Shown here one piece after another: positions 1 through 64,000 of a DNA stretch of 64,000 nt (the first letter of the stretch is position 1; each line of letters begins with the position of its first letter). The translations under genes and the position numbers were made by a program. The notes under the pieces were generated by a model. That model saw nothing but the letters and a program-made list of their open reading frames with translations. It had not been told where the DNA came from and ran no database searches. The stretch is from NCBI GenBank assembly GCA_022072085.1, contig JAJVII010000022.1, forward strand, positions 124,001-188,000, in the 5' to 3' direction. Source of the DNA: Phycisphaerae bacterium. Lineage in GTDB: Bacteria; Planctomycetota; Phycisphaerae; JAJVII01.

Positions 1-1176
1 GAGCAGGGCACGGGCAAGCTGGTGGCGGTCGGGTGGGACCAGTTCAAGCCGTACGGCTGCTACTTTCTCCAGAAACGGTTGACCAATCCCAACTCGGCGG
101 AGGTGAACTTCAGGCTGGGGGCGTACTGCTTCGCCAACGACCTGCGCGACCTGGCGTACGAGCACTTCGACACCGCCCGCAGGCTGGACCCCTCCTACGC
201 GGGGAAGATCAAGGACCTAGTGACCGGCCGCCTGCGCGGCGTGCCGCTGGCGATCGGGCTGATCAACGCCGACGAACTGGCTGAGCTGGAGCGGCGCGAA
301 GCGGGCGACGAGCAGCGGACCGAAGTGCAGACCCGCCGCCCCGACACGGTGGTGAAGTATCAGAAGTTCACCCCCGAGCAGCAGGCGTATGCGCTCAGGC
401 AGATACGCCTGTTCGGTGACAAGGTGAACGAGAAGATGGGAACCAAGCTGGTCCCCGTCGAGACGGCGCACTTCGTAATCTTTACCGACTGGCCCGCGAC
501 CCTGCACAACGGCGCGTCGCAGATGTTCGAGCGGATCTACGAGCGGCTGTGCGAGCAGTTCGACATCCCGGCCGACGAGAACATCTTCCTGGGCAAGATG
601 CCGATTTTTGCCTTCGACAACGGCGACGAATACCAGAAGTTCATGAAGGACGTGGACCAGGTGGCGGCGATCGCCGGGTCGATCGCCTACGTTCGGGCCA
701 ACGGCGACGGCTACGAGCACATGAACCTGTATCGCTACGGTAACGCGCTGCTGCTGGAAAAGACCGTCACGCACGAAATGGTCCACGCGTTCAGCAACCG
801 CTACCGCTCGAACATCCCCCTGGAGGGCTGGCTGAACGAGGGGCTGGCCGAGGTGATGTCGGGCGCCCTGGTGCCGCGAAGCCGGACGATGGAGCGGGCC
901 CGCTACATCGCGAAGACGCAGCTCGAACGCGGCAAGATCGACTACGAGAAGTTCATGCACGGCTACAGCTCGCCGGCGGGAGGCTACTACCCGATCTGCA
1001 CGGTGATGGTGGAATACCTGTTGCGAAAGGACTCGCACAAGTTCCTGGAGATGATCGAGTCGATCAAGAAGGGAACGGCCACTGAGGCGGCGCTGCGGGG
1101 GGTCTTCAACATCGACTATCGCGAACTGACCGCGAAGGTGGAGGCGTGGGTGAAGGCGGACTTCCCCAAGGTGTGA
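1..1176 (+). CDS. Gluzincin-type peptidase (peptidase MA/DUF1570-like), 5' end outside the window
   Basis: The reading frame is open from base 1, so the true start lies upstream; 391 codons are visible. A helical, TPR-like segment near the visible N-terminus (bases about 85-205) precedes a metallopeptidase domain. The zinc motif HEMVH is at bases 772-786, and the third ligand is the Glu of NEGLAE about 18 residues later (bases 835-852). This spacing is the gluzincin pattern found in peptidase MA and DUF1570 proteins. Substrate is unknown. It ends 16 bases before the convergent DUF4159 gene. The catalytic class is well supported, the subfamily less so. Confidence 0.75.
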   Translation, partial: EQGTGKLVAVGWDQFKPYGCYFLQKRLTNPNSAEVNFRLGAYCFANDLRDLAYEHFDTARRLDPSYAGKIKDLVTGRLRGVPLAIGLINADELAELERREAGDEQRTEVQTRRPDTVVKYQKFTPEQQAYALRQIRLFGDKVNEKMGTKLVPVETAHFVIFTDWPATLHNGASQMFERIYERLCEQFDIPADENIFLGKMPIFAFDNGDEYQKFMKDVDQVAAIAGSIAYVRANGDGYEHMNLYRYGNALLLEKTVTHEMVHAFSNRYRSNIPLEGWLNEGLAEVMSGALVPRSRTMERARYIAKTQLERGKIDYEKFMHGYSSPAGGYYPICTVMVEYLLRKDSHKFLEMIESIKKGTATEAALRGVFNIDYRELTAKVEAWVKADFPKV

Positions 1177-1191
1177 CGGGACTGCCCGCGC

Positions 1192-3669
1192 TCACGGTTC
1201 GGCGTCATGCTTCGCCGGCAGCTTCCAGTCGATCAGCCGCGTGACCAGCCGCTCCGCCGACGCCGGCGTGAGGCCCGTCACCTGGCCGTTCGCGTAGCCC
1301 ACCAGGGCGGCCGTCAGGTCGCCGGTCACCATGACGATGCCGCAGCCGTCGTCCCCGAATCGGCGGATCGAAAAGACCAGCGGCCGCGTCGCGCGCGGCA
1401 GGCTGTCCACGTGCCGCATCCAGACCTTGCCGTCCTTGTCGGCAACGCCCTCGTGCAGCGGCGTGCCCTTGTCCATCGGCGCCAGGCCGAGCTTCAGTTC
1501 GGCCGCCAGCTTGCGGAAGCTGTCGGCAAAGGCCGCGTCGCCACCGGCTGCGTCGACCAGCAGCAGGCCGCCGCCCTCGACGTAGCGCTTCAGGTGCTCC
1601 TTCTGCGCGTCGTTCAACTGGATCGGACCGACGCCGGTCAGGTGCGCGACGGGCAGTTCGTCGGCCGGCACGGGCTCGATGAAGTCGCGCACCTGCGTCG
1701 CGATGCCGATCCGCCGCGCGTTGCGCAGGCGGACGTCCATCGTGCTCCAGGCGTCGGGCTCGGGGTTCCACTGGAAGTCCGAGCCCCACTTGAACCGGCC
1801 GATGGTCACGGTGCGTTCGGCCCTGTGGCCCAGATCGACGACGCGGTAGCTCTCGCCGCGGCCGAGCAGCCCCTCGGCCCGGTCGGTGGTGTACTGGACC
1901 AGGTTGTCGCCCAGTTGAAAGAGCTTGACGCCCGAGAGGGTGTCGAACTTCTGCCACGCGCAACTGACGTCCAGCGGCGAGAGCAGCATGAACAGGCGTA
2001 CACCGTTGCCGACGCCCTCGAGCGTGGGACAGGGCCGCTGGCCTGGCTGGGTTTCGAGCAGTTTGTGGTGGAGGCTGTAGATCGGGTGGCTGCGCGGCAG
2101 CGGGGCCATCTCCAGCGGGGGGAACAGTTCGGCTGCCAGGTTGCGGAACGACTGCGAGAATCCCGGACTGCTGCCGACGGCTTCGCCGAAGATCAGCCCG
2201 CCGCCCAGGACGTACTGCCTGAGTTTGGCCTTCTCTTCGTCGGTGAGTTTCAGCGGCGTTCGGCCGCTGATGAACAGGATCGGCGCATCGAACAGTTCTC
2301 CGACCGGGCGGTCCAGGGGCATGATCTGCCAGCTCATCGGGCTCTCGTACTGGATGCCCAGCCAGGTGGTCAGCCGGGCCAGGTCGCGCGGGCGCGTGTT
2401 CCACTGCGTCGCCGGTCCGCAGGCCAGCTTGTTGAACAGCACCGGCGCCCGCCCATAGCTGAGGAACAGCAGGGCGTAGGAGGTGGCCGTCAGGTCGTTG
2501 CTCAGCGTGCCGATGCCGGGCCAACTTCCGTCGGGTCGCTGCATCGCCAGCGCCACGCGGGCGCAGCGGTCGTACCAGTTGTGCTGGCCGAAGTATTTCA
2601 GCCCGCTGGCGACGCCGACGCGCTCCATCGCGTAGAGCATGTAGAAGTAGCTGGTCTTGTGCCCCCAGCGGCCCTGGCGGTCGGCGACGAAATCCTTGCC
2701 CACCCACTCCAGCCCGCGGTCGATCGCCTTGACCAGGTCCGGGTCGGGCGTCGCGTCGCAGCGGTCGAGGTAGAGCTTGTCCCAGACGACAAACAGGCTG
2801 GCCAGACCGGCCAGCGTCATCGACGGGTAGGATCCGCTGGGAAAGTGCGGCACCTCCTGTCCGTCCTTCTGGTAGTAGCCCCAGCCGCCGTCGGCGTGCT
2901 GGGTCTTCAGCCAGTAATCGCCGGCCGCTTTCCAGAACTTCCGCGGCATTTCGACGCCGATGTCGTCCATGGACCACGCCGCCAGATGGCCGTATTGCGT
3001 GTTGGAACTGTCCAGACGCTGGCGGGCGTATGCGGCCCATCGCCCGTAGGCGGCCGCGGGGAAATAGGTGAACCCGCCGTTGTCGAAGATGGCTTCAAGA
3101 AGCCATTTCTTCTCGGCCGACAGTTCTTTGGCGTGCTGCTCGTTGCCCAGGGCGCTCAGCAGCACGGCCCGCACGGCGTGGGTGTAGTTCTCGGGCATCT
3201 CCTGCTTGACCAGCCATTCGACGGCGTGCTTGTAGCGGTCTTCGTCCGGGTCGGCGCCGCACTTGCGCAGCGCCAGCAGGGCCAGCGCCGTCATCCCGCC
3301 GCGATAGGAGGCCCGCACGGCCCCGCGGCCCTGGCTGGTTTCGCCGATCATCGTCTGGCGCCGGATGGTCTCCCATTCCTTGTCGGTGATGCCTTCCCAG
3401 TGGAATTCCCTGGGGTCCTGGCGACGCCACAGCCACTCGATTCCGCGGGCGATGGCCTGGCGGACCCGCTCGTCGCTGAGTTCCTGGTTCTTCCAGTCCA
3501 CGTCGGGCGGCTCGGGCTTGGGCGGCGGCAGCACTTTGGGCGGCTGGTCCGGACGCTCGGGGTCGATCAGTGGCTCGTCGAAGATGCTCCCGGCCCGGGC
3601 GGGCGAGAAACAGCCCGCGAGGACGGCGGCCACGGCGGCGATCATCAGCAGTCGTGCCGTCAGCGACAT
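1192..3669 (-). CDS. Lipoprotein with alpha-toroid (squalene-cyclase-like) repeats and DUF4159 domains
   Basis: 825 residues. The N-terminus is a lipoprotein signal ending in LAGC (Cys20). Residues about 60-410 carry QW-like helical repeats (GGWGYYQKDG, GSWPGIGTLSNDLTATSYALLF) as in the terpene cyclase/prenyltransferase toroid, but I see no cyclase DxDD motif, so a binding role is likelier than catalysis. Residues about 427-620 match DUF4159. A second, weaker copy follows at about 660-815: both contain a GRTPLKL/GVGPIQL strand, a GGGLI/GGGLL turn and an SFRNLAAEL/SFRKLAAEL helix, which suggests internal duplication. The upstream VWA membrane protein is divergent. This pairing recurs in Planctomycetota, where DUF4159 proteins often accompany VWA proteins; function is unknown. 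Confidence 0.8.
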   Translation of the reverse strand: MSLTARLLMIAAVAAVLAGCFSPARAGSIFDEPLIDPERPDQPPKVLPPPKPEPPDVDWKNQELSDERVRQAIARGIEWLWRRQDPREFHWEGITDKEWETIRRQTMIGETSQGRGAVRASYRGGMTALALLALRKCGADPDEDRYKHAVEWLVKQEMPENYTHAVRAVLLSALGNEQHAKELSAEKKWLLEAIFDNGGFTYFPAAAYGRWAAYARQRLDSSNTQYGHLAAWSMDDIGVEMPRKFWKAAGDYWLKTQHADGGWGYYQKDGQEVPHFPSGSYPSMTLAGLASLFVVWDKLYLDRCDATPDPDLVKAIDRGLEWVGKDFVADRQGRWGHKTSYFYMLYAMERVGVASGLKYFGQHNWYDRCARVALAMQRPDGSWPGIGTLSNDLTATSYALLFLSYGRAPVLFNKLACGPATQWNTRPRDLARLTTWLGIQYESPMSWQIMPLDRPVGELFDAPILFISGRTPLKLTDEEKAKLRQYVLGGGLIFGEAVGSSPGFSQSFRNLAAELFPPLEMAPLPRSHPIYSLHHKLLETQPGQRPCPTLEGVGNGVRLFMLLSPLDVSCAWQKFDTLSGVKLFQLGDNLVQYTTDRAEGLLGRGESYRVVDLGHRAERTVTIGRFKWGSDFQWNPEPDAWSTMDVRLRNARRIGIATQVRDFIEPVPADELPVAHLTGVGPIQLNDAQKEHLKRYVEGGGLLLVDAAGGDAAFADSFRKLAAELKLGLAPMDKGTPLHEGVADKDGKVWMRHVDSLPRATRPLVFSIRRFGDDGCGIVMVTGDLTAALVGYANGQVTGLTPASAERLVTRLIDWKLPAKHDAEP

Positions 3670-3904
3670 GACGTGCCCCTTGCGCCTGCGACGAGCGATT
3701 CAGACCCGCGTCAACACAGGCTCATTGTAACCCAGACAGCGCAAATGCGGAAAGGTCAGTCGGAGCAGGAAACAGGGGCGACGTCGCGGCGGTGGCAAAG
3801 GAGCGACCGTCGCGATATCCTTGAGGTCGCGGGCGGCCGGGAATTCCCCGAAGCGTCCCGGCTGCCCGGCGGGTTAAAGGGGCGAGGAGGCCAGCGGTCT
3901 GCCC

Positions 3905-6442
3905 ATGCACGCGACGGTCTGGACATTCATGCTGGGGCGCGTCGTCTTCCAGGACAGCCTGGGGGCGCGGATCGCCGGCGGAGCGGCTGCGGTGCTGGCT
4001 GCCGTGCTGCTGTGGCACTTCGCCTCGCGAATTCGCGAGGGACGCGTGCGGCACTGGACGGGCTGGTCGGCCGGCGTGCTGGGCGGGCTGACGATCGTCT
4101 GGCTGGTCGGGCTGATCACCTCCGACGGCTTTGACAGCCCCTGGACCCAGATCGTGCTGCTGGCGCTGCTGGCAGTCGGCACGGTGCTGATCTTCTACCA
4201 CACGGTCTTTCACTACCTCGGCGCCGTGCGCGTGAGCCTGCTGCTGCTGCTCCGCTGCCTGGCGATCGTCGTGCTGGTGCTGCTGCTGTTCAAGCCGGCC
4301 ATCGGGCACAGGTCCGGCGCGGGCGATCGGCCGATCCTGGCGATCCTCGTCGACCGCAGCCAGTCAATGAACGAGCCGGACGGGCCCGGCCGCCAGATGA
4401 GGCTGACCGCTGCCGTCGATGCGATCCTGCACCAGCAGGAAAAGGCCGAGCAGTGGTATGACGTCCGTTACTTCGTCTTCGACAGCGGACTGGAGAAGAT
4501 CGACCGGGCGGGACAACTGACGACGATCAAGCCTGACGGGCCCGGCACGCACATCGACACCGCCCTGGGTCAGGTCCGCAGCGTGCTGGCCGACCGCCGC
4601 GCCGAAGCGGCGATTCTCTTCTCCGACGGCATCCAGAACGGCGACCGCTCGGCGGCCAGGGCGGCGGCCGAACTGCCGCGGCCGCTCTACGCCGTCTCGG
4701 TCGGCGGGCCCATCGCCAAGGACGCCGCCGGCAAGGACGTGATCCGCGACGTGTCGTTGGAGAGCGTCAACGCCCCGGCCCAGGCGTTCCGTGGCAACGT
4801 CGTGCCGATCCGCCTGGACTTGCGCAGCGAGGGCTACGCGGGGCAGTCGGCCAGCGTCGTGCTCCGCCGCGACGGCCAGGAGGTCGCCACGCAGCAGGTC
4901 GAGCTGACCGACGGGACGCAGGAGGTGAACCTCGAATTCACGCCCAACCAGACGGGCGTATCCGAGCTCCAGGCCGAGATCATGCCGCTCAAGGGCGAAG
5001 CCGTCGCCGCCAACAACCGCCACGACTTCGCCGTCCGCGTGGGCGATCCGCAGATCAAGGTGCTCTACGTCGAGGGCCGCCCGCGCGAGGAATACAAGTT
5101 CCTCCGCCTCCAGCTCCTGGCTGACCAGCACGTCGAGCTGATGAGCCTGGTGCAGATTCGCCGAACCGACGCCGGCGGAGCGGTCTTCATGGTCAACGGC
5201 AGCGTCGGCGACAAGCGGCTGGACGGCTTCCCGACGACGGCCGACCAGTTTGCCCTGTTCGACGTGTTCATCATCGGCGACCTGGACCGCAGCTACATCT
5301 CCGACGGACAGATGAAACTGCTCCAGGAGGCCGTCGCCAAGAAGGGCAAGGGGCTGCTGATGATCGGCGGCTCCTTCGGCCTGGGACCGGGCGGCTACGG
5401 CGGCACGGTCATCGAGGACATGCTGCCCGTTCGGCTGGGCGGGCGGACCGTCGGGCAGGAGAACGTGCCCTTCCAGCTCACGCTGACGCAGGCGGGCAAG
5501 GCCCACGACATCTTCCGAGGCCTGGTCGATTACATCAGCCCGCCGCCGGACAAACCCGCATCGCAACTGCCCGCCCTTCGCGGCTGCGTGAAGGTGCTGG
5601 GTCTCAAGGCCTCCAGCAACGCCCAGGTGCTCGCGATCCACCCGACCCGCAAGACGCCCGACGGGCGCGAATTCCTGCCCGTGCTCGCGGTGCAGCAGTA
5701 CGATGCCGGACGCACCGCCGTCTTCACCGCCGACTCCACCTGGCAGTGGTACATGTTCCGCACGGTGGCCGCCTACGAGGGCGTCTACTCGCGCTTCTGG
5801 GGGCAGTTCGTCCGCTGGCTGGCCTCCAGCGAACTGATCGACCGCAAGCAGGCGCCGGCGGCCCTGCTCCAGCTGGGCCGCAGCTACTTCGCGCCCGACC
5901 AGACGGTCGAGCTGGTCGCCCGCGCCTGGGGCGGCGACGGCGAGCCGGCGTCGGGGGCCTACGTCACCGTTGACATCGCCGACCCCGACGGCAAGAGCCG
6001 CACGCTGACGCTGCACGAGCGGGCCGGCGAACCGGGCGTTTACGCCGTCGACTTCAGCCCGCAGCGCGTCGGGCAGTTTGCGCTGACCCTGAACGCCCGC
6101 TACGAAGGCGTGGCCATCGCCCGCGAGCAGCGTACCGTCGAGTTCGGGCGTCTCGGCGACGAGGCCACCCGCCGATCGGCTGACCCGGAGCTGATGAAGG
6201 AGATGGCCGGCGCCAGCCCGGCCTCCGGCCACACGCAGTACATTCAACTGGATAAGGAGGGCAACGCCTACGCCCAACTGATCGAAGAGCTCACTTCCGC
6301 CCACCGCCGCCGCGCCGAGGCCGGCGGCCGCGAGCGCACCTGGCCCACCTACGACACGCCGCTCTACACCTTCGCGATGCTCGCGTTCATCTCGTTGCTG
6401 AGCGTCGAGTGGCTGCTGCGGCGGCGCTGGCAGCTCCAGTAG
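3905..6442 (+). CDS. Membrane protein with VWA domain and glutamine-amidotransferase-like fold
   Basis: 845 residues. Three or four N-terminal membrane segments (about residues 22-40, 52-72, 82-100, 108-130) precede a von Willebrand A domain whose MIDAS motif DRSQS is at residues 150-154. A class I glutamine-amidotransferase-like domain lies around residues 375-650 (LLMIGGSFGLGPGGYGG and following); no catalytic Cys-His-Glu triad is obvious, so it is probably non-enzymatic. A last membrane helix sits at residues about 820-836. The ATG at 3905 has GAGGAGG 14 bases upstream; ATG 3929 is an alternative. This architecture is common beside BatA/MoxR/DUF58 systems in planctomycetes; here only the divergent DUF4159 gene is adjacent. 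Confidence 0.75.
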   Translation: MHATVWTFMLGRVVFQDSLGARIAGGAAAVLAAVLLWHFASRIREGRVRHWTGWSAGVLGGLTIVWLVGLITSDGFDSPWTQIVLLALLAVGTVLIFYHTVFHYLGAVRVSLLLLLRCLAIVVLVLLLFKPAIGHRSGAGDRPILAILVDRSQSMNEPDGPGRQMRLTAAVDAILHQQEKAEQWYDVRYFVFDSGLEKIDRAGQLTTIKPDGPGTHIDTALGQVRSVLADRRAEAAILFSDGIQNGDRSAARAAAELPRPLYAVSVGGPIAKDAAGKDVIRDVSLESVNAPAQAFRGNVVPIRLDLRSEGYAGQSASVVLRRDGQEVATQQVELTDGTQEVNLEFTPNQTGVSELQAEIMPLKGEAVAANNRHDFAVRVGDPQIKVLYVEGRPREEYKFLRLQLLADQHVELMSLVQIRRTDAGGAVFMVNGSVGDKRLDGFPTTADQFALFDVFIIGDLDRSYISDGQMKLLQEAVAKKGKGLLMIGGSFGLGPGGYGGTVIEDMLPVRLGGRTVGQENVPFQLTLTQAGKAHDIFRGLVDYISPPPDKPASQLPALRGCVKVLGLKASSNAQVLAIHPTRKTPDGREFLPVLAVQQYDAGRTAVFTADSTWQWYMFRTVAAYEGVYSRFWGQFVRWLASSELIDRKQAPAALLQLGRSYFAPDQTVELVARAWGGDGEPASGAYVTVDIADPDGKSRTLTLHERAGEPGVYAVDFSPQRVGQFALTLNARYEGVAIAREQRTVEFGRLGDEATRRSADPELMKEMAGASPASGHTQYIQLDKEGNAYAQLIEELTSAHRRRAEAGGRERTWPTYDTPLYTFAMLAFISLLSVEWLLRRRWQLQ

Positions 6443-6526
6443 ATTCATCGATGTTCAAGTGAATGTGGCCCGCGCCCGGTGCACGGATCGCGGAGAAGCT
6501 GACATCTGCGTGCCGGCTGGGTGGGT

Positions 6527-6660
6527 ACAAAAAGGAAGCCTGGTGCCGTGTGATAGGTGAGGGGGGGGCACCTATCAGCTAGGGAAGGACACCAGGCCAT
6601 GGTTCGAGTCTTGCAACTCGGCGGATGAACGGGAAGCTCACCGCTCCCCTCCATCTGAGT
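6527..6660 (-). ncRNA. Candidate small RNA of about 130 nt with C-rich loop
   Basis: No protein fits this interval. On the minus strand a near-consensus promoter (TTGACT, 17 bases, TATAAT) fires into it. The predicted RNA opens with a hairpin GGGGAGC/GCTTCCC (loop GGTGA), then CGAGT/ACTCG, and ends in two nested perfect stems: CCTGGTG/CACCAGG (arms 6590-6597 and 6538-6545) enclosing TGATAGGTG/CACCTATCA (arms 6551-6559, 6569-6577) with a nine-base loop that is eight Cs and a U in the RNA. A U-run (A5 on the plus strand at 6529-6533) follows, as in an intrinsic terminator. I compared it by eye with 6S, SRP, tmRNA and RNase P RNA hallmarks and found none. Identity is unknown. Confidence 0.6.
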
Positions 6661-6665
6661 GTCGA

Positions 6666-6694
6666 ATTATAGGGAGTCGCGTAGGGGCAGTCAA
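6666..6694 (-). promoter_or_regulatory. Strong sigma70-type promoter of the 6.6 kb small RNA
   Basis: Read on the minus strand: TTGACT at 6694-6689, a 17-base spacer, and a perfect TATAAT at 6671-6666. Start of transcription is expected near 6659-6660. It is the best promoter match seen in the window. The arm AGGGAGTC (6671-6678) of an 8-bp inverted repeat overlaps its spacer. Confidence 0.75.
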
Positions 6695-6749
6695 AGGAAA
6701 ATCCATCAATCGCGTTGGGGTGCAACGTTTTCCGTTATTCGGACTCCCT
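6671..6749. repeat. Nested inverted repeats between the small RNA and ygfZ
   Basis: Outer perfect arms AGGGAGTC (6671-6678) and GACTCCCT (6742-6749) enclose GGAAAA/TTTTCC (6696-6701, 6728-6733), which in turn enclose CGTTG/CAACG (6713-6717, 6723-6727, loop GGGTG). They overlap the -35 region and spacer of the small-RNA promoter and lie in the 5' region of ygfZ on the other strand. They could be an operator or a leader structure; the sequence alone does not decide. Confidence 0.5.
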
Positions 6750-6859
6750 CTGTCCTCTTGCGAGCTGTGGCAATTCCTCCCTTTCCCGGCCGGCACGTTG
6801 ACCGCCGCCCGCCGCCTGCTTACAGTTCGCTGGTTGTCAACGCGCCGTCGGAGTCGCCC

Positions 6860-7885
6860 ATGTATCCGCCCGACACGCCCCTCGCTCGCCGACTCGCCCA
6901 GGCCGGCGCCGTCTGGCCCGAATCGCCGGTCGGCCCGGTCCCGCTGCCGCTGCATCTGGGCGATCCGGCTGCCGAGTTGCGCGCGGCCCGCACCGGCGTC
7001 GGCCTGCTCGACTGGAGCGCACGCGGCCGACTGCTGCTGCGCGGGCGCGACGCGTTCAAGTGGCTGGGCGGATTGGTGACCCAGGCCGTCGCCGACCTCG
7101 CCGACGGGGCCGCCCGCTACGCCTTCGCCCTCAATCGACAGGGGCGGATACTGTCCGATCTCCACTGCGTTCGGCTGGGCGACGCGATGCTCATCGATCT
7201 GCCGTCGGATCGCCTGGCCGAGGCGAAGGCCCACTTCGACAAGTACCTGATCGCCGAGGATGTCACGATCTCGCCGGCTGACGGGACCGCGCGGCTCTGC
7301 CTGGTCGGGCCCGGCGCGGAGGAACTGGCGGCGCAGGTCGGCGGCGCATCGGTCCGTTCGATTGTGGAATCAGCCGGCGGCCTGCCCGGCGCGTGCGATC
7401 TGCTGGCCGACGCCGACGCGATCGCCGCCGCGTGGGACGCGCTGCTGTCGCGCGGGGCCAGGCCGATCGGCTCACAGGCGGTCGATGCCCTGCGAGTCCG
7501 CGCGGGCGTCGCGTGGTTCGGCGTGGATTTCGATTCGACGAACCTGCCGGCCGAAACCGGTCAACTCGGCCGGGCGGTCAGCTTCACCAAAGGCTGTTAC
7601 ATCGGCCAGGAGGTCGTCGCGCGGATGAAGGCGCTGGGCGCGCCCGCGCGCGTGATCGCCGGGGTGACGGTGGCGGCTCAGGCGGTGCCGCCGCGGGGCG
7701 CCGCCGTGTCGGCCGGCGGGCAGCCGGCCGGCTGCCTGACGACCGTAGCCGCCGACGATGGCGGCTTGGCGGGCCTGGCGATGCTCAACCGACGCCAGGC
7801 CTCTCCGGGCACGGCTGTCGAGGTGACCTGGCCCGGCGGTTGTGCGACCGGCTGCGTCGTCGCGCTTCCGACGGCTGCATCCTGA
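6860..7885 (+). CDS. ygfZ: YgfZ/GcvT-like folate-binding protein
   Basis: 341 residues from ATG 6860; earlier in-frame codons run through the structured intergenic region and are not credible. The fold is that of the aminomethyltransferase (GcvT) family, and the signature KGCYIGQE at residues 244-251 marks the YgfZ branch, whose Cys (C246) is needed with folate for maturation or repair of certain Fe-S enzymes. The early stretch RTGVGLLDWS is also family-typical. No clear Shine-Dalgarno sequence precedes the start. An Nfu-type scaffold follows 126 bases downstream, consistent with a shared Fe-S role. It acts in the cytosol. Confidence 0.85.
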   Translation: MYPPDTPLARRLAQAGAVWPESPVGPVPLPLHLGDPAAELRAARTGVGLLDWSARGRLLLRGRDAFKWLGGLVTQAVADLADGAARYAFALNRQGRILSDLHCVRLGDAMLIDLPSDRLAEAKAHFDKYLIAEDVTISPADGTARLCLVGPGAEELAAQVGGASVRSIVESAGGLPGACDLLADADAIAAAWDALLSRGARPIGSQAVDALRVRAGVAWFGVDFDSTNLPAETGQLGRAVSFTKGCYIGQEVVARMKALGAPARVIAGVTVAAQAVPPRGAAVSAGGQPAGCLTTVAADDGGLAGLAMLNRRQASPGTAVEVTWPGGCATGCVVALPTAAS

Positions 7886-7941
7886 CCCGCGATAGCGAAC
7901 CGGCGCGGTGCGGTTGGGCGTGCGATTCCTCGGTCCGATGT

Positions 7942-7970
7942 TTGCTGCGGGAGTGGGGCGGTTCTATAAT
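7942..7970 (+). promoter_or_regulatory. Promoter of the Nfu gene
   Basis: TATAAT at 7965-7970 with a weak -35 (TTGCTG, 7942-7947) 17 bases upstream. Transcription would start near 7977, giving a leader of about 35 bases with AGGAG at 8001-8005 in front of ATG 8012. So nfu can be expressed independently of ygfZ. Confidence 0.55.
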
Positions 7971-8011
7971 CGAGTGCAACTGGGAGCATTATCCTGATTC
8001 AGGAGTTCGCG

Positions 8012-8275
8012 ATGAGCGATCAGCCCGCATCGGCCCCGTCAACGCAGCCGTCTCTGCTCACGCGCGTCAGCGAGGCGATCGACCGCATTCGCCCGGCCAT
8101 CCAGATGGACGGCGGCGACGTTCGCGTGGTCAGCGTTGACGAGGACGGCGTGGTGAGCGTTCAACTTCAGGGCGCCTGCGTCGGCTGCCCCAGCTCGACG
8201 ATGACCCTGAAGATGGGCATCGAGCGTTTCCTCCGCGCCAACGTCCCGGAAGTGACCGCCGTCGTGCAGATCTGA
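8012..8275 (+). CDS. Nfu-type Fe-S cluster scaffold (NifU C-terminal domain)
   Basis: 87 residues, a stand-alone NifU C-terminal domain. The cluster-binding CxxC is C56-V-G-C59 within [21 protein letters not shown], the hallmark of this family, and the preceding IQMDGGDV stretch is also conserved. Such proteins carry a 4Fe-4S cluster bridged between two monomers and deliver it to apo-enzymes in the cytosol. AGGAG lies 6 bases before the ATG. It follows ygfZ on the same strand but has its own promoter-like sequence. The length is as expected for the short form without an A-type domain. Confidence 0.92.
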
Positions 8276-8281
8276 TCCCGT

Positions 8282-9022
8282 TCAACTCATGCAGACGAGC
8301 ACCACGTCGTAGAGCGCGTGTACGCCGACGGCGATACCGAAGCCGCGCTGGAGATACAGCGCGCCCAGGTAAATGCCCGACAGCGAGAGGAAGAGGAACT
8401 TGCGGCTGTCGAAGACGGCGCTGGAACCCAGGAAGTGGTAGCCGGCGAACATCAGCCCGCTCGCGACGACCACGATGGACATCGCCGGCCCCTTGCGCCA
8501 CTCGAACAGGTCCACCACCAGCATCCCCAGCAGCCAGATCAGCAGCAGGCGGAAGATCAGCTCCTCGTAGACGCCTGCGGTCAGGGCGATGATCAACTCC
8601 TGGCCGATCCCCGGCGATCCGGCGGCGCCGGTCGTGGCCTTCATCGCGTAGAAGTTGAACAGGTGGTTCATCATCAGCAGCGGCAGGCAGAGCAGGACGC
8701 TCTCGACGAACATGCCGCCGACCACGCCCCATCGCAGCCGGTCGTGCTGCACGCGGTGCCAGATCAGGAACACCAGCACCAGCACGACTCCGGGCACGCA
8801 GGCGGGCACCGACCGGAAGATGCGGAAGAACTGGAGGATCCACCAGAACGCCCGCACGCGCTCCTGGGTGCTGGCGGCGGCCCCCCAGTCCACCCACAGC
8901 GACCCCAGCTCGATCCAGACGATCAGCGGCAGCAGGAAGAACAGGCAGTTGAGCGGCCGGTGCGTCGCAGGGAAGTATCCCTCGCGACGCGGGCCCATAA
9001 AATCGCGCGGTTTCGACGGCAC
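8282..9022 (-). CDS. CPBP (CAAX/Rce1-type) intramembrane metalloprotease
   Basis: 246 residues, with about six or seven hydrophobic helices. The three CPBP motifs are present: EExxxR at residues 153-158 (VYEELIFR), FxxxH ending at His196 (FAGYH) and HxxxD at 235-239 (HALYD). These glutamates and histidines form the active site within the membrane. Bacterial members process or protect against peptides, or mature prenylated-like substrates; the substrate here is unknown. GTG at 9022 is chosen because GGAGGA sits 4-5 bases upstream; ATG 8998 is possible. It converges with nfu, six bases apart. Confidence 0.85.
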   Translation of the reverse strand: MPSKPRDFMGPRREGYFPATHRPLNCLFFLLPLIVWIELGSLWVDWGAAASTQERVRAFWWILQFFRIFRSVPACVPGVVLVLVFLIWHRVQHDRLRWGVVGGMFVESVLLCLPLLMMNHLFNFYAMKATTGAAGSPGIGQELIIALTAGVYEELIFRLLLIWLLGMLVVDLFEWRKGPAMSIVVVASGLMFAGYHFLGSSAVFDSRKFLFLSLSGIYLGALYLQRGFGIAVGVHALYDVVLVCMS

Positions 9023-9171
9023 GGGCTCCTCCCGGACGATCCTTCGCTCCGCCGCCGCCGGATGCAGGCGGTCTGGCGAATCCAGGGCAGTCTAACTGAT
9101 TCCGGAACGAAATTCCGCGGGTCGCGTTCGCCGACGATCGCGGCTATTGAAACCTGCGGAAGAAATTCTGA

Positions 9172-9422
9172 TTCACCACAGAGGCACAGAGGCACAGAGG
9201 CACGGAGAAGAAGGGGAGAACCGCGAATTCACGCGAATGGACTCGAATGGGAAAGAGGGGGATTCATAGGTCCGATCTTTCATTCGCGTCGATTCGCGTC
9301 CATTGGCGGTTCGTCTTCGTCCCGTATTTTCTCCAATCCGAATCTGCGCAATCGGCGTAATCTGCGGATGGCTTTCTTCCTCTTCTCTTCTCTTCTCTGT
9401 GCCTCCGTGCCTCTGTGGTGAA
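9172..9422. repeat. 251-bp dispersed element with 16-bp perfect terminal inverted repeats
   Basis: The ends TTCACCACAGAGGCAC (9172-9187) and its exact complement (9407-9422) bound an interval without a gene. Next to the left end the unit CACAGAGG recurs. Inside are two further repeat types: ACGCGAAT/GAATG-like units (about 9225-9305) and ATCTGCGCAATCGGCGTAAT-type units (about 9340-9370). I know similar motifs as intergenic repeats in many planctomycete and related genomes; that is recollection, not a search result. It fills most of the 443-base gap between the CPBP and glycosylase genes. Confidence 0.7.
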
Positions 9423-9465
9423 AATTCCTTTTACAGGATTCAATAAACATTCAGACTTCACCCGG

Positions 9466-10134
9466 TCACGCGTCCGCTTGCGGATCGTGACTGAAACGCT
9501 CCAGCGGGCAGCCCTCGCACCGGGCCTGCTTGCGGCAGTGCTCCTTGCCCACCGCCACCAGCAGGGCGTGGAACTCGTTGAACATGGCCGCGTCGGGCGC
9601 CAGGTTCCCCTCGAACAGCGACTGGAGTTCGTCGTAGTCGGCCGGCGGCAGCAGCAGGCCGTGCCGTGCCGCCACGCGGAACGTGTAGGCGTCCACGACG
9701 AACCGCGGGACGCCCAGGGCGTAGAGCAGGATCGCGTCGGCCGTCTCCGGCCCGATGCCCTTGACGGCCAGCAGTTGCTCGCGCAGCGTCGCCGGGTGGG
9801 CGGACTTCATCCGCTCCAGGTCGCCCCCGTAGTCGGCGATCATCCAGCGGACCAGCCCCTGGAGCCGGCGGGCCTTGATGTTGTAGTAGCCGGCGGGGCG
9901 GATGATCTCGGCCAACGCCTCAATGGGCAGGGCGTCGATCGCATGCGGGCTCAGCGCGCCGGCAGCCGCCAGCCGGGCGACGGCCTTTTCGACGTTCTTC
10001 CAGCTCGTGTTCTGCGTGAGGACGGCGCCGACGACGACCTCGAAGGGCGAGTCGGCCGGCCACCAGTGCTGCGGGCCGAATCGCTCCAGCAAGGCGTCGT
10101 AGAATTCGCGGAGCCGTTTGGCGGTGCGGGTCAT
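9466..10134 (-). CDS. HhH-GPD DNA glycosylase of the endonuclease III superfamily (MagIII/COG2231-like)
   Basis: 222 residues. The helix-hairpin-helix is at residues about 124-141 (VKGIGPETADAILLYALG) and the catalytic aspartate is D148 in FVVDAYTF. The lysine that makes endonuclease III a lyase (K120 of the E. coli enzyme) aligns with E130 here, as in 3-methyladenine glycosylase MagIII, so a monofunctional base-removing enzyme is predicted. Three cysteines (C200, C206, C209) resemble the C-terminal 4Fe-4S loop, but the fourth is missing. It probably excises damaged bases such as alkylated adenine; exact substrate is unknown. The gene stands alone between two repeat elements. Confidence 0.8.
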   Translation of the reverse strand: MTRTAKRLREFYDALLERFGPQHWWPADSPFEVVVGAVLTQNTSWKNVEKAVARLAAAGALSPHAIDALPIEALAEIIRPAGYYNIKARRLQGLVRWMIADYGGDLERMKSAHPATLREQLLAVKGIGPETADAILLYALGVPRFVVDAYTFRVAARHGLLLPPADYDELQSLFEGNLAPDAAMFNEFHALLVAVGKEHCRKQARCEGCPLERFSHDPQADA

Positions 10135-10270
10135 GCCCGGAATCTAGCAGGAAACCCCCGCTCGGCAAAGGGAAAGCATGCGTGCGGCGCGGCAGCGGAG
10201 GGAAAAAGGGGGCCGGGCGCCCGGCTGCCGAGTTCCGGGCGTCCGGCCGGATGGGAATCGGGACAGATCC

Positions 10271-10433
10271 TCAGGACTCTTCATAATTGGCCGCTGAGAC
10301 GCTGAGTCGCGGAGGGACAATGGCGTATGGAAGGCGTCGCGTTCGAGTCATTCGATCACTTCCGATGCCTGTCTTCAACCAAGTCCTTTCCCTCAGCGTC
10401 TCTGCGCCTCAGCGGCGAACTGAATTATGAGAA
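10271..10433. repeat. Dispersed repeat, copy 1 (about 163 bp)
   Basis: Near-identical to 13007-13170 (about 90 per cent by eye). Both begin TCAGGACT and end in the GGCGAACTGAATT motif. The outer parts form imperfect inverted repeats: GGCCGCTGAGACGCTGAG near the left and CTCTGCGCCTCAGCGGC near the right. It occupies the gap between the glycosylase and the GGDEF gene. There is no reading frame with gene-like features inside. Confidence 0.8.
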
Positions 10434-10443
10434 ATTCTCATCC

Positions 10444-11562
10444 TCAGTCGATGCCGGTCAGGTAGAGCGTCGGCTCGCCGGAGACGGCCGGCGCGGGCGT
10501 GCTCTTGTGCGGGCTGGCCAGACGGTGCCGCGTCTGGGCGTCCAGTTCGCTCCAGCAGGCCAAGTCGTTCCGCCCGCTCTCCTTGGCGCGGTAGAGAGCG
10601 GTGTCGGCGAAGAGCATGAGCTGGTCGGCGGTGGTGATCTCCTGGTCGTCGGGGAAGCCGGCCTGCCCGATGCTGATGGTGATGGACTCGGCCTGCCCGA
10701 AGTATTCGAAGGAATGGCTGGCGACCGCGCGGAGGAGGCGTCGGCCGAATCGGATCGCCTCCTGCCGCCCGGTCTCGACCAGCCCGATGACGAACTCGTC
10801 GCCGCCGTTGCGGGCGACGACGTCGCTGGAGCGGACCTGGTGGGCGAGGATGCCGGCGAACTGCTTGAGCACGAAGTCGCCGAACTGGTGGCCGGCCTTG
10901 TCGTTGATGTTCTTGAAGTGGTCGACGTCGATCATCAGCACCGAGAGCACCAGGTTGTACCGCCGGGCGATCTCGAACTGCGTGCCCACCCACTGGCGGA
11001 AGTAGCGGGCGTTGTAAACCCGCGTCAGCGGATCGGTAATGGCCATCTCGCGCAGGCGGCGGTTCTTCTTCTGCAACCGGCGCAGGGCGCGGCGCTCGCG
11101 CGTCAGGCTGTCCTGGAGCGTCACGCGCGCCCGGCCGAGGTCGTCGCGAAGCTGGCGCAGCTCGAGCAGACCGTGAACCCGGAGCGTCAACTCGTCGTTG
11201 GGCGCGTCCAGGGTCAAGGCCTCGTCGGCGCCGGCGGCCAGCAGGCCGCCCCGGTCGGCGGCATCGAGCTTGCGTCCGTGAACCAGAGCCGGCAGGTGAT
11301 CGCATCGCGGCGCCTCGCGCAGCGCGGCGATCAGCTCGGCCGACGCGTCGGACGCGTCGGCGTCGATCAGGAGCGCCTGCACCGGTTCGCCCTGGAGCAG
11401 GGGCCTGGCCTGCTCGGCGTCCCGGGCCGTGCGGCATCGGAAGCCCGCGCGGGTGAGCCAGTCGGAAAGGGTCTGCGACCGGTCCTCGTTGCGTCCCAGC
11501 AGAAGGAGCGTGGGCGCGACAGGAATCGGTGCTTCCATCGGGTCGGTGGGGCGGTATTTCAT
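10444..11562 (-). CDS. Diguanylate cyclase with receiver-like N-terminal domain
   Basis: 372 residues from ATG 11562; ATG 11538 is an equally good start and neither has a clear ribosome-binding site. Residues about 17-131 have a response-regulator-like fold (VAPTLLLLGRNEDRSQTL, ALLIDAD), though phosphorylation ability is uncertain. A coiled linker (residues about 131-175) rich in Arg/Leu follows. The GGDEF domain carries an intact active site NGGDEF at 252-257 and an RxxD product-inhibition site (RSSD, 244-247). It should make cyclic di-GMP in the cytosol. It sits alone between a repeat and a small membrane protein gene. Confidence 0.88.
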   Translation of the reverse strand: MKYRPTDPMEAPIPVAPTLLLLGRNEDRSQTLSDWLTRAGFRCRTARDAEQARPLLQGEPVQALLIDADASDASAELIAALREAPRCDHLPALVHGRKLDAADRGGLLAAGADEALTLDAPNDELTLRVHGLLELRQLRDDLGRARVTLQDSLTRERRALRRLQKKNRRLREMAITDPLTRVYNARYFRQWVGTQFEIARRYNLVLSVLMIDVDHFKNINDKAGHQFGDFVLKQFAGILAHQVRSSDVVARNGGDEFVIGLVETGRQEAIRFGRRLLRAVASHSFEYFGQAESITISIGQAGFPDDQEITTADQLMLFADTALYRAKESGRNDLACWSELDAQTRHRLASPHKSTPAPAVSGEPTLYLTGID

Positions 11563-11809
11563 CACACAAGCTCGGCAGCTAGAGTCCCTGGAATCAAGCC
11601 CCGTGGGGCCCGTCAACCGAAGCGTAAGATTCAGCCGAAGAGGGGGCAAATCGGACCGGGCAGAAAATGGGCCCGGACGCCCCTGCCGAGGGGGCGGATA
11701 GGCGGATTATGGGACGGGGGCGCGTCACGAGGCCGGCGGCGTACAGGCGACGGCCCCTGCGGCACGCGCGTACCGAGGGGCCGGAAAATCACTTTCGAGC
11801 CGGGGTCGC

Positions 11810-11938
11810 TCAGACCTGGCGCTTGCGATACCAGATCCAGAACCCGATCAGGCCGAGGAACACGACGATCAGCAACCAGTAGAGCGGGCTGCCGAACTTG
11901 GGGAGAATGTCCATGATCAGCGGATTGGTCAAGCTCAT
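11810..11938 (-). CDS. 42-residue single-pass membrane protein
   Basis: A short frame that passes several tests for a real gene. ATG at 11938 is preceded by AAGGAGA about 8 bases upstream. The product has a short N-terminus with Asn and Asp, one strongly hydrophobic helix (residues about 19-37: LYWLLIVVFLGLIGFWIWY) and a basic tail RKRQV, giving a clear N-out/C-in prediction by the positive-inside rule. No family is recognised. The nearest same-strand gene is the GGDEF protein 247 bases downstream. Small proteins of this kind often attach to larger membrane complexes, but no partner is visible. Confidence 0.6.
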   Translation of the reverse strand: MSLTNPLIMDILPKFGSPLYWLLIVVFLGLIGFWIWYRKRQV

Positions 11939-12070
11939 CTAGCGATCTCCTTTTGCTTCCAGAAGGGACGACAACTGCAATTATTAAGTTATGGGCCCCG
12001 TGGCTGTCAACAGAAAAGACGCCGCCCCGGACGCGTCCCCCGGTCGGCCCGGACGGTCGGTTGCAGTCAA

Positions 12071-12144
12071 TACGCCCGGCAGGACTCGAACCTGCAACCT
12101 ATGGATCCGAAGTCCATTGCTCTATCCAATTGAGCTACGGGCGC
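12071..12144 (-). tRNA. tRNA-Arg (anticodon UCG)
   Basis: 74 bases on the minus strand. The acceptor stem GCGCCCG pairs with CGGGCGT (one G-U at position 1-72), the D arm is AGCTCAATTGGATAGAGC, the anticodon stem ATGGA/TCCAT holds loop CTTCGGA with anticodon TCG at 34-36, and the T arm is GCAGG-TTCGAGT-CCTGC. CCA is not encoded. It reads CGA codons. Confidence 0.95.
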
Positions 12145-12260
12145 GTCGGCGGATGCGGCCTACAGTCTAGCCTCCGGTCGGGGGCTGTCAAGATAACCGG
12201 GGCGGCGCGAGTCCGCGCCTCGCTGTGTCGCGTCGTGGAGATGGCTGACGACGCACTCGG

Positions 12261-12301
12261 AAAAAAAAGGAAGGTCCCGCCGTGGCCGAGGGACCTTCCT
12301 T
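12261..12301 (-). terminator. Strong intrinsic terminator of the Lys/Ala micro-gene
   Basis: On the minus strand AGGAAGGTCCC pairs perfectly with GGGACCTTCCT (arms 12290-12300 and 12268-12278, 11-base loop that can itself form GGCC/GGC pairs), directly followed by a run of eight T (plus-strand A at 12261-12268). This is the clearest intrinsic terminator in the window. Two more hairpins precede it at 12312-12327 and 12331-12349. Confidence 0.9.
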
Positions 12302-12311
12302 AGCAGCTCTC

Positions 12312-12349
12312 GCCTTCATGTGAAGGCTGCGACTCGCGATTCGCGAGTC
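12312..12349 (-). repeat. Two perfect hairpins in the 3' region of the micro-gene
   Basis: GACTCGCGATTCGCGAGTC (12331-12349) and GCCTTCATGTGAAGGC (12312-12327) are perfect palindromes lying between the micro-gene stop codon and its terminator. In the RNA they would form two back-to-back hairpins, making with the terminator three stems in about 90 bases. Such dense structure beyond a 60-base coding region is unusual for a plain mRNA. Confidence 0.7.
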
Positions 12350-12356
12350 AGTGTGT

Positions 12357-12419
12357 TCACTTCTTGGCCTTCTTCTTGGCCTTCTTGGCTGCCTTCTTCT
12401 TCGCTTTCTTCTTCGCCAT
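12357..12419 (-). CDS. 20-residue Lys/Ala-only peptide
   Basis: After the initial Met the peptide is only Lys (13) and Ala (6), arranged as AKKK-type units like the tails of histone H1-like bacterial proteins. The start at 12419 is backed by AAGGAGGTGAT (12424-12434), an exact complement of the usual 16S rRNA 3' end, with 4 bases between them; this is the strongest ribosome-binding site seen here. A promoter-like pair (TTGACT at 12475-12470, TACAGT at 12451-12446, 18-base spacer) lies just upstream, and three hairpins, the last a strong terminator, lie downstream. The product could bind nucleic acid; alternatively the transcript is mainly a structured RNA. Confidence 0.65.
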   Translation of the reverse strand: MAKKKAKKKAAKKAKKKAKK

Positions 12420-12445
12420 TAGTATCACCTCCTTCCTAATGTGCA

Positions 12446-12475
12446 ACTGTAATTACGACGCAAGCGTCAAGTCAA
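12446..12475 (-). promoter_or_regulatory. Probable promoter of the micro-gene
   Basis: TTGACT at 12475-12470 and TACAGT at 12451-12446 on the minus strand, 18 bases apart. Transcription from about 12439 would give a leader of about 20 bases almost wholly taken up by the ribosome-binding site. The -10 matches consensus at four of six positions, so this is a moderate call. Confidence 0.45.
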
Positions 12476-13006
12476 AACTTTTTTGCGCGTTGTCGCGACT
12501 TTTTTTCTCGGCCGATCTTCGCATGTCTTGCCTATCGTCATCCGCTTGGCGATCGCTTGAGCGCAACTCATCGACATTCTGCCCGAAATCTGCATATTCT
12601 GCGCGTCGCACTCCGATTGCGCCGCGCCGACGCGCGCCGAAATCGCGTTGTCGCGCGCAGCGAGGAAATGCAAAATTCTTGCGCGTGCACGGCTGGTCTC
12701 AGCAACTTCGCGCATCATGCGCGACACAATGACGCGCTGCCTGCGTCCGGCGCTATCCGAGATCGCGCCGCGCCCGCGACCTCGCGATCGTCGTCGCGCG
12801 ACGCGGCGAGCATGCGCATCGCGCGCGGATGGTGACGTGCTCGGCGCGCCGCACGTGGCGCGAGCGCGGCGCAGGCGACGCGACTTCGTCTCTGCGTGAC
12901 GTATCCTCACGGCGCGTTCCGACACGGGAGTCGGCGCGACCGGCGAGCGAAACAGCCGGTCGTGAATGGGCCGGCTTCGCGAGTCGAAGTCTTTCCTCTC
13001 AGCGTC
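12476..13006. other. Gene-poor CGCG-rich island
   Basis: About 440 bases (12480-12920) are dense in CGCG and GCGC on both strands, unlike the neighbouring genes. A 152-codon frame on the minus strand (GTG at 12925 to 12467) and shorter plus-strand frames cross it, but codon third positions lack the local GC bias and no domain is visible, so I do not call a gene. At 12938-12961 there is a perfect hairpin, GACCGGC/GCCGGTC. Function is unknown: it may be noncoding, decayed or horizontally acquired DNA. Confidence 0.5.
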
Positions 13007-13170
13007 TCAGGACTTTTCATAATTGGCCGCTGAGACGCTGAGTCGCAGAGGGACAATGGCTCATGGTAGGCGTTGCGTTCGAGTCTTTCGATCACTTCTG
13101 ATGCCCGTCTTCGTTCAAGTCCTTCCCCTCAGCGCCTCTGCGCCTCAGCGGCGAACTGAATTGTGAAGAA
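13007..13170. repeat. Dispersed repeat, copy 2 (about 163 bp)
   Basis: Matches 10271-10433 in the same orientation with about 16 scattered differences. A related fragment (CTGCGTCTCCGCGTCTCAGCGGCC, 13172-13196) follows its right end, and a partial CTCAGCGTC lies just before the left end, as if copies had been nested. It lies between the CGCG-rich island and the end of the M28 peptidase gene. Confidence 0.8.
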
Positions 13171-13312
13171 TGCTGCGTCTCCGCGTCTCAGCGGCCAACG
13201 AAATGCCAGAGGCGTTCCGGCGTTGGCCGGTCGGCTGCTGCGTCGCCGATGCCGCGTCCTCGCGGCAGGGGCTCGCCCGTGTGGCCAGGGGTGTGGCGAA
13301 CGTAACCCGTTG

Positions 13313-14869
13313 TCAAGACTTGTTCTGCGAGGCCCCCTCGGGGCTCGCTCGCAGGGCATGAAGGATGCGGTAGAGCAGCCGCGTCGCCGCCGTGCCGCCT
13401 TCGGCGTCAACGCGTTCGGGACGGTCCAGCCGGGCGTGGTATGCCCGCGTCGGGTAGCCGTAGAGGAACAGCGTGGGCACGCCGGCGCGGACGAAGGCGG
13501 CCTGGTCGGACCAGTGTCGGCTGGAGGTGACCGGGACGGCCGTGACGCGCGGCGCGCCCTGACGAGCCGCGCGGGCGACTACGCCGGAGAAGTCCGGGTC
13601 CAGCGTGCTGCCCAGCAGCATGACGCCGCGGCTGCCGACGTAGCCGTCCTGGTCGATGTTCACCATCAGCGCGACGCGGTCCAGCGGGCGGCTGGGGCGA
13701 CGCACGTAGTGGCGCGATCCGGCGAAGCCGATCTCCTCGGAGTCGAACGCGGCGAACAGGAACGTGCAGCGGCGACCGGCCGTCGCCGACAGCGCCCGTG
13801 CCAGCAGCAGCATCGTCGCCACGCCGCTGGCGTTGTCGTCCGCGCCGGGCCGAACGCCTGGCCCGTCGTCGCGGGAAAGTTGGCCGGTCGCGGGGATGTG
13901 GTCGTAGTGCGCGCCGACGATGATGACGCGCCCGTCGTCGTCGGCGTTGGGCGGGAGCAGTCCGAGCACGTTGCGGCAGGCCCCGTCACGCAGCGCAACC
14001 TTGCCGACGAGCGTGCCGCCCAGCGCGAAGCAGACAGGCCCGTTCTCGCGGTGCGTCTGCTCGACGAGCTGCGCGACGCTGCGCGTTTCCCCCGCGGCAG
14101 CGAGGATGCGATCGGCGAACCGCTGCGTGATGCGCACCGCCGGCAGCGCGCCGGTCACGTCGCCCAGCACGTCGTCGATGTCGTCGACGGGCATCAGCGT
14201 CTCGGGCGTGACGACCAGCGCCGCCACGGCGCCGCGCTCGCGGGCGAGCCTGAGCTTGTAAGGCAGTTCGGCCAGGTGCGTCCAGCGGCCGTCCAGCGCC
14301 CAGCGACTTCGGCCGGCGCGGTCGTGTGGCTCGCCGGCCAGGATCATCACCACTGCGCCGCGGGCGCTGAGCGTCGCATAGTCGTCGTAGCGGCGGACGT
14401 GGTTGTGCAGCCCGTAGCCGGCGAAGACCAGTGGCGCGGCGAACGCGCCCAGTTGGCCCTGTGCCGATGGCGCGAAGTCCTCGCTCAGCCGACCGACCAG
14501 CGGGGCAGGGGCCTGGCCGGGCGGTTGGCCCGGCGGCGTGGGCGGCTGGAAACTCAGCGAGCAGCCGTCGGCAGGCGTCTGGAGACGCTCGTTGACGAAG
14601 GCCTGGAAATACCCGCCGTCGTCGCCGGTCGGCGTCAGGCCGATGCGGCTGAACTGCCCGGCGATGTAGTCGGCGGCGACGCGGTTGCCCGCGGTGGCGG
14701 CGACCCGCCCGCCGAGCTGCGGCCGGGCCATGAAGTTCACGTGGGCGGCGAAGTCGGTCGGCGTCATCAGGGCAGCGGCCGCGGACGGCGTCGGATCGGC
14801 GTCGGGACGGGCGCAGCCGCCCAGGCCAACGGCCAGAACTGCACATGCGAACGGGAGAATCGGCTTCAT
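13313..14869 (-). CDS. M28-family zinc aminopeptidase-like lipoprotein
   Basis: 518 residues from ATG 14869. The signal peptide ends in a lipobox-like GLGGC (Cys19). The M28 metal ligands are all visible: H321 in AHYDH, bridging D344 in GADDNASG, E378-E379 in DSEE, D406 in NIDQDG and H478 in AYHARLD. An inserted region at residues about 140-255 resembles the PA domain often found in this family. It should remove N-terminal residues from peptides outside the cytoplasmic membrane; specificity cannot be read from sequence. A TATAAT on the minus strand lies about 40 bases upstream. Earlier in-frame codons upstream are not needed because the signal peptide begins at this Met. Confidence 0.85.
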   Translation of the reverse strand: MKPILPFACAVLAVGLGGCARPDADPTPSAAAALMTPTDFAAHVNFMARPQLGGRVAATAGNRVAADYIAGQFSRIGLTPTGDDGGYFQAFVNERLQTPADGCSLSFQPPTPPGQPPGQAPAPLVGRLSEDFAPSAQGQLGAFAAPLVFAGYGLHNHVRRYDDYATLSARGAVVMILAGEPHDRAGRSRWALDGRWTHLAELPYKLRLARERGAVAALVVTPETLMPVDDIDDVLGDVTGALPAVRITQRFADRILAAAGETRSVAQLVEQTHRENGPVCFALGGTLVGKVALRDGACRNVLGLLPPNADDDGRVIIVGAHYDHIPATGQLSRDDGPGVRPGADDNASGVATMLLLARALSATAGRRCTFLFAAFDSEEIGFAGSRHYVRRPSRPLDRVALMVNIDQDGYVGSRGVMLLGSTLDPDFSGVVARAARQGAPRVTAVPVTSSRHWSDQAAFVRAGVPTLFLYGYPTRAYHARLDRPERVDAEGGTAATRLLYRILHALRASPEGASQNKS

Positions 14870-14909
14870 GGCGGGCTCTCCGCAGGCCGACTTTCCCGGC
14901 CTTGCGACC

Positions 14910-14915
14910 ATTATA
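14910..14915 (-). promoter_or_regulatory. -10 box upstream of the M28 peptidase
   Basis: TATAAT on the minus strand, giving an expected start near 14903 and a leader of about 35 bases before ATG 14869, with GGAGAG within it. The -35 region (TCGCCG at 17 bases) is poor. Confidence 0.45.
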
Positions 14916-15201
14916 GAGCCTTCAGCCGCCCCGGCGATCGGGCGGACGTTCGAACCTGGCGGTTCGAGGCTTGGCCAAGCTTGGAATCGAAGATTCCGGC
15001 TCGTCGGCCGCCCGGGCACGGCTTTATTCAGAATTGTTCTTGATTTTGATGGCCTTTGGCCGACACATGAACTAGAGTCTTCCCAACGCTGAACCCAGGC
15101 GTGCCGCTGACGATCCTCACTCTGCCCCTCGCGGCGTGCATGACCTACCTTAAGCCGTGACGCCGCTTTGGCGTCCCCGGCTGATTCAGAAAGCAGACTG
15201 A
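14916..15201. other. Divergent intergenic region with three adjacent palindromes
   Basis: No gene is seen. Three perfect palindromes follow one another: CGAACC/GGTTCG (14951-14966), GCTTGGCCAAGC (14969-14980) and GGAATC/GATTCC (14983-14997). They lie between the divergent M28 peptidase and desaturase genes and could be operators or a structured leader. No strong promoter for the desaturase was recognised in the rest. Confidence 0.45.
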
Positions 15202-16140
15202 ATGCCTGAACAGAATGGAGTCTCCCCACGCCCGACGCGACGGGGAATCGACTGGCGGCGGGTCGACTGGCCCGTGGCGCTGGGAATCGCGGCCATGCAC
15301 GTCGCCTGCCTGGCGGCGCCCTTCACGTTCACATGGAGCGGCCTAGTCGTCTTCGGCGGGCTGGTCTGGCTGACCGGGGCGATCGGCGTGACGCTCACCT
15401 TCCACCGGCTGCTGACGCACCGCAGCTTCAGCGTGCCGGCCTGGCTGGAGTACGTGCTGACCGTCATCGGCACGCTCGCCTGGCAGGGCGGAGCGGTGCA
15501 GTGGGTCGGCACGCACCGGCTGCACCACAAGCACAGCGACGGCGACGAGGATCCGCACACCCCGCGGCACGGGTTCACCTGGGCCCACATGCTCTGGTGC
15601 ATGCACCGTGAGGCCGGCGGCCCGGTCTCCGCGCGGCAGGCGGCCGGCGACCTGGTACGCGATCCGGTCCACCGCTGGATCGACCGGCTGTTCTGGCTGC
15701 CGCAGGTGCTGCTGGCGGTCGGGCTGTATTTCGCGGGCCAGTGGTGGAGCGGGTCCGGCTGGAGCTGGGTCGTCTGGGGCGTCGCGGCCCGCGTGGTGTT
15801 CGTCTATCACGGCACCTGGTTCGTGAACTCGGCGGCCCACACCTGGGGCTATCGCAACTACGAAACCCCCGACGGCTCGACGAACCTGTGGTGGGTCGGG
15901 CTGCTGGCGTTCGGCGAGGGCTGGCACAACAACCACCACGCGCACCAGCGGTCCGCGGCCCACGGCCAGCGGTGGTGGGAGCTGGACATGACCTATTGGA
16001 CGATCCGGGCGCTGGGGTGGGTGGGGCTGGCCCGGGACATCTGCCTGCCGGGCCGGCGCATACGCCGCCGGGCGGTGCGGAGTTCCGCGCCCGTCCTGGG
16101 AGCGCAGGTTGCCCTGACGCCCGACCCGCAGGGGAGCTGA
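15202..16140 (+). CDS. Membrane fatty-acid (acyl-CoA type) desaturase
   Basis: 312 residues with four main membrane segments. The three histidine boxes that bind the di-iron centre are intact: H68RLLTH73, H105RLHH109 and H242NNHH246, the arrangement of stearoyl-CoA delta-9 desaturases. It should introduce a double bond into a saturated acyl chain using oxygen, adjusting membrane fluidity. The substrate carrier (CoA, ACP or lipid) is not known. ATG 15202 has no evident ribosome-binding site. The tRNA-Ala gene follows on the same strand. Confidence 0.9.
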   Translation: MPEQNGVSPRPTRRGIDWRRVDWPVALGIAAMHVACLAAPFTFTWSGLVVFGGLVWLTGAIGVTLTFHRLLTHRSFSVPAWLEYVLTVIGTLAWQGGAVQWVGTHRLHHKHSDGDEDPHTPRHGFTWAHMLWCMHREAGGPVSARQAAGDLVRDPVHRWIDRLFWLPQVLLAVGLYFAGQWWSGSGWSWVVWGVAARVVFVYHGTWFVNSAAHTWGYRNYETPDGSTNLWWVGLLAFGEGWHNNHHAHQRSAAHGQRWWELDMTYWTIRALGWVGLARDICLPGRRIRRRAVRSSAPVLGAQVALTPDPQGS

Positions 16141-16181
16141 ACGCGATCCAATCTCCCCCTTCTCACGCCGGCGTGTTCTGC

Positions 16182-16187
16182 TATAAT
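16182..16187 (+). promoter_or_regulatory. -10 box of tRNA-Ala
   Basis: Perfect TATAAT 11 bases before the tRNA 5' end, so transcription would begin within a few bases of the mature tRNA. The -35 region is weak. Confidence 0.6.
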
Positions 16188-16198
16188 GTCGCGCTGCC

Positions 16199-16271
16199 GG
16201 GGATGTAGCTCAGTTGGGAGAGCGCTGCAATCGCACTGCAGAGGTCGAGGGTTCGAATCCCTTCATCTCCA
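16199..16271 (+). tRNA. tRNA-Ala (anticodon CGC)
   Basis: 73 bases. Acceptor stem GGGGATG pairs with CATCTCC (one G-U), D arm AGCTCAGTTGGGAGAGC, anticodon stem CTGCA/TGCAG with loop ATCGCAC and anticodon CGC, T arm GAGGG-TTCGAAT-CCCTT. CCA is not encoded. It reads GCG codons. Confidence 0.95.
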
Positions 16272-16281
16272 GTCCCGGAAG

Positions 16282-16304
16282 AGCCCGGCCCAGGCCGGGC
16301 TTTC
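16282..16304 (+). terminator. Terminator after tRNA-Ala
   Basis: AGCCCGGCC and GGCCGGGCT form a near-perfect hairpin immediately followed by TTTCT, ten bases beyond the tRNA 3' end. Confidence 0.75.
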
Positions 16305-16694
16305 TGCGTTAGGGGTCGAAAAGCTCAGGTCTGATTTCGGTCGAACGCCGGCTGCCGGTCCAGCCGAATCCGCGCCGGCGGCCGGCCCGCAGTGCGGCGT
16401 CTTGTCTAAGCCGGACGCGGAGTATTGCGTCCGCTGCGGGGCGGCGCTGCGATCGGCTGCTTGCCCCTCCGGCGGCCGGTCCACGGACGCACTTCGGCCG
16501 CCGGGCCGGACGCGAATTCGCTCGCCCTCGGGCCCACGACCGATTCGTCGGACAGAGCCCAGCAAGACGGCGGGGGCGTTCCGGTTCGGGGTTCCAGGCC
16601 TGACGCGGGCGACGGGAAATCGAGTTGCTTCCGTCGGGTCCGTGCGGCTAGACTAATCTTCTTGCGGAACCCCTGGCGACAGGAACGGGCAGGG
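16305..16694. other. Gap with a possible zinc-ribbon remnant
   Basis: No intact gene. In one plus-strand frame bases about 16391-16450 read QCGVLSKPDAEYCVRCGAAL, close to the zinc-ribbon ends of many small regulatory proteins, but the first ligand Cys is missing (AGPQCG) and the frame has no credible start since it runs back into the tRNA. It may be a decayed gene fragment. The rest shows nothing recognisable before lptF. Confidence 0.35.
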
Positions 16695-18371
16695 ATGATA
16701 CTTAGAACGCTGCACGGCTATATCCTGCGCGAGCTGACCAAGCTGTTCACGGTCACCGCGGTGGTGCTGACGCTGGTGCTCAGCCTGGGCGGCCTGCTTC
16801 AGCCGCTGCGGCAGCACGGCGTGTCGGCGGCGCAGCTGTTCCAGCTCATCATCTACTTCTTCCCCATGATGCTGACGTTCTCGCTGCCAGTGGCGTCCCT
16901 GCTGGCCGCGACGCTGGTGTACGGGCGGCTGAGCGCGGACAACGAGCTGATCGCCTGTCGGGCCAGCGGGATCGGACTGGCGTCGCTGGTGCTGCCGGCG
17001 TTCGCGCTGGGGACGTTCATCTTCGTGACCAACCTGCTGCTGAGCAACTGGATGGTCCCGGCGTGCGCCCGCGGAGCCGCGGACATCGTCAAGAAGGACC
17101 TCCAGGACATTGCGTTCAACAAGCTCGAAAAGGACCGCTGGCTGCGATACGAGAAGTGGGTCATCACGGCCGTGAAGGTCAACCGGATCAGCGACAACCC
17201 GCCGCGGATCGAACTGATCGGTCCCAAGATGACGGAGATGGGCAAGAAGCCCGTCCCGGGAACCAAAGGCGTGGACGAGCCGGTGCGGCGGATCCTGTGC
17301 AGTGCGTCGCTGCTGAGGTTCGATCCCGGCGGATCGACGGTGACCATCGACGGGCGCAACGCGACGGCTCTGGATTGGGAGTTGGCGGCTGAGGAGGGCA
17401 GAGAGCCCGTGCGGGTCGAGCGGCTGGTGACCGAACTGAACATCCCGCCGCTGGTCAAGGACGATGTCAAGTTCAAGAGCTACGCCGGTCTCCAGGAGTT
17501 GCTAAAGGATCCCAGCGACTACTACAAGGTGAAGGCCAAGCTCGACGACGCCCGGCGGGTGACCGCCGACAAGATTCTCTACCGCGACATCCTGGCCGCC
17601 TTCGACCGTTCCGTGCCCGTCGACCGGCGGAGCTACGAGCTGGTCTACCGCGACCTCAGCCGCGAGGGAAAGGCCGTCATCCAGGCCGACCAGGCCAACA
17701 TGATCCGCGGGCCCATGGTTCAGCTCGGCGAGTATGACCTGGACAACAAGACGCCGCAGACACGGGTGAAGATCACTCTTCTGGACGCCGACGGCAAGGA
17801 CGACGTGATTTATCGGGCCAGCGTGGCCAAGATCGAGGCGATCAGCAGCGAGACCGCCGCGACGCCCAAGGTGAGCGTGACTTTCCCGCAGGGCTTCACA
17901 CGCGAATCGCTGCGGCAGGGCGGCGGACCGGCCCAGCACCGCGCCGGTTCGAGCCTCTTCGAGACGCTCCGTCCCGCGCCGGAGCTCGTCGCCCGGGTGG
18001 CCGACCTGCCGCCCGACCAGCTCGATCCGACCGACGAGCAGAAGAAGCAGATCGAAGACGCAAAGGTCAACCTGCGCAAGAACATCATTGCCGAGATGCA
18101 CAGCCGCGGCGCCTTCGCGGTGGCCGGCCTGCTGCTGATCGTGCTGGGCACGGCGCTGGGCATCATCTTCCGCAGCGGGCACGTGCTGGTCGCGTTCGGC
18201 GTGGCGGCGGTGCCGGCCATGTTTGCGATCACCATGATCATCATGGGCAAGCAGGTGGCCACCTCCAACCAGAGCACGATGCAGCAGATGGGCGTGCTGT
18301 TCATCTGGACCGGAAACATGGTGATATTCGCCATCAGCGCCGGCGTCTACGCCAAGCTGATGCGTCATTGA
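16695..18371 (+). CDS. lptF: LptF/LptG (YjgP/YjgQ) family permease, probable LptF
   Basis: 558 residues. Hydrophobic helices at residues about 15-33, 50-78, 96-120 and then three C-terminal ones (about 460-480, 488-508, 520-545) frame a large periplasmic domain, the LptF/LptG topology. Upstream of the long domain are family-typical NELIACRASGIG and VPAC residues. With LptG and the LptB ATPase it would extract lipopolysaccharide or a similar lipid from the inner membrane. The periplasmic domain is longer than in E. coli (about 360 residues in full). The start ATG 16695 has only weak AGGGA nearby. lptG follows 48 bases downstream, probably in one operon. Confidence 0.85.
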   Translation: MILRTLHGYILRELTKLFTVTAVVLTLVLSLGGLLQPLRQHGVSAAQLFQLIIYFFPMMLTFSLPVASLLAATLVYGRLSADNELIACRASGIGLASLVLPAFALGTFIFVTNLLLSNWMVPACARGAADIVKKDLQDIAFNKLEKDRWLRYEKWVITAVKVNRISDNPPRIELIGPKMTEMGKKPVPGTKGVDEPVRRILCSASLLRFDPGGSTVTIDGRNATALDWELAAEEGREPVRVERLVTELNIPPLVKDDVKFKSYAGLQELLKDPSDYYKVKAKLDDARRVTADKILYRDILAAFDRSVPVDRRSYELVYRDLSREGKAVIQADQANMIRGPMVQLGEYDLDNKTPQTRVKITLLDADGKDDVIYRASVAKIEAISSETAATPKVSVTFPQGFTRESLRQGGGPAQHRAGSSLFETLRPAPELVARVADLPPDQLDPTDEQKKQIEDAKVNLRKNIIAEMHSRGAFAVAGLLLIVLGTALGIIFRSGHVLVAFGVAAVPAMFAITMIIMGKQVATSNQSTMQQMGVLFIWTGNMVIFAISAGVYAKLMRH

Positions 18372-18419
18372 TGCGAGGAACGGCGCCGGTCCCGGCGGGC
18401 CGGCCCCAGCCGACACTGC

Positions 18420-19931
18420 ATGAAGACTCTCGACCGATACGTGGTGACCAACTTCCTGATCAGCTACCTGATCATGGCCTTCGTCATGATCGGTCTGTAC
18501 GTGCTGGTCGACCTGACCCTCAACAGCGACGAGTTCACCGAGCACGACGAGTCGGCCATGAGCGTCCTGGGCGACATCGGCACGTACTATGGCAACCAGG
18601 TGTTCGTCTACTTCAAGGAGCTGGGCGGCATCATCACGCTGATGTCGGCGATCGTCACCCTCACGATGATGAACCGCCGCAACGAGATGACCGCCATCCT
18701 GGCCAGCGGCGTCTCGCTCTACCGCGTCATCTGGCCGGTGCTGATACTCGGACTGGCGTTCAACGGCCTGGCGATCCTCGACCAGGAACTCATCATCCCG
18801 CGCATCGCCGACAAACTCGTCCGCTCACACGACGAGATCAATCAGATGAAGGCCTTCCAGGTCTGGGACTTTCCCCTCCAGGACGCCTGGAGCGACGACG
18901 ACATGGCCGTGCTGGCCGGCGTCAGCCAGGCCAACGACACCCCCCCGGACCCAGGCGCCGTTCAGGGCCTGCTCCAGGTCGACCCGGACGACGCCCGGTC
19001 GCGGCTGGCGGCCCGCATGATCCAGGGCAAGAGCGCCAAGTACGACGGCGACCTGCTGGCGGTCATGGTCGGCAACTCCACCCAGGTCCGGCTCTACGTC
19101 CGGGCCCAGCCCCTGACCGGCGGGCCGCCCGCCAGCAGCGCCCGCTGGTTCGACACGGCCATTCCCGTCACGACCGTCGGCGTCGAGCAGGTCGCCCGTC
19201 CCGACGACGGTCTGCCGGCTGCCACGGGCAAGGCCCTGGCCGACGTCCGCCCGGGCGACCGCGTTCGGCCGGTCCCCTGGCCGATCTACCAGATCAGTGC
19301 GATGCAGTTCAACCCCAAGCCCGAGAACGACCACTACGAGATGGTCGACGTGGACATCATCAAGTCGCACGCGAGGCTGTTCATTCCGCTCGAACGCATC
19401 CGGGCCAAGAAGGCGACGTGGGACATCGGGACCCGGCACTGGGAACTGGACGATTCGGCGCATCTGGCCTCGCTGCTGGACCGCCCCGGCGGACAGGGCG
19501 TGGGGCCGGCATTGCGGCCGCACGACGTCAACTCCGCCGCCAGCCCGCGCGAGATCGTCCTCCGCCACAGCAGTGCGCAGTGGATGGACTACATGAGCAC
19601 CACGGACCTCAGGCGGCTGGGCCAGACGCGCGGCGGCGGGGCCGCCGACCAGGCCCGCTCGATCATGCACGTTCGTTTCACCCAGCCGTGGATCAACATG
19701 ATCCTGCTGCTGCTGGGCACGCCCTTCGTGCTGACGCGGCTTCAGGGGCGGCTGTGGGAGGGGATCCTCAAGTGCGTGCTGGTGGCCGGCGCCTGCTTCG
19801 TGCTCTCGTTCGTCTGCCAGCAGATCAGCGGCGACGCCACGCGCCCCTACTGGGCGATCATCGCCGCCTGGCTGCCCGTCATCCTATTCGGCCCGCTGGC
19901 CATCCTCATGTTCGACTCGGTCAAGACCTAG
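18420..19931 (+). CDS. lptG: LptF/LptG family permease, probable LptG
   Basis: 503 residues beginning MKTLDRYVVTNFLISYL, the usual LptG opening. N-terminal helices (about 13-32, 65-85, 100-120) with the conserved NEMTAILASGVSLYRV coupling region and C-terminal helices (about 422-440, 446-464, 474-494) surround a periplasmic domain of about 290 residues. It would partner LptF in the lipopolysaccharide transporter LptBFGC. lptB and lptC are not in the window. The gene is convergent with a Crp-like regulator, 15 bases apart. Confidence 0.85.
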   Translation: MKTLDRYVVTNFLISYLIMAFVMIGLYVLVDLTLNSDEFTEHDESAMSVLGDIGTYYGNQVFVYFKELGGIITLMSAIVTLTMMNRRNEMTAILASGVSLYRVIWPVLILGLAFNGLAILDQELIIPRIADKLVRSHDEINQMKAFQVWDFPLQDAWSDDDMAVLAGVSQANDTPPDPGAVQGLLQVDPDDARSRLAARMIQGKSAKYDGDLLAVMVGNSTQVRLYVRAQPLTGGPPASSARWFDTAIPVTTVGVEQVARPDDGLPAATGKALADVRPGDRVRPVPWPIYQISAMQFNPKPENDHYEMVDVDIIKSHARLFIPLERIRAKKATWDIGTRHWELDDSAHLASLLDRPGGQGVGPALRPHDVNSAASPREIVLRHSSAQWMDYMSTTDLRRLGQTRGGGAADQARSIMHVRFTQPWINMILLLLGTPFVLTRLQGRLWEGILKCVLVAGACFVLSFVCQQISGDATRPYWAIIAAWLPVILFGPLAILMFDSVKT

Positions 19932-19946
19932 CCGCCGCGGACCGTC

Positions 19947-20630
19947 TCAGTTGTTCTTGAGCACCTCCGCCAATCGCTGCGGGTTGATCTCCAGGCGGCG
20001 GCGACCGGTCCGGACCGCGCCTTCGCGCCGCCAACGCGACAGGATGAGACTGACGGTCTCGCGGCTGATGCCGGTCCGACTGGCCAAGTCGGCGTGGGTC
20101 AGGCGAATGACCTCCCACGCCCCCTCGCGCTGGGCCAGTTCCGGTATCTCCGCCAGCCGGTGCAGCGTCCGGGCCAGGCGCTGGGGCGCTTCCAGCCGGA
20201 CCTGCTCGTCCAGTTCGTGCTGGGCCGTCCGCAGCCGCCCGCCCAACTGGTTGATGATCTCCAGCCCCAGTTCCGGGTCGCGCTCGATGCGGATGCGAAG
20301 TTGCTCGACCGACAGCGGCAGCACACGCGTCGGACGCATGGCGACTGCGGAGATGTCGTCCGGCTCGTTGCCGGGCACCGCCGAGAAGCCCAGGAAATTC
20401 CCGGGTCCCAGCCACAACAGCGTGCGGGGCAGCAGGCGGCCGCGATTGGCGGCTTCGGTCAGGCGCACCAGGCCCGACACGATCAGGTAGAGATAGCGGG
20501 GTTGATCTCTCGGGCCGAACAGAACCTGGTCGACTTCCAGGCTTGCGATCCGGTCGGCCAGCGCAGGGTCTTCCATCAGCCGCCGCAGCGGTGGCGGCAG
20601 CGAGGATCCGTTGTTGCCTTGGGCCAACAT
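19947..20630 (-). CDS. Crp/Fnr-family transcriptional regulator
   Basis: 227 residues from ATG 20630, chosen because AAAGGAG lies 7 bases upstream. Residues about 35-130 form a cyclic-nucleotide-type effector domain, though the phosphate-binding RxS of true cAMP sensors is not evident, so the ligand is unknown. Residues about 176-198 are the winged-helix recognition unit (LTHADLASRTGISRETVSLILSRW), typical of Crp/Fnr. No cysteine cluster for Fe-S sensing is present. Its targets are not identifiable; the flanking genes are lptG and comF. Confidence 0.88.
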   Translation of the reverse strand: MLAQGNNGSSLPPPLRRLMEDPALADRIASLEVDQVLFGPRDQPRYLYLIVSGLVRLTEAANRGRLLPRTLLWLGPGNFLGFSAVPGNEPDDISAVAMRPTRVLPLSVEQLRIRIERDPELGLEIINQLGGRLRTAQHELDEQVRLEAPQRLARTLHRLAEIPELAQREGAWEVIRLTHADLASRTGISRETVSLILSRWRREGAVRTGRRRLEINPQRLAEVLKNN

Positions 20631-20771
20631 GGCATGACTCCTTTGCGTCACAGGTCTGGACGCTAGGGACGCGGGGTTTGGCCCTCCCGGGCGGTCAGCC
20701 GGCGGTGTTCCGGACACTGCCGGCCCGTTGGGGGTCCATCCGTTCATATCGTATGCCCTCTCACATCCGGT

Positions 20772-20799
20772 TTTCCAATCGGCGCTGTGCGGCTACAAT
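20772..20799 (+). promoter_or_regulatory. Promoter of comF
   Basis: TTTCCA at 20772-20777 and TACAAT at 20794-20799 with a 16-base spacer. The implied leader is about 40 bases with GGGAG 6 bases before ATG 20845. Confidence 0.5.
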
Positions 20800-20844
20800 C
20801 AGGGCTGACGGGGGGGCCTGTCGTCTCAGCCACGGGAGTCCCCG

Positions 20845-21633
20845 ATGCCCTGGTCCCGCCTGGCTCGCCAATGGCTTTCCGAACTGCTGGCGGTGGTCTT
20901 TCCCCATCACTGCACCGCCTGCCGGGCGGCCATCGCCCCGGGCGACGGGGGGCTCTGCCTGGCGTGCAGCCGGCAGTTGCTCGATCTGCTGGACGTGGAT
21001 TACTGCCGCCGCTGCGGTCAGGACGTCGGGCCTTACGCCCTGCGCTCGGGACGGGACGGCGCGACGCAGGTCTGCGGCCAGTGCGACGATCAGCCGCTGC
21101 GCTATCGGGCGCTGGTCCGCGTCGGGCCCTACGCCGAACCGATGGAGGGGCTCATCAAGCGGTTCAAGTATGGCGGGCAGCAGCATCTGGGCCGCCTGCT
21201 GGCCGACTGGATGGCGACGCGGCTGTCGGCCCAGCCGTGGATCGGCAGCGTGTCGGCGCTGACGCCCGTGCCGCTGCACTGGCGGCGGCGGCTGGGACGC
21301 GGGTTCAACCAGTCTCAACTGCTGGCAGGAGCTATCGGCCGACGGCTGGGCATCGAGGTGCGAGACGCGCTCACGCGGCCGGTGCACCGCCCGCCGCAGG
21401 CGTCACTGCCGCGGTCCCGGCGGTTCGAGAACGTGCGGGGCGTCTTCGCCGTGCCGGACCCGGCCCGGGTGATCGGCCGGACCTTCTGCCTGATCGACGA
21501 CGTCTGCACGACGGGGGCGACGCTGTCGGAGGCAGCCCGGACGCTGCGCAACGCGGGGGCCGCCGACGTCTACGCAGCCGTCGTCACCGTCGCCCAACCC
21601 CCGCCGCCCTACGCGGGACTGCACAGCATCTGA
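20845..21633 (+). CDS. comF: ComF-family phosphoribosyltransferase-like protein
   Basis: 262 residues. Four CxxC pairs (C23/C26, C38/C41, C54/C57, C77/C80) form the double zinc-ribbon typical of ComF. The phosphoribosyltransferase domain follows, with the PRPP loop as IDDVCTTGAT (residues about 217-226) and the conserved RGFNQSQLLA segment. ComF proteins take part in DNA uptake in competent bacteria and in handling of replication damage; which applies here is unknown. The start has GGGAG upstream. It is monocistronic; the next gene is convergent. Confidence 0.92.
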   Translation: MPWSRLARQWLSELLAVVFPHHCTACRAAIAPGDGGLCLACSRQLLDLLDVDYCRRCGQDVGPYALRSGRDGATQVCGQCDDQPLRYRALVRVGPYAEPMEGLIKRFKYGGQQHLGRLLADWMATRLSAQPWIGSVSALTPVPLHWRRRLGRGFNQSQLLAGAIGRRLGIEVRDALTRPVHRPPQASLPRSRRFENVRGVFAVPDPARVIGRTFCLIDDVCTTGATLSEAARTLRNAGAADVYAAVVTVAQPPPPYAGLHSI

Positions 21634-21655
21634 CGCGACGCGCCCCATGAACATG

Positions 21656-21687
21656 AAAAAGCCCCCCGGGCCTGAAGCGCGGGGGGC
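21656..21687 (-). terminator. Terminator of the 21.7 kb lipoprotein gene
   Basis: On the minus strand GCCCCCC pairs with GGGGGGC (arms 21681-21687 and 21661-21667) followed by TTTTT. It lies 20 bases past the stop codon of the lipoprotein gene. Confidence 0.8.
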
Positions 21688-21707
21688 AGGGCGTTTGGGC
21701 GCGGGCG

Positions 21708-22520
21708 TCAGCGCTCGTCGTGATCGACGCCGGTGGTTAACTGCTTGATGCGGGCCGCGGCGAAGTCGCGGTCGCTCTTGGACTGCCAGGTGTCGTGGCT
21801 GGAGTCGCTCTCGACGACGGCGCGGTATTCGACCAGCGCCTCGTCGCGGCGGTAGAGCCGGAAGTCGAGGATCACTGCCCGCTGGAAGTGGGCCGGGTGC
21901 GGCGTGTCGGGGTCGGCCTGGTAGGCCAGCTTGTAATACTCGATGGCCTTGAGGTTCTCGTCGAAGTATTCCTTGTAGATTTCAGCCTCGTAGTAGGCGG
22001 CGTCGTCTACCTTGTCGGAGGTCGGATACTGGCGGATGATCCGGTCGAACTTGTTCAGCGCGACCCGCAGTTCGTCCTTGTTGAAGACCAGCGGCACGGC
22101 CCGGTTGTTGTCGTAGATCTTCTTGGCGTCCATGAAGAGTTCGTTGGCCTCGGCGATCAGGTCGCGCGGGTGCACGTCCGCGGCGCCGGGGGTGTCGGCC
22201 GCCACCAGGTAGCGATACTTGCGGACCTTGGCAAGGTCTTCCAGTTCGCGGTCAGCCCAGACGCGCTTGTCGTGCATGCCCTGGCTCTCGTAGTAGTCCC
22301 GCAGGGCCTTGAGGTAGGTCTCATAACTCAGCCTGGCTGACGCGGTCTTCTCCACCAGGTCGATCTCGGACTGGTAGGTGATGTTCGTCGTCGGCGCGGT
22401 GGCCGTCGGGGTCACGGGGCGGTCGGACGCTTCGGTGGGGGCGTCCTTCTGACAGCCGGCCAGCGACAGCAGGCCCAGGGCGATCACCGCCGTCAGGCCC
22501 CACACGCGATTGCTTTTCAT
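21708..22520 (-). CDS. Lipoprotein with TPR-like repeats
   Basis: 270 residues from ATG 22520, with AAGGGAG 8 bases upstream. The signal peptide ends in the lipobox LAGC (Cys at residue 23). The mature part is helical with tetratricopeptide-like stretches (LNKFDRIIRQYPTSDKVDDAAYYEAEIYKEYFD and LKAIEYYKLAYQADP...), similar in style to BamD/YbgF-type outer membrane lipoproteins, but I cannot confirm either identity. It is likely anchored in a membrane facing the periplasm. It is followed by a strong terminator. The upstream same-strand gene ends 88 bases away. Confidence 0.7.
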   Translation of the reverse strand: MKSNRVWGLTAVIALGLLSLAGCQKDAPTEASDRPVTPTATAPTTNITYQSEIDLVEKTASARLSYETYLKALRDYYESQGMHDKRVWADRELEDLAKVRKYRYLVAADTPGAADVHPRDLIAEANELFMDAKKIYDNNRAVPLVFNKDELRVALNKFDRIIRQYPTSDKVDDAAYYEAEIYKEYFDENLKAIEYYKLAYQADPDTPHPAHFQRAVILDFRLYRRDEALVEYRAVVESDSSHDTWQSKSDRDFAAARIKQLTTGVDHDER

Positions 22521-22608
22521 CTTTGAAGCTCCCTTGGGTGCGACGGACGCGCACGGCCTCGATCTCACGGGTCAGGCTCCGTCATTAAAGACGCGTCGGG
22601 CCTGACGG

Positions 22609-23793
22609 TCAAGGGGAATCGGGCACGTCCGGCTGCGTCGCCGCCGGCGGCTCTTCGACCAGACGCACGTTGTCGAACTCGTAGACGCCCGGTGGCCAGT
22701 AGGCGTAGACAATCACCCGCAGTCTCTCCACCTCCCGGGCCGGCGTCAGCGTCTGGCTGAAGTGTTGCCAGGTCCCCTCGAAGTTGCGGCAGGCCAGGTA
22801 GGTCCGCCAGACCTCGCGGTCCTGGGCGGCGGACTCGTCCCCTTCCTTCACCTGCCGATAGCCCTTCACGAAGACCTTGGGGAAGAAGAAGTCGGTCGTC
22901 TTGCCCGTCATGTCGGCCAGCACGCGGTAGCGCATGCCCGGCCTGGCGTCGATCGCGTCGCTGTAGACGTGGATGCCGTACGTGCCGGCCACGGTGTCAT
23001 ACTTTGGCCCGCGGGTGGCGACGGGTTTGGGGGCGTCGGCCGGCTTGGCGCCGGCGGCGATCCGCTCCTGCCACTTCTTCCACTGCCACTCGTAGACGTC
23101 GGTGTTGATGCGCAGCACCTTGCCGCGTCGGCCTTCCGAATCCTCCGCCCACAGCGCGGTCAGCCCGTCGATGCCGGACCAGGCGGCCGGAAGGTCCGGC
23201 CGCTTCGCGTCGGCCTGCTCGAAGCCGCCGTTGGCGGTGACGGCCGGGCCCAGCGTTGCCGGCTCGGGGTCGTAGCCGACCTCCAGCGGCTTGGCGACCT
23301 TGGCGCCGGTGACGGCCTCGGCGATCCGGTCGGCCAGCAGCCCGCGGGCCCGCTCGCCGTCGGCCTTGAACTGGCGCGTCCAGGTCCAGTCGTCCCCGCC
23401 GCCGCGCAGGTCCAGCAGACGGACCGAGGCGGTGTAGTCCTGGCCTTGCTGCGTCAGGCGGCCGAGCACGGCCACGTTGGCAGCCAGTTCGCCGGCCAGA
23501 ACCGAACTCACGCGCGCGGGCGCCGCGTCGAAGCCGACCTTGTATCGCGCCGTCGCCTCGGCGGCCGTCAGCGGGTCGATCAGCGTCAGGCCCTCGACCT
23601 TCAGGCGGCGGATCTTGTCCTGGACCGAGCGGGCCAGTTGCGTTCCCAACTCGCCCAGGTCCGGAGCGTCGAAGTCGAAGATGACGACGAACGCCGGCTG
23701 GGCCTTGGCGGCCGCGTCCGGCGGCGCGGGCCCATCGCCCAGGCAGGCTGCGGTCCCCAGCGCCATCGCGATCAGCAGGAGGCATCTGTTCAT
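22609..23793 (-). CDS. Secreted protein with TolB/CsgG-like N-terminal domain
   Basis: 394 residues. A short signal peptide ends in TAAC (Cys17), a possible lipoprotein. Residues about 30-170 look like the nucleotide- or curli-related TolB-N/CsgG fold (VVIFDFDAPDLGELGTQLARSVQDKI; ANVAVLGRLTQQGQDYTASVRLLDL). The C-terminal 200 residues resemble a jelly-roll carbohydrate-binding module (NGGFEQADAKRPDLPAAW; YEFDNVRLVEE). No catalytic residues are recognised. ATG 23793 has GGAG upstream. It lies in the same direction as the CBS proteins, 118 bases away. Confidence 0.55.
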   Translation of the reverse strand: MNRCLLLIAMALGTAACLGDGPAPPDAAAKAQPAFVVIFDFDAPDLGELGTQLARSVQDKIRRLKVEGLTLIDPLTAAEATARYKVGFDAAPARVSSVLAGELAANVAVLGRLTQQGQDYTASVRLLDLRGGGDDWTWTRQFKADGERARGLLADRIAEAVTGAKVAKPLEVGYDPEPATLGPAVTANGGFEQADAKRPDLPAAWSGIDGLTALWAEDSEGRRGKVLRINTDVYEWQWKKWQERIAAGAKPADAPKPVATRGPKYDTVAGTYGIHVYSDAIDARPGMRYRVLADMTGKTTDFFFPKVFVKGYRQVKEGDESAAQDREVWRTYLACRNFEGTWQHFSQTLTPAREVERLRVIVYAYWPPGVYEFDNVRLVEEPPAATQPDVPDSP

Positions 23794-23911
23794 GGCTTGC
23801 ACTCCGGCGGGGTCTCTGAAAGCCCCCTGGGAGAGGGGTCGGACACGCCTTTCGCCCCAAGGCCGGCGAAAAGCGAACCAGACCCCGGGGGCTGTCAGAA
23901 ACACAGCGGCC

Positions 23912-24928
23912 TTACCATTCCTCGATCTCCCCGGTGATCTCCTCGACCAGGTCCTTGATGGTCGCAATGCCCAGGGGCTTGCCCGAGGCGTCGGCGACCA
24001 GACCCATCGCCCGGCGGGCCCGCTGGAGGGCAAAGATTGCGTGCGGCACCGACGCCTCGCGGCCCAGCCGGGCGGTGTCGTAGACCAGCGGTGTGATCGG
24101 CCCGTCGCCGTCCGCCGACGCCAGGGCTTCGTTGGTGTTGACGACCCCGACGAAGCGGGCGCCGTCCACCACGGGCATGCGCGAGTAGGTCCGCGGCTGG
24201 TTCCGCAGCAAGGCTGCCAGCCTTCCGATCGTCCAGTCGGCCGGCACGGACTGGACCTTGGCCATCGGGATCATCGCCTGTCCGACCGTGACGTTGCGGA
24301 GGTTCATCACGCGGTCGATCAGGGCGCTCTGGTAGGGCGTCAGGGCGCCCTGGTGGGAGCTTTCGCGGATCAGCGAGCCGACCTGCTGTCGCGGGTGGAA
24401 GAGGTCGGCCGCGTCGTTCTCGCCGCTGATCCGCGTCGCCCGCACCAGCAGGTGCGTCAGCCCGTCCACCAGCAGCAGCACGCCGGTGAACTGGAGCAGG
24501 CGGCGGAAGAGGAACAGCGCCCGCGCCCAGGGATAGGTGTAGCGGTCGGAGTAGTGGCGGAAGACGTTCTTGGGAACGATCTCGCTGAAGATGACCAGCA
24601 CCGGCGCCAGCACCAGGGGGACGATGATCGAGATGGCCCACTCGGGCAGATCCCAGAGCAGCTTGTAGCTGCAAAACGCGACGATCGCCAGGCTGCACAG
24701 TTGCGTCGCGATGTTCGTGCCGATCAGCAGCGACGCCAGCAGCGATCGGCCGTTGCCCAGCAGGCGGGCCAGCATCCGGGCGGACGCGTCGCCCGACTCG
24801 CTGCGCACGCGCAGCCGAAGGCGGTTGAGCGTGTAGACGCCGGTCTCCAGGCCCGAGAAGAGCCCCGAGAGCAGCACGCCGGCCAGCGCCGCCGCCAGCC
24901 ACAGCGCCATCTGGACGGCCGGGCTCAT
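23912..24928 (-). CDS. DUF21/CBS membrane protein (CorC/CNNM family), short form
   Basis: 338 residues. Residues about 5-160 are a DUF21 transmembrane domain with three or four helices (SGLFSGLETGVYTLNRLRLR is the family signature), and two CBS domains follow (about 205-335). The C-terminal CorC/HlyC transporter-associated domain is absent. The family is linked to magnesium or cobalt efflux. The start overlaps the stop of the upstream paralogue by 4 bases (ATGA), indicating translational coupling; the two may form a heterodimer. Confidence 0.82.
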   Translation of the reverse strand: MSPAVQMALWLAAALAGVLLSGLFSGLETGVYTLNRLRLRVRSESGDASARMLARLLGNGRSLLASLLIGTNIATQLCSLAIVAFCSYKLLWDLPEWAISIIVPLVLAPVLVIFSEIVPKNVFRHYSDRYTYPWARALFLFRRLLQFTGVLLLVDGLTHLLVRATRISGENDAADLFHPRQQVGSLIRESSHQGALTPYQSALIDRVMNLRNVTVGQAMIPMAKVQSVPADWTIGRLAALLRNQPRTYSRMPVVDGARFVGVVNTNEALASADGDGPITPLVYDTARLGREASVPHAIFALQRARRAMGLVADASGKPLGIATIKDLVEEITGEIEEW

Positions 24929-26193
24929 GCGTCCTCCCCGCGCGCCGGGCGCAGCGTGAGGTGCAGCCGTCCGATCCGCCGCCCGTTCATGGACTCGACG
25001 CGGAAGGTCATGTTGCCGTAGTCGACCGTGTCGCCGGGCCGGGGGAGTCGGCCCATCAGCTTGAGGACCAGTCCGCCGACGGTGGCCAGACGCTCCTCGT
25101 TCGCTCCCTGGCCAAACGCCTCGGCCCAGTCGCGGATGCTCAGGTCGCCGCCGACGAGGTAGTCGGCCGATCCGACCTGCTGGACCAGCGGCTGGGCGAG
25201 CGGGCTCTGCGCGTCGTCCAGGTCGCCGACGATCTCCTCGACGACGTCCTCGACGGTGATCAGGCCGGCCGTGCCGCCGTACTCATCCACGACGATCGCG
25301 ATCTGCGTTCGGCTGCGGCGGAAGTCCAGCAGGAGTTGCTCGACGGTGGACAGCTCGGCGACGTAGCGGACGGGCGTCAGCAGCTTTTCCAAAGGGGCGT
25401 CGGGCTCGAGGTGGACGCGCTTGGCGTAGGCCAGCCCGATGATGTCGTCCAAGTCGTCGCGGTAGACGGGAACCTTGCCCAGGTGCGTGCGGGCGAACAG
25501 GGCGAGCAGTTCCTTGCGCGAGCCGGCGACGTCGAAGGCGATCATCCGCGTCCGCGGGACCATGACCTCGCGGACCTTGGCCTCGGCCAGGCCGACGATT
25601 TCCTGGAGCATCATCGTCTCATCGGCGCCGAGGATGCCGCGGTGCTCGGAAATCTCCAGCAGGGCGCGAAGCTCCTCGACGGTGACCTGCGGGCTGAACG
25701 GGTCGGCCGGCCGGAGCAGCCGCGTCAACGGGCGGATCAGCCCGGCGTGCAGCAGGCGGCGGAGAGGCCCCAGGCCGCGATGCATCAGGAACATCGGCAC
25801 GGCGATCAGCCGGGCGCTGGCCCGGGGGTGGGAGAACGCGAGCACCTTGGGGCCGACCTCGCCGACGAGCACGAGCACCACCAGCGCCCCCAGCGACAGC
25901 AGCGTCAGGGTTCCTCCGCCGAAGCCGTTGCGGCGGAGGATCAGCATCGACACCGAGGCGAAGGTGAAGTAGACGACGTTGACGGCCATGTTGCCGATCA
26001 GCAGCGAGATCAGCAGCGACTCGGGATCGCGCACCAGCGTCGCGACCATGTGGCCGATACGGTGGCGCGACGTGGCGAACTGGTGAACCTGCGACGGAGA
26101 AAGCGAGAAGAGCGCCGTCTCCGAGCCGCTGAAGAAGCTCGACAGCGCCAGCAGCACGGCCATGCCGATCAGGAACGGAAGGGCTTCGATCAT
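24925..26193 (-). CDS. DUF21/CBS/CorC_HlyC membrane protein (CNNM family)
   Basis: 422 residues from ATG 26193; the in-frame extension upstream has no membrane or signal character. DUF21 domain at about 5-175 (SSFFSGSETALFSL; VGEVGPK), two CBS domains at about 195-320 (MVPRTRMIAF; VDEYGGTAGLITVEDVVEEIVGD) and a C-terminal CorC_HlyC domain at about 335-415. This is the complete architecture of CorC/CNNM-type proteins involved in divalent cation efflux. The downstream gene overlaps by 4 bases and is a shorter paralogue. Confidence 0.88.
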   Translation of the reverse strand: MIEALPFLIGMAVLLALSSFFSGSETALFSLSPSQVHQFATSRHRIGHMVATLVRDPESLLISLLIGNMAVNVVYFTFASVSMLILRRNGFGGGTLTLLSLGALVVLVLVGEVGPKVLAFSHPRASARLIAVPMFLMHRGLGPLRRLLHAGLIRPLTRLLRPADPFSPQVTVEELRALLEISEHRGILGADETMMLQEIVGLAEAKVREVMVPRTRMIAFDVAGSRKELLALFARTHLGKVPVYRDDLDDIIGLAYAKRVHLEPDAPLEKLLTPVRYVAELSTVEQLLLDFRRSRTQIAIVVDEYGGTAGLITVEDVVEEIVGDLDDAQSPLAQPLVQQVGSADYLVGGDLSIRDWAEAFGQGANEERLATVGGLVLKLMGRLPRPGDTVDYGNMTFRVESMNGRRIGRLHLTLRPARGEDA

Positions 26194-26334
26194 GTCAGGC
26201 GAACCGCCCAGGCCGACTGGGAAGCGTTCGGACAGTGAGTGTACGGGCGACGCGGGGAAGATGCAAGTTGGGTACGCCGGGGAGGCCGACAATCCGCGAG
26301 CTGCCGCTCGCGGCTCGGGCGGAGAATGCTGCCG

Positions 26335-27408
26335 CTACTGCGAGCGGTAGTTGTTGTAGGGCGTGGCTGACGGGTTGCGGTCGGCGGTCGACGGGGACGG
26401 GACGCGCAGCACCGTGCTGGTGATGTGCCGCTGGCCCTTGGAGTCGATCACCGTCAGCGTGATCGGGTAGTCGCCCGGCTGGCGGATCAGGACGTTGGGG
26501 CTCTTCTGGTAGCTGGGTCCGCCGGCCAGCCGACCGAAGTCCCAGACGTAGGTCCGCACGTCGGCGATGCGCGACGACAGGGCCGGCCAGAGGTTGATCG
26601 CCAGCGGCGCGGGCACGCCGGAGGGCGGGGTGACGACGATTTCGACGTCACGGCGCTGCTGGGCGAGCACCTGCTCGAAGAACTGGGCCGCCAGTTCGGG
26701 ATGCCGCTCGTGCCCGATGCCGGCGTCCTTGGTCTGCACGGTGTAGCCCTGGGCGCGGAACCAGGCGATCGAGTCCTTCACCTGGCTGGTCACCACGTTC
26801 AGGTCCACGCTGCCGTAGAACATGAAGACAGGGATGCTCTTGGCCCACCGCCGGGCGTGCGCGGCGTTCAGGATCGAGTCGTGGAAATTCGATTCCAGCG
26901 GCGCGTAGGCCGTGAACCGGTCGCCGTACTCGGTGAGGACGTAGCTGGCGAGGTACCCGCCCATCGACCAACTGCTCAGCAGAACGCCGTGCGGGTCGAT
27001 CTCCCAGTCCTCCTCCACCTCGTCCATGATCGCCAGCACCGCGCGCACGTCCTCCATCTCAGCCGGCCCCATCTTGCGCAGCGGGAACTGGCCGAAGCTG
27101 TCGGATGTCATCAGCACCGGGGCGACGACAATGTACTGGTGCTGGTCAGCCAGCTTGCCCCACATCTGCACGTGCGGCCGGGCGCTGTCGTAGGGCTTCA
27201 TGCCGTGCAGTGTGACCACCAGCGGGTAGCGCCGCTCGGGGTTGTGCGGCTTGGGGATGTACAGCCAATAGTCGCGGCTGACCTTGCGGCAGGTGCGGAG
27301 GAGTTCCTTGCCCTGGCCGGGTTCCTGGTAGACCGGGCAGCCGCCCATGAACAGGGTGATGGCCGCCAGGAAGGGGGGCAGGAAGACGTTGAACCAGAAT
27401 CGTCTCAT
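26335..27408 (-). CDS. Lipoprotein alpha/beta-hydrolase with C-terminal PKD domain
   Basis: 357 residues. Signal peptide with lipobox MGGC (Cys24). Residues about 45-255 are an alpha/beta-hydrolase like poly(hydroxyalkanoate) depolymerase/feruloyl esterases: oxyanion HGM motif near residue 68, nucleophile S148 within S146-W-S-M-G150 (the first Gly of GxSxG is Ser) and probable catalytic His near 230 (GIGHERHP). Residues about 258-342 form a PKD-like beta-sandwich (VRTYVWDFG; PGDYPITLTVIDSKGQ). It is likely an exported esterase attached to a membrane. A TATAAT lies about 80 bases upstream on the minus strand. Confidence 0.75.
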   Translation of the reverse strand: MRRFWFNVFLPPFLAAITLFMGGCPVYQEPGQGKELLRTCRKVSRDYWLYIPKPHNPERRYPLVVTLHGMKPYDSARPHVQMWGKLADQHQYIVVAPVLMTSDSFGQFPLRKMGPAEMEDVRAVLAIMDEVEEDWEIDPHGVLLSSWSMGGYLASYVLTEYGDRFTAYAPLESNFHDSILNAAHARRWAKSIPVFMFYGSVDLNVVTSQVKDSIAWFRAQGYTVQTKDAGIGHERHPELAAQFFEQVLAQQRRDVEIVVTPPSGVPAPLAINLWPALSSRIADVRTYVWDFGRLAGGPSYQKSPNVLIRQPGDYPITLTVIDSKGQRHITSTVLRVPSPSTADRNPSATPYNNYRSQ

Positions 27409-27489
27409 CGTTCAGACCCGGATCGTGAAAGCGGAAAGACGGCACGCACCCTCACCCCGGGGGGAATCCTCCCGCCCCGCGATTCGATC

Positions 27490-27495
27490 ATTATA
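27490..27495 (-). promoter_or_regulatory. -10 box upstream of the PKD esterase
   Basis: TATAAT on the minus strand; predicted leader about 75 bases to ATG 27408. The -35 (TTCGCG at 17 bases) is weak. Confidence 0.4.
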
Positions 27496-27596
27496 GGGGC
27501 GAACCGCGAGGGCGCGAACCAAATCTTCGTCAGGATTTGGTCCGCCCGAGACCCGAATAGGGCCTTTATCGGCGTTTCCGGGCCGTTTTGTCCAGC

Positions 27597-29054
27597 CTAC
27601 CCGGCCTGGGGTTCCAGGTAGAGCGCCGCCCCCCGGGCCGGGACGACCGAACCCGGCTCGATCGCCGACGCCAGTTCCTCCGCCGAGTCGGCCAGCAGGG
27701 GGGATATCTCGATCGTCGCGTCCGGCGAGCCGTCCGGGCGGCTCGGCACGGCCACCCCCGCGCGACCCAGCCAGCGGGCGGCCCGGGCGACCATGGCCGC
27801 CCGCGCCGTGGCCGGCGAGTCGCTGCCCTCGGCGTTCTTCACCGGTGCGAACTCCTCCTCCCGCCGCGTCGTGTAGATCATCGTGCGGGCCGCCAGCGGC
27901 AGGGCGTCGAAGACGAACGTTTCAAGCTTCACGCCGTTGGGCTTGGCCGGCTCGACCGGTCGCCCGGCGTCGTCGATGTGCGGCACCTTCTTGAGGGCCC
28001 GGTGGAAGGGCAGGCCGAACCCGCCCGCATTCAGCGCCTGCACGAACGCCACGTCGAACAGGTGGATTGCGATGCTGCCGGCGTCGAACAGCCGCCGGCC
28101 GTCCGGACCGGTCGCGTGGGCCAATTCGTCCGGCAGGTCGCTGTATTCGATCACGGTCAGCCGGTCTGCCCCGTCCGGGCCGGTGACGACGCAGAAGTTG
28201 CCGACCCGCTCGGTCGCACCGGCCTTGGGAATGGTCTTGCTGGAGACCTGCGACCGCGTCTCGGCGTGCAGGCCGATGAACAGCGGGTCGATCACGTGGA
28301 CCAGGGGGTTGTCCACCTGGAAATAGCTGAGCACGGTGACGCCGGCGTCGGCCAGCCGATCCAGCACGCCGCTGCGGTGCAGCGCCCGCAGCGTGCCGCC
28401 GTGGCCGTCGGGACTGAGGGCCAGTCGATGCCGCTCAGCCAGCAGGATGCGCCCGTCGGTGTCGAACGCGGGCATGGTTCCCTGCGTGAAGAAGAGCACC
28501 TGCTCAGCCGACAGGCCGAAGTGGCCGTTCGCGGCGAAGAACGCCCGCGTCGCGGCGTCGTTGGTGGGGCTGGTCATGATCAGCCAGGGGATGCCCGTGC
28601 CGTATCGCCGCTGGGCGTTGCGGACCTGCTCGGCGAAGAGCTGGAACAGCGGCTTGTTTCTCAGCGGGCTGACGGGGAACGCCCCCTTGGGCCCGTCGAA
28701 GCCCAGCCGCGTGCCCTGGCCGCCGGCGACGACCAGCGCCGCCACCTTGCCGTCGCGGATGAGTTGTTCGCCCAGCGCCCGGGCGTCGGTGTAACGCTGC
28801 CGCGTCGCCTCGTCGCCGGGCTCGTTGGGCAGCGCGTGCGGCGGGCGGATTCGGTCCGGCAGTTCGAGCGGCGGGGCGTTGCGGACGTGGCTGTCGATCA
28901 GCCCGGCCAGCAGTTCCATGTCGAGTTGCTCGACGTCATCCAGCAGCGCCGCCCGCCGTGCGTCGTCGAGGTCATCCCAGAACCGCAGGAGGTGCGATTG
29001 CCCGTGCTTGGCCAACAGCTCCTTCGCCCGCTGATAATGCTGTGGAATGCTCAT
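27597..29054 (-). CDS. UDP-sugar pyrophosphorylase family (UAP/UDPGP) nucleotidyltransferase
   Basis: 485 residues. The nucleotide-binding signature is at residues about 107-124: LVVAGGQGTRLGFDGPKG, as in eukaryote-like UDP-N-acetylhexosamine pyrophosphorylase and UDP-glucose pyrophosphorylase. The following PLRNKPLFQL and VFDALP regions are also family-like. It would make UDP-GlcNAc or UDP-glucose from UTP and the sugar-1-phosphate; the choice cannot be made by eye. TATAAT ends only 9 bases before the ATG and there is no Shine-Dalgarno sequence, so the mRNA is nearly leaderless. Its product would feed glycan or cell wall synthesis. Confidence 0.85.
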   Translation of the reverse strand: MSIPQHYQRAKELLAKHGQSHLLRFWDDLDDARRAALLDDVEQLDMELLAGLIDSHVRNAPPLELPDRIRPPHALPNEPGDEATRQRYTDARALGEQLIRDGKVAALVVAGGQGTRLGFDGPKGAFPVSPLRNKPLFQLFAEQVRNAQRRYGTGIPWLIMTSPTNDAATRAFFAANGHFGLSAEQVLFFTQGTMPAFDTDGRILLAERHRLALSPDGHGGTLRALHRSGVLDRLADAGVTVLSYFQVDNPLVHVIDPLFIGLHAETRSQVSSKTIPKAGATERVGNFCVVTGPDGADRLTVIEYSDLPDELAHATGPDGRRLFDAGSIAIHLFDVAFVQALNAGGFGLPFHRALKKVPHIDDAGRPVEPAKPNGVKLETFVFDALPLAARTMIYTTRREEEFAPVKNAEGSDSPATARAAMVARAARWLGRAGVAVPSRPDGSPDATIEISPLLADSAEELASAIEPGSVVPARGAALYLEPQAG

Positions 29055-29063
29055 GGCGTGGGG

Positions 29064-29069
29064 ATTATA
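29064..29069 (-). promoter_or_regulatory. -10 box giving a nearly leaderless UAP/UDPGP mRNA
   Basis: TATAAT on the minus strand with 9 bases to ATG 29054; transcription would begin 2-3 bases before the start codon. Confidence 0.5.
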
Positions 29070-29105
29070 AGCGTCCCCCTATCCATACCTCAAGGTGTTG
29101 GGTGG

Positions 29106-29288
29106 TTAACGGACCGTCGGCTGAATCTGGTTGGCCGCCCGTGATTCCAGGCAGGCGGCGCTTGCTTCGCGGATGTTGGCCGTCGCTTCGTCTTCGGTCT
29201 TGCCTTGAGAAATGCAGCCGGGAATTGACGGACATTCAGCGACGATCATGCCGGCCTCGTCGCGATCGAATGTGACAAGGAACTTCAC
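29106..29288 (-). CDS. HicB-like antitoxin family protein, no HicA beside it
   Basis: 60 residues from GTG 29288, with AGGAG 6 bases upstream. The whole protein is a partial RNase-H-like HicB fold: FLVTFDRDEAGMIVAECPSIPGCISQGKTEDEATANIREA is the classic pattern (substrate-strand, CPSIPGC, then helix). HicB normally neutralises the HicA mRNA interferase, whose small gene lies immediately upstream. Neither the 51 bases downstream nor the 68 bases upstream hold a HicA frame, so this is a solitary HicB, perhaps a free-standing regulator. It lacks a C-terminal DNA-binding domain. Confidence 0.85.
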   Translation of the reverse strand: MKFLVTFDRDEAGMIVAECPSIPGCISQGKTEDEATANIREASAACLESRAANQIQPTVR

Positions 29289-29356
29289 CGGGTACTCCTA
29301 CCGTTCCTGTTCTACAATACAGGCCCTGCCGACCCGCAGCATTCGTGGGCTTCGCG

Positions 29357-30037
29357 TCAGGACCGTGAGCAAGGCCGGATCGCCTCGACGACCTTCTGGT
29401 AACCGGGGCAGTTCTTCGGGCTGATGCTTGGGTTCTGGACGCTGTGGACGGTGAAGGCTTGTCCGTAGGACTGTAATTCCGGAACGGCACGGTGCCACAG
29501 GGCTTCGCTTCGCATGATTACAATCATCGCCTCCCGCCGAATGGCCGACCGGACGAGATCGAAGCTGTATTGCTGCGACGGCACCGCCAGCCGCGGGCCG
29601 GCATAGTGTTGGGAATGGTAGGGGAAGTATTCGACGCACAGTACCGATTGGGCCACCGCCTTCCGGCCGCAATCATCGACCAGGGCTCTCAGCTTCCGCT
29701 GCCACCACTTGAAGCCTAGAGACCGCGACTCGCTCGGATCGAAAAGGTAGAAGGGATAGTCCGTTCGCTTGTGCAGTAGATTGCCGCGCGCCTTGGTGGC
29801 GAAGGCGGGGTCTGTGTGGTTCTTCCAGTCGTTGGGCGAGTAGCCGGGGTTGAGGTTCAACAGCACCACGGGGGCGTCCGGCCGCCCAATGAACGGCTCA
29901 GGCAGCAACTCGGTGTGGACCTCAAACCGGGCTGGCACGGTCGCGTTGAACTTGGCAAGGGCCGCCGCATCATCGGGCAGCACATACGGTTCTGATTCGG
30001 GAAGCTTCCGCCACGGATTGCACACTTGATCGGCCAC
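29357..30037 (-). CDS. Unassigned protein, possibly uracil-DNA-glycosylase-like
   Basis: 226 residues, no membrane helices. Not confidently recognised. One hint: VVLLNLNPGYSPND (residues about 57-70) resembles the GxxPG-type loop of the uracil-DNA glycosylase superfamily, and IVIMRSEALW (about 172-181) could be the late strand of that fold. Trp and Tyr are frequent. The start ATG lacks a clear ribosome-binding site. Neighbours (solitary HicB and a phosphotransacylase) give no functional clue. The similarity needs a structure-based comparison before use. Confidence 0.5.
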   Translation of the reverse strand: MADQVCNPWRKLPESEPYVLPDDAAALAKFNATVPARFEVHTELLPEPFIGRPDAPVVLLNLNPGYSPNDWKNHTDPAFATKARGNLLHKRTDYPFYLFDPSESRSLGFKWWQRKLRALVDDCGRKAVAQSVLCVEYFPYHSQHYAGPRLAVPSQQYSFDLVRSAIRREAMIVIMRSEALWHRAVPELQSYGQAFTVHSVQNPSISPKNCPGYQKVVEAIRPCSRS

Positions 30038-30074
30038 AATAGGCTCCCCGTGTCCGAGACGCTGAGCAAGCCTC

Positions 30075-30117
30075 CCCCCAAGCCCCTGGCCTCTGGCCCC
30101 TGACCCCTGACCCCTAG
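30075..30117. repeat. Partial GGCCTCTGGCC / (CCCCTGA)n repeat
   Basis: Tandem CCCCTGA units preceded by GGCCTCTGGCC lie in the gap before the phosphotransacylase stop codon and reach into it. The same two motifs occur in the insert inside carB (61585-61667), in a fuller palindromic form. This looks like a truncated copy. Confidence 0.6.
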
Positions 30118-31061
30118 TAGTGCACCTTGCCGATCTTCAGGCGGGCGTGGCGCTCCACGTCGGCGAGGTACACCGCGGTGGCGATCGACAGGAACTTGTT
30201 CTCCGGCGGGTCGGCTCGGCTGGTCAGCACGATCGGGCAGGCGGCGCCCAGCACCACGCCGCACATCCGCCAGCCGCACAGGAACACGCAGGCCTTGGCC
30301 AGCATGTTGCCGCTGGCAATGTCGGGAACCAGCAGGATGTCGGCCTGCCCGGCGACCGGACCCTTGAGCTTCTTGTGCTTGGCGGCCAGCTCGCTGACCG
30401 CGTTGTCCAGCGCGAACGGCCCGTCGACGTCGCAGCCGACGCCGAACTGGCCGCGGTCGGCCATCTTGCTCAGGGCCCCGGCCTCGACGGTCGCGGGCAT
30501 GGTCGGGTTGATCAGCTCGACGGCGGTGAGGCAGGCGACCTTCGGCCGGGCGACGCCCAGGGCGAGGTTCATGTGCACGGCGTTGAGGACGATGAGGGCC
30601 TTCTTCTCCAGGTCCGGCGAGATGTTCATGGCCGCGTCGGTCACGGTCAGGAACTTGCCCCGCGTCGGGTCCTCGATGAGGAAGCAGTGGCTCATGATGA
30701 CGCCGGAGCGGCGCAGGCCGAACTCCTTGTTGAGCACCGCGCGCAGGAAGTCGTCGGTGTGGATGTAGCCTTTCATCAGCAGGTCGCTCTTGCCCTCGCG
30801 GACAAGCTGGACCGCCTTGGCGGCGCTCTTCAGATCGTCCGGCTGCGAGTGAAGCTCAAAGCCGGACAGGTCGATATGGTTGGAAGCGGCCAACTGCTCG
30901 ATCTGGTCGCGCGGGCCGACCAGGTCGAAATCCGCGATGCCTTTGTCGAGGCAGTCGCGGGCGGCCTCCAGCAGGGTGACGTCGTTGGCGGCAGCGACCG
31001 CGATGCGGCGCCGCTTCTGATTGCGGCCGATGCTCTCAAGGAGTTCGTCAAAGTTTTTCAT
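30114..31061 (-). CDS. Phosphate butyryltransferase/acetyltransferase family enzyme
   Basis: 315 residues from ATG 31061. The whole length matches the phosphotransacetylase/phosphotransbutyrylase fold: RRIAVAAANDVTLLEAARD at the N-terminus, DLLMKGYIHTDDFLRAVLN around residue 95, and PDIASGNMLAKACVFL near residue 250. The size fits phosphate butyryltransferase, which converts butyryl-CoA and phosphate to butyryl phosphate. No butyrate or acetate kinase is adjacent, so the physiological substrate is open. The stop codon overlaps a short repeat. A divergent Tat-exported DUF362 gene starts 94 bases away. Confidence 0.85.
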   Translation of the reverse strand: MKNFDELLESIGRNQKRRRIAVAAANDVTLLEAARDCLDKGIADFDLVGPRDQIEQLAASNHIDLSGFELHSQPDDLKSAAKAVQLVREGKSDLLMKGYIHTDDFLRAVLNKEFGLRRSGVIMSHCFLIEDPTRGKFLTVTDAAMNISPDLEKKALIVLNAVHMNLALGVARPKVACLTAVELINPTMPATVEAGALSKMADRGQFGVGCDVDGPFALDNAVSELAAKHKKLKGPVAGQADILLVPDIASGNMLAKACVFLCGWRMCGVVLGAACPIVLTSRADPPENKFLSIATAVYLADVERHARLKIGKVHY

Positions 31062-31154
31062 GGTCCGCACAGGATAAGGATCGTTGCGGCGACTGTCAAT
31101 CTTTCGCCGTCCGGGGACGGCCGGCTTTGCGTTTCGGCCGCCCGGCGATTCGGG

Positions 31155-32201
31155 ATGGAGCCCCAAATGGGATCGATTTCCAGACGACAATTCATCCGCC
31201 GCGTGTCCGGTGGCCTGGCCGGCGCCGCCGGGTTGGCCCCGCTGCTGGGTTCGCCGCTCTGGGCCCAGGCCGCCGATCCGCCGACCACCCAGCCCGATGG
31301 CGCTCCCCCCGCCCCCGCTGCCGCCGCTGCGACCGACGACCTGCTGGGCGGGCCGCGCAGCAGGCTGCTGGCCGTCACCAATCCGGTCGCCGTCAAGGGC
31401 AACATCGTCACACCGAAACACCTGTCCAGCCTGCTGGACTATGCCCTGCGACGCTACTTCGGCGTCGACAGCGAGGCCGCCGCCTGGCGAACGCTCGTCA
31501 AGCCCGGCCAGAAGGTCCTGCTCAAGTTCAACCGCAGCGGCGCCGCCGACCTCAACGTCACCGACGCGATGCTCCAGGCGATGCTCGAATCGCTGGCCAA
31601 GGCCGACATCGCCGCCGGCCGCATCATGCTGGCCGACTGCAACCCCGACCAGGTCCGCGACAGCAAGACAGCCGAGCCGGCCGCCGGCTGGTCCGCCAAG
31701 CCGGTCAAGGTGCTCGGGCGCGACGAGTTCTACTCGGCTGCCCTGGAGTGGTGCGACTGCCTGATCAACATTCCTTTTGTGAAGGATCACCACCTCGCGG
31801 GCGTGACCTGCGCGATGAAGAACCTCAGCCACGGGCTGATTAAGCATCCGGCCCGCTGGCACGGCGACGGCTGCCGCGAGGCCATCCCCCACCTGTTCGC
31901 CGCCGAGCCCATCCGCAGCAAGCTTCGGCTGAACATCGGCAACGCGCTGCGGATCGTCTACGACGGCGGGCCGACCGTCTCGCAGGACCGCATCGTCAAC
32001 AAGAACCAGCTTCTGGTCAGCGACGACGCGGTGGCGATGGACGCCTACGCCGCCCGGATGATCAACCAGGAGCGCGGCGCGCAGGGGCTCAAGGACCTCT
32101 CCGAGGACGGCCGGGCGCCGCAGTATCTCACAGTCGCACGCGACCTCAAACTCGGCCAGAGCGACCTCGATCACGTGGACATCATCGAGCGGGAAATCTG
32201 A
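31155..32201 (+). CDS. Tat-exported DUF362 protein
   Basis: 348 residues from ATG 31155; a second Met at 31167 is equally plausible. The N-terminus holds a twin-arginine signal, SRRQFIRR followed by a hydrophobic stretch to SPLWAQA, so it is exported folded. The body matches DUF362: LVKPGQKVLLKFN, INIPFVKDHHLAGVTCAMKNLSHG and SDDAVAMDAYAARMI. DUF362 proteins are often annotated as ferredoxin-linked, but no Cys cluster is present. Export as a folded protein suggests a cofactor, not identified. It converges with the radical SAM gene, 4 bases apart. Confidence 0.82.
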   Translation: MEPQMGSISRRQFIRRVSGGLAGAAGLAPLLGSPLWAQAADPPTTQPDGAPPAPAAAAATDDLLGGPRSRLLAVTNPVAVKGNIVTPKHLSSLLDYALRRYFGVDSEAAAWRTLVKPGQKVLLKFNRSGAADLNVTDAMLQAMLESLAKADIAAGRIMLADCNPDQVRDSKTAEPAAGWSAKPVKVLGRDEFYSAALEWCDCLINIPFVKDHHLAGVTCAMKNLSHGLIKHPARWHGDGCREAIPHLFAAEPIRSKLRLNIGNALRIVYDGGPTVSQDRIVNKNQLLVSDDAVAMDAYAARMINQERGAQGLKDLSEDGRAPQYLTVARDLKLGQSDLDHVDIIEREI

Positions 32202-32205
32202 CGGC

Positions 32206-34734
32206 CTATTCCTCCGGCAGCGGTCGCGGGGGAGGGGCCATTTCCATCATCTCGTAGCCCGGCCCGTCTTTCGGGAAGGTCAGCTTCGTGTGCACCGTCC
32301 CCGCGCGGCGGACCTGGTTGAACCGCATCGGGCGGATCTGGTCGCTCAGCGCCTTGACGAACGCCGGCTTGTCCACGCCCTCGGGCAGGCGGATGGCGAC
32401 CTCCGCGACCGCGCCGGTCTCGTCCAGCCGCAGGTCTACCTCGATCGTCTTGCCGTTGAGTTCGTGCTGCTGCGCGAGCCTGGCCCAGCGGGTCCGGGTG
32501 TAGAACCGGAGCGTCCCCTCGACCCGCATCGTCTCGGCCGCGGGCAGCAACTGCTCATCCGGCTGCGAGGTCGGCTGCGTCGTCGGCACGCCGTCCGGCT
32601 GAGACGTCGGCGTCTCCGGCTGTGTCGTCGGTGGAGGGGGCGGCACATGAGGCCGGACCGGCGGGGCGACCATTTCCGACCAGTGCGGCGGCGCGGGTTG
32701 AAAGCCGTCGCCGCGCGGCCGGAGCGGGGGCGCGGGCTGCTCGTCCGCCACCAGCGTGATGGGCGGTCCGGCTAGACTGGACTGCTCCGCCGGCGCCGGG
32801 GCCATCTCCGACTCGTGCGTCGGCGGCAGGGGGATCATCTGCGGCGGCTGGGGCTGGATCGGCGCCGGGGCCATCTCGGTGTCCTCGGTCGGGAACTCCC
32901 GTTGCGGCTGCGTCTGCGGTGGCGCCGGCTGCGTCGGGAGCGGGGCCATCTCGGTCGGCTCGGGGGCCATCTCCGTTTCAAACGTCGGATCGCGGAACGG
33001 ATCGGGCGCCGGCTGGGTCTGCGGCGCGGGCTTGTCTGCGCCGGGGTTGGCCGGGCCGGTCGGGGTGGGGGCCCGCTCGGTCGTCTCGGGGGCCTTGACG
33101 CCGTCCTTGCAGCCGATCGTAGTCAGCAGGATCGCCGCGGCGGCAGCGGCGGCTGGGCCGGCCAGGCGGCGGCGGCGCGGCGACTGCTGTGGCTGGGCGG
33201 CTATCCGCTCCATCCGCGCGACGATTCCCTCCATCCGCCCCAGCATGTCGGCGTCGAACGCGACGCGCTCAGCCAGCAGGGCGTCGGCCACTGCCGCATC
33301 GTCGCGGCCGTCGTCGTCGGCCTGCACGTGGGCGACGATCTCGCCCAACAGGTCGGCGTTATTCCAGTTCAGTTCCGCGACCAGGCCCTTGACCTGCGGG
33401 CCGAGCCCGGCTGCGCGGCCAGGCCAGAAGTGCCGCAGGATGTGGTAGTAGTAGTCCGCCCGCATCGCCTGGTGGTTCATGCCCGGGCCGGTGAAGTTCC
33501 GCTCGGCGAACACGCGGTAGAACATCTCGAACGCCCGCTGCATCCGCGGGTCGAAGATGCGGTAGTGGTAGCCGAAGTAGTCGCCCATCAGGCGGCCGGC
33601 GGCTCGCAGCCGCCGCTCGATCTCCGTGCCCGCGTAGACCTCGACGCGGCAGAAGTTCAGCGGGAACTCGGCGTGGCGGCGCATGAAGTCCACGTTGGCC
33701 TGGGCGTCGTCGGCCGTCATCTGGGGCTCGAAGATCAGCAGGTTGAAGCAGGTGTGGATGCTCCGCTCGGCCAGCAACTCCAGCGCCCGCTCGTTCTGCT
33801 CGCGGCGGACCCCTCGGCCGAGATGCCGCAGGCCGTCCACCGCCGCGTTCTCCACCCCCAGGAAGACGCGGAACAGCCCGAGTTCGGCCAGCCGATCGAA
33901 CGTCTCGGGGTGCACGTCGTTCGGACGCACCTTCACCTGGAACGCAAACCGCCCGACGCCGCGGGCCGCCAGCTCGTCAGCCAGTCCGTCGATGCGGGCG
34001 AGCATGTCGGACTTGCCGGGCAGGAAGAAGTTGTCGTCGTGGAAGTTGAAGATCCGCACCCCGCGGTCGTGGTAGAGGTGGGCCATCTCCGCGGCGATGC
34101 AGCCGGGGTCGCGCTGGCGGAACCGCTGGCCGGGGTTCTCGCGATACCACGCGTTGATCGAGCAGAAGTGACAGTTGGCGTAGCACCCGCGGCCGGCCAG
34201 GATGTTCGCGATCGGCTGGCCGAGGTAGTGGTGGAACGTCGCCGGCCGCGTCGGCCAGGGCCTCACGTCCAGGTCCGCCGGCGTCGGCCGAGCCGGCGTG
34301 CGGACGACCTGCCCGTCGCGGTCGCGATAGCTGACGCCCGCGACGCGCGCGGGGTCGGCCAGGTCGGCTGCCAGCTCGACCATCGCCTCTTCGCCTTCGC
34401 CGTGGATGGCGGTGTCGATGGCCGGGAAGTCGCGCAGCAGTTCCGCGGCGTGGAAGCCCGCGAAGTGCCCGCCCGCGGTGACGTGCCCGCGATAGCCGGC
34501 GGCGCGGAGGGCGTCCGCGAGCGCGACGTATTCCCGCGCCCGGGCGGTGAAGACCATGCTCAGCCCGACGACGGCCGGGTCGAACGCGAGGATGTCGCGG
34601 ACGATCTGCGGCGATTGGGCGGCTGCGTGGAAGTCGAAGATGCGAGGCGAGTGGCCTGCCGCCGTCAGCGCCGCGTCGATGCAGCGAAGCGCCAGGTTCT
34701 CCTCCAACTCCGGCCCGACCAGTGCGATCCTCAT
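32206..34734 (-). CDS. B12-binding radical SAM enzyme fused to a lipobox-like helix, Pro-rich EMAP repeats and a TonB-like C-terminus
   Basis: 842 residues in one frame. Residues 1-125 are a cobalamin-binding domain; the radical SAM core (about 172-400) has CYANCHFC with ligands C184, C188, C191. After a helical segment comes a hydrophobic stretch with ILLTTIGC (534-541), like a lipobox. Residues 548-725 are Pro/Gln/Thr-rich with recurring (T/S)EMAP units: near 587-591, 594-598, 619-623, 642-646, WSEMVAP at 685-691, and MEMAP at 830-834. Residues about 736-822 resemble a TonB C-terminal fold (VEGTLRFY; IEVDLRLDETGAVAEVAIRLPEG). A cytosolic radical enzyme with a secreted-like tail is unusual. 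B12/rSAM proteins often methylate or rearrange substrates; the substrate here is unknown. Confidence 0.7.
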   Translation of the reverse strand: MRIALVGPELEENLALRCIDAALTAAGHSPRIFDFHAAAQSPQIVRDILAFDPAVVGLSMVFTARAREYVALADALRAAGYRGHVTAGGHFAGFHAAELLRDFPAIDTAIHGEGEEAMVELAADLADPARVAGVSYRDRDGQVVRTPARPTPADLDVRPWPTRPATFHHYLGQPIANILAGRGCYANCHFCSINAWYRENPGQRFRQRDPGCIAAEMAHLYHDRGVRIFNFHDDNFFLPGKSDMLARIDGLADELAARGVGRFAFQVKVRPNDVHPETFDRLAELGLFRVFLGVENAAVDGLRHLGRGVRREQNERALELLAERSIHTCFNLLIFEPQMTADDAQANVDFMRRHAEFPLNFCRVEVYAGTEIERRLRAAGRLMGDYFGYHYRIFDPRMQRAFEMFYRVFAERNFTGPGMNHQAMRADYYYHILRHFWPGRAAGLGPQVKGLVAELNWNNADLLGEIVAHVQADDDGRDDAAVADALLAERVAFDADMLGRMEGIVARMERIAAQPQQSPRRRRLAGPAAAAAAAILLTTIGCKDGVKAPETTERAPTPTGPANPGADKPAPQTQPAPDPFRDPTFETEMAPEPTEMAPLPTQPAPPQTQPQREFPTEDTEMAPAPIQPQPPQMIPLPPTHESEMAPAPAEQSSLAGPPITLVADEQPAPPLRPRGDGFQPAPPHWSEMVAPPVRPHVPPPPPTTQPETPTSQPDGVPTTQPTSQPDEQLLPAAETMRVEGTLRFYTRTRWARLAQQHELNGKTIEVDLRLDETGAVAEVAIRLPEGVDKPAFVKALSDQIRPMRFNQVRRAGTVHTKLTFPKDGPGYEMMEMAPPPRPLPEE

Positions 34735-35015
34735 GGCGAGTCCTCCGGGTCATGCGACCAGACGCGGCGCGCATACCTATTCCACGAATATGAGATGCGC
34801 CAACCCAGACGATGTTCCCGCCCGGCGGCAGCCGCGTCAACAGCCGATTCACTTGCGTGCCAAAGGGGGTGGAGGGAATTCAGCCTGCGGGCCGATAAGG
34901 ACAGATGCGTGACGTCGGCCTCGCCAGGGGGCCGGGGATGGAAGTTGGCCTCCGGGGCGGGGCGCGGTAGGATGACAGGCCCGACTTGACGCGGCAGGGG
35001 CCGCAGGTGATCCCA

Positions 35016-36188
35016 ATGGTGGAACCCAAGTTCTTCCGGGCGACCACGCCGCAAGGCGTCAAGCCCATCGTCACTCCGCAAAGGCTTCGGATCGGCATCG
35101 GCGTTGTCGTGGTCGCGCTGCTGGCGCTGGGGCTGTGGGCCGTGCTGCACGGCGGCTCGCACGAGCCCCCGCTGACCGGCGAGAACGAACAGGCGGCCAA
35201 TCCGCCGGCTGGGCCCGGCGCTCCGTCCACGCCGGCCAACAACCCGACTCCGAACAATCCGCAGCCGCCCAAGCCGACCGAGACGCAGATCGCCGCCGAG
35301 GGGCACGTCCCGGTCGAGGCGCCCAAACCCGAGGTCGTCGCCCGCAGCGAGCAGCAGAAGCTGGCTGACCAGGTCGCCGCCGCCGACAAGCTCTACACCG
35401 AGCAGAGCTGGCTGGCGGCCCGCAACGCCTACAACGCGGTCGTCGACAAGGGCCTGCCCAAAGAGGCCAACGACCACTGCGTCGCCCGGCTGTCGGACCT
35501 GGCCGACAAGACGGTCTTCAGCATGCTCTGCGCCCCCGGCGACACGGTGACCGAGTATTACAAGGTTCCGTCGGGCAGCAGTTACTGGAAGATTTCGCAG
35601 ATCTACCGGCTCTACAAAGGCCAGAGCAATCCCGAGGTGGTGAGCCTGCTGGAGAAGATCAACCGGATCCCCGCGCGCGGCCTGCGGGCCGAGCAGAAGA
35701 TCAAGGTCGTCAAGGGCCCGTTCAACGTCGTGGTCGACAAGTCGGACTTCACGCTGAGCGTCTACCTCGACATGCCGACGGGCAGCCAGAGCGTGCCGCT
35801 GCTGGTGCGACGGTACATGGTCGGGCTGGGCGAGTTCGACAGCACGCCGGTGGGCGTCTGGCGGGTCGAGAAGATGGAGTTCAATCAGCCTTGGCGCAAC
35901 CCGCGCAACAACGAGCTGATCCAGCCTGAGAGTCAGGACTATCCGCTCGGCCGGCCGGGGCGGTGGATCGGCCTGGAAGGAATCTTCGGCGACGCGGTGG
36001 GCCAGCACGGCTACGGCATCCACGGCACGAATCAGCCCGACAGCATCGGCAAGCAGAAGAGTCTGGGCTGCATTCGCATGCTCGACAAGGACGTGTCGGA
36101 ACTCTGGTTCCTCATGCGGATCGCCGACAAGCCCGACAAGCCGGACGACCCGCCGCCGCCCTTCTGCCGCGTGACGGTTCGGCCGTAA
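35016..36188 (+). CDS. L,D-transpeptidase (YkuD) with LysM-like domain
   Basis: 390 residues from ATG 35016 (AGGTGAT upstream); TTG or GTG codons up to 10 residues earlier are possible. One membrane helix at residues about 29-46 anchors the protein in the inner membrane. A Pro-rich linker and a helical stretch lead to a LysM-like segment (about 160-260) and the catalytic YkuD domain, with H336 and C352 in HGTNQPDSIGKQKSLGCIRM, the HxxxSxGCxRM motif. It should cross-link peptidoglycan stem peptides (3-3 links) or attach proteins to them. A terminator follows at 36216-36246. It shares its upstream region with the divergent radical SAM gene. Confidence 0.88.
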   Translation: MVEPKFFRATTPQGVKPIVTPQRLRIGIGVVVVALLALGLWAVLHGGSHEPPLTGENEQAANPPAGPGAPSTPANNPTPNNPQPPKPTETQIAAEGHVPVEAPKPEVVARSEQQKLADQVAAADKLYTEQSWLAARNAYNAVVDKGLPKEANDHCVARLSDLADKTVFSMLCAPGDTVTEYYKVPSGSSYWKISQIYRLYKGQSNPEVVSLLEKINRIPARGLRAEQKIKVVKGPFNVVVDKSDFTLSVYLDMPTGSQSVPLLVRRYMVGLGEFDSTPVGVWRVEKMEFNQPWRNPRNNELIQPESQDYPLGRPGRWIGLEGIFGDAVGQHGYGIHGTNQPDSIGKQKSLGCIRMLDKDVSELWFLMRIADKPDKPDDPPPPFCRVTVRP

Positions 36189-36215
36189 CTGAACGGTCGC
36201 TCACGACCAACCGCG

Positions 36216-36246
36216 AGCCCGGGGATAGCCTCCCCGGGCTTTGTCT
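36216..36246 (+). terminator. Terminator of the L,D-transpeptidase gene
   Basis: AGCCCGGGG pairs with CCCCGGGCT across a seven-base loop, followed by TTGTCTTT. Confidence 0.75.
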
Positions 36247-36333
36247 TTGCGCCCTCGTTGGCCCGCAAGACGTCCCACGACGGGATCATTTCGTCGAAGG
36301 CGTGTTGTCCAAAAGCCACATGCGGTGCCCTGG

Positions 36334-36410
36334 ATGTTGATTTGCGTCAACATTCAGTCAAGCACGCCAATCGTCTGCCCGCACCAGGTTGCATCGCAAC
36401 CACTTGTGGT
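36334..36410. promoter_or_regulatory. Three successive palindromes before the PEP-CTERM gene
   Basis: ATGTTGA/TCAACAT (36334-36353), GGTTGC/GCAACC (36387-36401) and ACCAC/GTGGT (36399-36410, overlapping the second). They lie in a relatively AT-rich gap of 406 bases upstream of the PEP-CTERM gene and may be binding sites or leader structure. The remaining gap shows no gene. Confidence 0.4.
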
Positions 36411-36594
36411 ATATCTGGTTGTGGAAATTCCTCCCTGGGGGGCGGTTTCTGGTACGTCATTTGCTAGTCAGATCTGGCGCGTGTCAATGAATTCGGCTTC
36501 CTGACGACCGGCTTGGTTTCCGGATCCACGTGACTTGGCAGTGTGGGTTGGGCTGACCGAAGGCGAGAGAGAGACCTAGAACGGAGAGATGCAA

Positions 36595-37788
36595 ATGGCC
36601 AGGACATTCGCGATTGTGGCTGCGGCCTTGCTGGCGGCCCAGATGCCGGCGCTGGCGGGGACGGTGGCGGTGACCGACGGGGGCTCGATCCTGAACGATT
36701 TCGAGGTCGTCGGACGGTGGTACGCGGCTGCGAGCGGCTCCAACGGCACCCGCAACACGGGCGGATTGGCCTATGTCGAGGAAGGGGGCACGGGCTATCT
36801 GTATGCATACGGCAAAGGCGGCACGGGCAGCTACGCGCTGCGCAAGTTCGATCTGCCGACGGCCGGTACGGGCTTCGTGCGGCCGGTGCTGGAAGGCAGC
36901 CGAAGCGGCAGCTCGACAGCCCTGGCCTACGACCCGGACTATGCCGGCGGCACGCTGCTGTCGCAGGGGACTTACTTCACCAGCGGCACGGGCCTCAACG
37001 GCGGAACGGACGGCAACATCGTCACTGTCGACAGCGGAGACGTGGTCCTCAACGACCCGTCCCAGAGCAGCGCATGGTATTACTACAACGGCGATGCCAC
37101 GTACCTGCCGTCTGCCTACTCGCTCTCGGGCGAAGGCGAGATGCTCGTGGTCCGCAACGGCGGCGGGACGCCTTTCCAGGCCATCAGCATGATGCACCCG
37201 AATGTCGGGGGCACCGCGTACGTCGCCCCGCAGTTGCCCGGCCGCGCCACCTCCGAGGACTCGCGATCCGTCCTCTACAACCTGAGTTCGACCCTCGGCA
37301 TCAGCACCGTCAGCGGTGTGGAGTATGCCTACTACGAGGGTTCCGGCATGCCGGTGCTCTACATTCTGGCCAACGGCGCCTCCGACGCCTTTCACCTCTT
37401 CGCCGTGACGCCGGGCGATGACGGCGTCTTCGGCGAAAGCACGCCGGGCGCCTGCGACGACGTGGTCGTCGGCTACACGTTCGGCGAGGACAGCGCGGGC
37501 AACAGCTACACCATCCAGAAGCAGCACATTACCTGGGAGGCCGCCCCCGGGAATACGACCCTGGTCGATATCCACGGCAGCTACAGCACGGGCTTCACCG
37601 CGATGACCATCGACCCCAGCACGGGCTATCTCTACCTGCACGGCGCCGGCGACTATGGCGGCGGGGTGATCCTCAAGGACCTCTCGGCCCGGACGTTGCC
37701 GGTCCCCGAGCCGGCCACGCTGTCGATGTTGGCATTGGGCGCCCTGTCGATGACGGGGGCAGCCGCCCGGCGTCGCTGCCGCCGCTGA
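36595..37788 (+). CDS. PEP-CTERM sorting-domain protein
   Basis: 397 residues from ATG 36595, preferred over ATG 36589 because GGAG (36583-36586) is then 8 bases away. A signal peptide ends near ALAG. The mature part is Gly/Ser/Thr/Tyr-rich, beta-strand-like and without a recognised catalytic domain. The C-terminus VPEPATLSMLALGALSMTGAAARRRCRR is a full PEP-CTERM tag: VPEP, hydrophobic helix, Arg cluster. An exosortase would cleave it and attach it to the outer surface, often with exopolysaccharide; no exosortase gene lies in the window. A second such protein is at 57.3 kb. Confidence 0.88.
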   Translation: MARTFAIVAAALLAAQMPALAGTVAVTDGGSILNDFEVVGRWYAAASGSNGTRNTGGLAYVEEGGTGYLYAYGKGGTGSYALRKFDLPTAGTGFVRPVLEGSRSGSSTALAYDPDYAGGTLLSQGTYFTSGTGLNGGTDGNIVTVDSGDVVLNDPSQSSAWYYYNGDATYLPSAYSLSGEGEMLVVRNGGGTPFQAISMMHPNVGGTAYVAPQLPGRATSEDSRSVLYNLSSTLGISTVSGVEYAYYEGSGMPVLYILANGASDAFHLFAVTPGDDGVFGESTPGACDDVVVGYTFGEDSAGNSYTIQKQHITWEAAPGNTTLVDIHGSYSTGFTAMTIDPSTGYLYLHGAGDYGGGVILKDLSARTLPVPEPATLSMLALGALSMTGAAARRRCRR

Positions 37789-37825
37789 GCGTCGCATTCG
37801 GGGTGTTGCCGGCAGGACCGTCAAT

Positions 37826-37862
37826 CAGGGACAGTCGCCTCAGTCGAAGGCGGCTGTCCCTG
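37826..37862 (+). terminator. Hairpin terminator between PEP-CTERM and hydrolase genes
   Basis: CAGGGACAG and CTGTCCCTG with inner CGCCT/AGGCG form a long stem after the PEP-CTERM stop codon. The T content after it (TTCGTTCTG) is modest. It may serve both convergent genes. Confidence 0.6.
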
Positions 37863-37895
37863 TTCGTTCTGGATCGGCTGCGGGCAGGCGGCCCG

Positions 37896-38471
37896 TCACC
37901 CCGGCGAGTTGAGGAACTCGTCCAGGGGGATGCAGCGGACGCCGATGTTGCGGATGTCGGCGATGTTGGCGGCCTTGACTTCAGGGGTCTTGGCGCTGGT
38001 CGCGTCGGTGATGTTGACCACCTCGTAGCCCAGCGACACGGCGTCGTAGATCGTTGCACGGATGCAGTTGGGGTACTGCGTCCCGCAGATCACCAGCCGC
38101 TCCACCTTCAGCCGCCGCAGGATGAAGTCCAGTTCCGTGTTCATGAACCCGCTGAAGCGGTTCTTGACGACGACGTAGTCCTTGCCCGACGGGGCGATCT
38201 CCGCGACGACCTGGGCCCCGCGGCTGCCCGGCGTCAGGTAGGCGACGCCCTTGAGATAGTCGGCCAGCCGCGTGATCTCGATGTCGCTGCCGTCGGCGCG
38301 GTATTCGCGGATCACGTGGAACACCGGCAGGTCGCGCTCGTGGAACCAGTCGAGCAGTCGGCGGATGCGGGGCAGCGTCTCGGGAGCCCCGGCGATGTGC
38401 ATCGGCGCGCCTGGAAGCACGGCGTCGTTCTGCATGTCCACGATCACCAGGGCGGTCTTGGCCTGCTGCAT
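37896..38471 (-). CDS. Isochorismatase-like cysteine hydrolase
   Basis: 191 residues. The catalytic triad is complete: D12 (VDMQND), K103 (VVVKNRFSGF) and C136 (YPNCIRAT), with a cis-peptide-type region before the Cys. The family includes nicotinamidases, isochorismatases and various carbamoyl or amide hydrolases; the substrate pocket cannot be judged by eye. ATG 38471 is preceded by AAAGGAA. The next upstream gene on this strand begins 36 bases away (glycosyltransferase-like), so they may be cotranscribed, but no functional link is evident. Confidence 0.87.
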   Translation of the reverse strand: MQQAKTALVIVDMQNDAVLPGAPMHIAGAPETLPRIRRLLDWFHERDLPVFHVIREYRADGSDIEITRLADYLKGVAYLTPGSRGAQVVAEIAPSGKDYVVVKNRFSGFMNTELDFILRRLKVERLVICGTQYPNCIRATIYDAVSLGYEVVNITDATSAKTPEVKAANIADIRNIGVRCIPLDEFLNSPG

Positions 38472-38507
38472 GGCCGGTTCCTTTCGGGTAAGCGGTGCTG
38501 GCCCGGA

Positions 38508-40856
38508 TCAGTTGCTCGTGGGGGCTGACGTCGAAGTCTCCGCCGGCTGCGTCGTCGGGGTCGGCGCCTCGTCCAGGTCGATCAGCCAGAAGGGGGCGCC
38601 GCGCTTCGAGCTTTTCGGGACGATGGACCGGACTTCCACGCTCGCGTCGCCGGCCAGTTCGTGCACGCGCCCCAGGGCCCACAGCTTCTCGTCATCGCGG
38701 GCGTAGACCGGGCTCAGCCCGTAGCTGCGGCTCAGACGCCTGACTTCCGACCAGTTCACGAAGACGTAACGGACCTTCAGCGTGTCGCGGAGCCAGTCGC
38801 GGATGGCCTCGGCCGGGATCGACGGGTCGGCCAGCCGCTCGGCCAACCGATCGCGCGAGAAGACCACGTTGTAGCGGACGGGATAACGGAAGTAGAACGC
38901 GCGGGATTCGCCGATCAGCCACATCTTCGCCGGCCCGTCGGGTGTCGCCCCGGCGTCGGTCAGCAGGCGATTGAGCTGGCCGAACACGTAGCGCGGCGGC
39001 GTCGGCCGATCCCCCATCATGTCGTGCACGGTCGGCAGGCTGTTCGACTTGTCCAGCTCGTTCGTGTCCACCTCGAAGCGGAGGTGAAGCTGCATCGCGC
39101 TGACCATCGCCGGGGCGAGCATGAGCAGGAACATCATCCCGCGGATGCTCGGGCGGACCGCCGCCATCGACCGCCCGACCAGCAGCCCCAGCGGCAGGAT
39201 CGCCGGCAGGATGAATCGCCCCGGCACGTGCGAGCAGAAGATCCAGAACGCGAGCATCCCGCCGGCCGACACCAGCAGCAGCAGGTCCCAGCGCGAGCGG
39301 CGTCGGGTCAGGAAGATCGGCCAGCAGAGCCACCACAGCCAGGGTCCGTAAAGCGAGGAATAGACCAGCGAGACTTCGACCGGCGTGGCCGGCTCGTCGC
39401 CGGGGGCGCGGGGGACGGCGTTCACCCGCGCGGCGACGCGATCGGCTTCGCCGTCAGCCAGCGCGATCGACGGGTGGCTGAAGAAGTGCCGCCAGGCCCG
39501 GTCGAGGCGTTGCGGCAGGGCGATGTCGGGCAGGTGGGCGGCCTTCCAGCGGGCGTCGTCCTCGGCCCGCCAGTCGCCGCCGTCAAGGGTCTTCCACAGC
39601 AGGGGGTAGAGCGGGTTGCGGGCCAGCAGCGCGTTCTTGACCAGCCACGGCGAGAAGGCCACCAGCACGCCGGCCGTCACGAGCAGGGCGTGCCGCCCCT
39701 TGCGGCGCAGCGACAGCCGCGTCAGCCCGCGCGTCGCAAGCAGCCCCAGCGCCAGCGGACCGACCATCAGGGGGATGGCCAGGTACTTGCACCCGCACGC
39801 CAGCCCCGCGACCAGGCCGATCGCCAGGGCGCAGGTCCCCAGCGGAGCCCGGGCGAAGACGTCCGGCACTTCCTCTTCCGATCGCGCGCTGAGCTGGTAA
39901 TGGCGGAGCAGGGCCCAGGCGACGGCCATGTGGAACAGCATCATCGGCTCAACGTAGGCCACCGTCGCGACGGTCGCCAGCATCGGCACGGCGGCGACCG
40001 CGACGACGGCCAGCGGACCGCCGCCGCAGTCCTCGCGCCCGCCGAGGCGCGACGCGATGTACACGCCCGCGCCCGCGAGCACCGCCAGCAGCACGTTGAG
40101 CGCCGTCGCCAGGTACGCCCCCGATTGCGGCGGGTCGTTGATGCCCATCAGCATCATGAACCACATTTCCGCGTTGGACGGAAAGTTGGAGTAGACGTTG
40201 TGCGGCAGGAATCCGACGCGGCCGGCGGCCAGGTATTCCTTGGGATACTCCAGGTGATATTCCAGCACGTCGTAGCCCATGCCCTCCAGGTCGTCGGGCA
40301 TGGTTCCGGTCCAGAGCACGCCCGGCGGCATGCTCAGGGCCGCGATCACCACCGCCAGCGTCGGCGACAGCACCAGCGCCGCCCAGTTCCACCGCGACGA
40401 AACCGAACGGCCGCTGGGCAGCGGCGGGCAACTCCCCCACAGCCGCCACAACGGATAGATTCCCGCGACCGCGCCGACCACCGGCAGAGCGAAGAAGAGC
40501 CATCGTCCCAGTCCGCCGGCCAGCCCGGCGATCAGCAGGATCAGCGAAAACGCCCCGACGCCCAGGGCCGACGCCGTCAGCAGCGCCAACGGACGGGGCA
40601 TCGACCGGACGCCGCCCAGCAGGTGCAGGATGCCCGCGCCCAGCGATGTCGCCGCCGCCAGCAGGGCCCCGGCCAGCAGCAGGCTCACCGTCGCCGCGCC
40701 CAGCAGCGTCAGTCCGTGCCGGGGCCACCAGACCATGACCATGGCGGCTGCCCCGATCACGGTGCACAGCCCAGCCAGCGGGCCCCATGACCACGGCTGC
40801 GCGGGCGTGCTGTTCGACGACGCGGCGGGGGCCGGATTGCCGTTGCGATTGCTCAC
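38508..40856 (-). CDS. Multi-spanning membrane protein, glycosyltransferase 39/ArnT-like
   Basis: 782 residues from GTG 40856; a TTG 22 codons earlier is less likely. About a dozen hydrophobic helices spread over residues 25-640, then a soluble C-terminal domain of about 140 residues (RYVFGQLNRLLTDAGATPDGPAKMWLIGESRAFYF). The layout, with LEYHLEYPKEYLAAGR in the first large periplasmic loop after two helices, resembles lipid-linked sugar glycosyltransferases, where an acidic pair acts as base. Many planctomycetes carry such proteins for surface glycosylation. The family call is tentative and rests on topology and loop character, not a firm motif. Confidence 0.55.
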   Translation of the reverse strand: MSNRNGNPAPAASSNSTPAQPWSWGPLAGLCTVIGAAAMVMVWWPRHGLTLLGAATVSLLLAGALLAAATSLGAGILHLLGGVRSMPRPLALLTASALGVGAFSLILLIAGLAGGLGRWLFFALPVVGAVAGIYPLWRLWGSCPPLPSGRSVSSRWNWAALVLSPTLAVVIAALSMPPGVLWTGTMPDDLEGMGYDVLEYHLEYPKEYLAAGRVGFLPHNVYSNFPSNAEMWFMMLMGINDPPQSGAYLATALNVLLAVLAGAGVYIASRLGGREDCGGGPLAVVAVAAVPMLATVATVAYVEPMMLFHMAVAWALLRHYQLSARSEEEVPDVFARAPLGTCALAIGLVAGLACGCKYLAIPLMVGPLALGLLATRGLTRLSLRRKGRHALLVTAGVLVAFSPWLVKNALLARNPLYPLLWKTLDGGDWRAEDDARWKAAHLPDIALPQRLDRAWRHFFSHPSIALADGEADRVAARVNAVPRAPGDEPATPVEVSLVYSSLYGPWLWWLCWPIFLTRRRSRWDLLLLVSAGGMLAFWIFCSHVPGRFILPAILPLGLLVGRSMAAVRPSIRGMMFLLMLAPAMVSAMQLHLRFEVDTNELDKSNSLPTVHDMMGDRPTPPRYVFGQLNRLLTDAGATPDGPAKMWLIGESRAFYFRYPVRYNVVFSRDRLAERLADPSIPAEAIRDWLRDTLKVRYVFVNWSEVRRLSRSYGLSPVYARDDEKLWALGRVHELAGDASVEVRSIVPKSSKRGAPFWLIDLDEAPTPTTQPAETSTSAPTSN

Positions 40857-41056
40857 GTGTTTGACTTGCCTGAATGAAACTGCGGATGGGATGAATCTAC
40901 CCGGGCAAGATGCGTCAGCCAACCGACCTGTGCAGCCGGTTGCGATTCCGATGCCCCGCGGGTCAGGGCGCCGGGCCGCCGATCGGCCTGGCAGCGGGCC
41001 ATCGCGTCTTGCCCCGGCGGTCGGGTAACAACTCGTCCCAAACCGGACTGGCCAGC

Positions 41057-42217
41057 CTATCGCCCGCCCTGCCGACCGTCAATCCCTCGCCCGGTCGCGT
41101 TGACCAGGCAGCGCAGCGAACCGCCCAGCCGCCAGACCGCGGAGCAGTCGATCGCCGTCACCCGCGCCCCCGCCGACTCGAACGCCGCGGCCGCCGCACG
41201 GTCCATCCGCGCGACGCCGAACGTCGGCATGCAGTAGAGCGCCGCCCCGCCGCGGGTCTGCGCGAGGCCATTGTTGTAGCTCATCCACGCCCGCGGGGCG
41301 GCTGAGGGCATCAGCGGCACGCGCGTCACGCGATAGCCCAGGCCCGCGAGGCGGTCGGCCAGGCGGTCGAGCTGGTCGGCCAGCCGGTCGCGGTCGGCTG
41401 CCGGCATCCGTCCGCCGGCGTCGGCCAGAACGGCCGCGTCGCACAGCGGCTCAGCCGCCCGCACGTCGCCGACGACCGCCCGCGACCCCAGCAGCGTCAG
41501 GAACATGCCGATGTGATGCAGCGGGGCATCGGCAGGGTCGTCGGTCAGCCAGACGGCCGGTCGGCCCATCTGCGATTCGATGTGTCGGCGCAGCGCCTCG
41601 GGCGTGGCGAATCGGTCGGCGTTCTTCTCGATCAGCGCCGGGTGGGCGAAGACGCGGTCCTCGGCCACAAGGAAGTCGCCGCCGTCAAAGAGCATCCCCG
41701 CGTCGCGGCAGCCGAACAGGTCGCCGCACTGCCGGGCCAGATGCCAGGGGATCTCGCCGTCGTTGGTCCGCAGGTCCAGCGTCGACCGCTCGCGCGACGG
41801 GGCGAGCAGCGTCGCCCGGCCGCCGGGCGCCGCGAGCGTGACGAAACGGTCCTTGGACCATGTGGAGATCGGCTTGCCGACCAGGACGGTTCGGCTGCGC
41901 GTCGCCGGCCAGGCGTCGCCCATGCGGCGGCGGAGGTCGGCCAGTTCGTCGTCGCCGGCGCAGACCCAGACGACCTGCACCTCGTCGCCCAGCGCCGCCA
42001 GCAGCCGGGCGTAGATCGGCGCGACCGCGTCGCCGGCCTGGGGGTGATACTGGAGCACGATCCGTGAGGCGAGGCCGGCGTCCTCGGGCAGGGCGGGGGC
42101 ATGGTCGGCCGAGGCGGGGTCAGCTGGCGGTGCGGCCCCCCGGTTCAGCACGCTCACCGCGATCGCCCCTGCCAGCACGCCGGCCGTCAGGCCGATGACC
42201 AGCGCCCGCAGGCTCAT
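41057..42217 (-). CDS. Peptidyl-arginine/agmatine-deiminase-like protein with N-terminal anchor
   Basis: 386 residues. A single N-terminal hydrophobic helix (about 7-24) anchors or exports it. The rest is a beta/alpha-propeller of the PAD superfamily: FDGGDFLV around residue 178, LHHIGMFLTLLG around 232 and probable nucleophile C370 in GGSLRCLVN near the end. In agmatine deiminases the last motif is usually GGGxHC; here His is replaced by Arg, so activity or substrate may differ. It should hydrolyse a guanidino group. It overlaps the upstream gene by 4 bases (ATGA), so the two are coupled. Confidence 0.72.
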   Translation of the reverse strand: MSLRALVIGLTAGVLAGAIAVSVLNRGAAPPADPASADHAPALPEDAGLASRIVLQYHPQAGDAVAPIYARLLAALGDEVQVVWVCAGDDELADLRRRMGDAWPATRSRTVLVGKPISTWSKDRFVTLAAPGGRATLLAPSRERSTLDLRTNDGEIPWHLARQCGDLFGCRDAGMLFDGGDFLVAEDRVFAHPALIEKNADRFATPEALRRHIESQMGRPAVWLTDDPADAPLHHIGMFLTLLGSRAVVGDVRAAEPLCDAAVLADAGGRMPAADRDRLADQLDRLADRLAGLGYRVTRVPLMPSAAPRAWMSYNNGLAQTRGGAALYCMPTFGVARMDRAAAAAFESAGARVTAIDCSAVWRLGGSLRCLVNATGRGIDGRQGGR

Positions 42218-42831
42218 GGCTGCTCCGGCTGGGTGGTCGGGAGGGCGGCTATTCGCCTCATCGGCCCGGGCTGCGCCGGGCCGTTCAGTGTCGAACCCAG
42301 AACGATGCTGTAGCTGGCCGTCGGGGCAATGGCTCTGACGCCCTGCGGAACTGGTCCATTGGGCCGCCCGTTGTTCGCTGCTGCCGCGATGTCATCGGGT
42401 TGAGTCGTCGGCGCCGCAGAAGCCCAGTCGGCAGCCAGTTCGACGTCCGCTTCGGCCCGTCCGTCCGGGCCGATCATCATGCTGGTCTGCGCCGCGGTCA
42501 GAGGCAGCGGCAATTGGATGACTCGCGCCATCCTGTCGGGCGGCGAGGCGCTGAGCAGGGCCACCGACAGCGGCACGATCTGCCCGGCGTGGGCGGGATC
42601 GCCCTGTAGCAACAGCTTGATCTTGACCGGCTGGCCCGGCTGAGGATCGGCGGTCGCGACCACCTTCGCCCCCAGCGACGGGATGCTCAGCTCGGCCGGC
42701 GGCAGCGCGGGCACGGCGATGGTCGGCCGGGGGGCGTTGGCCAGACCGGCTGACGGCAGCGAGCCGACCACGATGATCCCGGCTGTCGCCGCGGCGACGA
42801 CCAGCACGCCCAACCATTCCTGGCGTCTCAT
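42214..42831 (-). CDS. Unrecognised membrane-anchored or secreted protein
   Basis: 205 residues. AAAGGGG lies 7 bases before ATG 42831. An N-terminal hydrophobic helix (about 7-24) is followed by a Pro-rich stretch and a beta-rich domain (VKIKLLLQGDPAHAGQIVPLSVALL; PDGRAEADVELAADW), perhaps immunoglobulin-like. There is a Gln/Pro/Thr-rich tail. No catalytic motif. Its stop overlaps the start of the deiminase-like gene, suggesting they act together at the membrane. Confidence 0.6.
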   Translation of the reverse strand: MRRQEWLGVLVVAAATAGIIVVGSLPSAGLANAPRPTIAVPALPPAELSIPSLGAKVVATADPQPGQPVKIKLLLQGDPAHAGQIVPLSVALLSASPPDRMARVIQLPLPLTAAQTSMMIGPDGRAEADVELAADWASAAPTTQPDDIAAAANNGRPNGPVPQGVRAIAPTASYSIVLGSTLNGPAQPGPMRRIAALPTTQPEQP

Positions 42832-42938
42832 GGCGATCCCCTTTCGGTGTGAGTGTCGATGCACCCCATTGGACGCGCGAGGGGCCCCGCAGGTTCCCGT
42901 GCCGGGCGGAGGGGGCGTTGGATTCCAGGCGATGGCGG

Positions 42939-42944
42939 TATAAT
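42939..42944 (+). promoter_or_regulatory. -10 box giving a leaderless URO-D-like mRNA
   Basis: TATAAT ends 7 bases before ATG 42952, so transcription would begin at or next to the start codon. The -35 region is weak (GTTGGA at 16 bases). Confidence 0.5.
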
Positions 42945-42951
42945 CCCGCGC

Positions 42952-44217
42952 ATGGACGCACTTGCTGAAATCACCGCGGACGAACGGGCCCGCCTGCGCG
43001 AACTGGCCCGGCGGCAGGCCGACTATGCGGCGCTGCCGGTCATGGAGCAGCGGCGACGGATGTGGTACGACCTGAACGACGCCCGGCCGGGCGCCCGCCC
43101 GCCGGTGATCGTCGAGACCTGGACCTTTGACCGCGACTTCCTGCCCGAGTCGCTCTCCCGCTGCCGGTCCAGGGCCGGGCGGGCGATCGAGCGGACGCTG
43201 CTGCGCAACATCCGCAACCACGAGTTGATCGACGACGACAAGGTGATGCCCGCGACGTTCGAGGTCGGCTGGGCGGTGACGGTGGACGAGTTCGGCGTGA
43301 AGATCGAACGCGAGACGGTGAAGGACTCGCAGGGCTACGACACGGGATACAAATTCCTCCACCCGATCAAGGATCTGCGGCGCGACCTGGCGATGCTCAA
43401 GCCGGCGGTCTGCACCGTGGACCGCGAGGCGACGGCCGCGCGGCGGGCGTTCATGGAGGAGTTGTTCGACGGCATCCTGCCCGTCCGCCAGGTCAGCGGC
43501 GTGCCGGGGGCGTGCCGGTTCCTTACGCAGCGCGTCGTCGAGCTGATGGGCATGGAGTCGTACTTCATGGCGATGTACGACTGCCCCGACGAAATGCACG
43601 CCCTGATGGCCTACCTGCGCGACAACGCGCTGCGGATCATGAACTGGGCGCAGGCCGAGGGGCTGCTCTGTCTGAACAACGAAAACGAGGCCAGCTTCGG
43701 CTCCAGCTACAACTTCACCACGCAACTGCCGTCGCCCGGCTACGACGGGCGGGCGCGGTGGGCGGACATCTTCGGATCGGCCAACAGCCAGGAAACCGTG
43801 GGCGTCTCGACGGCGATGTTCCACGAGTTCTGCTACCCCTACTACCGCAACGTATGCGAGCCGCTGGGCCTGCTCTATTACGGGTGCTGCGAGCCGGCCC
43901 ACCCGTTCTGGGACGACATCCGCCGCCTGCCGCACCTGAAGAAGGTGTCCATCTCGCGCTGGTGCGATCAGCGGTTCATGGGCGAGGCGCTGCGCGGCAG
44001 CGAGGTCGTCTTCTCCCGAAAGCCCGACCCCAAGTTTTTCGCCGTCGACGTGGCGCTGGACGAGGAGGCCTGGTCGGCCCATGTCCGCGAGACGCTGGAG
44101 GCGACGCGCGACGTGTTCGTCGAGTTCATCGTCCGCGACGTCTACACGGTCCACGGCGACCTGTCCAAACCGCGGCGAGCGGTCGAGCTGGCGAGGCGGG
44201 AAATCGACCGCGCGTAG
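42952..44217 (+). CDS. Uroporphyrinogen-decarboxylase-like (URO-D/MtaA) family protein
   Basis: 421 residues from ATG 42952; the frame upstream has no start support. The C-terminal two thirds follow the TIM-barrel of the URO-D family as found in methyltransferases and many planctomycete paralogues: VVELMGMESYFMAMYDCPDEMHALMAYL, then FHEFCYPYYRNVCEPLGLLYYGCCEP. It lacks the N-terminal RxPxWxMRQAGR signature of real HemE, so haem synthesis is unlikely. A Cys-rich GCCEP could bind zinc, as in MtaA/CmuA. It follows a -10 box with no leader, and its neighbours are unrelated. Confidence 0.68.
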   Translation: MDALAEITADERARLRELARRQADYAALPVMEQRRRMWYDLNDARPGARPPVIVETWTFDRDFLPESLSRCRSRAGRAIERTLLRNIRNHELIDDDKVMPATFEVGWAVTVDEFGVKIERETVKDSQGYDTGYKFLHPIKDLRRDLAMLKPAVCTVDREATAARRAFMEELFDGILPVRQVSGVPGACRFLTQRVVELMGMESYFMAMYDCPDEMHALMAYLRDNALRIMNWAQAEGLLCLNNENEASFGSSYNFTTQLPSPGYDGRARWADIFGSANSQETVGVSTAMFHEFCYPYYRNVCEPLGLLYYGCCEPAHPFWDDIRRLPHLKKVSISRWCDQRFMGEALRGSEVVFSRKPDPKFFAVDVALDEEAWSAHVRETLEATRDVFVEFIVRDVYTVHGDLSKPRRAVELARREIDRA

Positions 44218-44583
44218 TCGGCCCAGATTCACGCGCTGGCCGTTTGCTCCAGGACGCGGCCTGTTGCGATTGGCCGGACGCGGATTTCCGGTCGACCCCG
44301 GAGTCGAGGCGACTCGGCCGATTGCGTGTACGGGCGTTGGCCGGGCTCGGCCGAGGTCCGGGCGGCGGAGGGACGCTGGGACCGGCTGGCAGATACAGGC
44401 AAATACAGGCAAATGCAGGCCGACGCAGGCCCTGGGGGGCGCCCGGGGATGGGGGCGGATTTCCGTATCCGCGCCGGCAGAGCCGGGTTATTCTTATGAT
44501 GAGGAGTGGTCGAACAGGCCGAGTGGCCCGGCCGCTCCTTCCCGTGTACCCGCGCCGCCGAGGGAGGCGGCTGGAGAACTCAG
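44218..44583. other. Gap with a 10-bp tandem repeat and a promoter
   Basis: No gene. Four tandem 10-base units of (A/C)(A/G)A(T/C)(A/G)CAGGC type occupy 44391-44430, a period of one helical turn. TATGAT at 44495-44500 is the likely -10 box for the gene at 44584, leaving a leader of about 75 bases. Confidence 0.45.
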
Positions 44584-45900
44584 ATGAAACGTAGCGAGCG
44601 GATTTGGCTGGCGTGCCTGGCGGCGATCGTGGGGGCGTTCGTGTCGACGCCGATCCTGCTGGCTGACGGCGACGAGGCGGCGGCCGCGCTGACCAAACAG
44701 AAGGAAGCGCAGCAGGCGTTCGCGACGGCGATGGACGAGTCGGGCAAGGTCCAGACCGGCGCCGAGGGGCTGGCGATCTGGGAGAAGTTCCTCGGCGACT
44801 ACGGCACGACCTCCCTGGCCCAGGCCGCCGTGGCGCAGAAGGACATCTGGAAGGCCCGAGCCGACGCCAACCTGGCCCGCTTCGGACCCGGCTGGATGGT
44901 GCAGTCGGAGGTGGCCAAGCGGACGGCCGAGGCCGACCGGCTCAAGGGCGACGCGGCGTCGGCGGCCGACCCCGAAGCGGCGGCCAAGCTGCTGGACGAG
45001 GCGGGCAAGGCCCACCCCTATCGCGCGGACATCCCGTTCGAGAAGTTCAAGGTGTGGCTGAAGGCGCAGAAGGAACCGCAGGCGATGGCCGCGCTGGCTG
45101 AGGTCATCAAGGCCGACCCGGACAACGCCGCCGCGCGCAACAACATCGGGGTGCTGTCGGCCAAGGACAAGCAGTGGTCGCCGGCCATCGCGAACCTGAT
45201 GAAGGCGTCGGTCGCCGACCAGGACGTCATCTTCGACAACCTTGACCAGGCGTTGGCGATGGCCGAGGCCGACAGGTACACCGGCACGACGTCGGCTGTC
45301 GGGCAGCTCAGGGCCCTGGTCGGGCAGTTGCAGCGCGCCGGCAAGCACCAGGGCCAACAGCGCTGGGGCAACAGTTGGGTCAGCCAGGCCGATTACGACT
45401 CCTACATGAAGGACAACCAGGATGTCGATCGCAAGCAGGGCGTGGTGAAATCGCACATGCGGATTCTCGAGAAGAAGTACCGCGAGGCCCAGAACCGCCG
45501 CGAACAGGCCCAGCGCAAAGTAGACATGTACAAGAACCTGAGCAGCAGTGGCAGTTCGCCCGCCCGCCAGCAGGCCGAGAAGGATCTCAAGGCCGTGGAC
45601 AGCGACATCAAGGCCCTTCAGGGCGAAGCCGAGAAACTCAAGGCCGAGCAGCAGAACAACGAGTCGTCGCGCCGCACACCCCCGCACGCCGGCCAACTCG
45701 TCCTGCTCGACGTGGACGGCTCGACGACGCTGAGCACGGTCGAGGTCTCGGACGGCGAAAGCAAGGAAGGCGGCGGAATCTTCGGCAACGACGACAAGCC
45801 CAAGGAAGAGCCCAGGAAGAAGCCCGCCGGCAAGACCACGAACAAGAACGGCCAGGGCAAGGAAAAGCCGAAGGAAGGCGGCGGCGATCTGTTCAACTGA
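44584..45900 (+). CDS. Secreted coiled-coil/TPR-like protein of unknown function
   Basis: 438 residues. A signal peptide (MKRSERIWLACLAAIVGAFVS...) ends near residue 27. The first half is Ala/Lys/Glu-rich helices reminiscent of TPR repeats (ALAEVIKADPDNAAARNNIGVLSAKDKQWSPAIANLMKASV), the middle (about 270-360) a coiled coil (KYREAQNRREQAQRKVDMY; AEKDLKAVDSDIKALQGEAEKLKAEQ), and the tail Lys/Gly/Pro-rich. No catalytic residues are evident. A hairpin at 45936-45964 follows. It may be a periplasmic scaffold. Confidence 0.65.
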   Translation: MKRSERIWLACLAAIVGAFVSTPILLADGDEAAAALTKQKEAQQAFATAMDESGKVQTGAEGLAIWEKFLGDYGTTSLAQAAVAQKDIWKARADANLARFGPGWMVQSEVAKRTAEADRLKGDAASAADPEAAAKLLDEAGKAHPYRADIPFEKFKVWLKAQKEPQAMAALAEVIKADPDNAAARNNIGVLSAKDKQWSPAIANLMKASVADQDVIFDNLDQALAMAEADRYTGTTSAVGQLRALVGQLQRAGKHQGQQRWGNSWVSQADYDSYMKDNQDVDRKQGVVKSHMRILEKKYREAQNRREQAQRKVDMYKNLSSSGSSPARQQAEKDLKAVDSDIKALQGEAEKLKAEQQNNESSRRTPPHAGQLVLLDVDGSTTLSTVEVSDGESKEGGGIFGNDDKPKEEPRKKPAGKTTNKNGQGKEKPKEGGGDLFN

Positions 45901-45935
45901 GTTCGGCCGCCGACCGGAATGCCCGATCCGCGTCA

Positions 45936-45964
45936 GGCCGCGGGGTGACGATCACTCCGCGGCC
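45936..45964 (+). terminator. Hairpin between the coiled-coil gene and hemA
   Basis: GGCCGCGG pairs with CCGCGGCC around a 13-base loop, followed by TTCTCC. It reaches into the 3' end of hemA on the other strand, so it may stop transcription from both sides. Confidence 0.55.
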
Positions 45965-47289
45965 TTCTCCTGCGCGTCTTCCCCCTCGACGCGCTCGGCG
46001 CCCGGACTTCCCTCTACGTTCAGGCCGAAAAGCTGAATCAGCGACTGGGCGTACATGTCCGCCGGTCCGGCGTCGGGCTCGCGGCTGGCGGCGCTCAGCT
46101 TCTGGATCGGTTCGTGCAGCACCTTGTTGATCAGTCTGTGAGCGAACTGCTCGATCAGTTCGCGGTCGCGCGGCGAGGCCTCGGTGAGCTTGGGCAGAAG
46201 CCAGCCGACCTCGTCGGCGCCCAGCCCGGCCAGCCGCTCGCGCAACGCGGCGATCGTCGGTCCGACCGCGCGGCTGCGGAACCAGTTCATGAACTGGTCG
46301 GTCTGCTGAGTGACGATCCGCTCGGCCTGCTCGATCTGGGCGGCCCGCTCGTTGAGGTTGTCAGCCACCGCACGCTGAAGGTCGTCGATGTTGTAGAGGT
46401 AGACCTGGCTCATCCCGCCGACCGCCTCCTGCACGTCGCGCGGCACGGCGATGTCGATCAGGAAGATCGGCCGGTACCGCCGCGCCTTGCAGACAGCGGC
46501 CATCATCTCGTGGTCGATAATCGGCTCGGTCGAACCGGTCGAGGTGATGACGATGTCCGCCGCCGCCAGCGCCTCGGTCAGGCGGCCGAACGGCATCGCC
46601 CGTCCGGCGTATAGCGACGCCAGCCGCTCGGCCCGCTCGGGGCTGCGGTTGGTGACCAGCACCTCAGCCGGTTTGAGTTCAGCGACGCGGGCCAGCGTCT
46701 GCTCGCCCATCTTGCCCGCCCCGACCAGCAGCACACGCTTGTCGCTGAAGCGGTCGAATATCTGCCGGGCGAAGTGCACCGCGATCGACGCGACCGACAC
46801 GTGCCCGCTCGCCAGCGTCGTCTCGCTGTAGACCCGCTTGCCCGTGCCCAGGGCGTCCTGGCAGAGCCGGGCGAGCACCGGGCCGGCCGTCTTGCGCTCC
46901 TGGGCCAGGCGGAACGCGTTGCGCACCTGGCCGAGAATCTGCGTCTCCCCCAGCACCAGCGAGTCCAGCGAGCAGGCGACGCGGAGCAGGTGATCGACGG
47001 CCGTGCGGTTCTGGTGCACGTACATCAACGGCGTCAGGTCGGCCAGCGGCACGCCGTGGAACCGGGCCAGGAAGTCGATGACCTCCTCGCTGCGCGGGTG
47101 TCCGTGGACCGGCCGAGCCAGGTAGAGTTCCACGCGGTTGCAGGTGCTCAGCAGGACGGCCTCGCTGTCGGGGTAGTGAACGCGGAGCTGCTCCAGGGCG
47201 GCGGCGGCCTTGGCGTCGTCGAAGGCCACCCGCTCGCGGATGGCCAGCGGCGCCGTCTTATGATTGCAGCCCAGCAGCAGGATACGCAT
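45952..47289 (-). CDS. hemA: Glutamyl-tRNA reductase
   Basis: 445 residues. The catalytic C50 sits in LLSTCNRVELY as in all HemA enzymes; GETQILGQVRNAF and the NADPH-binding loop VLLVGAGKMGEQ (about 184-195) follow. The C-terminal dimerisation helix region is present. It reduces glutamyl-tRNA(Glu) to glutamate-1-semialdehyde, the first step of the C5 haem pathway. The gene is 3 bases downstream of the ccsA/hemX-like membrane gene, a common pair in bacteria where the membrane protein affects HemA level or cytochrome assembly. Confidence 0.96.
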   Translation of the reverse strand: MRILLLGCNHKTAPLAIRERVAFDDAKAAAALEQLRVHYPDSEAVLLSTCNRVELYLARPVHGHPRSEEVIDFLARFHGVPLADLTPLMYVHQNRTAVDHLLRVACSLDSLVLGETQILGQVRNAFRLAQERKTAGPVLARLCQDALGTGKRVYSETTLASGHVSVASIAVHFARQIFDRFSDKRVLLVGAGKMGEQTLARVAELKPAEVLVTNRSPERAERLASLYAGRAMPFGRLTEALAAADIVITSTGSTEPIIDHEMMAAVCKARRYRPIFLIDIAVPRDVQEAVGGMSQVYLYNIDDLQRAVADNLNERAAQIEQAERIVTQQTDQFMNWFRSRAVGPTIAALRERLAGLGADEVGWLLPKLTEASPRDRELIEQFAHRLINKVLHEPIQKLSAASREPDAGPADMYAQSLIQLFGLNVEGSPGAERVEGEDAQEKAAE

Positions 47290-47292
47290 GGA

Positions 47293-48198
47293 TCATCTAC
47301 CCATCGGGAGCAGTTGTGCGATGATGTAGGCCAGCACGATCAGCCCGAACCCGGCGATCGCAAACCAGGCCGCCCGTCGCCCGCGGAACCGCGGGATCAT
47401 CCGCACGTTGAGCACCAGGGCGTACAGCGCCCAGGCCGCCGTCCCCACCCACACCTTGGGCGAGACCAGCAACTCGGCGAACGTGAATCGCATCTTGTTG
47501 ACGCCCAGGAACGCCCCGGACACCACCGCCAGCGTCAGCAGCCAGAAACCCCACAGCACCCCGTGGTGCATGCTCGTCTCCAGCCGCTCGAGGCTGGGCA
47601 GGGCGTCGGCCAGCCGGCTCGGACGCTTGCGTCGCAGGGCGCTGTCCACCAGCAGGTACATCGCCCCGGCCACCGCGGCGTAGACCAGCATCAGCGAGCC
47701 GATCACCAGGCTGGCCAGGTGGATCGGCAGCCACATGCCCTGTCCGATCTGGCTGTAGACGCGGAACGGCACGATGTGCAGGTTGATCAGGATCGCGTAG
47801 CCCGTCGCCGCGATCATCAGCGGCAGCAGGATCAGGTCCACCGCGCTGCGGGCCCGCGGGGCGCCGCTGCGCCGCCGGCGCAGCACGGTGAGCATGTAGA
47901 ACAGCAGCCCGCCGGTCATCGCCGCGAACAGCACCGCCGAGTCGTAGTTGTTCTGGATCGGGCAGACCGGTTCGCCGGCCGTCAGGATGTCGCGGTAGTA
48001 GATCAGCCCCAGCGTCGCCAGCAGCCCCAGGCCGGTGAGCAGTCGGCTGGTCCAGCGCATTCGCGCTCGGACCGGATCCACCTGTCCGTCCGCCGACACC
48101 GCCCCCAGCCCGCGGATGCGCAGCGCGACGGCCGCCGCGAGCATCAGCAGCACCGCCACCAGCCAGGCCAGTTCGCCCGTCGTCGGTTGCAGATTCAT
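47293..48198 (-). CDS. CcsA/HemX-type membrane protein
   Basis: 301 residues with about eight hydrophobic helices. It contains conserved HLASLVIGSL and MHHGVLWGFWLLTLAVVSGAFLG segments of the cytochrome c assembly (CcsA/CcmF/HemX) family. Position directly before hemA argues for HemX, a regulator of glutamyl-tRNA reductase, but a cytochrome c maturation role is equally possible since the tryptophan-rich WWD-like segment is not clear. Its start is ATG 48198. Same operon as hemA. Confidence 0.82.
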   Translation of the reverse strand: MNLQPTTGELAWLVAVLLMLAAAVALRIRGLGAVSADGQVDPVRARMRWTSRLLTGLGLLATLGLIYYRDILTAGEPVCPIQNNYDSAVLFAAMTGGLLFYMLTVLRRRRSGAPRARSAVDLILLPLMIAATGYAILINLHIVPFRVYSQIGQGMWLPIHLASLVIGSLMLVYAAVAGAMYLLVDSALRRKRPSRLADALPSLERLETSMHHGVLWGFWLLTLAVVSGAFLGVNKMRFTFAELLVSPKVWVGTAAWALYALVLNVRMIPRFRGRRAAWFAIAGFGLIVLAYIIAQLLPMGR

Positions 48199-48296
48199 GT
48201 CGTCCAGGCCTTTCGCAACACCCCTTGCGCTTGGCCTCTATCTTAGTGACGGCTCAACCCAGGGTCCAGCGCTCCGCGTTCTTCTCCATCGACCAA

Positions 48297-49208
48297 TCAG
48301 CGGGCCTCCTTCACCCAGCAGGCCAGCAGGCAGGGGGAACCTTTGCGGTCGATGGGGCGGATCATCCGTGCGGCCAGCGGCAGGCCGGCGGCCGCGCGGG
48401 TCAGGCCCTCTTCCTGCCAGTCCGCCGCCAGCATGGCCAGTCGGCCGGCGGGCTTCAGCACGCGGCACAACTCGGCCATCGCTTCAGCCGGGACGTTGTC
48501 AGCCGACGCGTCGTAAGGCGGCTCGGTCGCGACGGCGTCGAACGACGCGTCGTCCAGCGGCAGCCGCCGGGCGTCGGCGACGCGGTGCTCGGCGCCCAGG
48601 CCCGCCAGCCCGGCGGCAAGTTGCGGGTCGATGTCGGTCGAGGCCACCGTCAGGCCCGCGCGGACCGCGGCCCGCACGACCCCGCCCGCGCCGGCGAAGG
48701 GGTCGAGCAGTCGCCCGCACCCCGCCGGCGGGGCCGCGAGGTTCACCAGCAGCCGTGCGTCGCAGACCGGCAGGGCCCGGCGGGTTCGCGCCCCGCCGCT
48801 GCCGCGATAGCCGCGAACCGCGCGGACCACGCCGTCCGCACCGGCCAGCAGGAACTCGGCCTGGTCCGGCGACGCCTCGCGGTAGGCCTGGGCGTCTTCC
48901 ACGTAGAGTGGGCTGACGGCGAACGGCCGGCCGCGCCAGCGGACGACCTCGCGGCTGCCCGCGCCGCCCGCGTCGTCCGGCGTGAGCAGATCGACGGCGT
49001 CCGTGTAGCCCAGCCGCGGCAGCCGCCGCTCGGCGACGGCCAGCGATTCCTCCGGCGTGTCGATCCAGAACAGGCCGCCGCGGTCGGACATCGGCCCGCC
49101 CCCCAAAGCGACGGCCCCCAGGTCCGCGAGCAGCGCGAGGACCTCGGCTGCCGCGACCTCGCGGGCCTTTCGGCGGGCCGTGCGAATGTGGCAGACGAGG
49201 ATGCTCAA
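48297..49208 (-). CDS. Trm11-like SAM-dependent RNA methyltransferase
   Basis: 303 residues from a likely TTG start at 49208; the frame continues upstream into repeat sequence, which makes an earlier start doubtful. Residues about 40-150 have a THUMP-like or unassigned N-domain; the C-terminal domain is a Rossmann-type methyltransferase with LLDPFAGAGGVVRAAV (about 165-180) and the TEPPYD motif (about 228-233), characteristic of tRNA guanosine-N2 methyltransferases of the Trm11/TrmG10 group. It should methylate a tRNA guanosine. No operon partner is evident. Confidence 0.75.
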   Translation of the reverse strand: MSILVCHIRTARRKAREVAAAEVLALLADLGAVALGGGPMSDRGGLFWIDTPEESLAVAERRLPRLGYTDAVDLLTPDDAGGAGSREVVRWRGRPFAVSPLYVEDAQAYREASPDQAEFLLAGADGVVRAVRGYRGSGGARTRRALPVCDARLLVNLAAPPAGCGRLLDPFAGAGGVVRAAVRAGLTVASTDIDPQLAAGLAGLGAEHRVADARRLPLDDASFDAVATEPPYDASADNVPAEAMAELCRVLKPAGRLAMLAADWQEEGLTRAAAGLPLAARMIRPIDRKGSPCLLACWVKEAR

Positions 49209-49234
49209 CTCGGTTCCCCGTTCAGTGCCACGCC

Positions 49235-49402
49235 CCCCTCTCCTTTCCAGGGAGAGGGGCAGGCTCTCTTCCACCCCTCTCCCTCTCAGGGAGAGGGGCA
49301 GGGGTGAGGGTTCCTCGGCTCAGTCGACGGCGTCTGCTCTGCTCGGAACCCTCACCCGGCCCCGACTTCGTCGGGGCCACCCTCTCCCTGGCAGGGAGAG
49401 GG
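49235..49402. repeat. Palindromic repeat cluster (CCCCTCTCC/GGAGAGGGG type)
   Basis: Three copies of a CCCCTCTCC-AGGGAGAGG palindrome (49235-49259, 49274-49298, 49381-49402), with GGTGAGGGTTCC (49303-49314) and its complement (49345-49356), and a perfect GGCCCCGAC/GTCGGGGCC hairpin (about 49358-49378) between them. It lies across the junction between the methyltransferase gene and the acyltransferase-ACP-ligase gene and encodes the C-terminus of the latter. Confidence 0.8.
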
Positions 49403-52072
49403 GTCTTCCGTGCCTGACTTCGAGGACGTGGCGCTCAGCCGCTCAGCCAGCGCCCGGTAGTCCGTCTTGCCCGTGCCCAGGAGCGGGATGGACTCGACCC
49501 GCACGACGCGGCGGACGTTGTGAATGGGGCTCAGGCCCGCGTCGCGGATCAGGCGATTGACGGCTTCGCGGTCCATGTCGCGCGTCGTGAACAGCACGAG
49601 TTCCGGGCCGGCGGCCTCGGTCGCCGTCACCGCGACCGACGGGCCCTCCTCGCCGCCGTCGCCGAACGCCGACGCCAGCGCTGCCTCGATCGCCGGCAGC
49701 GAGACCATCTCGCCGCCGAGCTTGACGAACCGCTTCAGGCGTCCGCGGAACGTCAGCACCCCCTCGGCGTCCTGGCTGACCAGGTCGCCGGTGTTGTACC
49801 ACGGCTGGCCCTCGAACGGCACGAACGGCGACGCCGCTTGCCCGAGGTAGCCGCCGAACACGCTGGGCCCGCGGACCAGCAGCAGGCCTGGGCGGCTTGG
49901 CTCGACGCGTCGGCTGCGCGTCTCGGCGTCCACGATCGCGACCTGCACGCTGGGCAGCGGCGTGCCGATGCTCCCGCGTCGGACCATGCCCGGGCGGTTG
50001 CCCGCGACGATCGGCGAGCACTCGGTCACGCCGTAGCCTTCCAGGACCGTCAGGCCCGGCGCGATTCGGCCGAGGGCGTCGTAGAGCGCGTCGGGGCATT
50101 TCTCCGCGCCGGTCACGGCGATGCGCAGCGTCGCGAGTTGGCCGTCGGCAGCCGACCGGGCAATGCCGCCCAGGAACGTCGGCGTGCCCAGCAGCAGCGT
50201 GACGCGGTAGGCCTCGATCACGCGGGCCAACGCCGCTCCCTCAGTCGGGTTGGGGTGATAGACCACCGGCAGGCCCGCCAGCAGCGGGATCAGCACCGTC
50301 GCGGTCAGCCCGAAGCTGTGGAACGGCGGCAGGAAGCCGACCATGCGGTCGGCGTCGCTGACGCTGATGATCTCCAGGATGTCGCGGATGTTGGCCAGCA
50401 GGTTCGCGTGCGTCAGCGGCACGGCCTTGGGCAGCGTCTCCGATCCGCTGGTGAACAGGATGACCGCTGGCTCGGGGGCCGGGGCCCGTCGCAGCGACCG
50501 CCACGACAGCCGCGCCCGCAGCCAGGCCCACAGCTTCCGCCCGCGCCCGACGCCGGCGGCCAGGTCCTCGATGAACGCGAAGCGGTCGGTCACCTCGCCG
50601 AAGTCCACCCCCTGCGCCGCGAGGCGGTCGGCCAGCGCCCGCGCCGTGACGACGCGCTTCACCCCCGTCGATTCCAGGCAGTGGGCCAGGCTCCGCCGCC
50701 CGAGCGTCCAGTTGATCATCACCGGCGTTCGGCCTGCCAGCAGCGTCGCCAGGTAAGCGACCGAAGCAGCCACTGACGCCGGCAGCATGATGCCGACACG
50801 CTCGCCCTCCAGCCGCCGGATTTCCGGCCCCAGCACCAGGGCCGCGGTGATCAGGTCGCGGAAACTCCGCACGCCGCTGCGCTGGTCGGCGACAACCGGC
50901 TGCCGGGGCGAGCGGGCCGCCCGGGCGAGGAAGATGTCGTTGATCGTCGCGCCGTCGCCGAGGGTCAGCCGGCGCGGCTGGCTCGCGCGCGCGTCGGCTG
51001 CGAACCAGCGGGCCGGGACCGGCGCGACCTCGCCGCCTCCGCCGACGCCGTGGCCGATGGCGGCCGTCATCACGTCCGCGACGGTCACCAGCGACTCGGG
51101 GTTGAACCCGGCGAAGCCGAACTCGCCCGCGAGCCAACTGGCCAGGTCCGCGCGGGCCAGGCTGTCCAGCCCCAGGTCGTGGGCCAGGCGATCCGACGGC
51201 GATATCTCGCCGCGGCCGCTCAACTCGCGCAGGTGGTCCAGCACGAGCCGCCGCGTTGCGTCGGGCACGTCGCCGATCTCCGCGTCGCCGCGCGGGCGGG
51301 CCGGCTCCGGCCGAGTCCGCCGCCGCCCGCCCCAGAGCGTATACGGCACGAAGGTGTTGGGCTCGGCGTCCACGTTATAGAACCGTTCTAACGCTGCGTT
51401 GATCGCGGCCCGGCTGGCCCGCGGCGGGCGCGGCAGGTCGTCCGGGCCGGCCTCGTGGAAGGTGATTGTCACACGCCGCCGCGGGGCGAAGAAGATGAAG
51501 CTGGCCAGCAGCCCCAGCGCCCCGCGCCGCAACGTCGGCCCGACCCGCGGCGGTCGGCTGGCGGCGGCGAAGCCGAACCCGCTGCCCCACAGCCCGCGAG
51601 TGCGGACCAGGACGACCCGCGCGTCCGGCCGGCGTCCAAGCAGCGTCTCGACGGCGCTGTTGCCGCGCAGGTCTTCGGCCTGCTGGCGATAGATGTGGCC
51701 GGCGGGGTAGAACAGGATGTTCTGCCCGGCGTCCAGGTCGCCGATCAGGGCGTCCAGCGACGCCTCGATGCGGTCGCGGCTGGCGACGGCGACATCGGCG
51801 GCCGGGATCGTCCGCACGCCTATGCGCGGAGCGAGCCGGCGGATGAAGAAGCGGTCCACCTGCTCGGCGTCAGCCAGCACCCGCGGGCGGAACCGGCGGT
51901 GCAGCAGCGTGAGCAGGATGATCGGGTCGATCAGGGCCGGATGGTTGGGCAGGAAGACGACAGGCCCGCCGCCGTCGCGGGCCAACTCGTCCAGTCCGTG
52001 CACGACGATGCGATAGCGCAGGCGCAGCAGCGAGCGGACGACGAAGCGCAACACGGCGATCAGCAGATTCAT
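49352..52072 (-). CDS. Three-domain fusion: acyltransferase, acyl carrier protein, acyl-ACP/CoA ligase
   Basis: 906 residues. Domain 1 (about 30-210): PlsC-type 1-acylglycerol-3-phosphate acyltransferase with H44xxxxD49 (NHPALID). Domain 2 (about 270-340): acyl carrier protein, phosphopantetheine Ser304 in DLGLDSL. Domain 3 (about 375-885): AMP-forming ligase with ILFTSGSETLPK (about 538-549), YGVTECSP and the C-terminal KTD motif in GTGKTDYRAL. E. coli Aas joins only the first and third; here an ACP sits between them. It would activate a fatty acid, load the ACP and acylate a lysolipid. The last 21 residues are read from repeat DNA. Start ATG 52072 lacks a clear ribosome-binding site. Confidence 0.88.
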   Translation of the reverse strand: MNLLIAVLRFVVRSLLRLRYRIVVHGLDELARDGGGPVVFLPNHPALIDPIILLTLLHRRFRPRVLADAEQVDRFFIRRLAPRIGVRTIPAADVAVASRDRIEASLDALIGDLDAGQNILFYPAGHIYRQQAEDLRGNSAVETLLGRRPDARVVLVRTRGLWGSGFGFAAASRPPRVGPTLRRGALGLLASFIFFAPRRRVTITFHEAGPDDLPRPPRASRAAINAALERFYNVDAEPNTFVPYTLWGGRRRTRPEPARPRGDAEIGDVPDATRRLVLDHLRELSGRGEISPSDRLAHDLGLDSLARADLASWLAGEFGFAGFNPESLVTVADVMTAAIGHGVGGGGEVAPVPARWFAADARASQPRRLTLGDGATINDIFLARAARSPRQPVVADQRSGVRSFRDLITAALVLGPEIRRLEGERVGIMLPASVAASVAYLATLLAGRTPVMINWTLGRRSLAHCLESTGVKRVVTARALADRLAAQGVDFGEVTDRFAFIEDLAAGVGRGRKLWAWLRARLSWRSLRRAPAPEPAVILFTSGSETLPKAVPLTHANLLANIRDILEIISVSDADRMVGFLPPFHSFGLTATVLIPLLAGLPVVYHPNPTEGAALARVIEAYRVTLLLGTPTFLGGIARSAADGQLATLRIAVTGAEKCPDALYDALGRIAPGLTVLEGYGVTECSPIVAGNRPGMVRRGSIGTPLPSVQVAIVDAETRSRRVEPSRPGLLLVRGPSVFGGYLGQAASPFVPFEGQPWYNTGDLVSQDAEGVLTFRGRLKRFVKLGGEMVSLPAIEAALASAFGDGGEEGPSVAVTATEAAGPELVLFTTRDMDREAVNRLIRDAGLSPIHNVRRVVRVESIPLLGTGKTDYRALAERLSATSSKSGTEDPSPCQGEGGPDEVGAG

Positions 52073-52169
52073 GCGGCCTGCCCGGGGTCGTGCGAGGTGG
52101 AATGTCCGGCAGCGACCCCGCGGTATTCTAGATCAATTCGGGTCGTTGCGAAGGGGGTTTTGGCTGGAC

Positions 52170-52775
52170 TCAGCGCAGGCGGTCGGCCACCTGGCGGCGC
52201 AGGGCGTCGAGGTCCAGGTTGCCGGGGCATTCGGTGGTCATGCGGCCCTCGGTGGCCTGGGCGTCGCGATGGCCGAGGATGCGGTCGGGCGCGATGTCGT
52301 GCTCGCGGCAGAGCCGGGCGCACAACTCCACCAGCGCCGCCCACTGGGCCCGCGTGGGCCGATGGCCGGGCTTGGAGAAGTCGCCCACCAGGCAGATGCC
52401 GATGCCGTGCTGGTTGAATCGGTTGCTGGGGGTGAGCGTGTGGGCGCCCTCCTCCTGGGCCTCCCATCGCGGGCCAACCTCGACCTGGCCGTCGCCGCTG
52501 CCGGCGCCGTTGCCGATGACGAAGTCGTAGCCGAGCGACTTCCAGCCGCGCTCGCGGTGCCACTGGTCGAAGACGGCGGCGCTGCCGCTGTCGCTGGCCG
52601 AGTGGTGGACGACGATCCACTGCCAGCGTTCCGGCGAGGGGGTGTCCTGTTTCGCGGGCAGGCCCCACCGTGCCGCAGCCACCGCGACGGCCACCGCGAG
52701 CAGCCCGACCGCGACGACGACGATCGGCCGGCCGCCGGGGGATTTCGACTTGCCGGGGGGTGCGGGTCGGGTCAT
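52170..52775 (-). CDS. N-acetylmuramoyl-L-alanine amidase, PGRP/amidase_2 type (copy 1)
   Basis: 201 residues. N-terminal membrane helix (about 17-38), then the amidase_2 fold: zinc-ligand His in IVVHHSAS (H57/H58), YDFVIGNG, GIGICLVGDF, and the second His and Cys ligands in ILGHRDAQ and TECPG. It should cut the bond between muramic acid and the stem peptide of peptidoglycan. Two paralogues lie 1.9 and 2.6 kb upstream, with a different gene between. The membrane anchor here contrasts with the lipoprotein signals of the others. Confidence 0.85.
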   Translation of the reverse strand: MTRPAPPGKSKSPGGRPIVVVAVGLLAVAVAVAAARWGLPAKQDTPSPERWQWIVVHHSASDSGSAAVFDQWHRERGWKSLGYDFVIGNGAGSGDGQVEVGPRWEAQEEGAHTLTPSNRFNQHGIGICLVGDFSKPGHRPTRAQWAALVELCARLCREHDIAPDRILGHRDAQATEGRMTTECPGNLDLDALRRQVADRLR

Positions 52776-52905
52776 GGGCGGTCCTTCAAGAAGTCGCGGT
52801 TGGTTACGCGCTCCCTTACGGTCGCGGCTAAACTCTTACGCGCCGGAAGGCGGCAGGCGTTCGCGTCCGCGGAATGCCGCTCCATTGTTCCAACCGTGAA
52901 AGCGC

Positions 52906-54483
52906 CTAGTCCGCTGCCGGGGGGCATTGGACGGCGATGTCGTCGGCGTCGGAGTTCAGGGCGGCGTCCTTGTCGGCGCGGTTCTTTCCACCGTCATCGG
53001 CCATGTTCGGCCCGACGCTGTAGAGCAGGTAGCCGTCGGCGGTGCGGTTGTAGACCAGCGGCTGGTCGGTGAACACGTCGAGCGGAATTTCCTTGAGATA
53101 CCCCGGCGCCAGCTCGTCCAGTTTCTCGGGATGCACCCCGTGCTCGGCGCGATACGCCGCCAGGGCTAGCGTCAGGACGGTCAGTTCCCGCGACATAACC
53201 TGACGGGCTGCGAATTCCGGGCTCCGGCCGTCGGTGGAGGCGATCGCCGATGCGGCAAGCAGAGACAGGGCGAACCGGGTCGGTCCCTGTTTGAACAGCA
53301 ATGTGACGTGATTCGATTGCCATTTGGCCATGTACACCGGCATGATCTGCCCGTCCCACAGGTCGGTCACGGCTGCGGACGATTCGCGCCAGGGCGTCAA
53401 CCGGCATGCCCGGACCATCTGGTCGTACCAACTGTTGACGGTCCTTAGATCGCGGTTCCAGTCGACGGGCATCCATCGAAGCAGCGGGCCGATGGATTCA
53501 ATCCCATGCCAGGCGCCCCGCGAGGCCCACACGATGTACTCCAGCGAGCAGTACCTTGAACAGCGGTCTATGGCCGAGACCACGTCGATCGGAATCCGGA
53601 TGGCCTGGCGGGCCTTCAGCAGCTCGCGCGTTTGGTTCGAATCGAGGGCCCCGCTGAGTGCCAGGCCTCGAAGGCACTTGTCCGCAGCCATTGCCGTTAA
53701 GATGGCTGACAACTGCCCGAACAGCGAGGGATGGTCCGTCAGCACCCTTGCGAGGCGGTAGACGCCCTGGATGTCGTACCACGCGGCGTCGATCTGCCCC
53801 TCTCCGGCGCGGAGCATGGCCCGGCAGCACAGGGCCCAGCCAAGTTTCCGGATATCCTCAAGCACGACGGGGGCGAGAATCTGTTCCATGCTCGGCCGGG
53901 CTGCCATGTCGATCACGGGCAGATAGAACCGTGTCCGCCGCCCCGCGACGATGGCAGCCGCCAACGGCTTGGCCATGGCGTCCAACCAGGCCGCCGCGCC
54001 TGGAAACTCGCCTTGTCGCCAGGGGCGCTGGCGAAGGCGGCCCAGGTTGGCCTCCTGTTTGCCAGGAGGGCGCTGCGGCCGGGTTGTCGGTTGGGCGAGA
54101 TTGTCGGCCTGCTGGCAGAACGCGTCATAGTCCACAAAGTATTCGCCGGTGTCCGGCAGATTTGTCAGCCCCAGTGCCGCCAGTATGAACTGGCGATAGG
54201 CAGGGCCCAGGGCCTCCGGGCCGAGTCCCATGATCAGGATCGGCGCCGCGTTGTTCTCAGTCGTGACGCCTTTGGCCCACTCGGCGTCCAGGGCGGCGAC
54301 GTAGTTCACCGTGCCGTCGGGGTTCAGCGGGCCGCTGAGCACCGTCGTGTCCGGGCCGATACGGACGCGGCCGTGCCACCAGGTCCAGCCCCACCATGCA
54401 GCCACAACGAGGATCAGCAGCAGGATGACGCGTCGGACGCGACGCCAGAAGCGGCGCCTGGGTTTAGGGCTATCGTTGGACAT
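52906..54483 (-). CDS. Membrane-anchored protein of unknown function, type II secretion-like tail
   Basis: 525 residues. One membrane helix near the N-terminus (RVILLLILVVAAWWGWTWW, about 17-35) and a large exported domain. The last third (ALAAYRAEHGVHPEKLDELAPGYLKEIPLDVFTDQPLVY) resembles the C-terminal part of type II secretion pseudopilin-like or DUF-type proteins common in planctomycetes, where AYR-EHG-YP-L-eLvP-yL-P is a recurring motif. Function unknown. It separates two amidase genes that it does not resemble. Confidence 0.6.
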   Translation of the reverse strand: MSNDSPKPRRRFWRRVRRVILLLILVVAAWWGWTWWHGRVRIGPDTTVLSGPLNPDGTVNYVAALDAEWAKGVTTENNAAPILIMGLGPEALGPAYRQFILAALGLTNLPDTGEYFVDYDAFCQQADNLAQPTTRPQRPPGKQEANLGRLRQRPWRQGEFPGAAAWLDAMAKPLAAAIVAGRRTRFYLPVIDMAARPSMEQILAPVVLEDIRKLGWALCCRAMLRAGEGQIDAAWYDIQGVYRLARVLTDHPSLFGQLSAILTAMAADKCLRGLALSGALDSNQTRELLKARQAIRIPIDVVSAIDRCSRYCSLEYIVWASRGAWHGIESIGPLLRWMPVDWNRDLRTVNSWYDQMVRACRLTPWRESSAAVTDLWDGQIMPVYMAKWQSNHVTLLFKQGPTRFALSLLAASAIASTDGRSPEFAARQVMSRELTVLTLALAAYRAEHGVHPEKLDELAPGYLKEIPLDVFTDQPLVYNRTADGYLLYSVGPNMADDGGKNRADKDAALNSDADDIAVQCPPAAD

Positions 54484-54639
54484 GATCCGTCCCCTTTCAA
54501 GACAAGTCGTTCACCACGATCGCCCGGCGGACCGGACGAAGAATCGGTCCTGCATCCTCCCGTCGGACTGGGCGGGGGACGCGAAGACACTCCACCCCGG
54601 TTCAAGGAGAACCGGGGCTTGGCGAAATCCGCCGGGCGG

Positions 54640-55341
54640 TCATCCCCCCGCGGCCACGAGGCGGCGGATTTCGGACACGTCGAAGTTGCTCCCCGGGCAG
54701 TCGGTCCGCTTCTCGGGCGGCAGGCCCTCGGAGGCCTGGCCGTCGCGATGGCCGAGGATGTGCGACGCGGGGATGTTGTATTCGCGGCAGAGGAACCGCA
54801 CCAGCAGCACGCAGCTTCGCAACTGGGCCGACGTCGGGCGGGTCTTGTCGAAATCGCCCACCAGGCAGATGCCGATGCCGTGGTCGTTGTACTTGTGGCT
54901 GGGCGTGGCGCAGTGGGCGCCCCACTTCTGCTTGATCCATCGCGGGCCGATCTCGATCAGCCCGTCGGCGCTGTCGGAGCCGTTGCCGATGACGAAGTCG
55001 TAGCCCAGCTCGTCCCAGCCGCGGACTTCGCGGTGGAACTTGTCGAAGGCGGCTGCGTTGCCGCCGGGGGTGGAGGAATGGTGCAGGACGATCCAGTCCC
55101 ACCGCCGCGAGGGCTGGACGTGGTTGCGGACGGCGTCGCCCAGCGAGCCGTAGTCCGTCTGTGGCCGCGGCGGTTCGTCGTGGCGATCCTGGGGCGGGCC
55201 GAAGAACGGGCCCGGCACGGGGTCGAGCAGGCGGACTTCCTCGCGCGGGCAGCCAGCCAGCGCGGGCAGCAGTGCCGCCAGCACCGCCAGCAATACGAGG
55301 AGGGGTTGCGGTCCGCGATGGGAGTCAGCCGACGGGGTCAT
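54640..55341 (-). CDS. N-acetylmuramoyl-L-alanine amidase, PGRP/amidase_2 type (copy 2)
   Basis: 233 residues from ATG 55341. A signal peptide ends in the lipobox LAGC (Cys at residue 31). The amidase_2 domain starts with WIVLHHSST (zinc His), followed by GYDFVIGNGSDSADG, KWGAHCATPSHKYNDHGIGICLVGDF and ASHILGHRDGQ ... DCPG. It shares wording with copy 1 and more closely with copy 3 (QKWGAHC; WDELGY). As a lipoprotein it would act on peptidoglycan from a membrane surface. The next gene upstream (copy 3) is 82 bases away. Confidence 0.86.
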   Translation of the reverse strand: MTPSADSHRGPQPLLVLLAVLAALLPALAGCPREEVRLLDPVPGPFFGPPQDRHDEPPRPQTDYGSLGDAVRNHVQPSRRWDWIVLHHSSTPGGNAAAFDKFHREVRGWDELGYDFVIGNGSDSADGLIEIGPRWIKQKWGAHCATPSHKYNDHGIGICLVGDFDKTRPTSAQLRSCVLLVRFLCREYNIPASHILGHRDGQASEGLPPEKRTDCPGSNFDVSEIRRLVAAGG

Positions 55342-55423
55342 GCGGGTCAGTATATCGCGCCGGGCGGCCATGGTCCCCCTTCAGCCGGAATCGCGCCGGC
55401 GGGCAGGGCCCGGCGCGTCGGCG

Positions 55424-56218
55424 TCAGTTCCGTGCGGCGTAGGCGCTGAGGCGGCGGCGCAGGGCATCCAGGTCGAACCGGTGGCCGGGGCAGTCGGTGC
55501 CGCGGCGCTCAGCCGGCACGGTCTTGACGGCTTCGCCGTGCCCGTAGATGCGGTTGACGGGAATGTCGTAAGCGGCCATCAGGTAGCGGATCAGCCTTGT
55601 GAGGCTGGCCATCTGGGCGGCGGTCGGCGAGTAGTTGTCGAAGTTGCCGACCAGGCAGATGCCGATGCCGTCGTCGTTGAAATGGTTGTCGTTGGTCTTG
55701 CAGTGGGCGCCCCACTTCTGCTTGCGCCAGCGCGGGCCGATCTCGATCTGGCCGTCGCCGCTGCCGCGGCCGTTGCCGATGACGAAGTGGTAGCCCAGTT
55801 CGTCCCAGCCGCGCTGCTTGTGCTCGGCGTCGAACTTGGCGGCGCTGCCGTCGTTGGTGGCCGAGTGGTGAACGACGATGTATCGCCAGCGATGGGCCGA
55901 GGCGCCGGCATAGAACCGCGTCCAGTCGGTGTCGTAGTCGACGCCGAGAGAAACGCGTGTCGGCGGGCGCAGGGACTGAACGGCGGTCTGCGGGGGTTGC
56001 TGGGGCTGGCGGACCGGCTCCCGGTTCACGGTCTGCGGCGGGGAGAGGGGGATGACCGGTTCGAGCAGGTCCGGTTCGCGGAAGACCGGCAGGGGCATGG
56101 CGCCGACGATGCGGGTCTCGCCCGGCGGTGTCGGGGGCGGCGGCGTGGCGCAGCCGACGACGGCCAGCAGCGACGGCAGAGTCAGCAGGACGGCGATAGG
56201 AGCAAAGCGGTTGGGCAT
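55424..56218 (-). CDS. N-acetylmuramoyl-L-alanine amidase, PGRP/amidase_2 type (copy 3)
   Basis: 264 residues from ATG 56218; the earlier frame lacks a signal peptide. The lipobox is VVGC (Cys23), followed by a Pro-rich spacer of about 60 residues. The amidase_2 domain has YIVVHHSAT, ELGYHFVIGNGRGSGDG, QKWGAHCKTNDNHFNDDGIGICLVGNF and the last zinc ligand region TDCPGH. In NRIYGHGEAVKT the usual GHRD motif has become GHGE, so the third catalytic motif is altered. The spacer would let the enzyme reach deeper into the wall than copy 2. Confidence 0.84.
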   Translation of the reverse strand: MPNRFAPIAVLLTLPSLLAVVGCATPPPPTPPGETRIVGAMPLPVFREPDLLEPVIPLSPPQTVNREPVRQPQQPPQTAVQSLRPPTRVSLGVDYDTDWTRFYAGASAHRWRYIVVHHSATNDGSAAKFDAEHKQRGWDELGYHFVIGNGRGSGDGQIEIGPRWRKQKWGAHCKTNDNHFNDDGIGICLVGNFDNYSPTAAQMASLTRLIRYLMAAYDIPVNRIYGHGEAVKTVPAERRGTDCPGHRFDLDALRRRLSAYAARN

Positions 56219-56277
56219 AGGGCTCACGGCGGTCCCCTGCGTTGGGCGACAATATATGGGGCAGGCGGATTGCGGGT

Positions 56278-57141
56278 CTACCCGCCTGCGCCCCGGCTGT
56301 CCGGGGCCGCGGCGTAGTCCGCCGGCCAGTCCATCACTTCGATCCATTCCCCCGGCGTGCCGGGACGACGGTGTCTGGCGTTCCATCCCTGGATTTCGCG
56401 ACGGAACAGGACATTATGTGGCAGATCCGATACCACTGCAAGCCGGATCCAGCCCCAGTCCAGCAACTGGCGGATCATACGTTCCTGGCGTGCGGCGTCC
56501 AGCGGCCGACCCGCGCGGTCGTATTGCCGCATCAGCAGCGGACCGGCGGGCCAGTCGGCCGACTCCAGTTGGCTGCGCACGCGCCCGTATTCGTCCAGGC
56601 CGACGTCCGCCAGGTAGATCGGGCGGCGGCCGCCCAGTTGCCGGATGAGCCAGGCTCGACGCGCTTCCGACCAATCGTATCGGCCAGATGAGTCGATTGT
56701 CTCCAGCGCGATCAGGCAGGCCTGCTCCCCTGGCGACAGGACGTAGACGGCTGCGTCGGCCTGAACGTCGCCCAGGCGGCTTTCCGGGCCCAGCCGAAAC
56801 GGCACGCGGTAGACCCCGGGCCGGGTTGCGGGGGTCGCGACGCCTCGCGCCGTCCGCCCCGTGAGGTAAAGCATCCGCCACTCGGCGCCGGGCGTGCGAT
56901 AGTAGATCGCGCCGTGCTCGCTGCCCAGGCCGCGCTGGAGCGGGCAGACGTTGGCGACGATCCACGCGGTGCGATTGGCGCCCGAGCCGGTCAGCACGTC
57001 GGGGGCGACCAACTCCGCAGCCGGCCGCGTGGGGTCGGCCCGCCACGCCGACCGGGCCCCGCCGATGACGACCGCTGAGAGCAGCCCGGTCAGCAGCAGC
57101 GCGGTGAAAAGGAATCGAAACCAGTAGAACTGCCTGTTCAT
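56278..57141 (-). CDS. Unrecognised membrane-anchored protein
   Basis: 287 residues from ATG 57141. One N-terminal hydrophobic helix (about 11-27), then a domain of about 250 residues rich in Arg, Trp and Tyr with no motif I recognise (GAIYYRTPGAEWRMLYLTGRTARGV; IRLAVVSDLPHNVLFRREIQGWNARH). It ends with an Ala/Asp-rich tail. It precedes the PGRP amidases on the same strand and might serve the same envelope process, but that is position only. Confidence 0.55.
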   Translation of the reverse strand: MNRQFYWFRFLFTALLLTGLLSAVVIGGARSAWRADPTRPAAELVAPDVLTGSGANRTAWIVANVCPLQRGLGSEHGAIYYRTPGAEWRMLYLTGRTARGVATPATRPGVYRVPFRLGPESRLGDVQADAAVYVLSPGEQACLIALETIDSSGRYDWSEARRAWLIRQLGGRRPIYLADVGLDEYGRVRSQLESADWPAGPLLMRQYDRAGRPLDAARQERMIRQLLDWGWIRLAVVSDLPHNVLFRREIQGWNARHRRPGTPGEWIEVMDWPADYAAAPDSRGAGG

Positions 57142-57266
57142 GGAAGCTCCCGCCGCCGGTCGAATCGGCAATCGCCGACACCATCATTTTCGGGCCGATG
57201 TCGCAGACGACTTGAGTTGGCTGCCGGTTGGCTGACCCGGGGCGAGGCGGTCGTTCTGGGAGGGGG

Positions 57267-57977
57267 TCACCGCGTCCGGCGGCGGCGGAGGGCTGCGCCG
57301 GCTGCCGCGACGCCCAACAGGAGCAGCGTGCCCGGCTCGGGGACGGCCACCAGCACGCGCATCTGGTCGATACCGGTGTCCACCGCGCGGAGGGTGAAGT
57401 TCACGGTCCTGCCGTCGGCGGCGACGGTGATGATGTCAGCAGTCTCGCCCTCGACCGCGCCGCGGTAGGCGATCTGGACGCCGGGGTGCGTGGGATAGGT
57501 CACGCCGGCGAGGCCGAAGATGGAGTCGGAAACGTCCACAAGTCCCGGCCCGCTGCTGGCTGTGCCCGAGTCCTCGAAAATCAGTGCGACCACGTCGCCG
57601 GGGAAGGTGAAACTGCCGGTGATGACGATCGCGCCGCTGTTGGCGGCCGCGTCCATGTGAACGAAATAGCTGCGGACCTTTGTGCCGGCTGCCAGCAGGG
57701 CGTTGGTTCCGGGGTGCAGCGTGTCGTAGGTCACCGGCAGGGATGCGGGCACGAGGGCGTCGACCGTGATCGCGTCGGTGTCGCCGACGGTGATCTGCTT
57801 TTCGGCAAACAGATAGACCAGCGTGTCGCTCTGAAGGACGCCGACGTTGACGTTGGGCGGCGGGCTGGAGAGCAACTGCACCGCCGCAGCCGCGGGTCGG
57901 GCCGACAGCCCGGTTGCCATCACCAGCAGCGCAGTCAGTACCGTTTGCCGCCTGTCCACGGGAACTGCCGCCTCCAA
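57267..57977 (-). CDS. PEP-CTERM sorting-domain protein (second)
   Basis: 236 residues counted from a TTG at 57977; the exact start is unsure because no ATG with a ribosome-binding site precedes the signal peptide (VLTALLVMATGLSARPAAA). The mature part is a small beta-rich domain. The C-terminus VAVPEPGTLLLLGVAAAGAALRRRRTR carries the PEP motif, hydrophobic helix and Arg tail needed for exosortase sorting. Function unknown. Unrelated in sequence to the 36.6 kb PEP-CTERM protein apart from the tag. Confidence 0.82.
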   Translation of the reverse strand: MEAAVPVDRRQTVLTALLVMATGLSARPAAAAVQLLSSPPPNVNVGVLQSDTLVYLFAEKQITVGDTDAITVDALVPASLPVTYDTLHPGTNALLAAGTKVRSYFVHMDAAANSGAIVITGSFTFPGDVVALIFEDSGTASSGPGLVDVSDSIFGLAGVTYPTHPGVQIAYRGAVEGETADIITVAADGRTVNFTLRAVDTGIDQMRVLVAVPEPGTLLLLGVAAAGAALRRRRTR

Positions 57978-58121
57978 TTTCGGATGCCGCCCGTTCGCCG
58001 CGGCTGTCGAAGGGATCTGCCCCCGGCCGAGCCTCTCGGCGAAACTTGCCGAGGCGCCCGAATCCTACCATCCTATGGGACCCTTGGCCAGCCCCCTGTT
58101 TGCGGCCGGACAGGGTCAGCC

Positions 58122-58127
58122 TATGAT
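58122..58127 (+). promoter_or_regulatory. -10 box upstream of the ferredoxin gene
   Basis: TATGAT, giving a leader of about 55 bases with AGGAG 5 bases before ATG 58190. No good -35 is present. Confidence 0.4.
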
Positions 58128-58189
58128 AAGGCCGCTCCGGATGGGCACGCCGCGTAAGGCGGCTGACGGTCCGGACGACAGGAGCCCCC

Positions 58190-58603
58190 ATGAGCAATCC
58201 CGCCGATGTCCACCCGGCCGGTCACGGCAGCCTGGCTGACCTTCAGCGTAAGGCCGACGCGCTGGGCGTGAACGTCGCCCGCCGACACATCCTGCTCTGC
58301 TGCGACCAGAGCAAGCCGGAGTGCTGCTCGAGGGAAGCCGGACTGGCGTCGTGGGAGTTCCTAAAGGCCCGTCTCAAGGAACTGGGCCTCTCGGAGAAGG
58401 GCGGCGTCTACCGCACCAAGGCCAACTGCCTGCGCATCTGCCAGGGCGGGCCCATCGCGGTCGTCTATCCCGAGGGCGCCTGGTATCACGGCTGCACGCC
58501 GGAGGTTCTCGAGCAGATCATCCAGCGCCACCTGATCGGCGGCCAGGTCGTCGCCGAGCACCTGATCGCCTGCCACCCGCTTCCGCCTCCAGGGACGCCG
58601 TAG
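58190..58603 (+). CDS. Thioredoxin-like [2Fe-2S] ferredoxin
   Basis: 137 residues. The cysteine pattern is that of thioredoxin-fold ferredoxins: [14 protein letters not shown] near residue 45 and [26 protein letters not shown] (about 82-110). The core RHILLCxxxxxxxCC and [10 protein letters not shown] are diagnostic. It would carry one 2Fe-2S cluster and shuttle electrons in the cytosol; the partner is unknown. The extension of about 25 residues before the core is unremarkable. A GNAT gene follows after 125 bases, with its own start signal. Confidence 0.9.
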
Positions 58604-58692
58604 CTCGCATCCGACACGTTTGCATCGCAGGCGAGGGGAGGGCGGGCGAAAGCTCACCGCCTGACCGTTCGGCCCGCGCCGGCATGGCCCTG

Positions 58693-58722
58693 TTGCCGGT
58701 CGGGCAAGGACGCGGGTATGCT
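58693..58722 (+). promoter_or_regulatory. Promoter giving a leaderless GNAT mRNA
   Basis: TTGCCG (58693-58698), 18-base spacer, TATGCT (58717-58722), then 6 bases to ATG 58729. Transcription would start at the initiation codon itself, and there is no Shine-Dalgarno sequence. Confidence 0.5.
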
Positions 58723-58728
58723 GACGGC

Positions 58729-59268
58729 ATGCAACCCGAGATCGCAACCGGACCGACCGCCGCGACAGCCGTCGTTCGCGACGCGACGCCCGCCGACGTG
58801 CCCGGCCTGGACGCCTGCTATGCGTGCGCCCGCCATGCCGAGCGGATCGCCGGGGCCGACGGCGTCGCGGTCCGCTACCTGCTGATCGAGTCGGCTGGCG
58901 TGGTCGCCGGTTTCGGTCGGCTGATCCTGTCGGACCGGCGCGACCGGTCGGGGCTCAACTACACGCCGCGGATCGTGAACCTCAACGTCCGGCCTGACCT
59001 TCAAGGCCGCGGCTTCGGCTCGCTGTTGATCGGGGCGATGGAGCGGATCGCCCGCAGCGCCGGCTGCCGCGCCCTCTACATCGGCGCCAGCCGCGACAAC
59101 CCGCGGGCGCTGGCCCTCTACCTTCGCCTGGGCTACGGGCCGATCCCCGAGGCCGACCGCAAGGACGTGCGGCTCCATGCCGGCGCCGACGGCGTCCCCA
59201 GCCGACGCGAGCGCGACGCCATCTACGTAGTGAAGTCGCTGGTCGACGCCTCGGCTGCGAACCCGTGA
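58729..59268 (+). CDS. GNAT N-acetyltransferase
   Basis: 179 residues from ATG 58729. The acetyl-CoA site is in NLNVRPDLQGRGFGSLLIGAMERIA (R/Q-x-x-G-x-G/A type, about residues 84-108), and the second motif SRDNPRALALYLRLGYGPI follows at about 123-141. The substrate is not predictable. The frame extends upstream but nothing supports a longer protein. Short 3' gap to the zinc-ribbon membrane protein gene, same strand, which has its own ribosome-binding site. Confidence 0.88.
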   Translation: MQPEIATGPTAATAVVRDATPADVPGLDACYACARHAERIAGADGVAVRYLLIESAGVVAGFGRLILSDRRDRSGLNYTPRIVNLNVRPDLQGRGFGSLLIGAMERIARSAGCRALYIGASRDNPRALALYLRLGYGPIPEADRKDVRLHAGADGVPSRRERDAIYVVKSLVDASAANP

Positions 59269-59301
59269 CGGGAAAAGACGCTGACGCTTCTCTCGCGACG
59301 C

Positions 59302-59307
59302 TATACT
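59302..59307 (+). promoter_or_regulatory. -10 box of the zinc-ribbon membrane protein gene
   Basis: TATACT, with AAGGAGG (59333-59339) five bases before ATG 59345. Confidence 0.4.
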
Positions 59308-59344
59308 GGTGGCGACGACCAGGGATCCGGACAAGGAGGCCTCG

Positions 59345-59905
59345 ATGGCCCGCTTCATCTGCCCCGCCTGCAACGCCATGTTCCGCGTCGCGCCCGAGCA
59401 CCTGGGCCTGGAGGTCGCCTGTCCCAACTGCGGCCAGGGGCTGGCGACGCACGGCGGCGGCGCGGCGGCCGCGGCGCCGCCTCTGCCGGTGCAGCCGGCG
59501 CCGGTGTCGCCGCCGGGCGGATGGGCCGGGGCCGGGCCGACGCCCAGGCGCGGCAGCCCCGCCGGCCTGGTCGCCCTGCTCCTCTCGGTGGCGTCGTGGG
59601 GCGTCTACCTGGTGGTGGCCAACGTGCTGTTCGCCGCCACGATGGTCGGCCACGCCGAGCCGGACCTGATGCAGTCCATGGAACTGCATCGCCAGGCCGT
59701 CGCGTCGGCGCCGGCGTGGGTCTGGCCGATCATGGTCGCCGTCGCGTTGACTGCCCTGCTGTCGGTTGCCCTGGCGATCGGCTCGCTGGCCAGGCCGAAC
59801 CGCAAACGTGCCGCCGCCGTGATTGGACTGATCCTCGGCGCGCTGGCGACCTTCTCAGCCAGCGGATTGGCGACCGAGCTGTTCATGGCAGTTCACGTGG
59901 GGTGA
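59345..59905 (+). CDS. Small zinc-ribbon membrane protein
   Basis: 186 residues. N-terminal zinc ribbon with C6xxC9 (CPAC) and C27xxC30 (CPNC), then a Gly/Ala/Pro linker and three hydrophobic helices (about 72-92, 120-141, 154-178). Such ribbon-plus-helix proteins are frequent in planctomycetes; function unknown. It is convergent with carB; the hairpin at 59912-59939 separates them. Strong ribosome-binding site AAGGAGG. Confidence 0.7.
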   Translation: MARFICPACNAMFRVAPEHLGLEVACPNCGQGLATHGGGAAAAAPPLPVQPAPVSPPGGWAGAGPTPRRGSPAGLVALLLSVASWGVYLVVANVLFAATMVGHAEPDLMQSMELHRQAVASAPAWVWPIMVAVALTALLSVALAIGSLARPNRKRAAAVIGLILGALATFSASGLATELFMAVHVG

Positions 59906-59911
59906 ACGAAG

Positions 59912-59939
59912 AAGCCCCGCCGGTATCCTGGCAGGGCTT
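59912..59939 (-). terminator. Hairpin terminator after carB
   Basis: On the minus strand AAGCCC-T-GCC pairs with GGC-G-GGGCTT, then CTTCTTCG. T-poor, so a moderate call; it may work in both directions. Confidence 0.55.
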
Positions 59940-59952
59940 GCGGGGGTGACGA

Positions 59953-63429
<3,477 letters not shown>

Positions 63430-63560
63430 AGAGGCGGCCGACCTCAGGGGTTGGGGTATGGCATTCGACGGGCCGACGCGGCGCGGTTCGCCCGCCCGGC
63501 CGTTCCAAATCCCGCGGATGGTAACAGGGCAGGGGAGCCCTTTCAAGAACCAAGCGGCCG

Positions 63561-63590
63561 TTGCACCTCGCCGGCGGGTGGGCCTATGAT
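63561..63590 (+). promoter_or_regulatory. Promoter of the peroxiredoxin gene
   Basis: TTGCAC at 63561-63566, 18-base spacer, TATGAT at 63585-63590. A leader of about 45 bases contains GGGAGG 5 bases before ATG 63642. Confidence 0.55.
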
Positions 63591-63641
63591 AGGCCTCGTT
63601 CGACGCATCCGATTCAACCGCCTGATCGCAGGGAGGCCCGC

Positions 63642-64000
63642 ATGGCCAAGCCGACCCAGCCGTCCGCTGTCGATCCCAAGAGCCTGGAAGGGAAGAAGGC
63701 CCCGGCCGTCACGCTCGACGCCGTCGGCCCGGACGGGACGACAAGCAAGGTGAAACTGAGCGATTTTGCCGATAAGAAGAACGTCGTCCTCTACTTCTAC
63801 CCCAAGGACGACACGCCCGGCTGCACGACCGAGGCCTGCGGGTTCCGCGACCTGTCAGCCGACTTCGCGAAGGTGGACACGGTCGTGCTCGGCGTCTCGT
63901 GCGACGGCGTCGAGAGCCACGCGAAGTTCGTCGGCAAGTACCAGTTGCCGTTCGCGCTGCTGTCGGACCCCGACGCCGCGGCCGCAACGAAATACGGCGT
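63642..64000 (+). CDS. bcp: Peroxiredoxin, Bcp type, cut by the window end
   Basis: 119 codons before the window stops. The AhpC-TSA fold is clear: [25 protein letters not shown] holds the peroxidatic Cys in PGCTTE and a possible resolving Cys five residues later (TEAC), the Bcp-type atypical two-Cys arrangement. It reduces hydroperoxides using thioredoxin. The N-terminal 20 residues precede the usual start of the fold by a short extension. A separate promoter lies between it and divergent carB. Confidence 0.88.

Follow-up and report, generated by a model that had tools for sequence, protein, structure and literature searches.

A B12-dependent radical SAM enzyme family with a candidate protein substrate in its own tail or in an adjacent gene

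For many B12-dependent radical SAM enzymes without a known substrate, the sequence gives no hint of what is modified. A gene of a Phycisphaerae bacterium raises this question together with another: why should such an enzyme be continued, in the same chain, by a repeat-bearing tail of envelope type? The gene lies in the window, by which we mean the whole 64,000-nucleotide stretch that was analysed (contig JAJVII010000022.1). Sequence comparison makes it likely, in our estimate, that the product is a cobalamin-dependent radical SAM enzyme carrying its own protein substrate in the tail. The substrate motif is apparently written into the same protein or into the next gene, so the activity should be directly testable in many bacteria.

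The gene is one open frame of 842 residues on the minus strand, with its ATG at 34734 and its stop at 32206. A sequence-only reading of the window had described this frame with a cobalamin domain and a radical SAM core, and Pfam and the sequence bear this out. Its list of features was right, except that the minus strand was left unstated and that ERAP at residue 553 is an extra variant unit. The gene stands alone, with a DUF362 gene on one side and a YkuD gene on the other, both on the plus strand, and there is no second copy of it in its own genome. The gene and its core comprise the following features.

32206..34734, minus strand: whole coding sequence, B12/radical SAM enzyme plus fused tail (open frame; fused layout also in homologs)
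34742..34746, minus strand: Shine-Dalgarno-like GGAGG, 8-12 nt 5' of the ATG (sequence)
34372..34701, minus strand: B12-binding domain, residues 12-121 (Pfam PF02310, E 1.4e-16)
33715..34194, minus strand: radical SAM core, residues 181-340 (Pfam PF04055, E 1.6e-13; Foldseek OxsB, TsrM, MgmA)
34162..34185, minus strand: CxxxCxxC iron-sulfur motif, C184/C188/C191 (sequence; alignment)

The three cysteines, correctly placed in the earlier reading, are invariant in all 33 aligned sequences, and the cobalamin-binding domain is present in 33 of 33 family members. AlphaFold models the core with pLDDT mostly 90 or more, and the top Foldseek matches of the model are OxsB, TsrM, MgmA, TokK and CysS (E 1e-16 to 1e-22). 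By its cluster motif, cobalamin domain and fold, the protein is a member of the B12-dependent radical SAM superfamily. Against the NCBIfam equivalogs BchE, HpnR, ApyD, rSAM_ocin_1, TIGR04014 and CUAEP-tail, the core falls below every curated cut-off, the highest score being that of BchE (100 bits versus a cut-off of 481). A search of a plasmid collection returned distant radical SAM proteins only.

AlphaFold resolves the tail into a helix (residues 519-540), a disordered stretch (541-723) and a folded domain (728-822), with these features.

33109..33177, minus strand: RRRR, hydrophobic stretch and lipobox-like TTIGC, residues 520-542 (sequence, AlphaFold; putative membrane/lipoprotein role)
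32566..33114, minus strand: disordered Pro-rich segment with the repeated motif, residues 541-723 (pLDDT <50)
33067..33078, minus strand: motif ERAP, residues 553-556 (sequence; variant also in homologs)
32962..32973, minus strand: motif EMAP, residues 588-591 (ETEMAPEP; sequence)
32941..32952, minus strand: motif EMAP, residues 595-598 (PTEMAPLP; sequence)
32866..32877, minus strand: motif EMAP, residues 620-623 (DTEMAPAP; sequence)
32797..32808, minus strand: motif EMAP, residues 643-646 (THESEMAPAP; sequence)
32662..32676, minus strand: motif EMVAP, residues 687-691 (HWSEMVAPP; sequence)
32269..32553, minus strand: folded TonB/TolA/AgmX-like domain, residues 728-822 (AlphaFold, weak Foldseek and profile matches; homolog L080)
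32233..32244, minus strand: C-terminal motif EMAP, residues 831-834 (sequence)

Residues 519-542 read PRRRRLAGPAAAAAAAILLTTIGC, and the hydrophobic segment, which is internal rather than N-terminal, closes, as had been noticed, in a lipobox-like TTIGC whose Cys is residue 542. The repeated EMAP units, the EMVAP variant and the terminal EMAP that had been reported are all there, at residues 588, 595, 620, 643, 687 and 831; five EMAP copies compare with 0.02 expected from shuffled tails. The C-terminal domain had been called TonB-like. It is folded, and a Foldseek search with residues 728-822 agrees with that name, weakly, with HasB/TonB/TolA C-terminal domains on top (best E 0.012). The TonB/AgmX profile scores 18.7 bits on the window tail against a cut-off of 40, and the tail of the homolog L080 passes the NF033768 cut-off with 53.3 bits. 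In the same genome there is no other tandem-EMAP protein, and 3 of 60 relatives gave matches, as chance predicts. We dropped the NF058595 ‘lipo-invert’ model as an explanation of the tail: its match to residues 516-560 is below the cut-off (14.0-19.4 bits versus 37), and the model is noisy across 199 genomes of the phylum, with many sub-threshold matches in planctomycetes and control genomes.

The tail is Pro-rich and disordered, as would be a low-complexity linker in which EMAP arises by chance, and a sequencing or assembly error could likewise have joined two genes, the sequence-only reading having named a frameshift or join near residue 520. We assign this explanation a negligible probability. 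GC3 is even (core 0.93, tail 0.91) and the frame is single, which gives no hint of a frameshift near this residue. Two close planctomycete relatives, with 59% and 56% core identity, share the whole arrangement in a single frame, from the core through the hydrophobic segment and linker to the C-terminal domain, and the same fused layout recurs in more than 25 independently assembled genomes. The linker cannot be aligned across the wider clade, yet most tails share a unit such as THMCEMAPYP, SHPTEMAPEP, THPHERAPVP or THESEMAPAP. Taking the motif from the window and counting it in 26 non-redundant tails from other genomes, with the window excluded, we found 30 copies of EMAP versus 0.18 +/- 0.43 in shuffles (maximum 3 in 2000 shuffles), an enrichment of more than 100-fold. 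The exact EMAP occurs in 17 of the 26 tails and a loosened pattern in 22. A second group of fused tails (group B) repeats PPPDPLPPP instead, with 37 DPxP versus 5.9 expected. The shuffles, the independent assemblies and the uniform GC3 in a single frame thus refute both a chance linker and an assembly join.

Across the GTDB species genomes that were scanned, we found 56 loci, distributed over Planctomycetota, Myxococcota, Verrucomicrobiota, Acidobacteriota, Thermodesulfobacteriota, Nitrospinota, Gemmatimonadota and other phyla. Many of them are metagenome-assembled and some bin labels are doubtful, which leaves the sequence comparison unaffected. For example, L065 (JABMRB010000116.1), titled Candidatus Nealsonbacteria, groups with planctomycete sequences and probably comes from a mislabelled or contaminated bin.

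Other members of the family lack the tail, and at 24 of 27 readable tail-less loci an adjacent gene bears the motif; the loci without such a gene in the stretch read are L149/L165, L200 and L201. The partner genes were mostly spotted by eye, since BLAST clustering found none of the group C substrates, in which little but the motif is conserved. As background, in 303,447 aa of non-adjacent frames one of the two longer motifs is absent and the other occurs 4 times; the short EPAH pattern turns up 10 times, never more than once in a frame. In L081, a tail-less planctomycete enzyme of the EMAP clade, an upstream gene that ends just before the enzyme's start encodes a protein with a signal-like N-terminus and the end DPGTHMKEMVAPDPRPVPPDPPPPPPNFRR, with THMKEMVAP near the end. 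In group C (nine loci: L085, L096, L098, L102, L103, L105, L108, L110 and L163), the adjacent gene encodes a small protein with an N-terminal hydrophobic segment and a VVDPLPPPxxC-like (VxDPxPPPxxC) motif, which is present once or twice. Group D, the tail-less enzymes of Geomonas, Brocadia, Nitrospinae, Methanoperedens and others, has a conserved downstream gene with EPAH repeats (six loci), and these repeats rank with the best conserved parts of the encoded protein. In Geomonas oryzae, for example, the enzyme lies at L077:6001-7809 and the downstream gene at L077:7839-8558. In a sister clade (group E), a small upstream gene with DPxP(D) is found at four loci. The EPAH proteins and the small DPxPD proteins have no evident signal or hydrophobic anchor. 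Pfam and NCBIfam (June 2026) hold no family for the motif tails or the partner proteins, save for the TonB/AgmX-like domain in some tails. The earlier reading had named separate genes without motif conservation as evidence against its proposal; split homologues do exist, and the motif is conserved in them.

We then compared the motif with the enzyme phylogeny. A core tree separates the fused EMAP enzymes (group A), the fused PPPDPLPPP enzymes (group B) and the tail-less groups C, D and E. When the motifs are classed as E-type (E-x-A-P/H) or D-type (D-P-x-P), the motif class changes once and the fusion state five times on this tree (76 scored rows), which is a quick tree without bootstrap, so that the fusion-change counts are approximate. 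By this comparison, motif type follows enzyme phylogeny and not fusion state: the motif moves between cis and trans and is inherited together with the enzyme. A rule that predicts the class from the core alone, by best BLAST match, was fixed first and then applied to 284 more genomes of the phylum of L091, excluding loci already seen. The prediction was right at 11 of 11 new loci: EMAP 3/3, DPLPPP 5/5, split C-type 2/2 and split H-type (the group of L149/L155) 1/1. DPxP arrays in cis were also seen in eight more new fused members, with 2-10 copies each (for example, MVVDPLPEDAFEQQDYMVVDPPPPDVVEQDYMVVDPPPPDV) and 56 copies versus 1.3 expected; these members resemble the training set only distantly, and since they often matched a split H-type enzyme best, their fusion was unpredicted. 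The exceptions are L189, at a contig end, and the distant L200 and L201, where neither a tail nor a motif neighbour was seen.

Because the motif is kept either in the enzyme's own tail or in the protein of an adjacent gene, it is probably what the enzyme acts on, that is, the repeated motif is probably the substrate. The enrichment and the co-inheritance indicate that enzyme and motif belong together; they would fit a motif that is itself modified as well as one that serves recognition, and they do not specify the modified residue. The sequence-only reading had proposed a self-substrate, and this idea gains support from repeats far above chance, from a motif in the adjacent gene when the tail is missing, and from a motif type that tracks phylogeny. 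It had also proposed that the tail tethers the enzyme to the membrane. In an explanation that we consider improbable, the repeats dock a third protein or oligomerise, the tail is such a tether, and the true substrate is a small molecule or lipid. The hydrophobic segment and the TonB-like domain would suit an envelope tether, and the core profile matches include BchE and the hopanoid methylase HpnR. The substrates of BchE and hopanoid methylases are small molecules or lipids. However, tail-less cases keep the motif in an adjacent protein, in some of them without an evident signal or hydrophobic anchor, and the motif type tracks the enzyme core through fusion and fission. The fused genes also lack conserved pathway neighbours, as an all-against-all BLAST of neighbour frames revealed no conserved genes around the fused loci. 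Since the EPAH and DPxPD partners have no evident anchor, anchoring alone does not explain the pattern; tethering may be an added role, but it is not the common feature.

It is more unlikely still that the motif is a recognition sequence only, with the modified residue elsewhere, such as the Cys after VDPLPPPxxC or near the lipobox. Most split C-type partners do have a Cys after the motif, and in many EMAP units one comes before it (HMCEMAP), but many units, including all those of the window, have no neighbouring Cys, and an array of copies is more readily understood as a set of several modification sites.

With the motif as substrate, residues 1 to ~515, the cytosolic core, would recognise and modify it in the disordered tail of the same protein, in cis or between subunits, and the sequence acted on would be (T/S)-(H/Q)-x-x-E-(M/A/R)-(V)A-P-x-P. 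Two adjacent genes would encode the enzyme and its substrate in other lineages. It counts against this mechanism that AlphaFold leaves the repeats disordered, that L149/L165, L200 and L201 have no adjacent motif gene in the stretch read, and that 4 of 29 EMAP-clade tails lack the lipobox Cys. By the positive-inside rule, the RRRR-hydrophobic segment would leave the enzyme on the cytosolic side and send the tail out. Since radical SAM chemistry depends on the reducing cytosol, the tail would have to be modified before it is exported. With its TonB/TolA-like domain, it would then face outward from the inner membrane, perhaps as a lipoprotein released from the enzyme by cleavage. The lipobox Cys of about 25 of 29 EMAP-clade members suggests lipoprotein-type processing, and the TonB/TolA/HasB-like terminal domain implies that the final role of the tail is probably in the envelope.

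As for the chemistry, MgmA, the methyl-coenzyme M reductase glutamine methylase, is a B12-dependent radical SAM C-methyltransferase that acts on a protein side chain (PMC11796369), and ApyD, also a distant relative of the window protein, C-methylates a ribosomal peptide to make beta-methyltyrosine (PMC10635010). MgmA (9ccb) is the closest solved sequence to the window protein (E 3.5e-10) and one of its top fold matches (TM 0.73 on the target). Because these two enzymes C-methylate a protein or a peptide, C-methylation of an unactivated carbon in a motif residue would be the most likely modification, and by this analogy with its nearest structural relatives the enzyme is probably a protein C-methyltransferase. 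Nevertheless, MgmA acts on a separate protein, McrA, whereas the window's substrate candidate is in the same chain, and the window scores 46 bits with the McrA glutamine methylase family TIGR04014 (cut-off 360). The RiPP maturation radical SAM C-methyltransferases, including ApyD (NF050148, TIGR03975), are also B12-radical SAM enzymes; the window is far under their cut-offs, and their precursor, unlike the tail of the window fusion, is a free-standing peptide from a cluster with several enzymes.

The closest precedent for a fused or split enzyme and substrate is the borosins, in which a modifying enzyme and its peptide substrate are fused (OphMA types I-III) or split (type IV SonM/SonA) (PMC8429565). 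The family described here likewise has a candidate substrate motif, in cis in the fused members and in trans where enzyme and motif protein are encoded separately. However, borosin enzymes are unrelated SAM-dependent alpha-N-methyltransferases, a domain that the B12/radical SAM enzyme of the window lacks. We know of no borosin with a lipobox segment, such a motif array or a TonB-like domain. The CUAEP/CCAEP-tail radical SAM (seleno)protein (NF040546; window 56 bits versus 500) is B12/radical SAM-like and named for a C-terminal peptide motif; by its name this is a short tail, whereas the window tail is repeated and predicted to be exported. NF058595, whose cut-off the window does not reach, also by name places an anchoring segment near the C-terminal part, as in the window. 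Our literature search found no description of this system, a weak absence since subscription journals were poorly covered. On balance, we favour a previously undescribed class of self-modifying B12 radical SAM enzymes in several phyla, with an exported, lipoprotein-like motif tail as substrate that was repeatedly split off. The new feature seems to be an exported substrate tail in cis on a B12/radical SAM system that appears to modify protein. If so, the short list of enzymes fused to the peptide that they modify would extend to radical chemistry, and envelope modification of this kind would occur in Planctomycetota, Myxococcota, Verrucomicrobiota and others.

Several minor observations concern the partner proteins. 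Those beside L085, L096, L098, L102, L110, L163 and L188 share an R-x-R-(T/V)-(L/V)-x-H-L-like stretch just before the hydrophobic segment, a candidate recognition leader in C-type partners. Downstream of the L081 enzyme (L081:4100-5000), the upstream partner apparently has a second paralog (YGVPARP...), which lacks the THxxEMVAP end. L166-L169 (clade E, Planctomycetota) have small upstream proteins with DPPPDD- or DPAPDDW-like motifs, repeated in some, and three of these tail-less enzymes end in an FDxSWT-like motif, an undescribed two-gene system.

Further tail types were also seen. In a more distant clade, L150, L156, L159, L160 and L162 have a lipobox-like segment and a tail with no DPxP and no EMAP that ends in FPCLAxFE(I/V)CPEFVIIE or similar, perhaps a further substrate motif at the extreme C-terminus. 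G438, a deltaproteobacterial bin and the genome of L083, holds no fewer than 14 members of the extended family, among which several tail types occur together; three of its members (L153, L157 and L158) have fused tails of more than 400 aa with a motif like ICDPMAIPPD or ICDMAAPPPD, close to that of the split partner beside L105, IVCDPMPDAISC. Finally, the window's own genome encodes a 916-residue frame (L002; G000:C51:5934-9500, minus strand; first residues masked) in which we recognised by eye a fatty-acid-desaturase-like N-terminal part and a B12/radical SAM-like C-terminal part.
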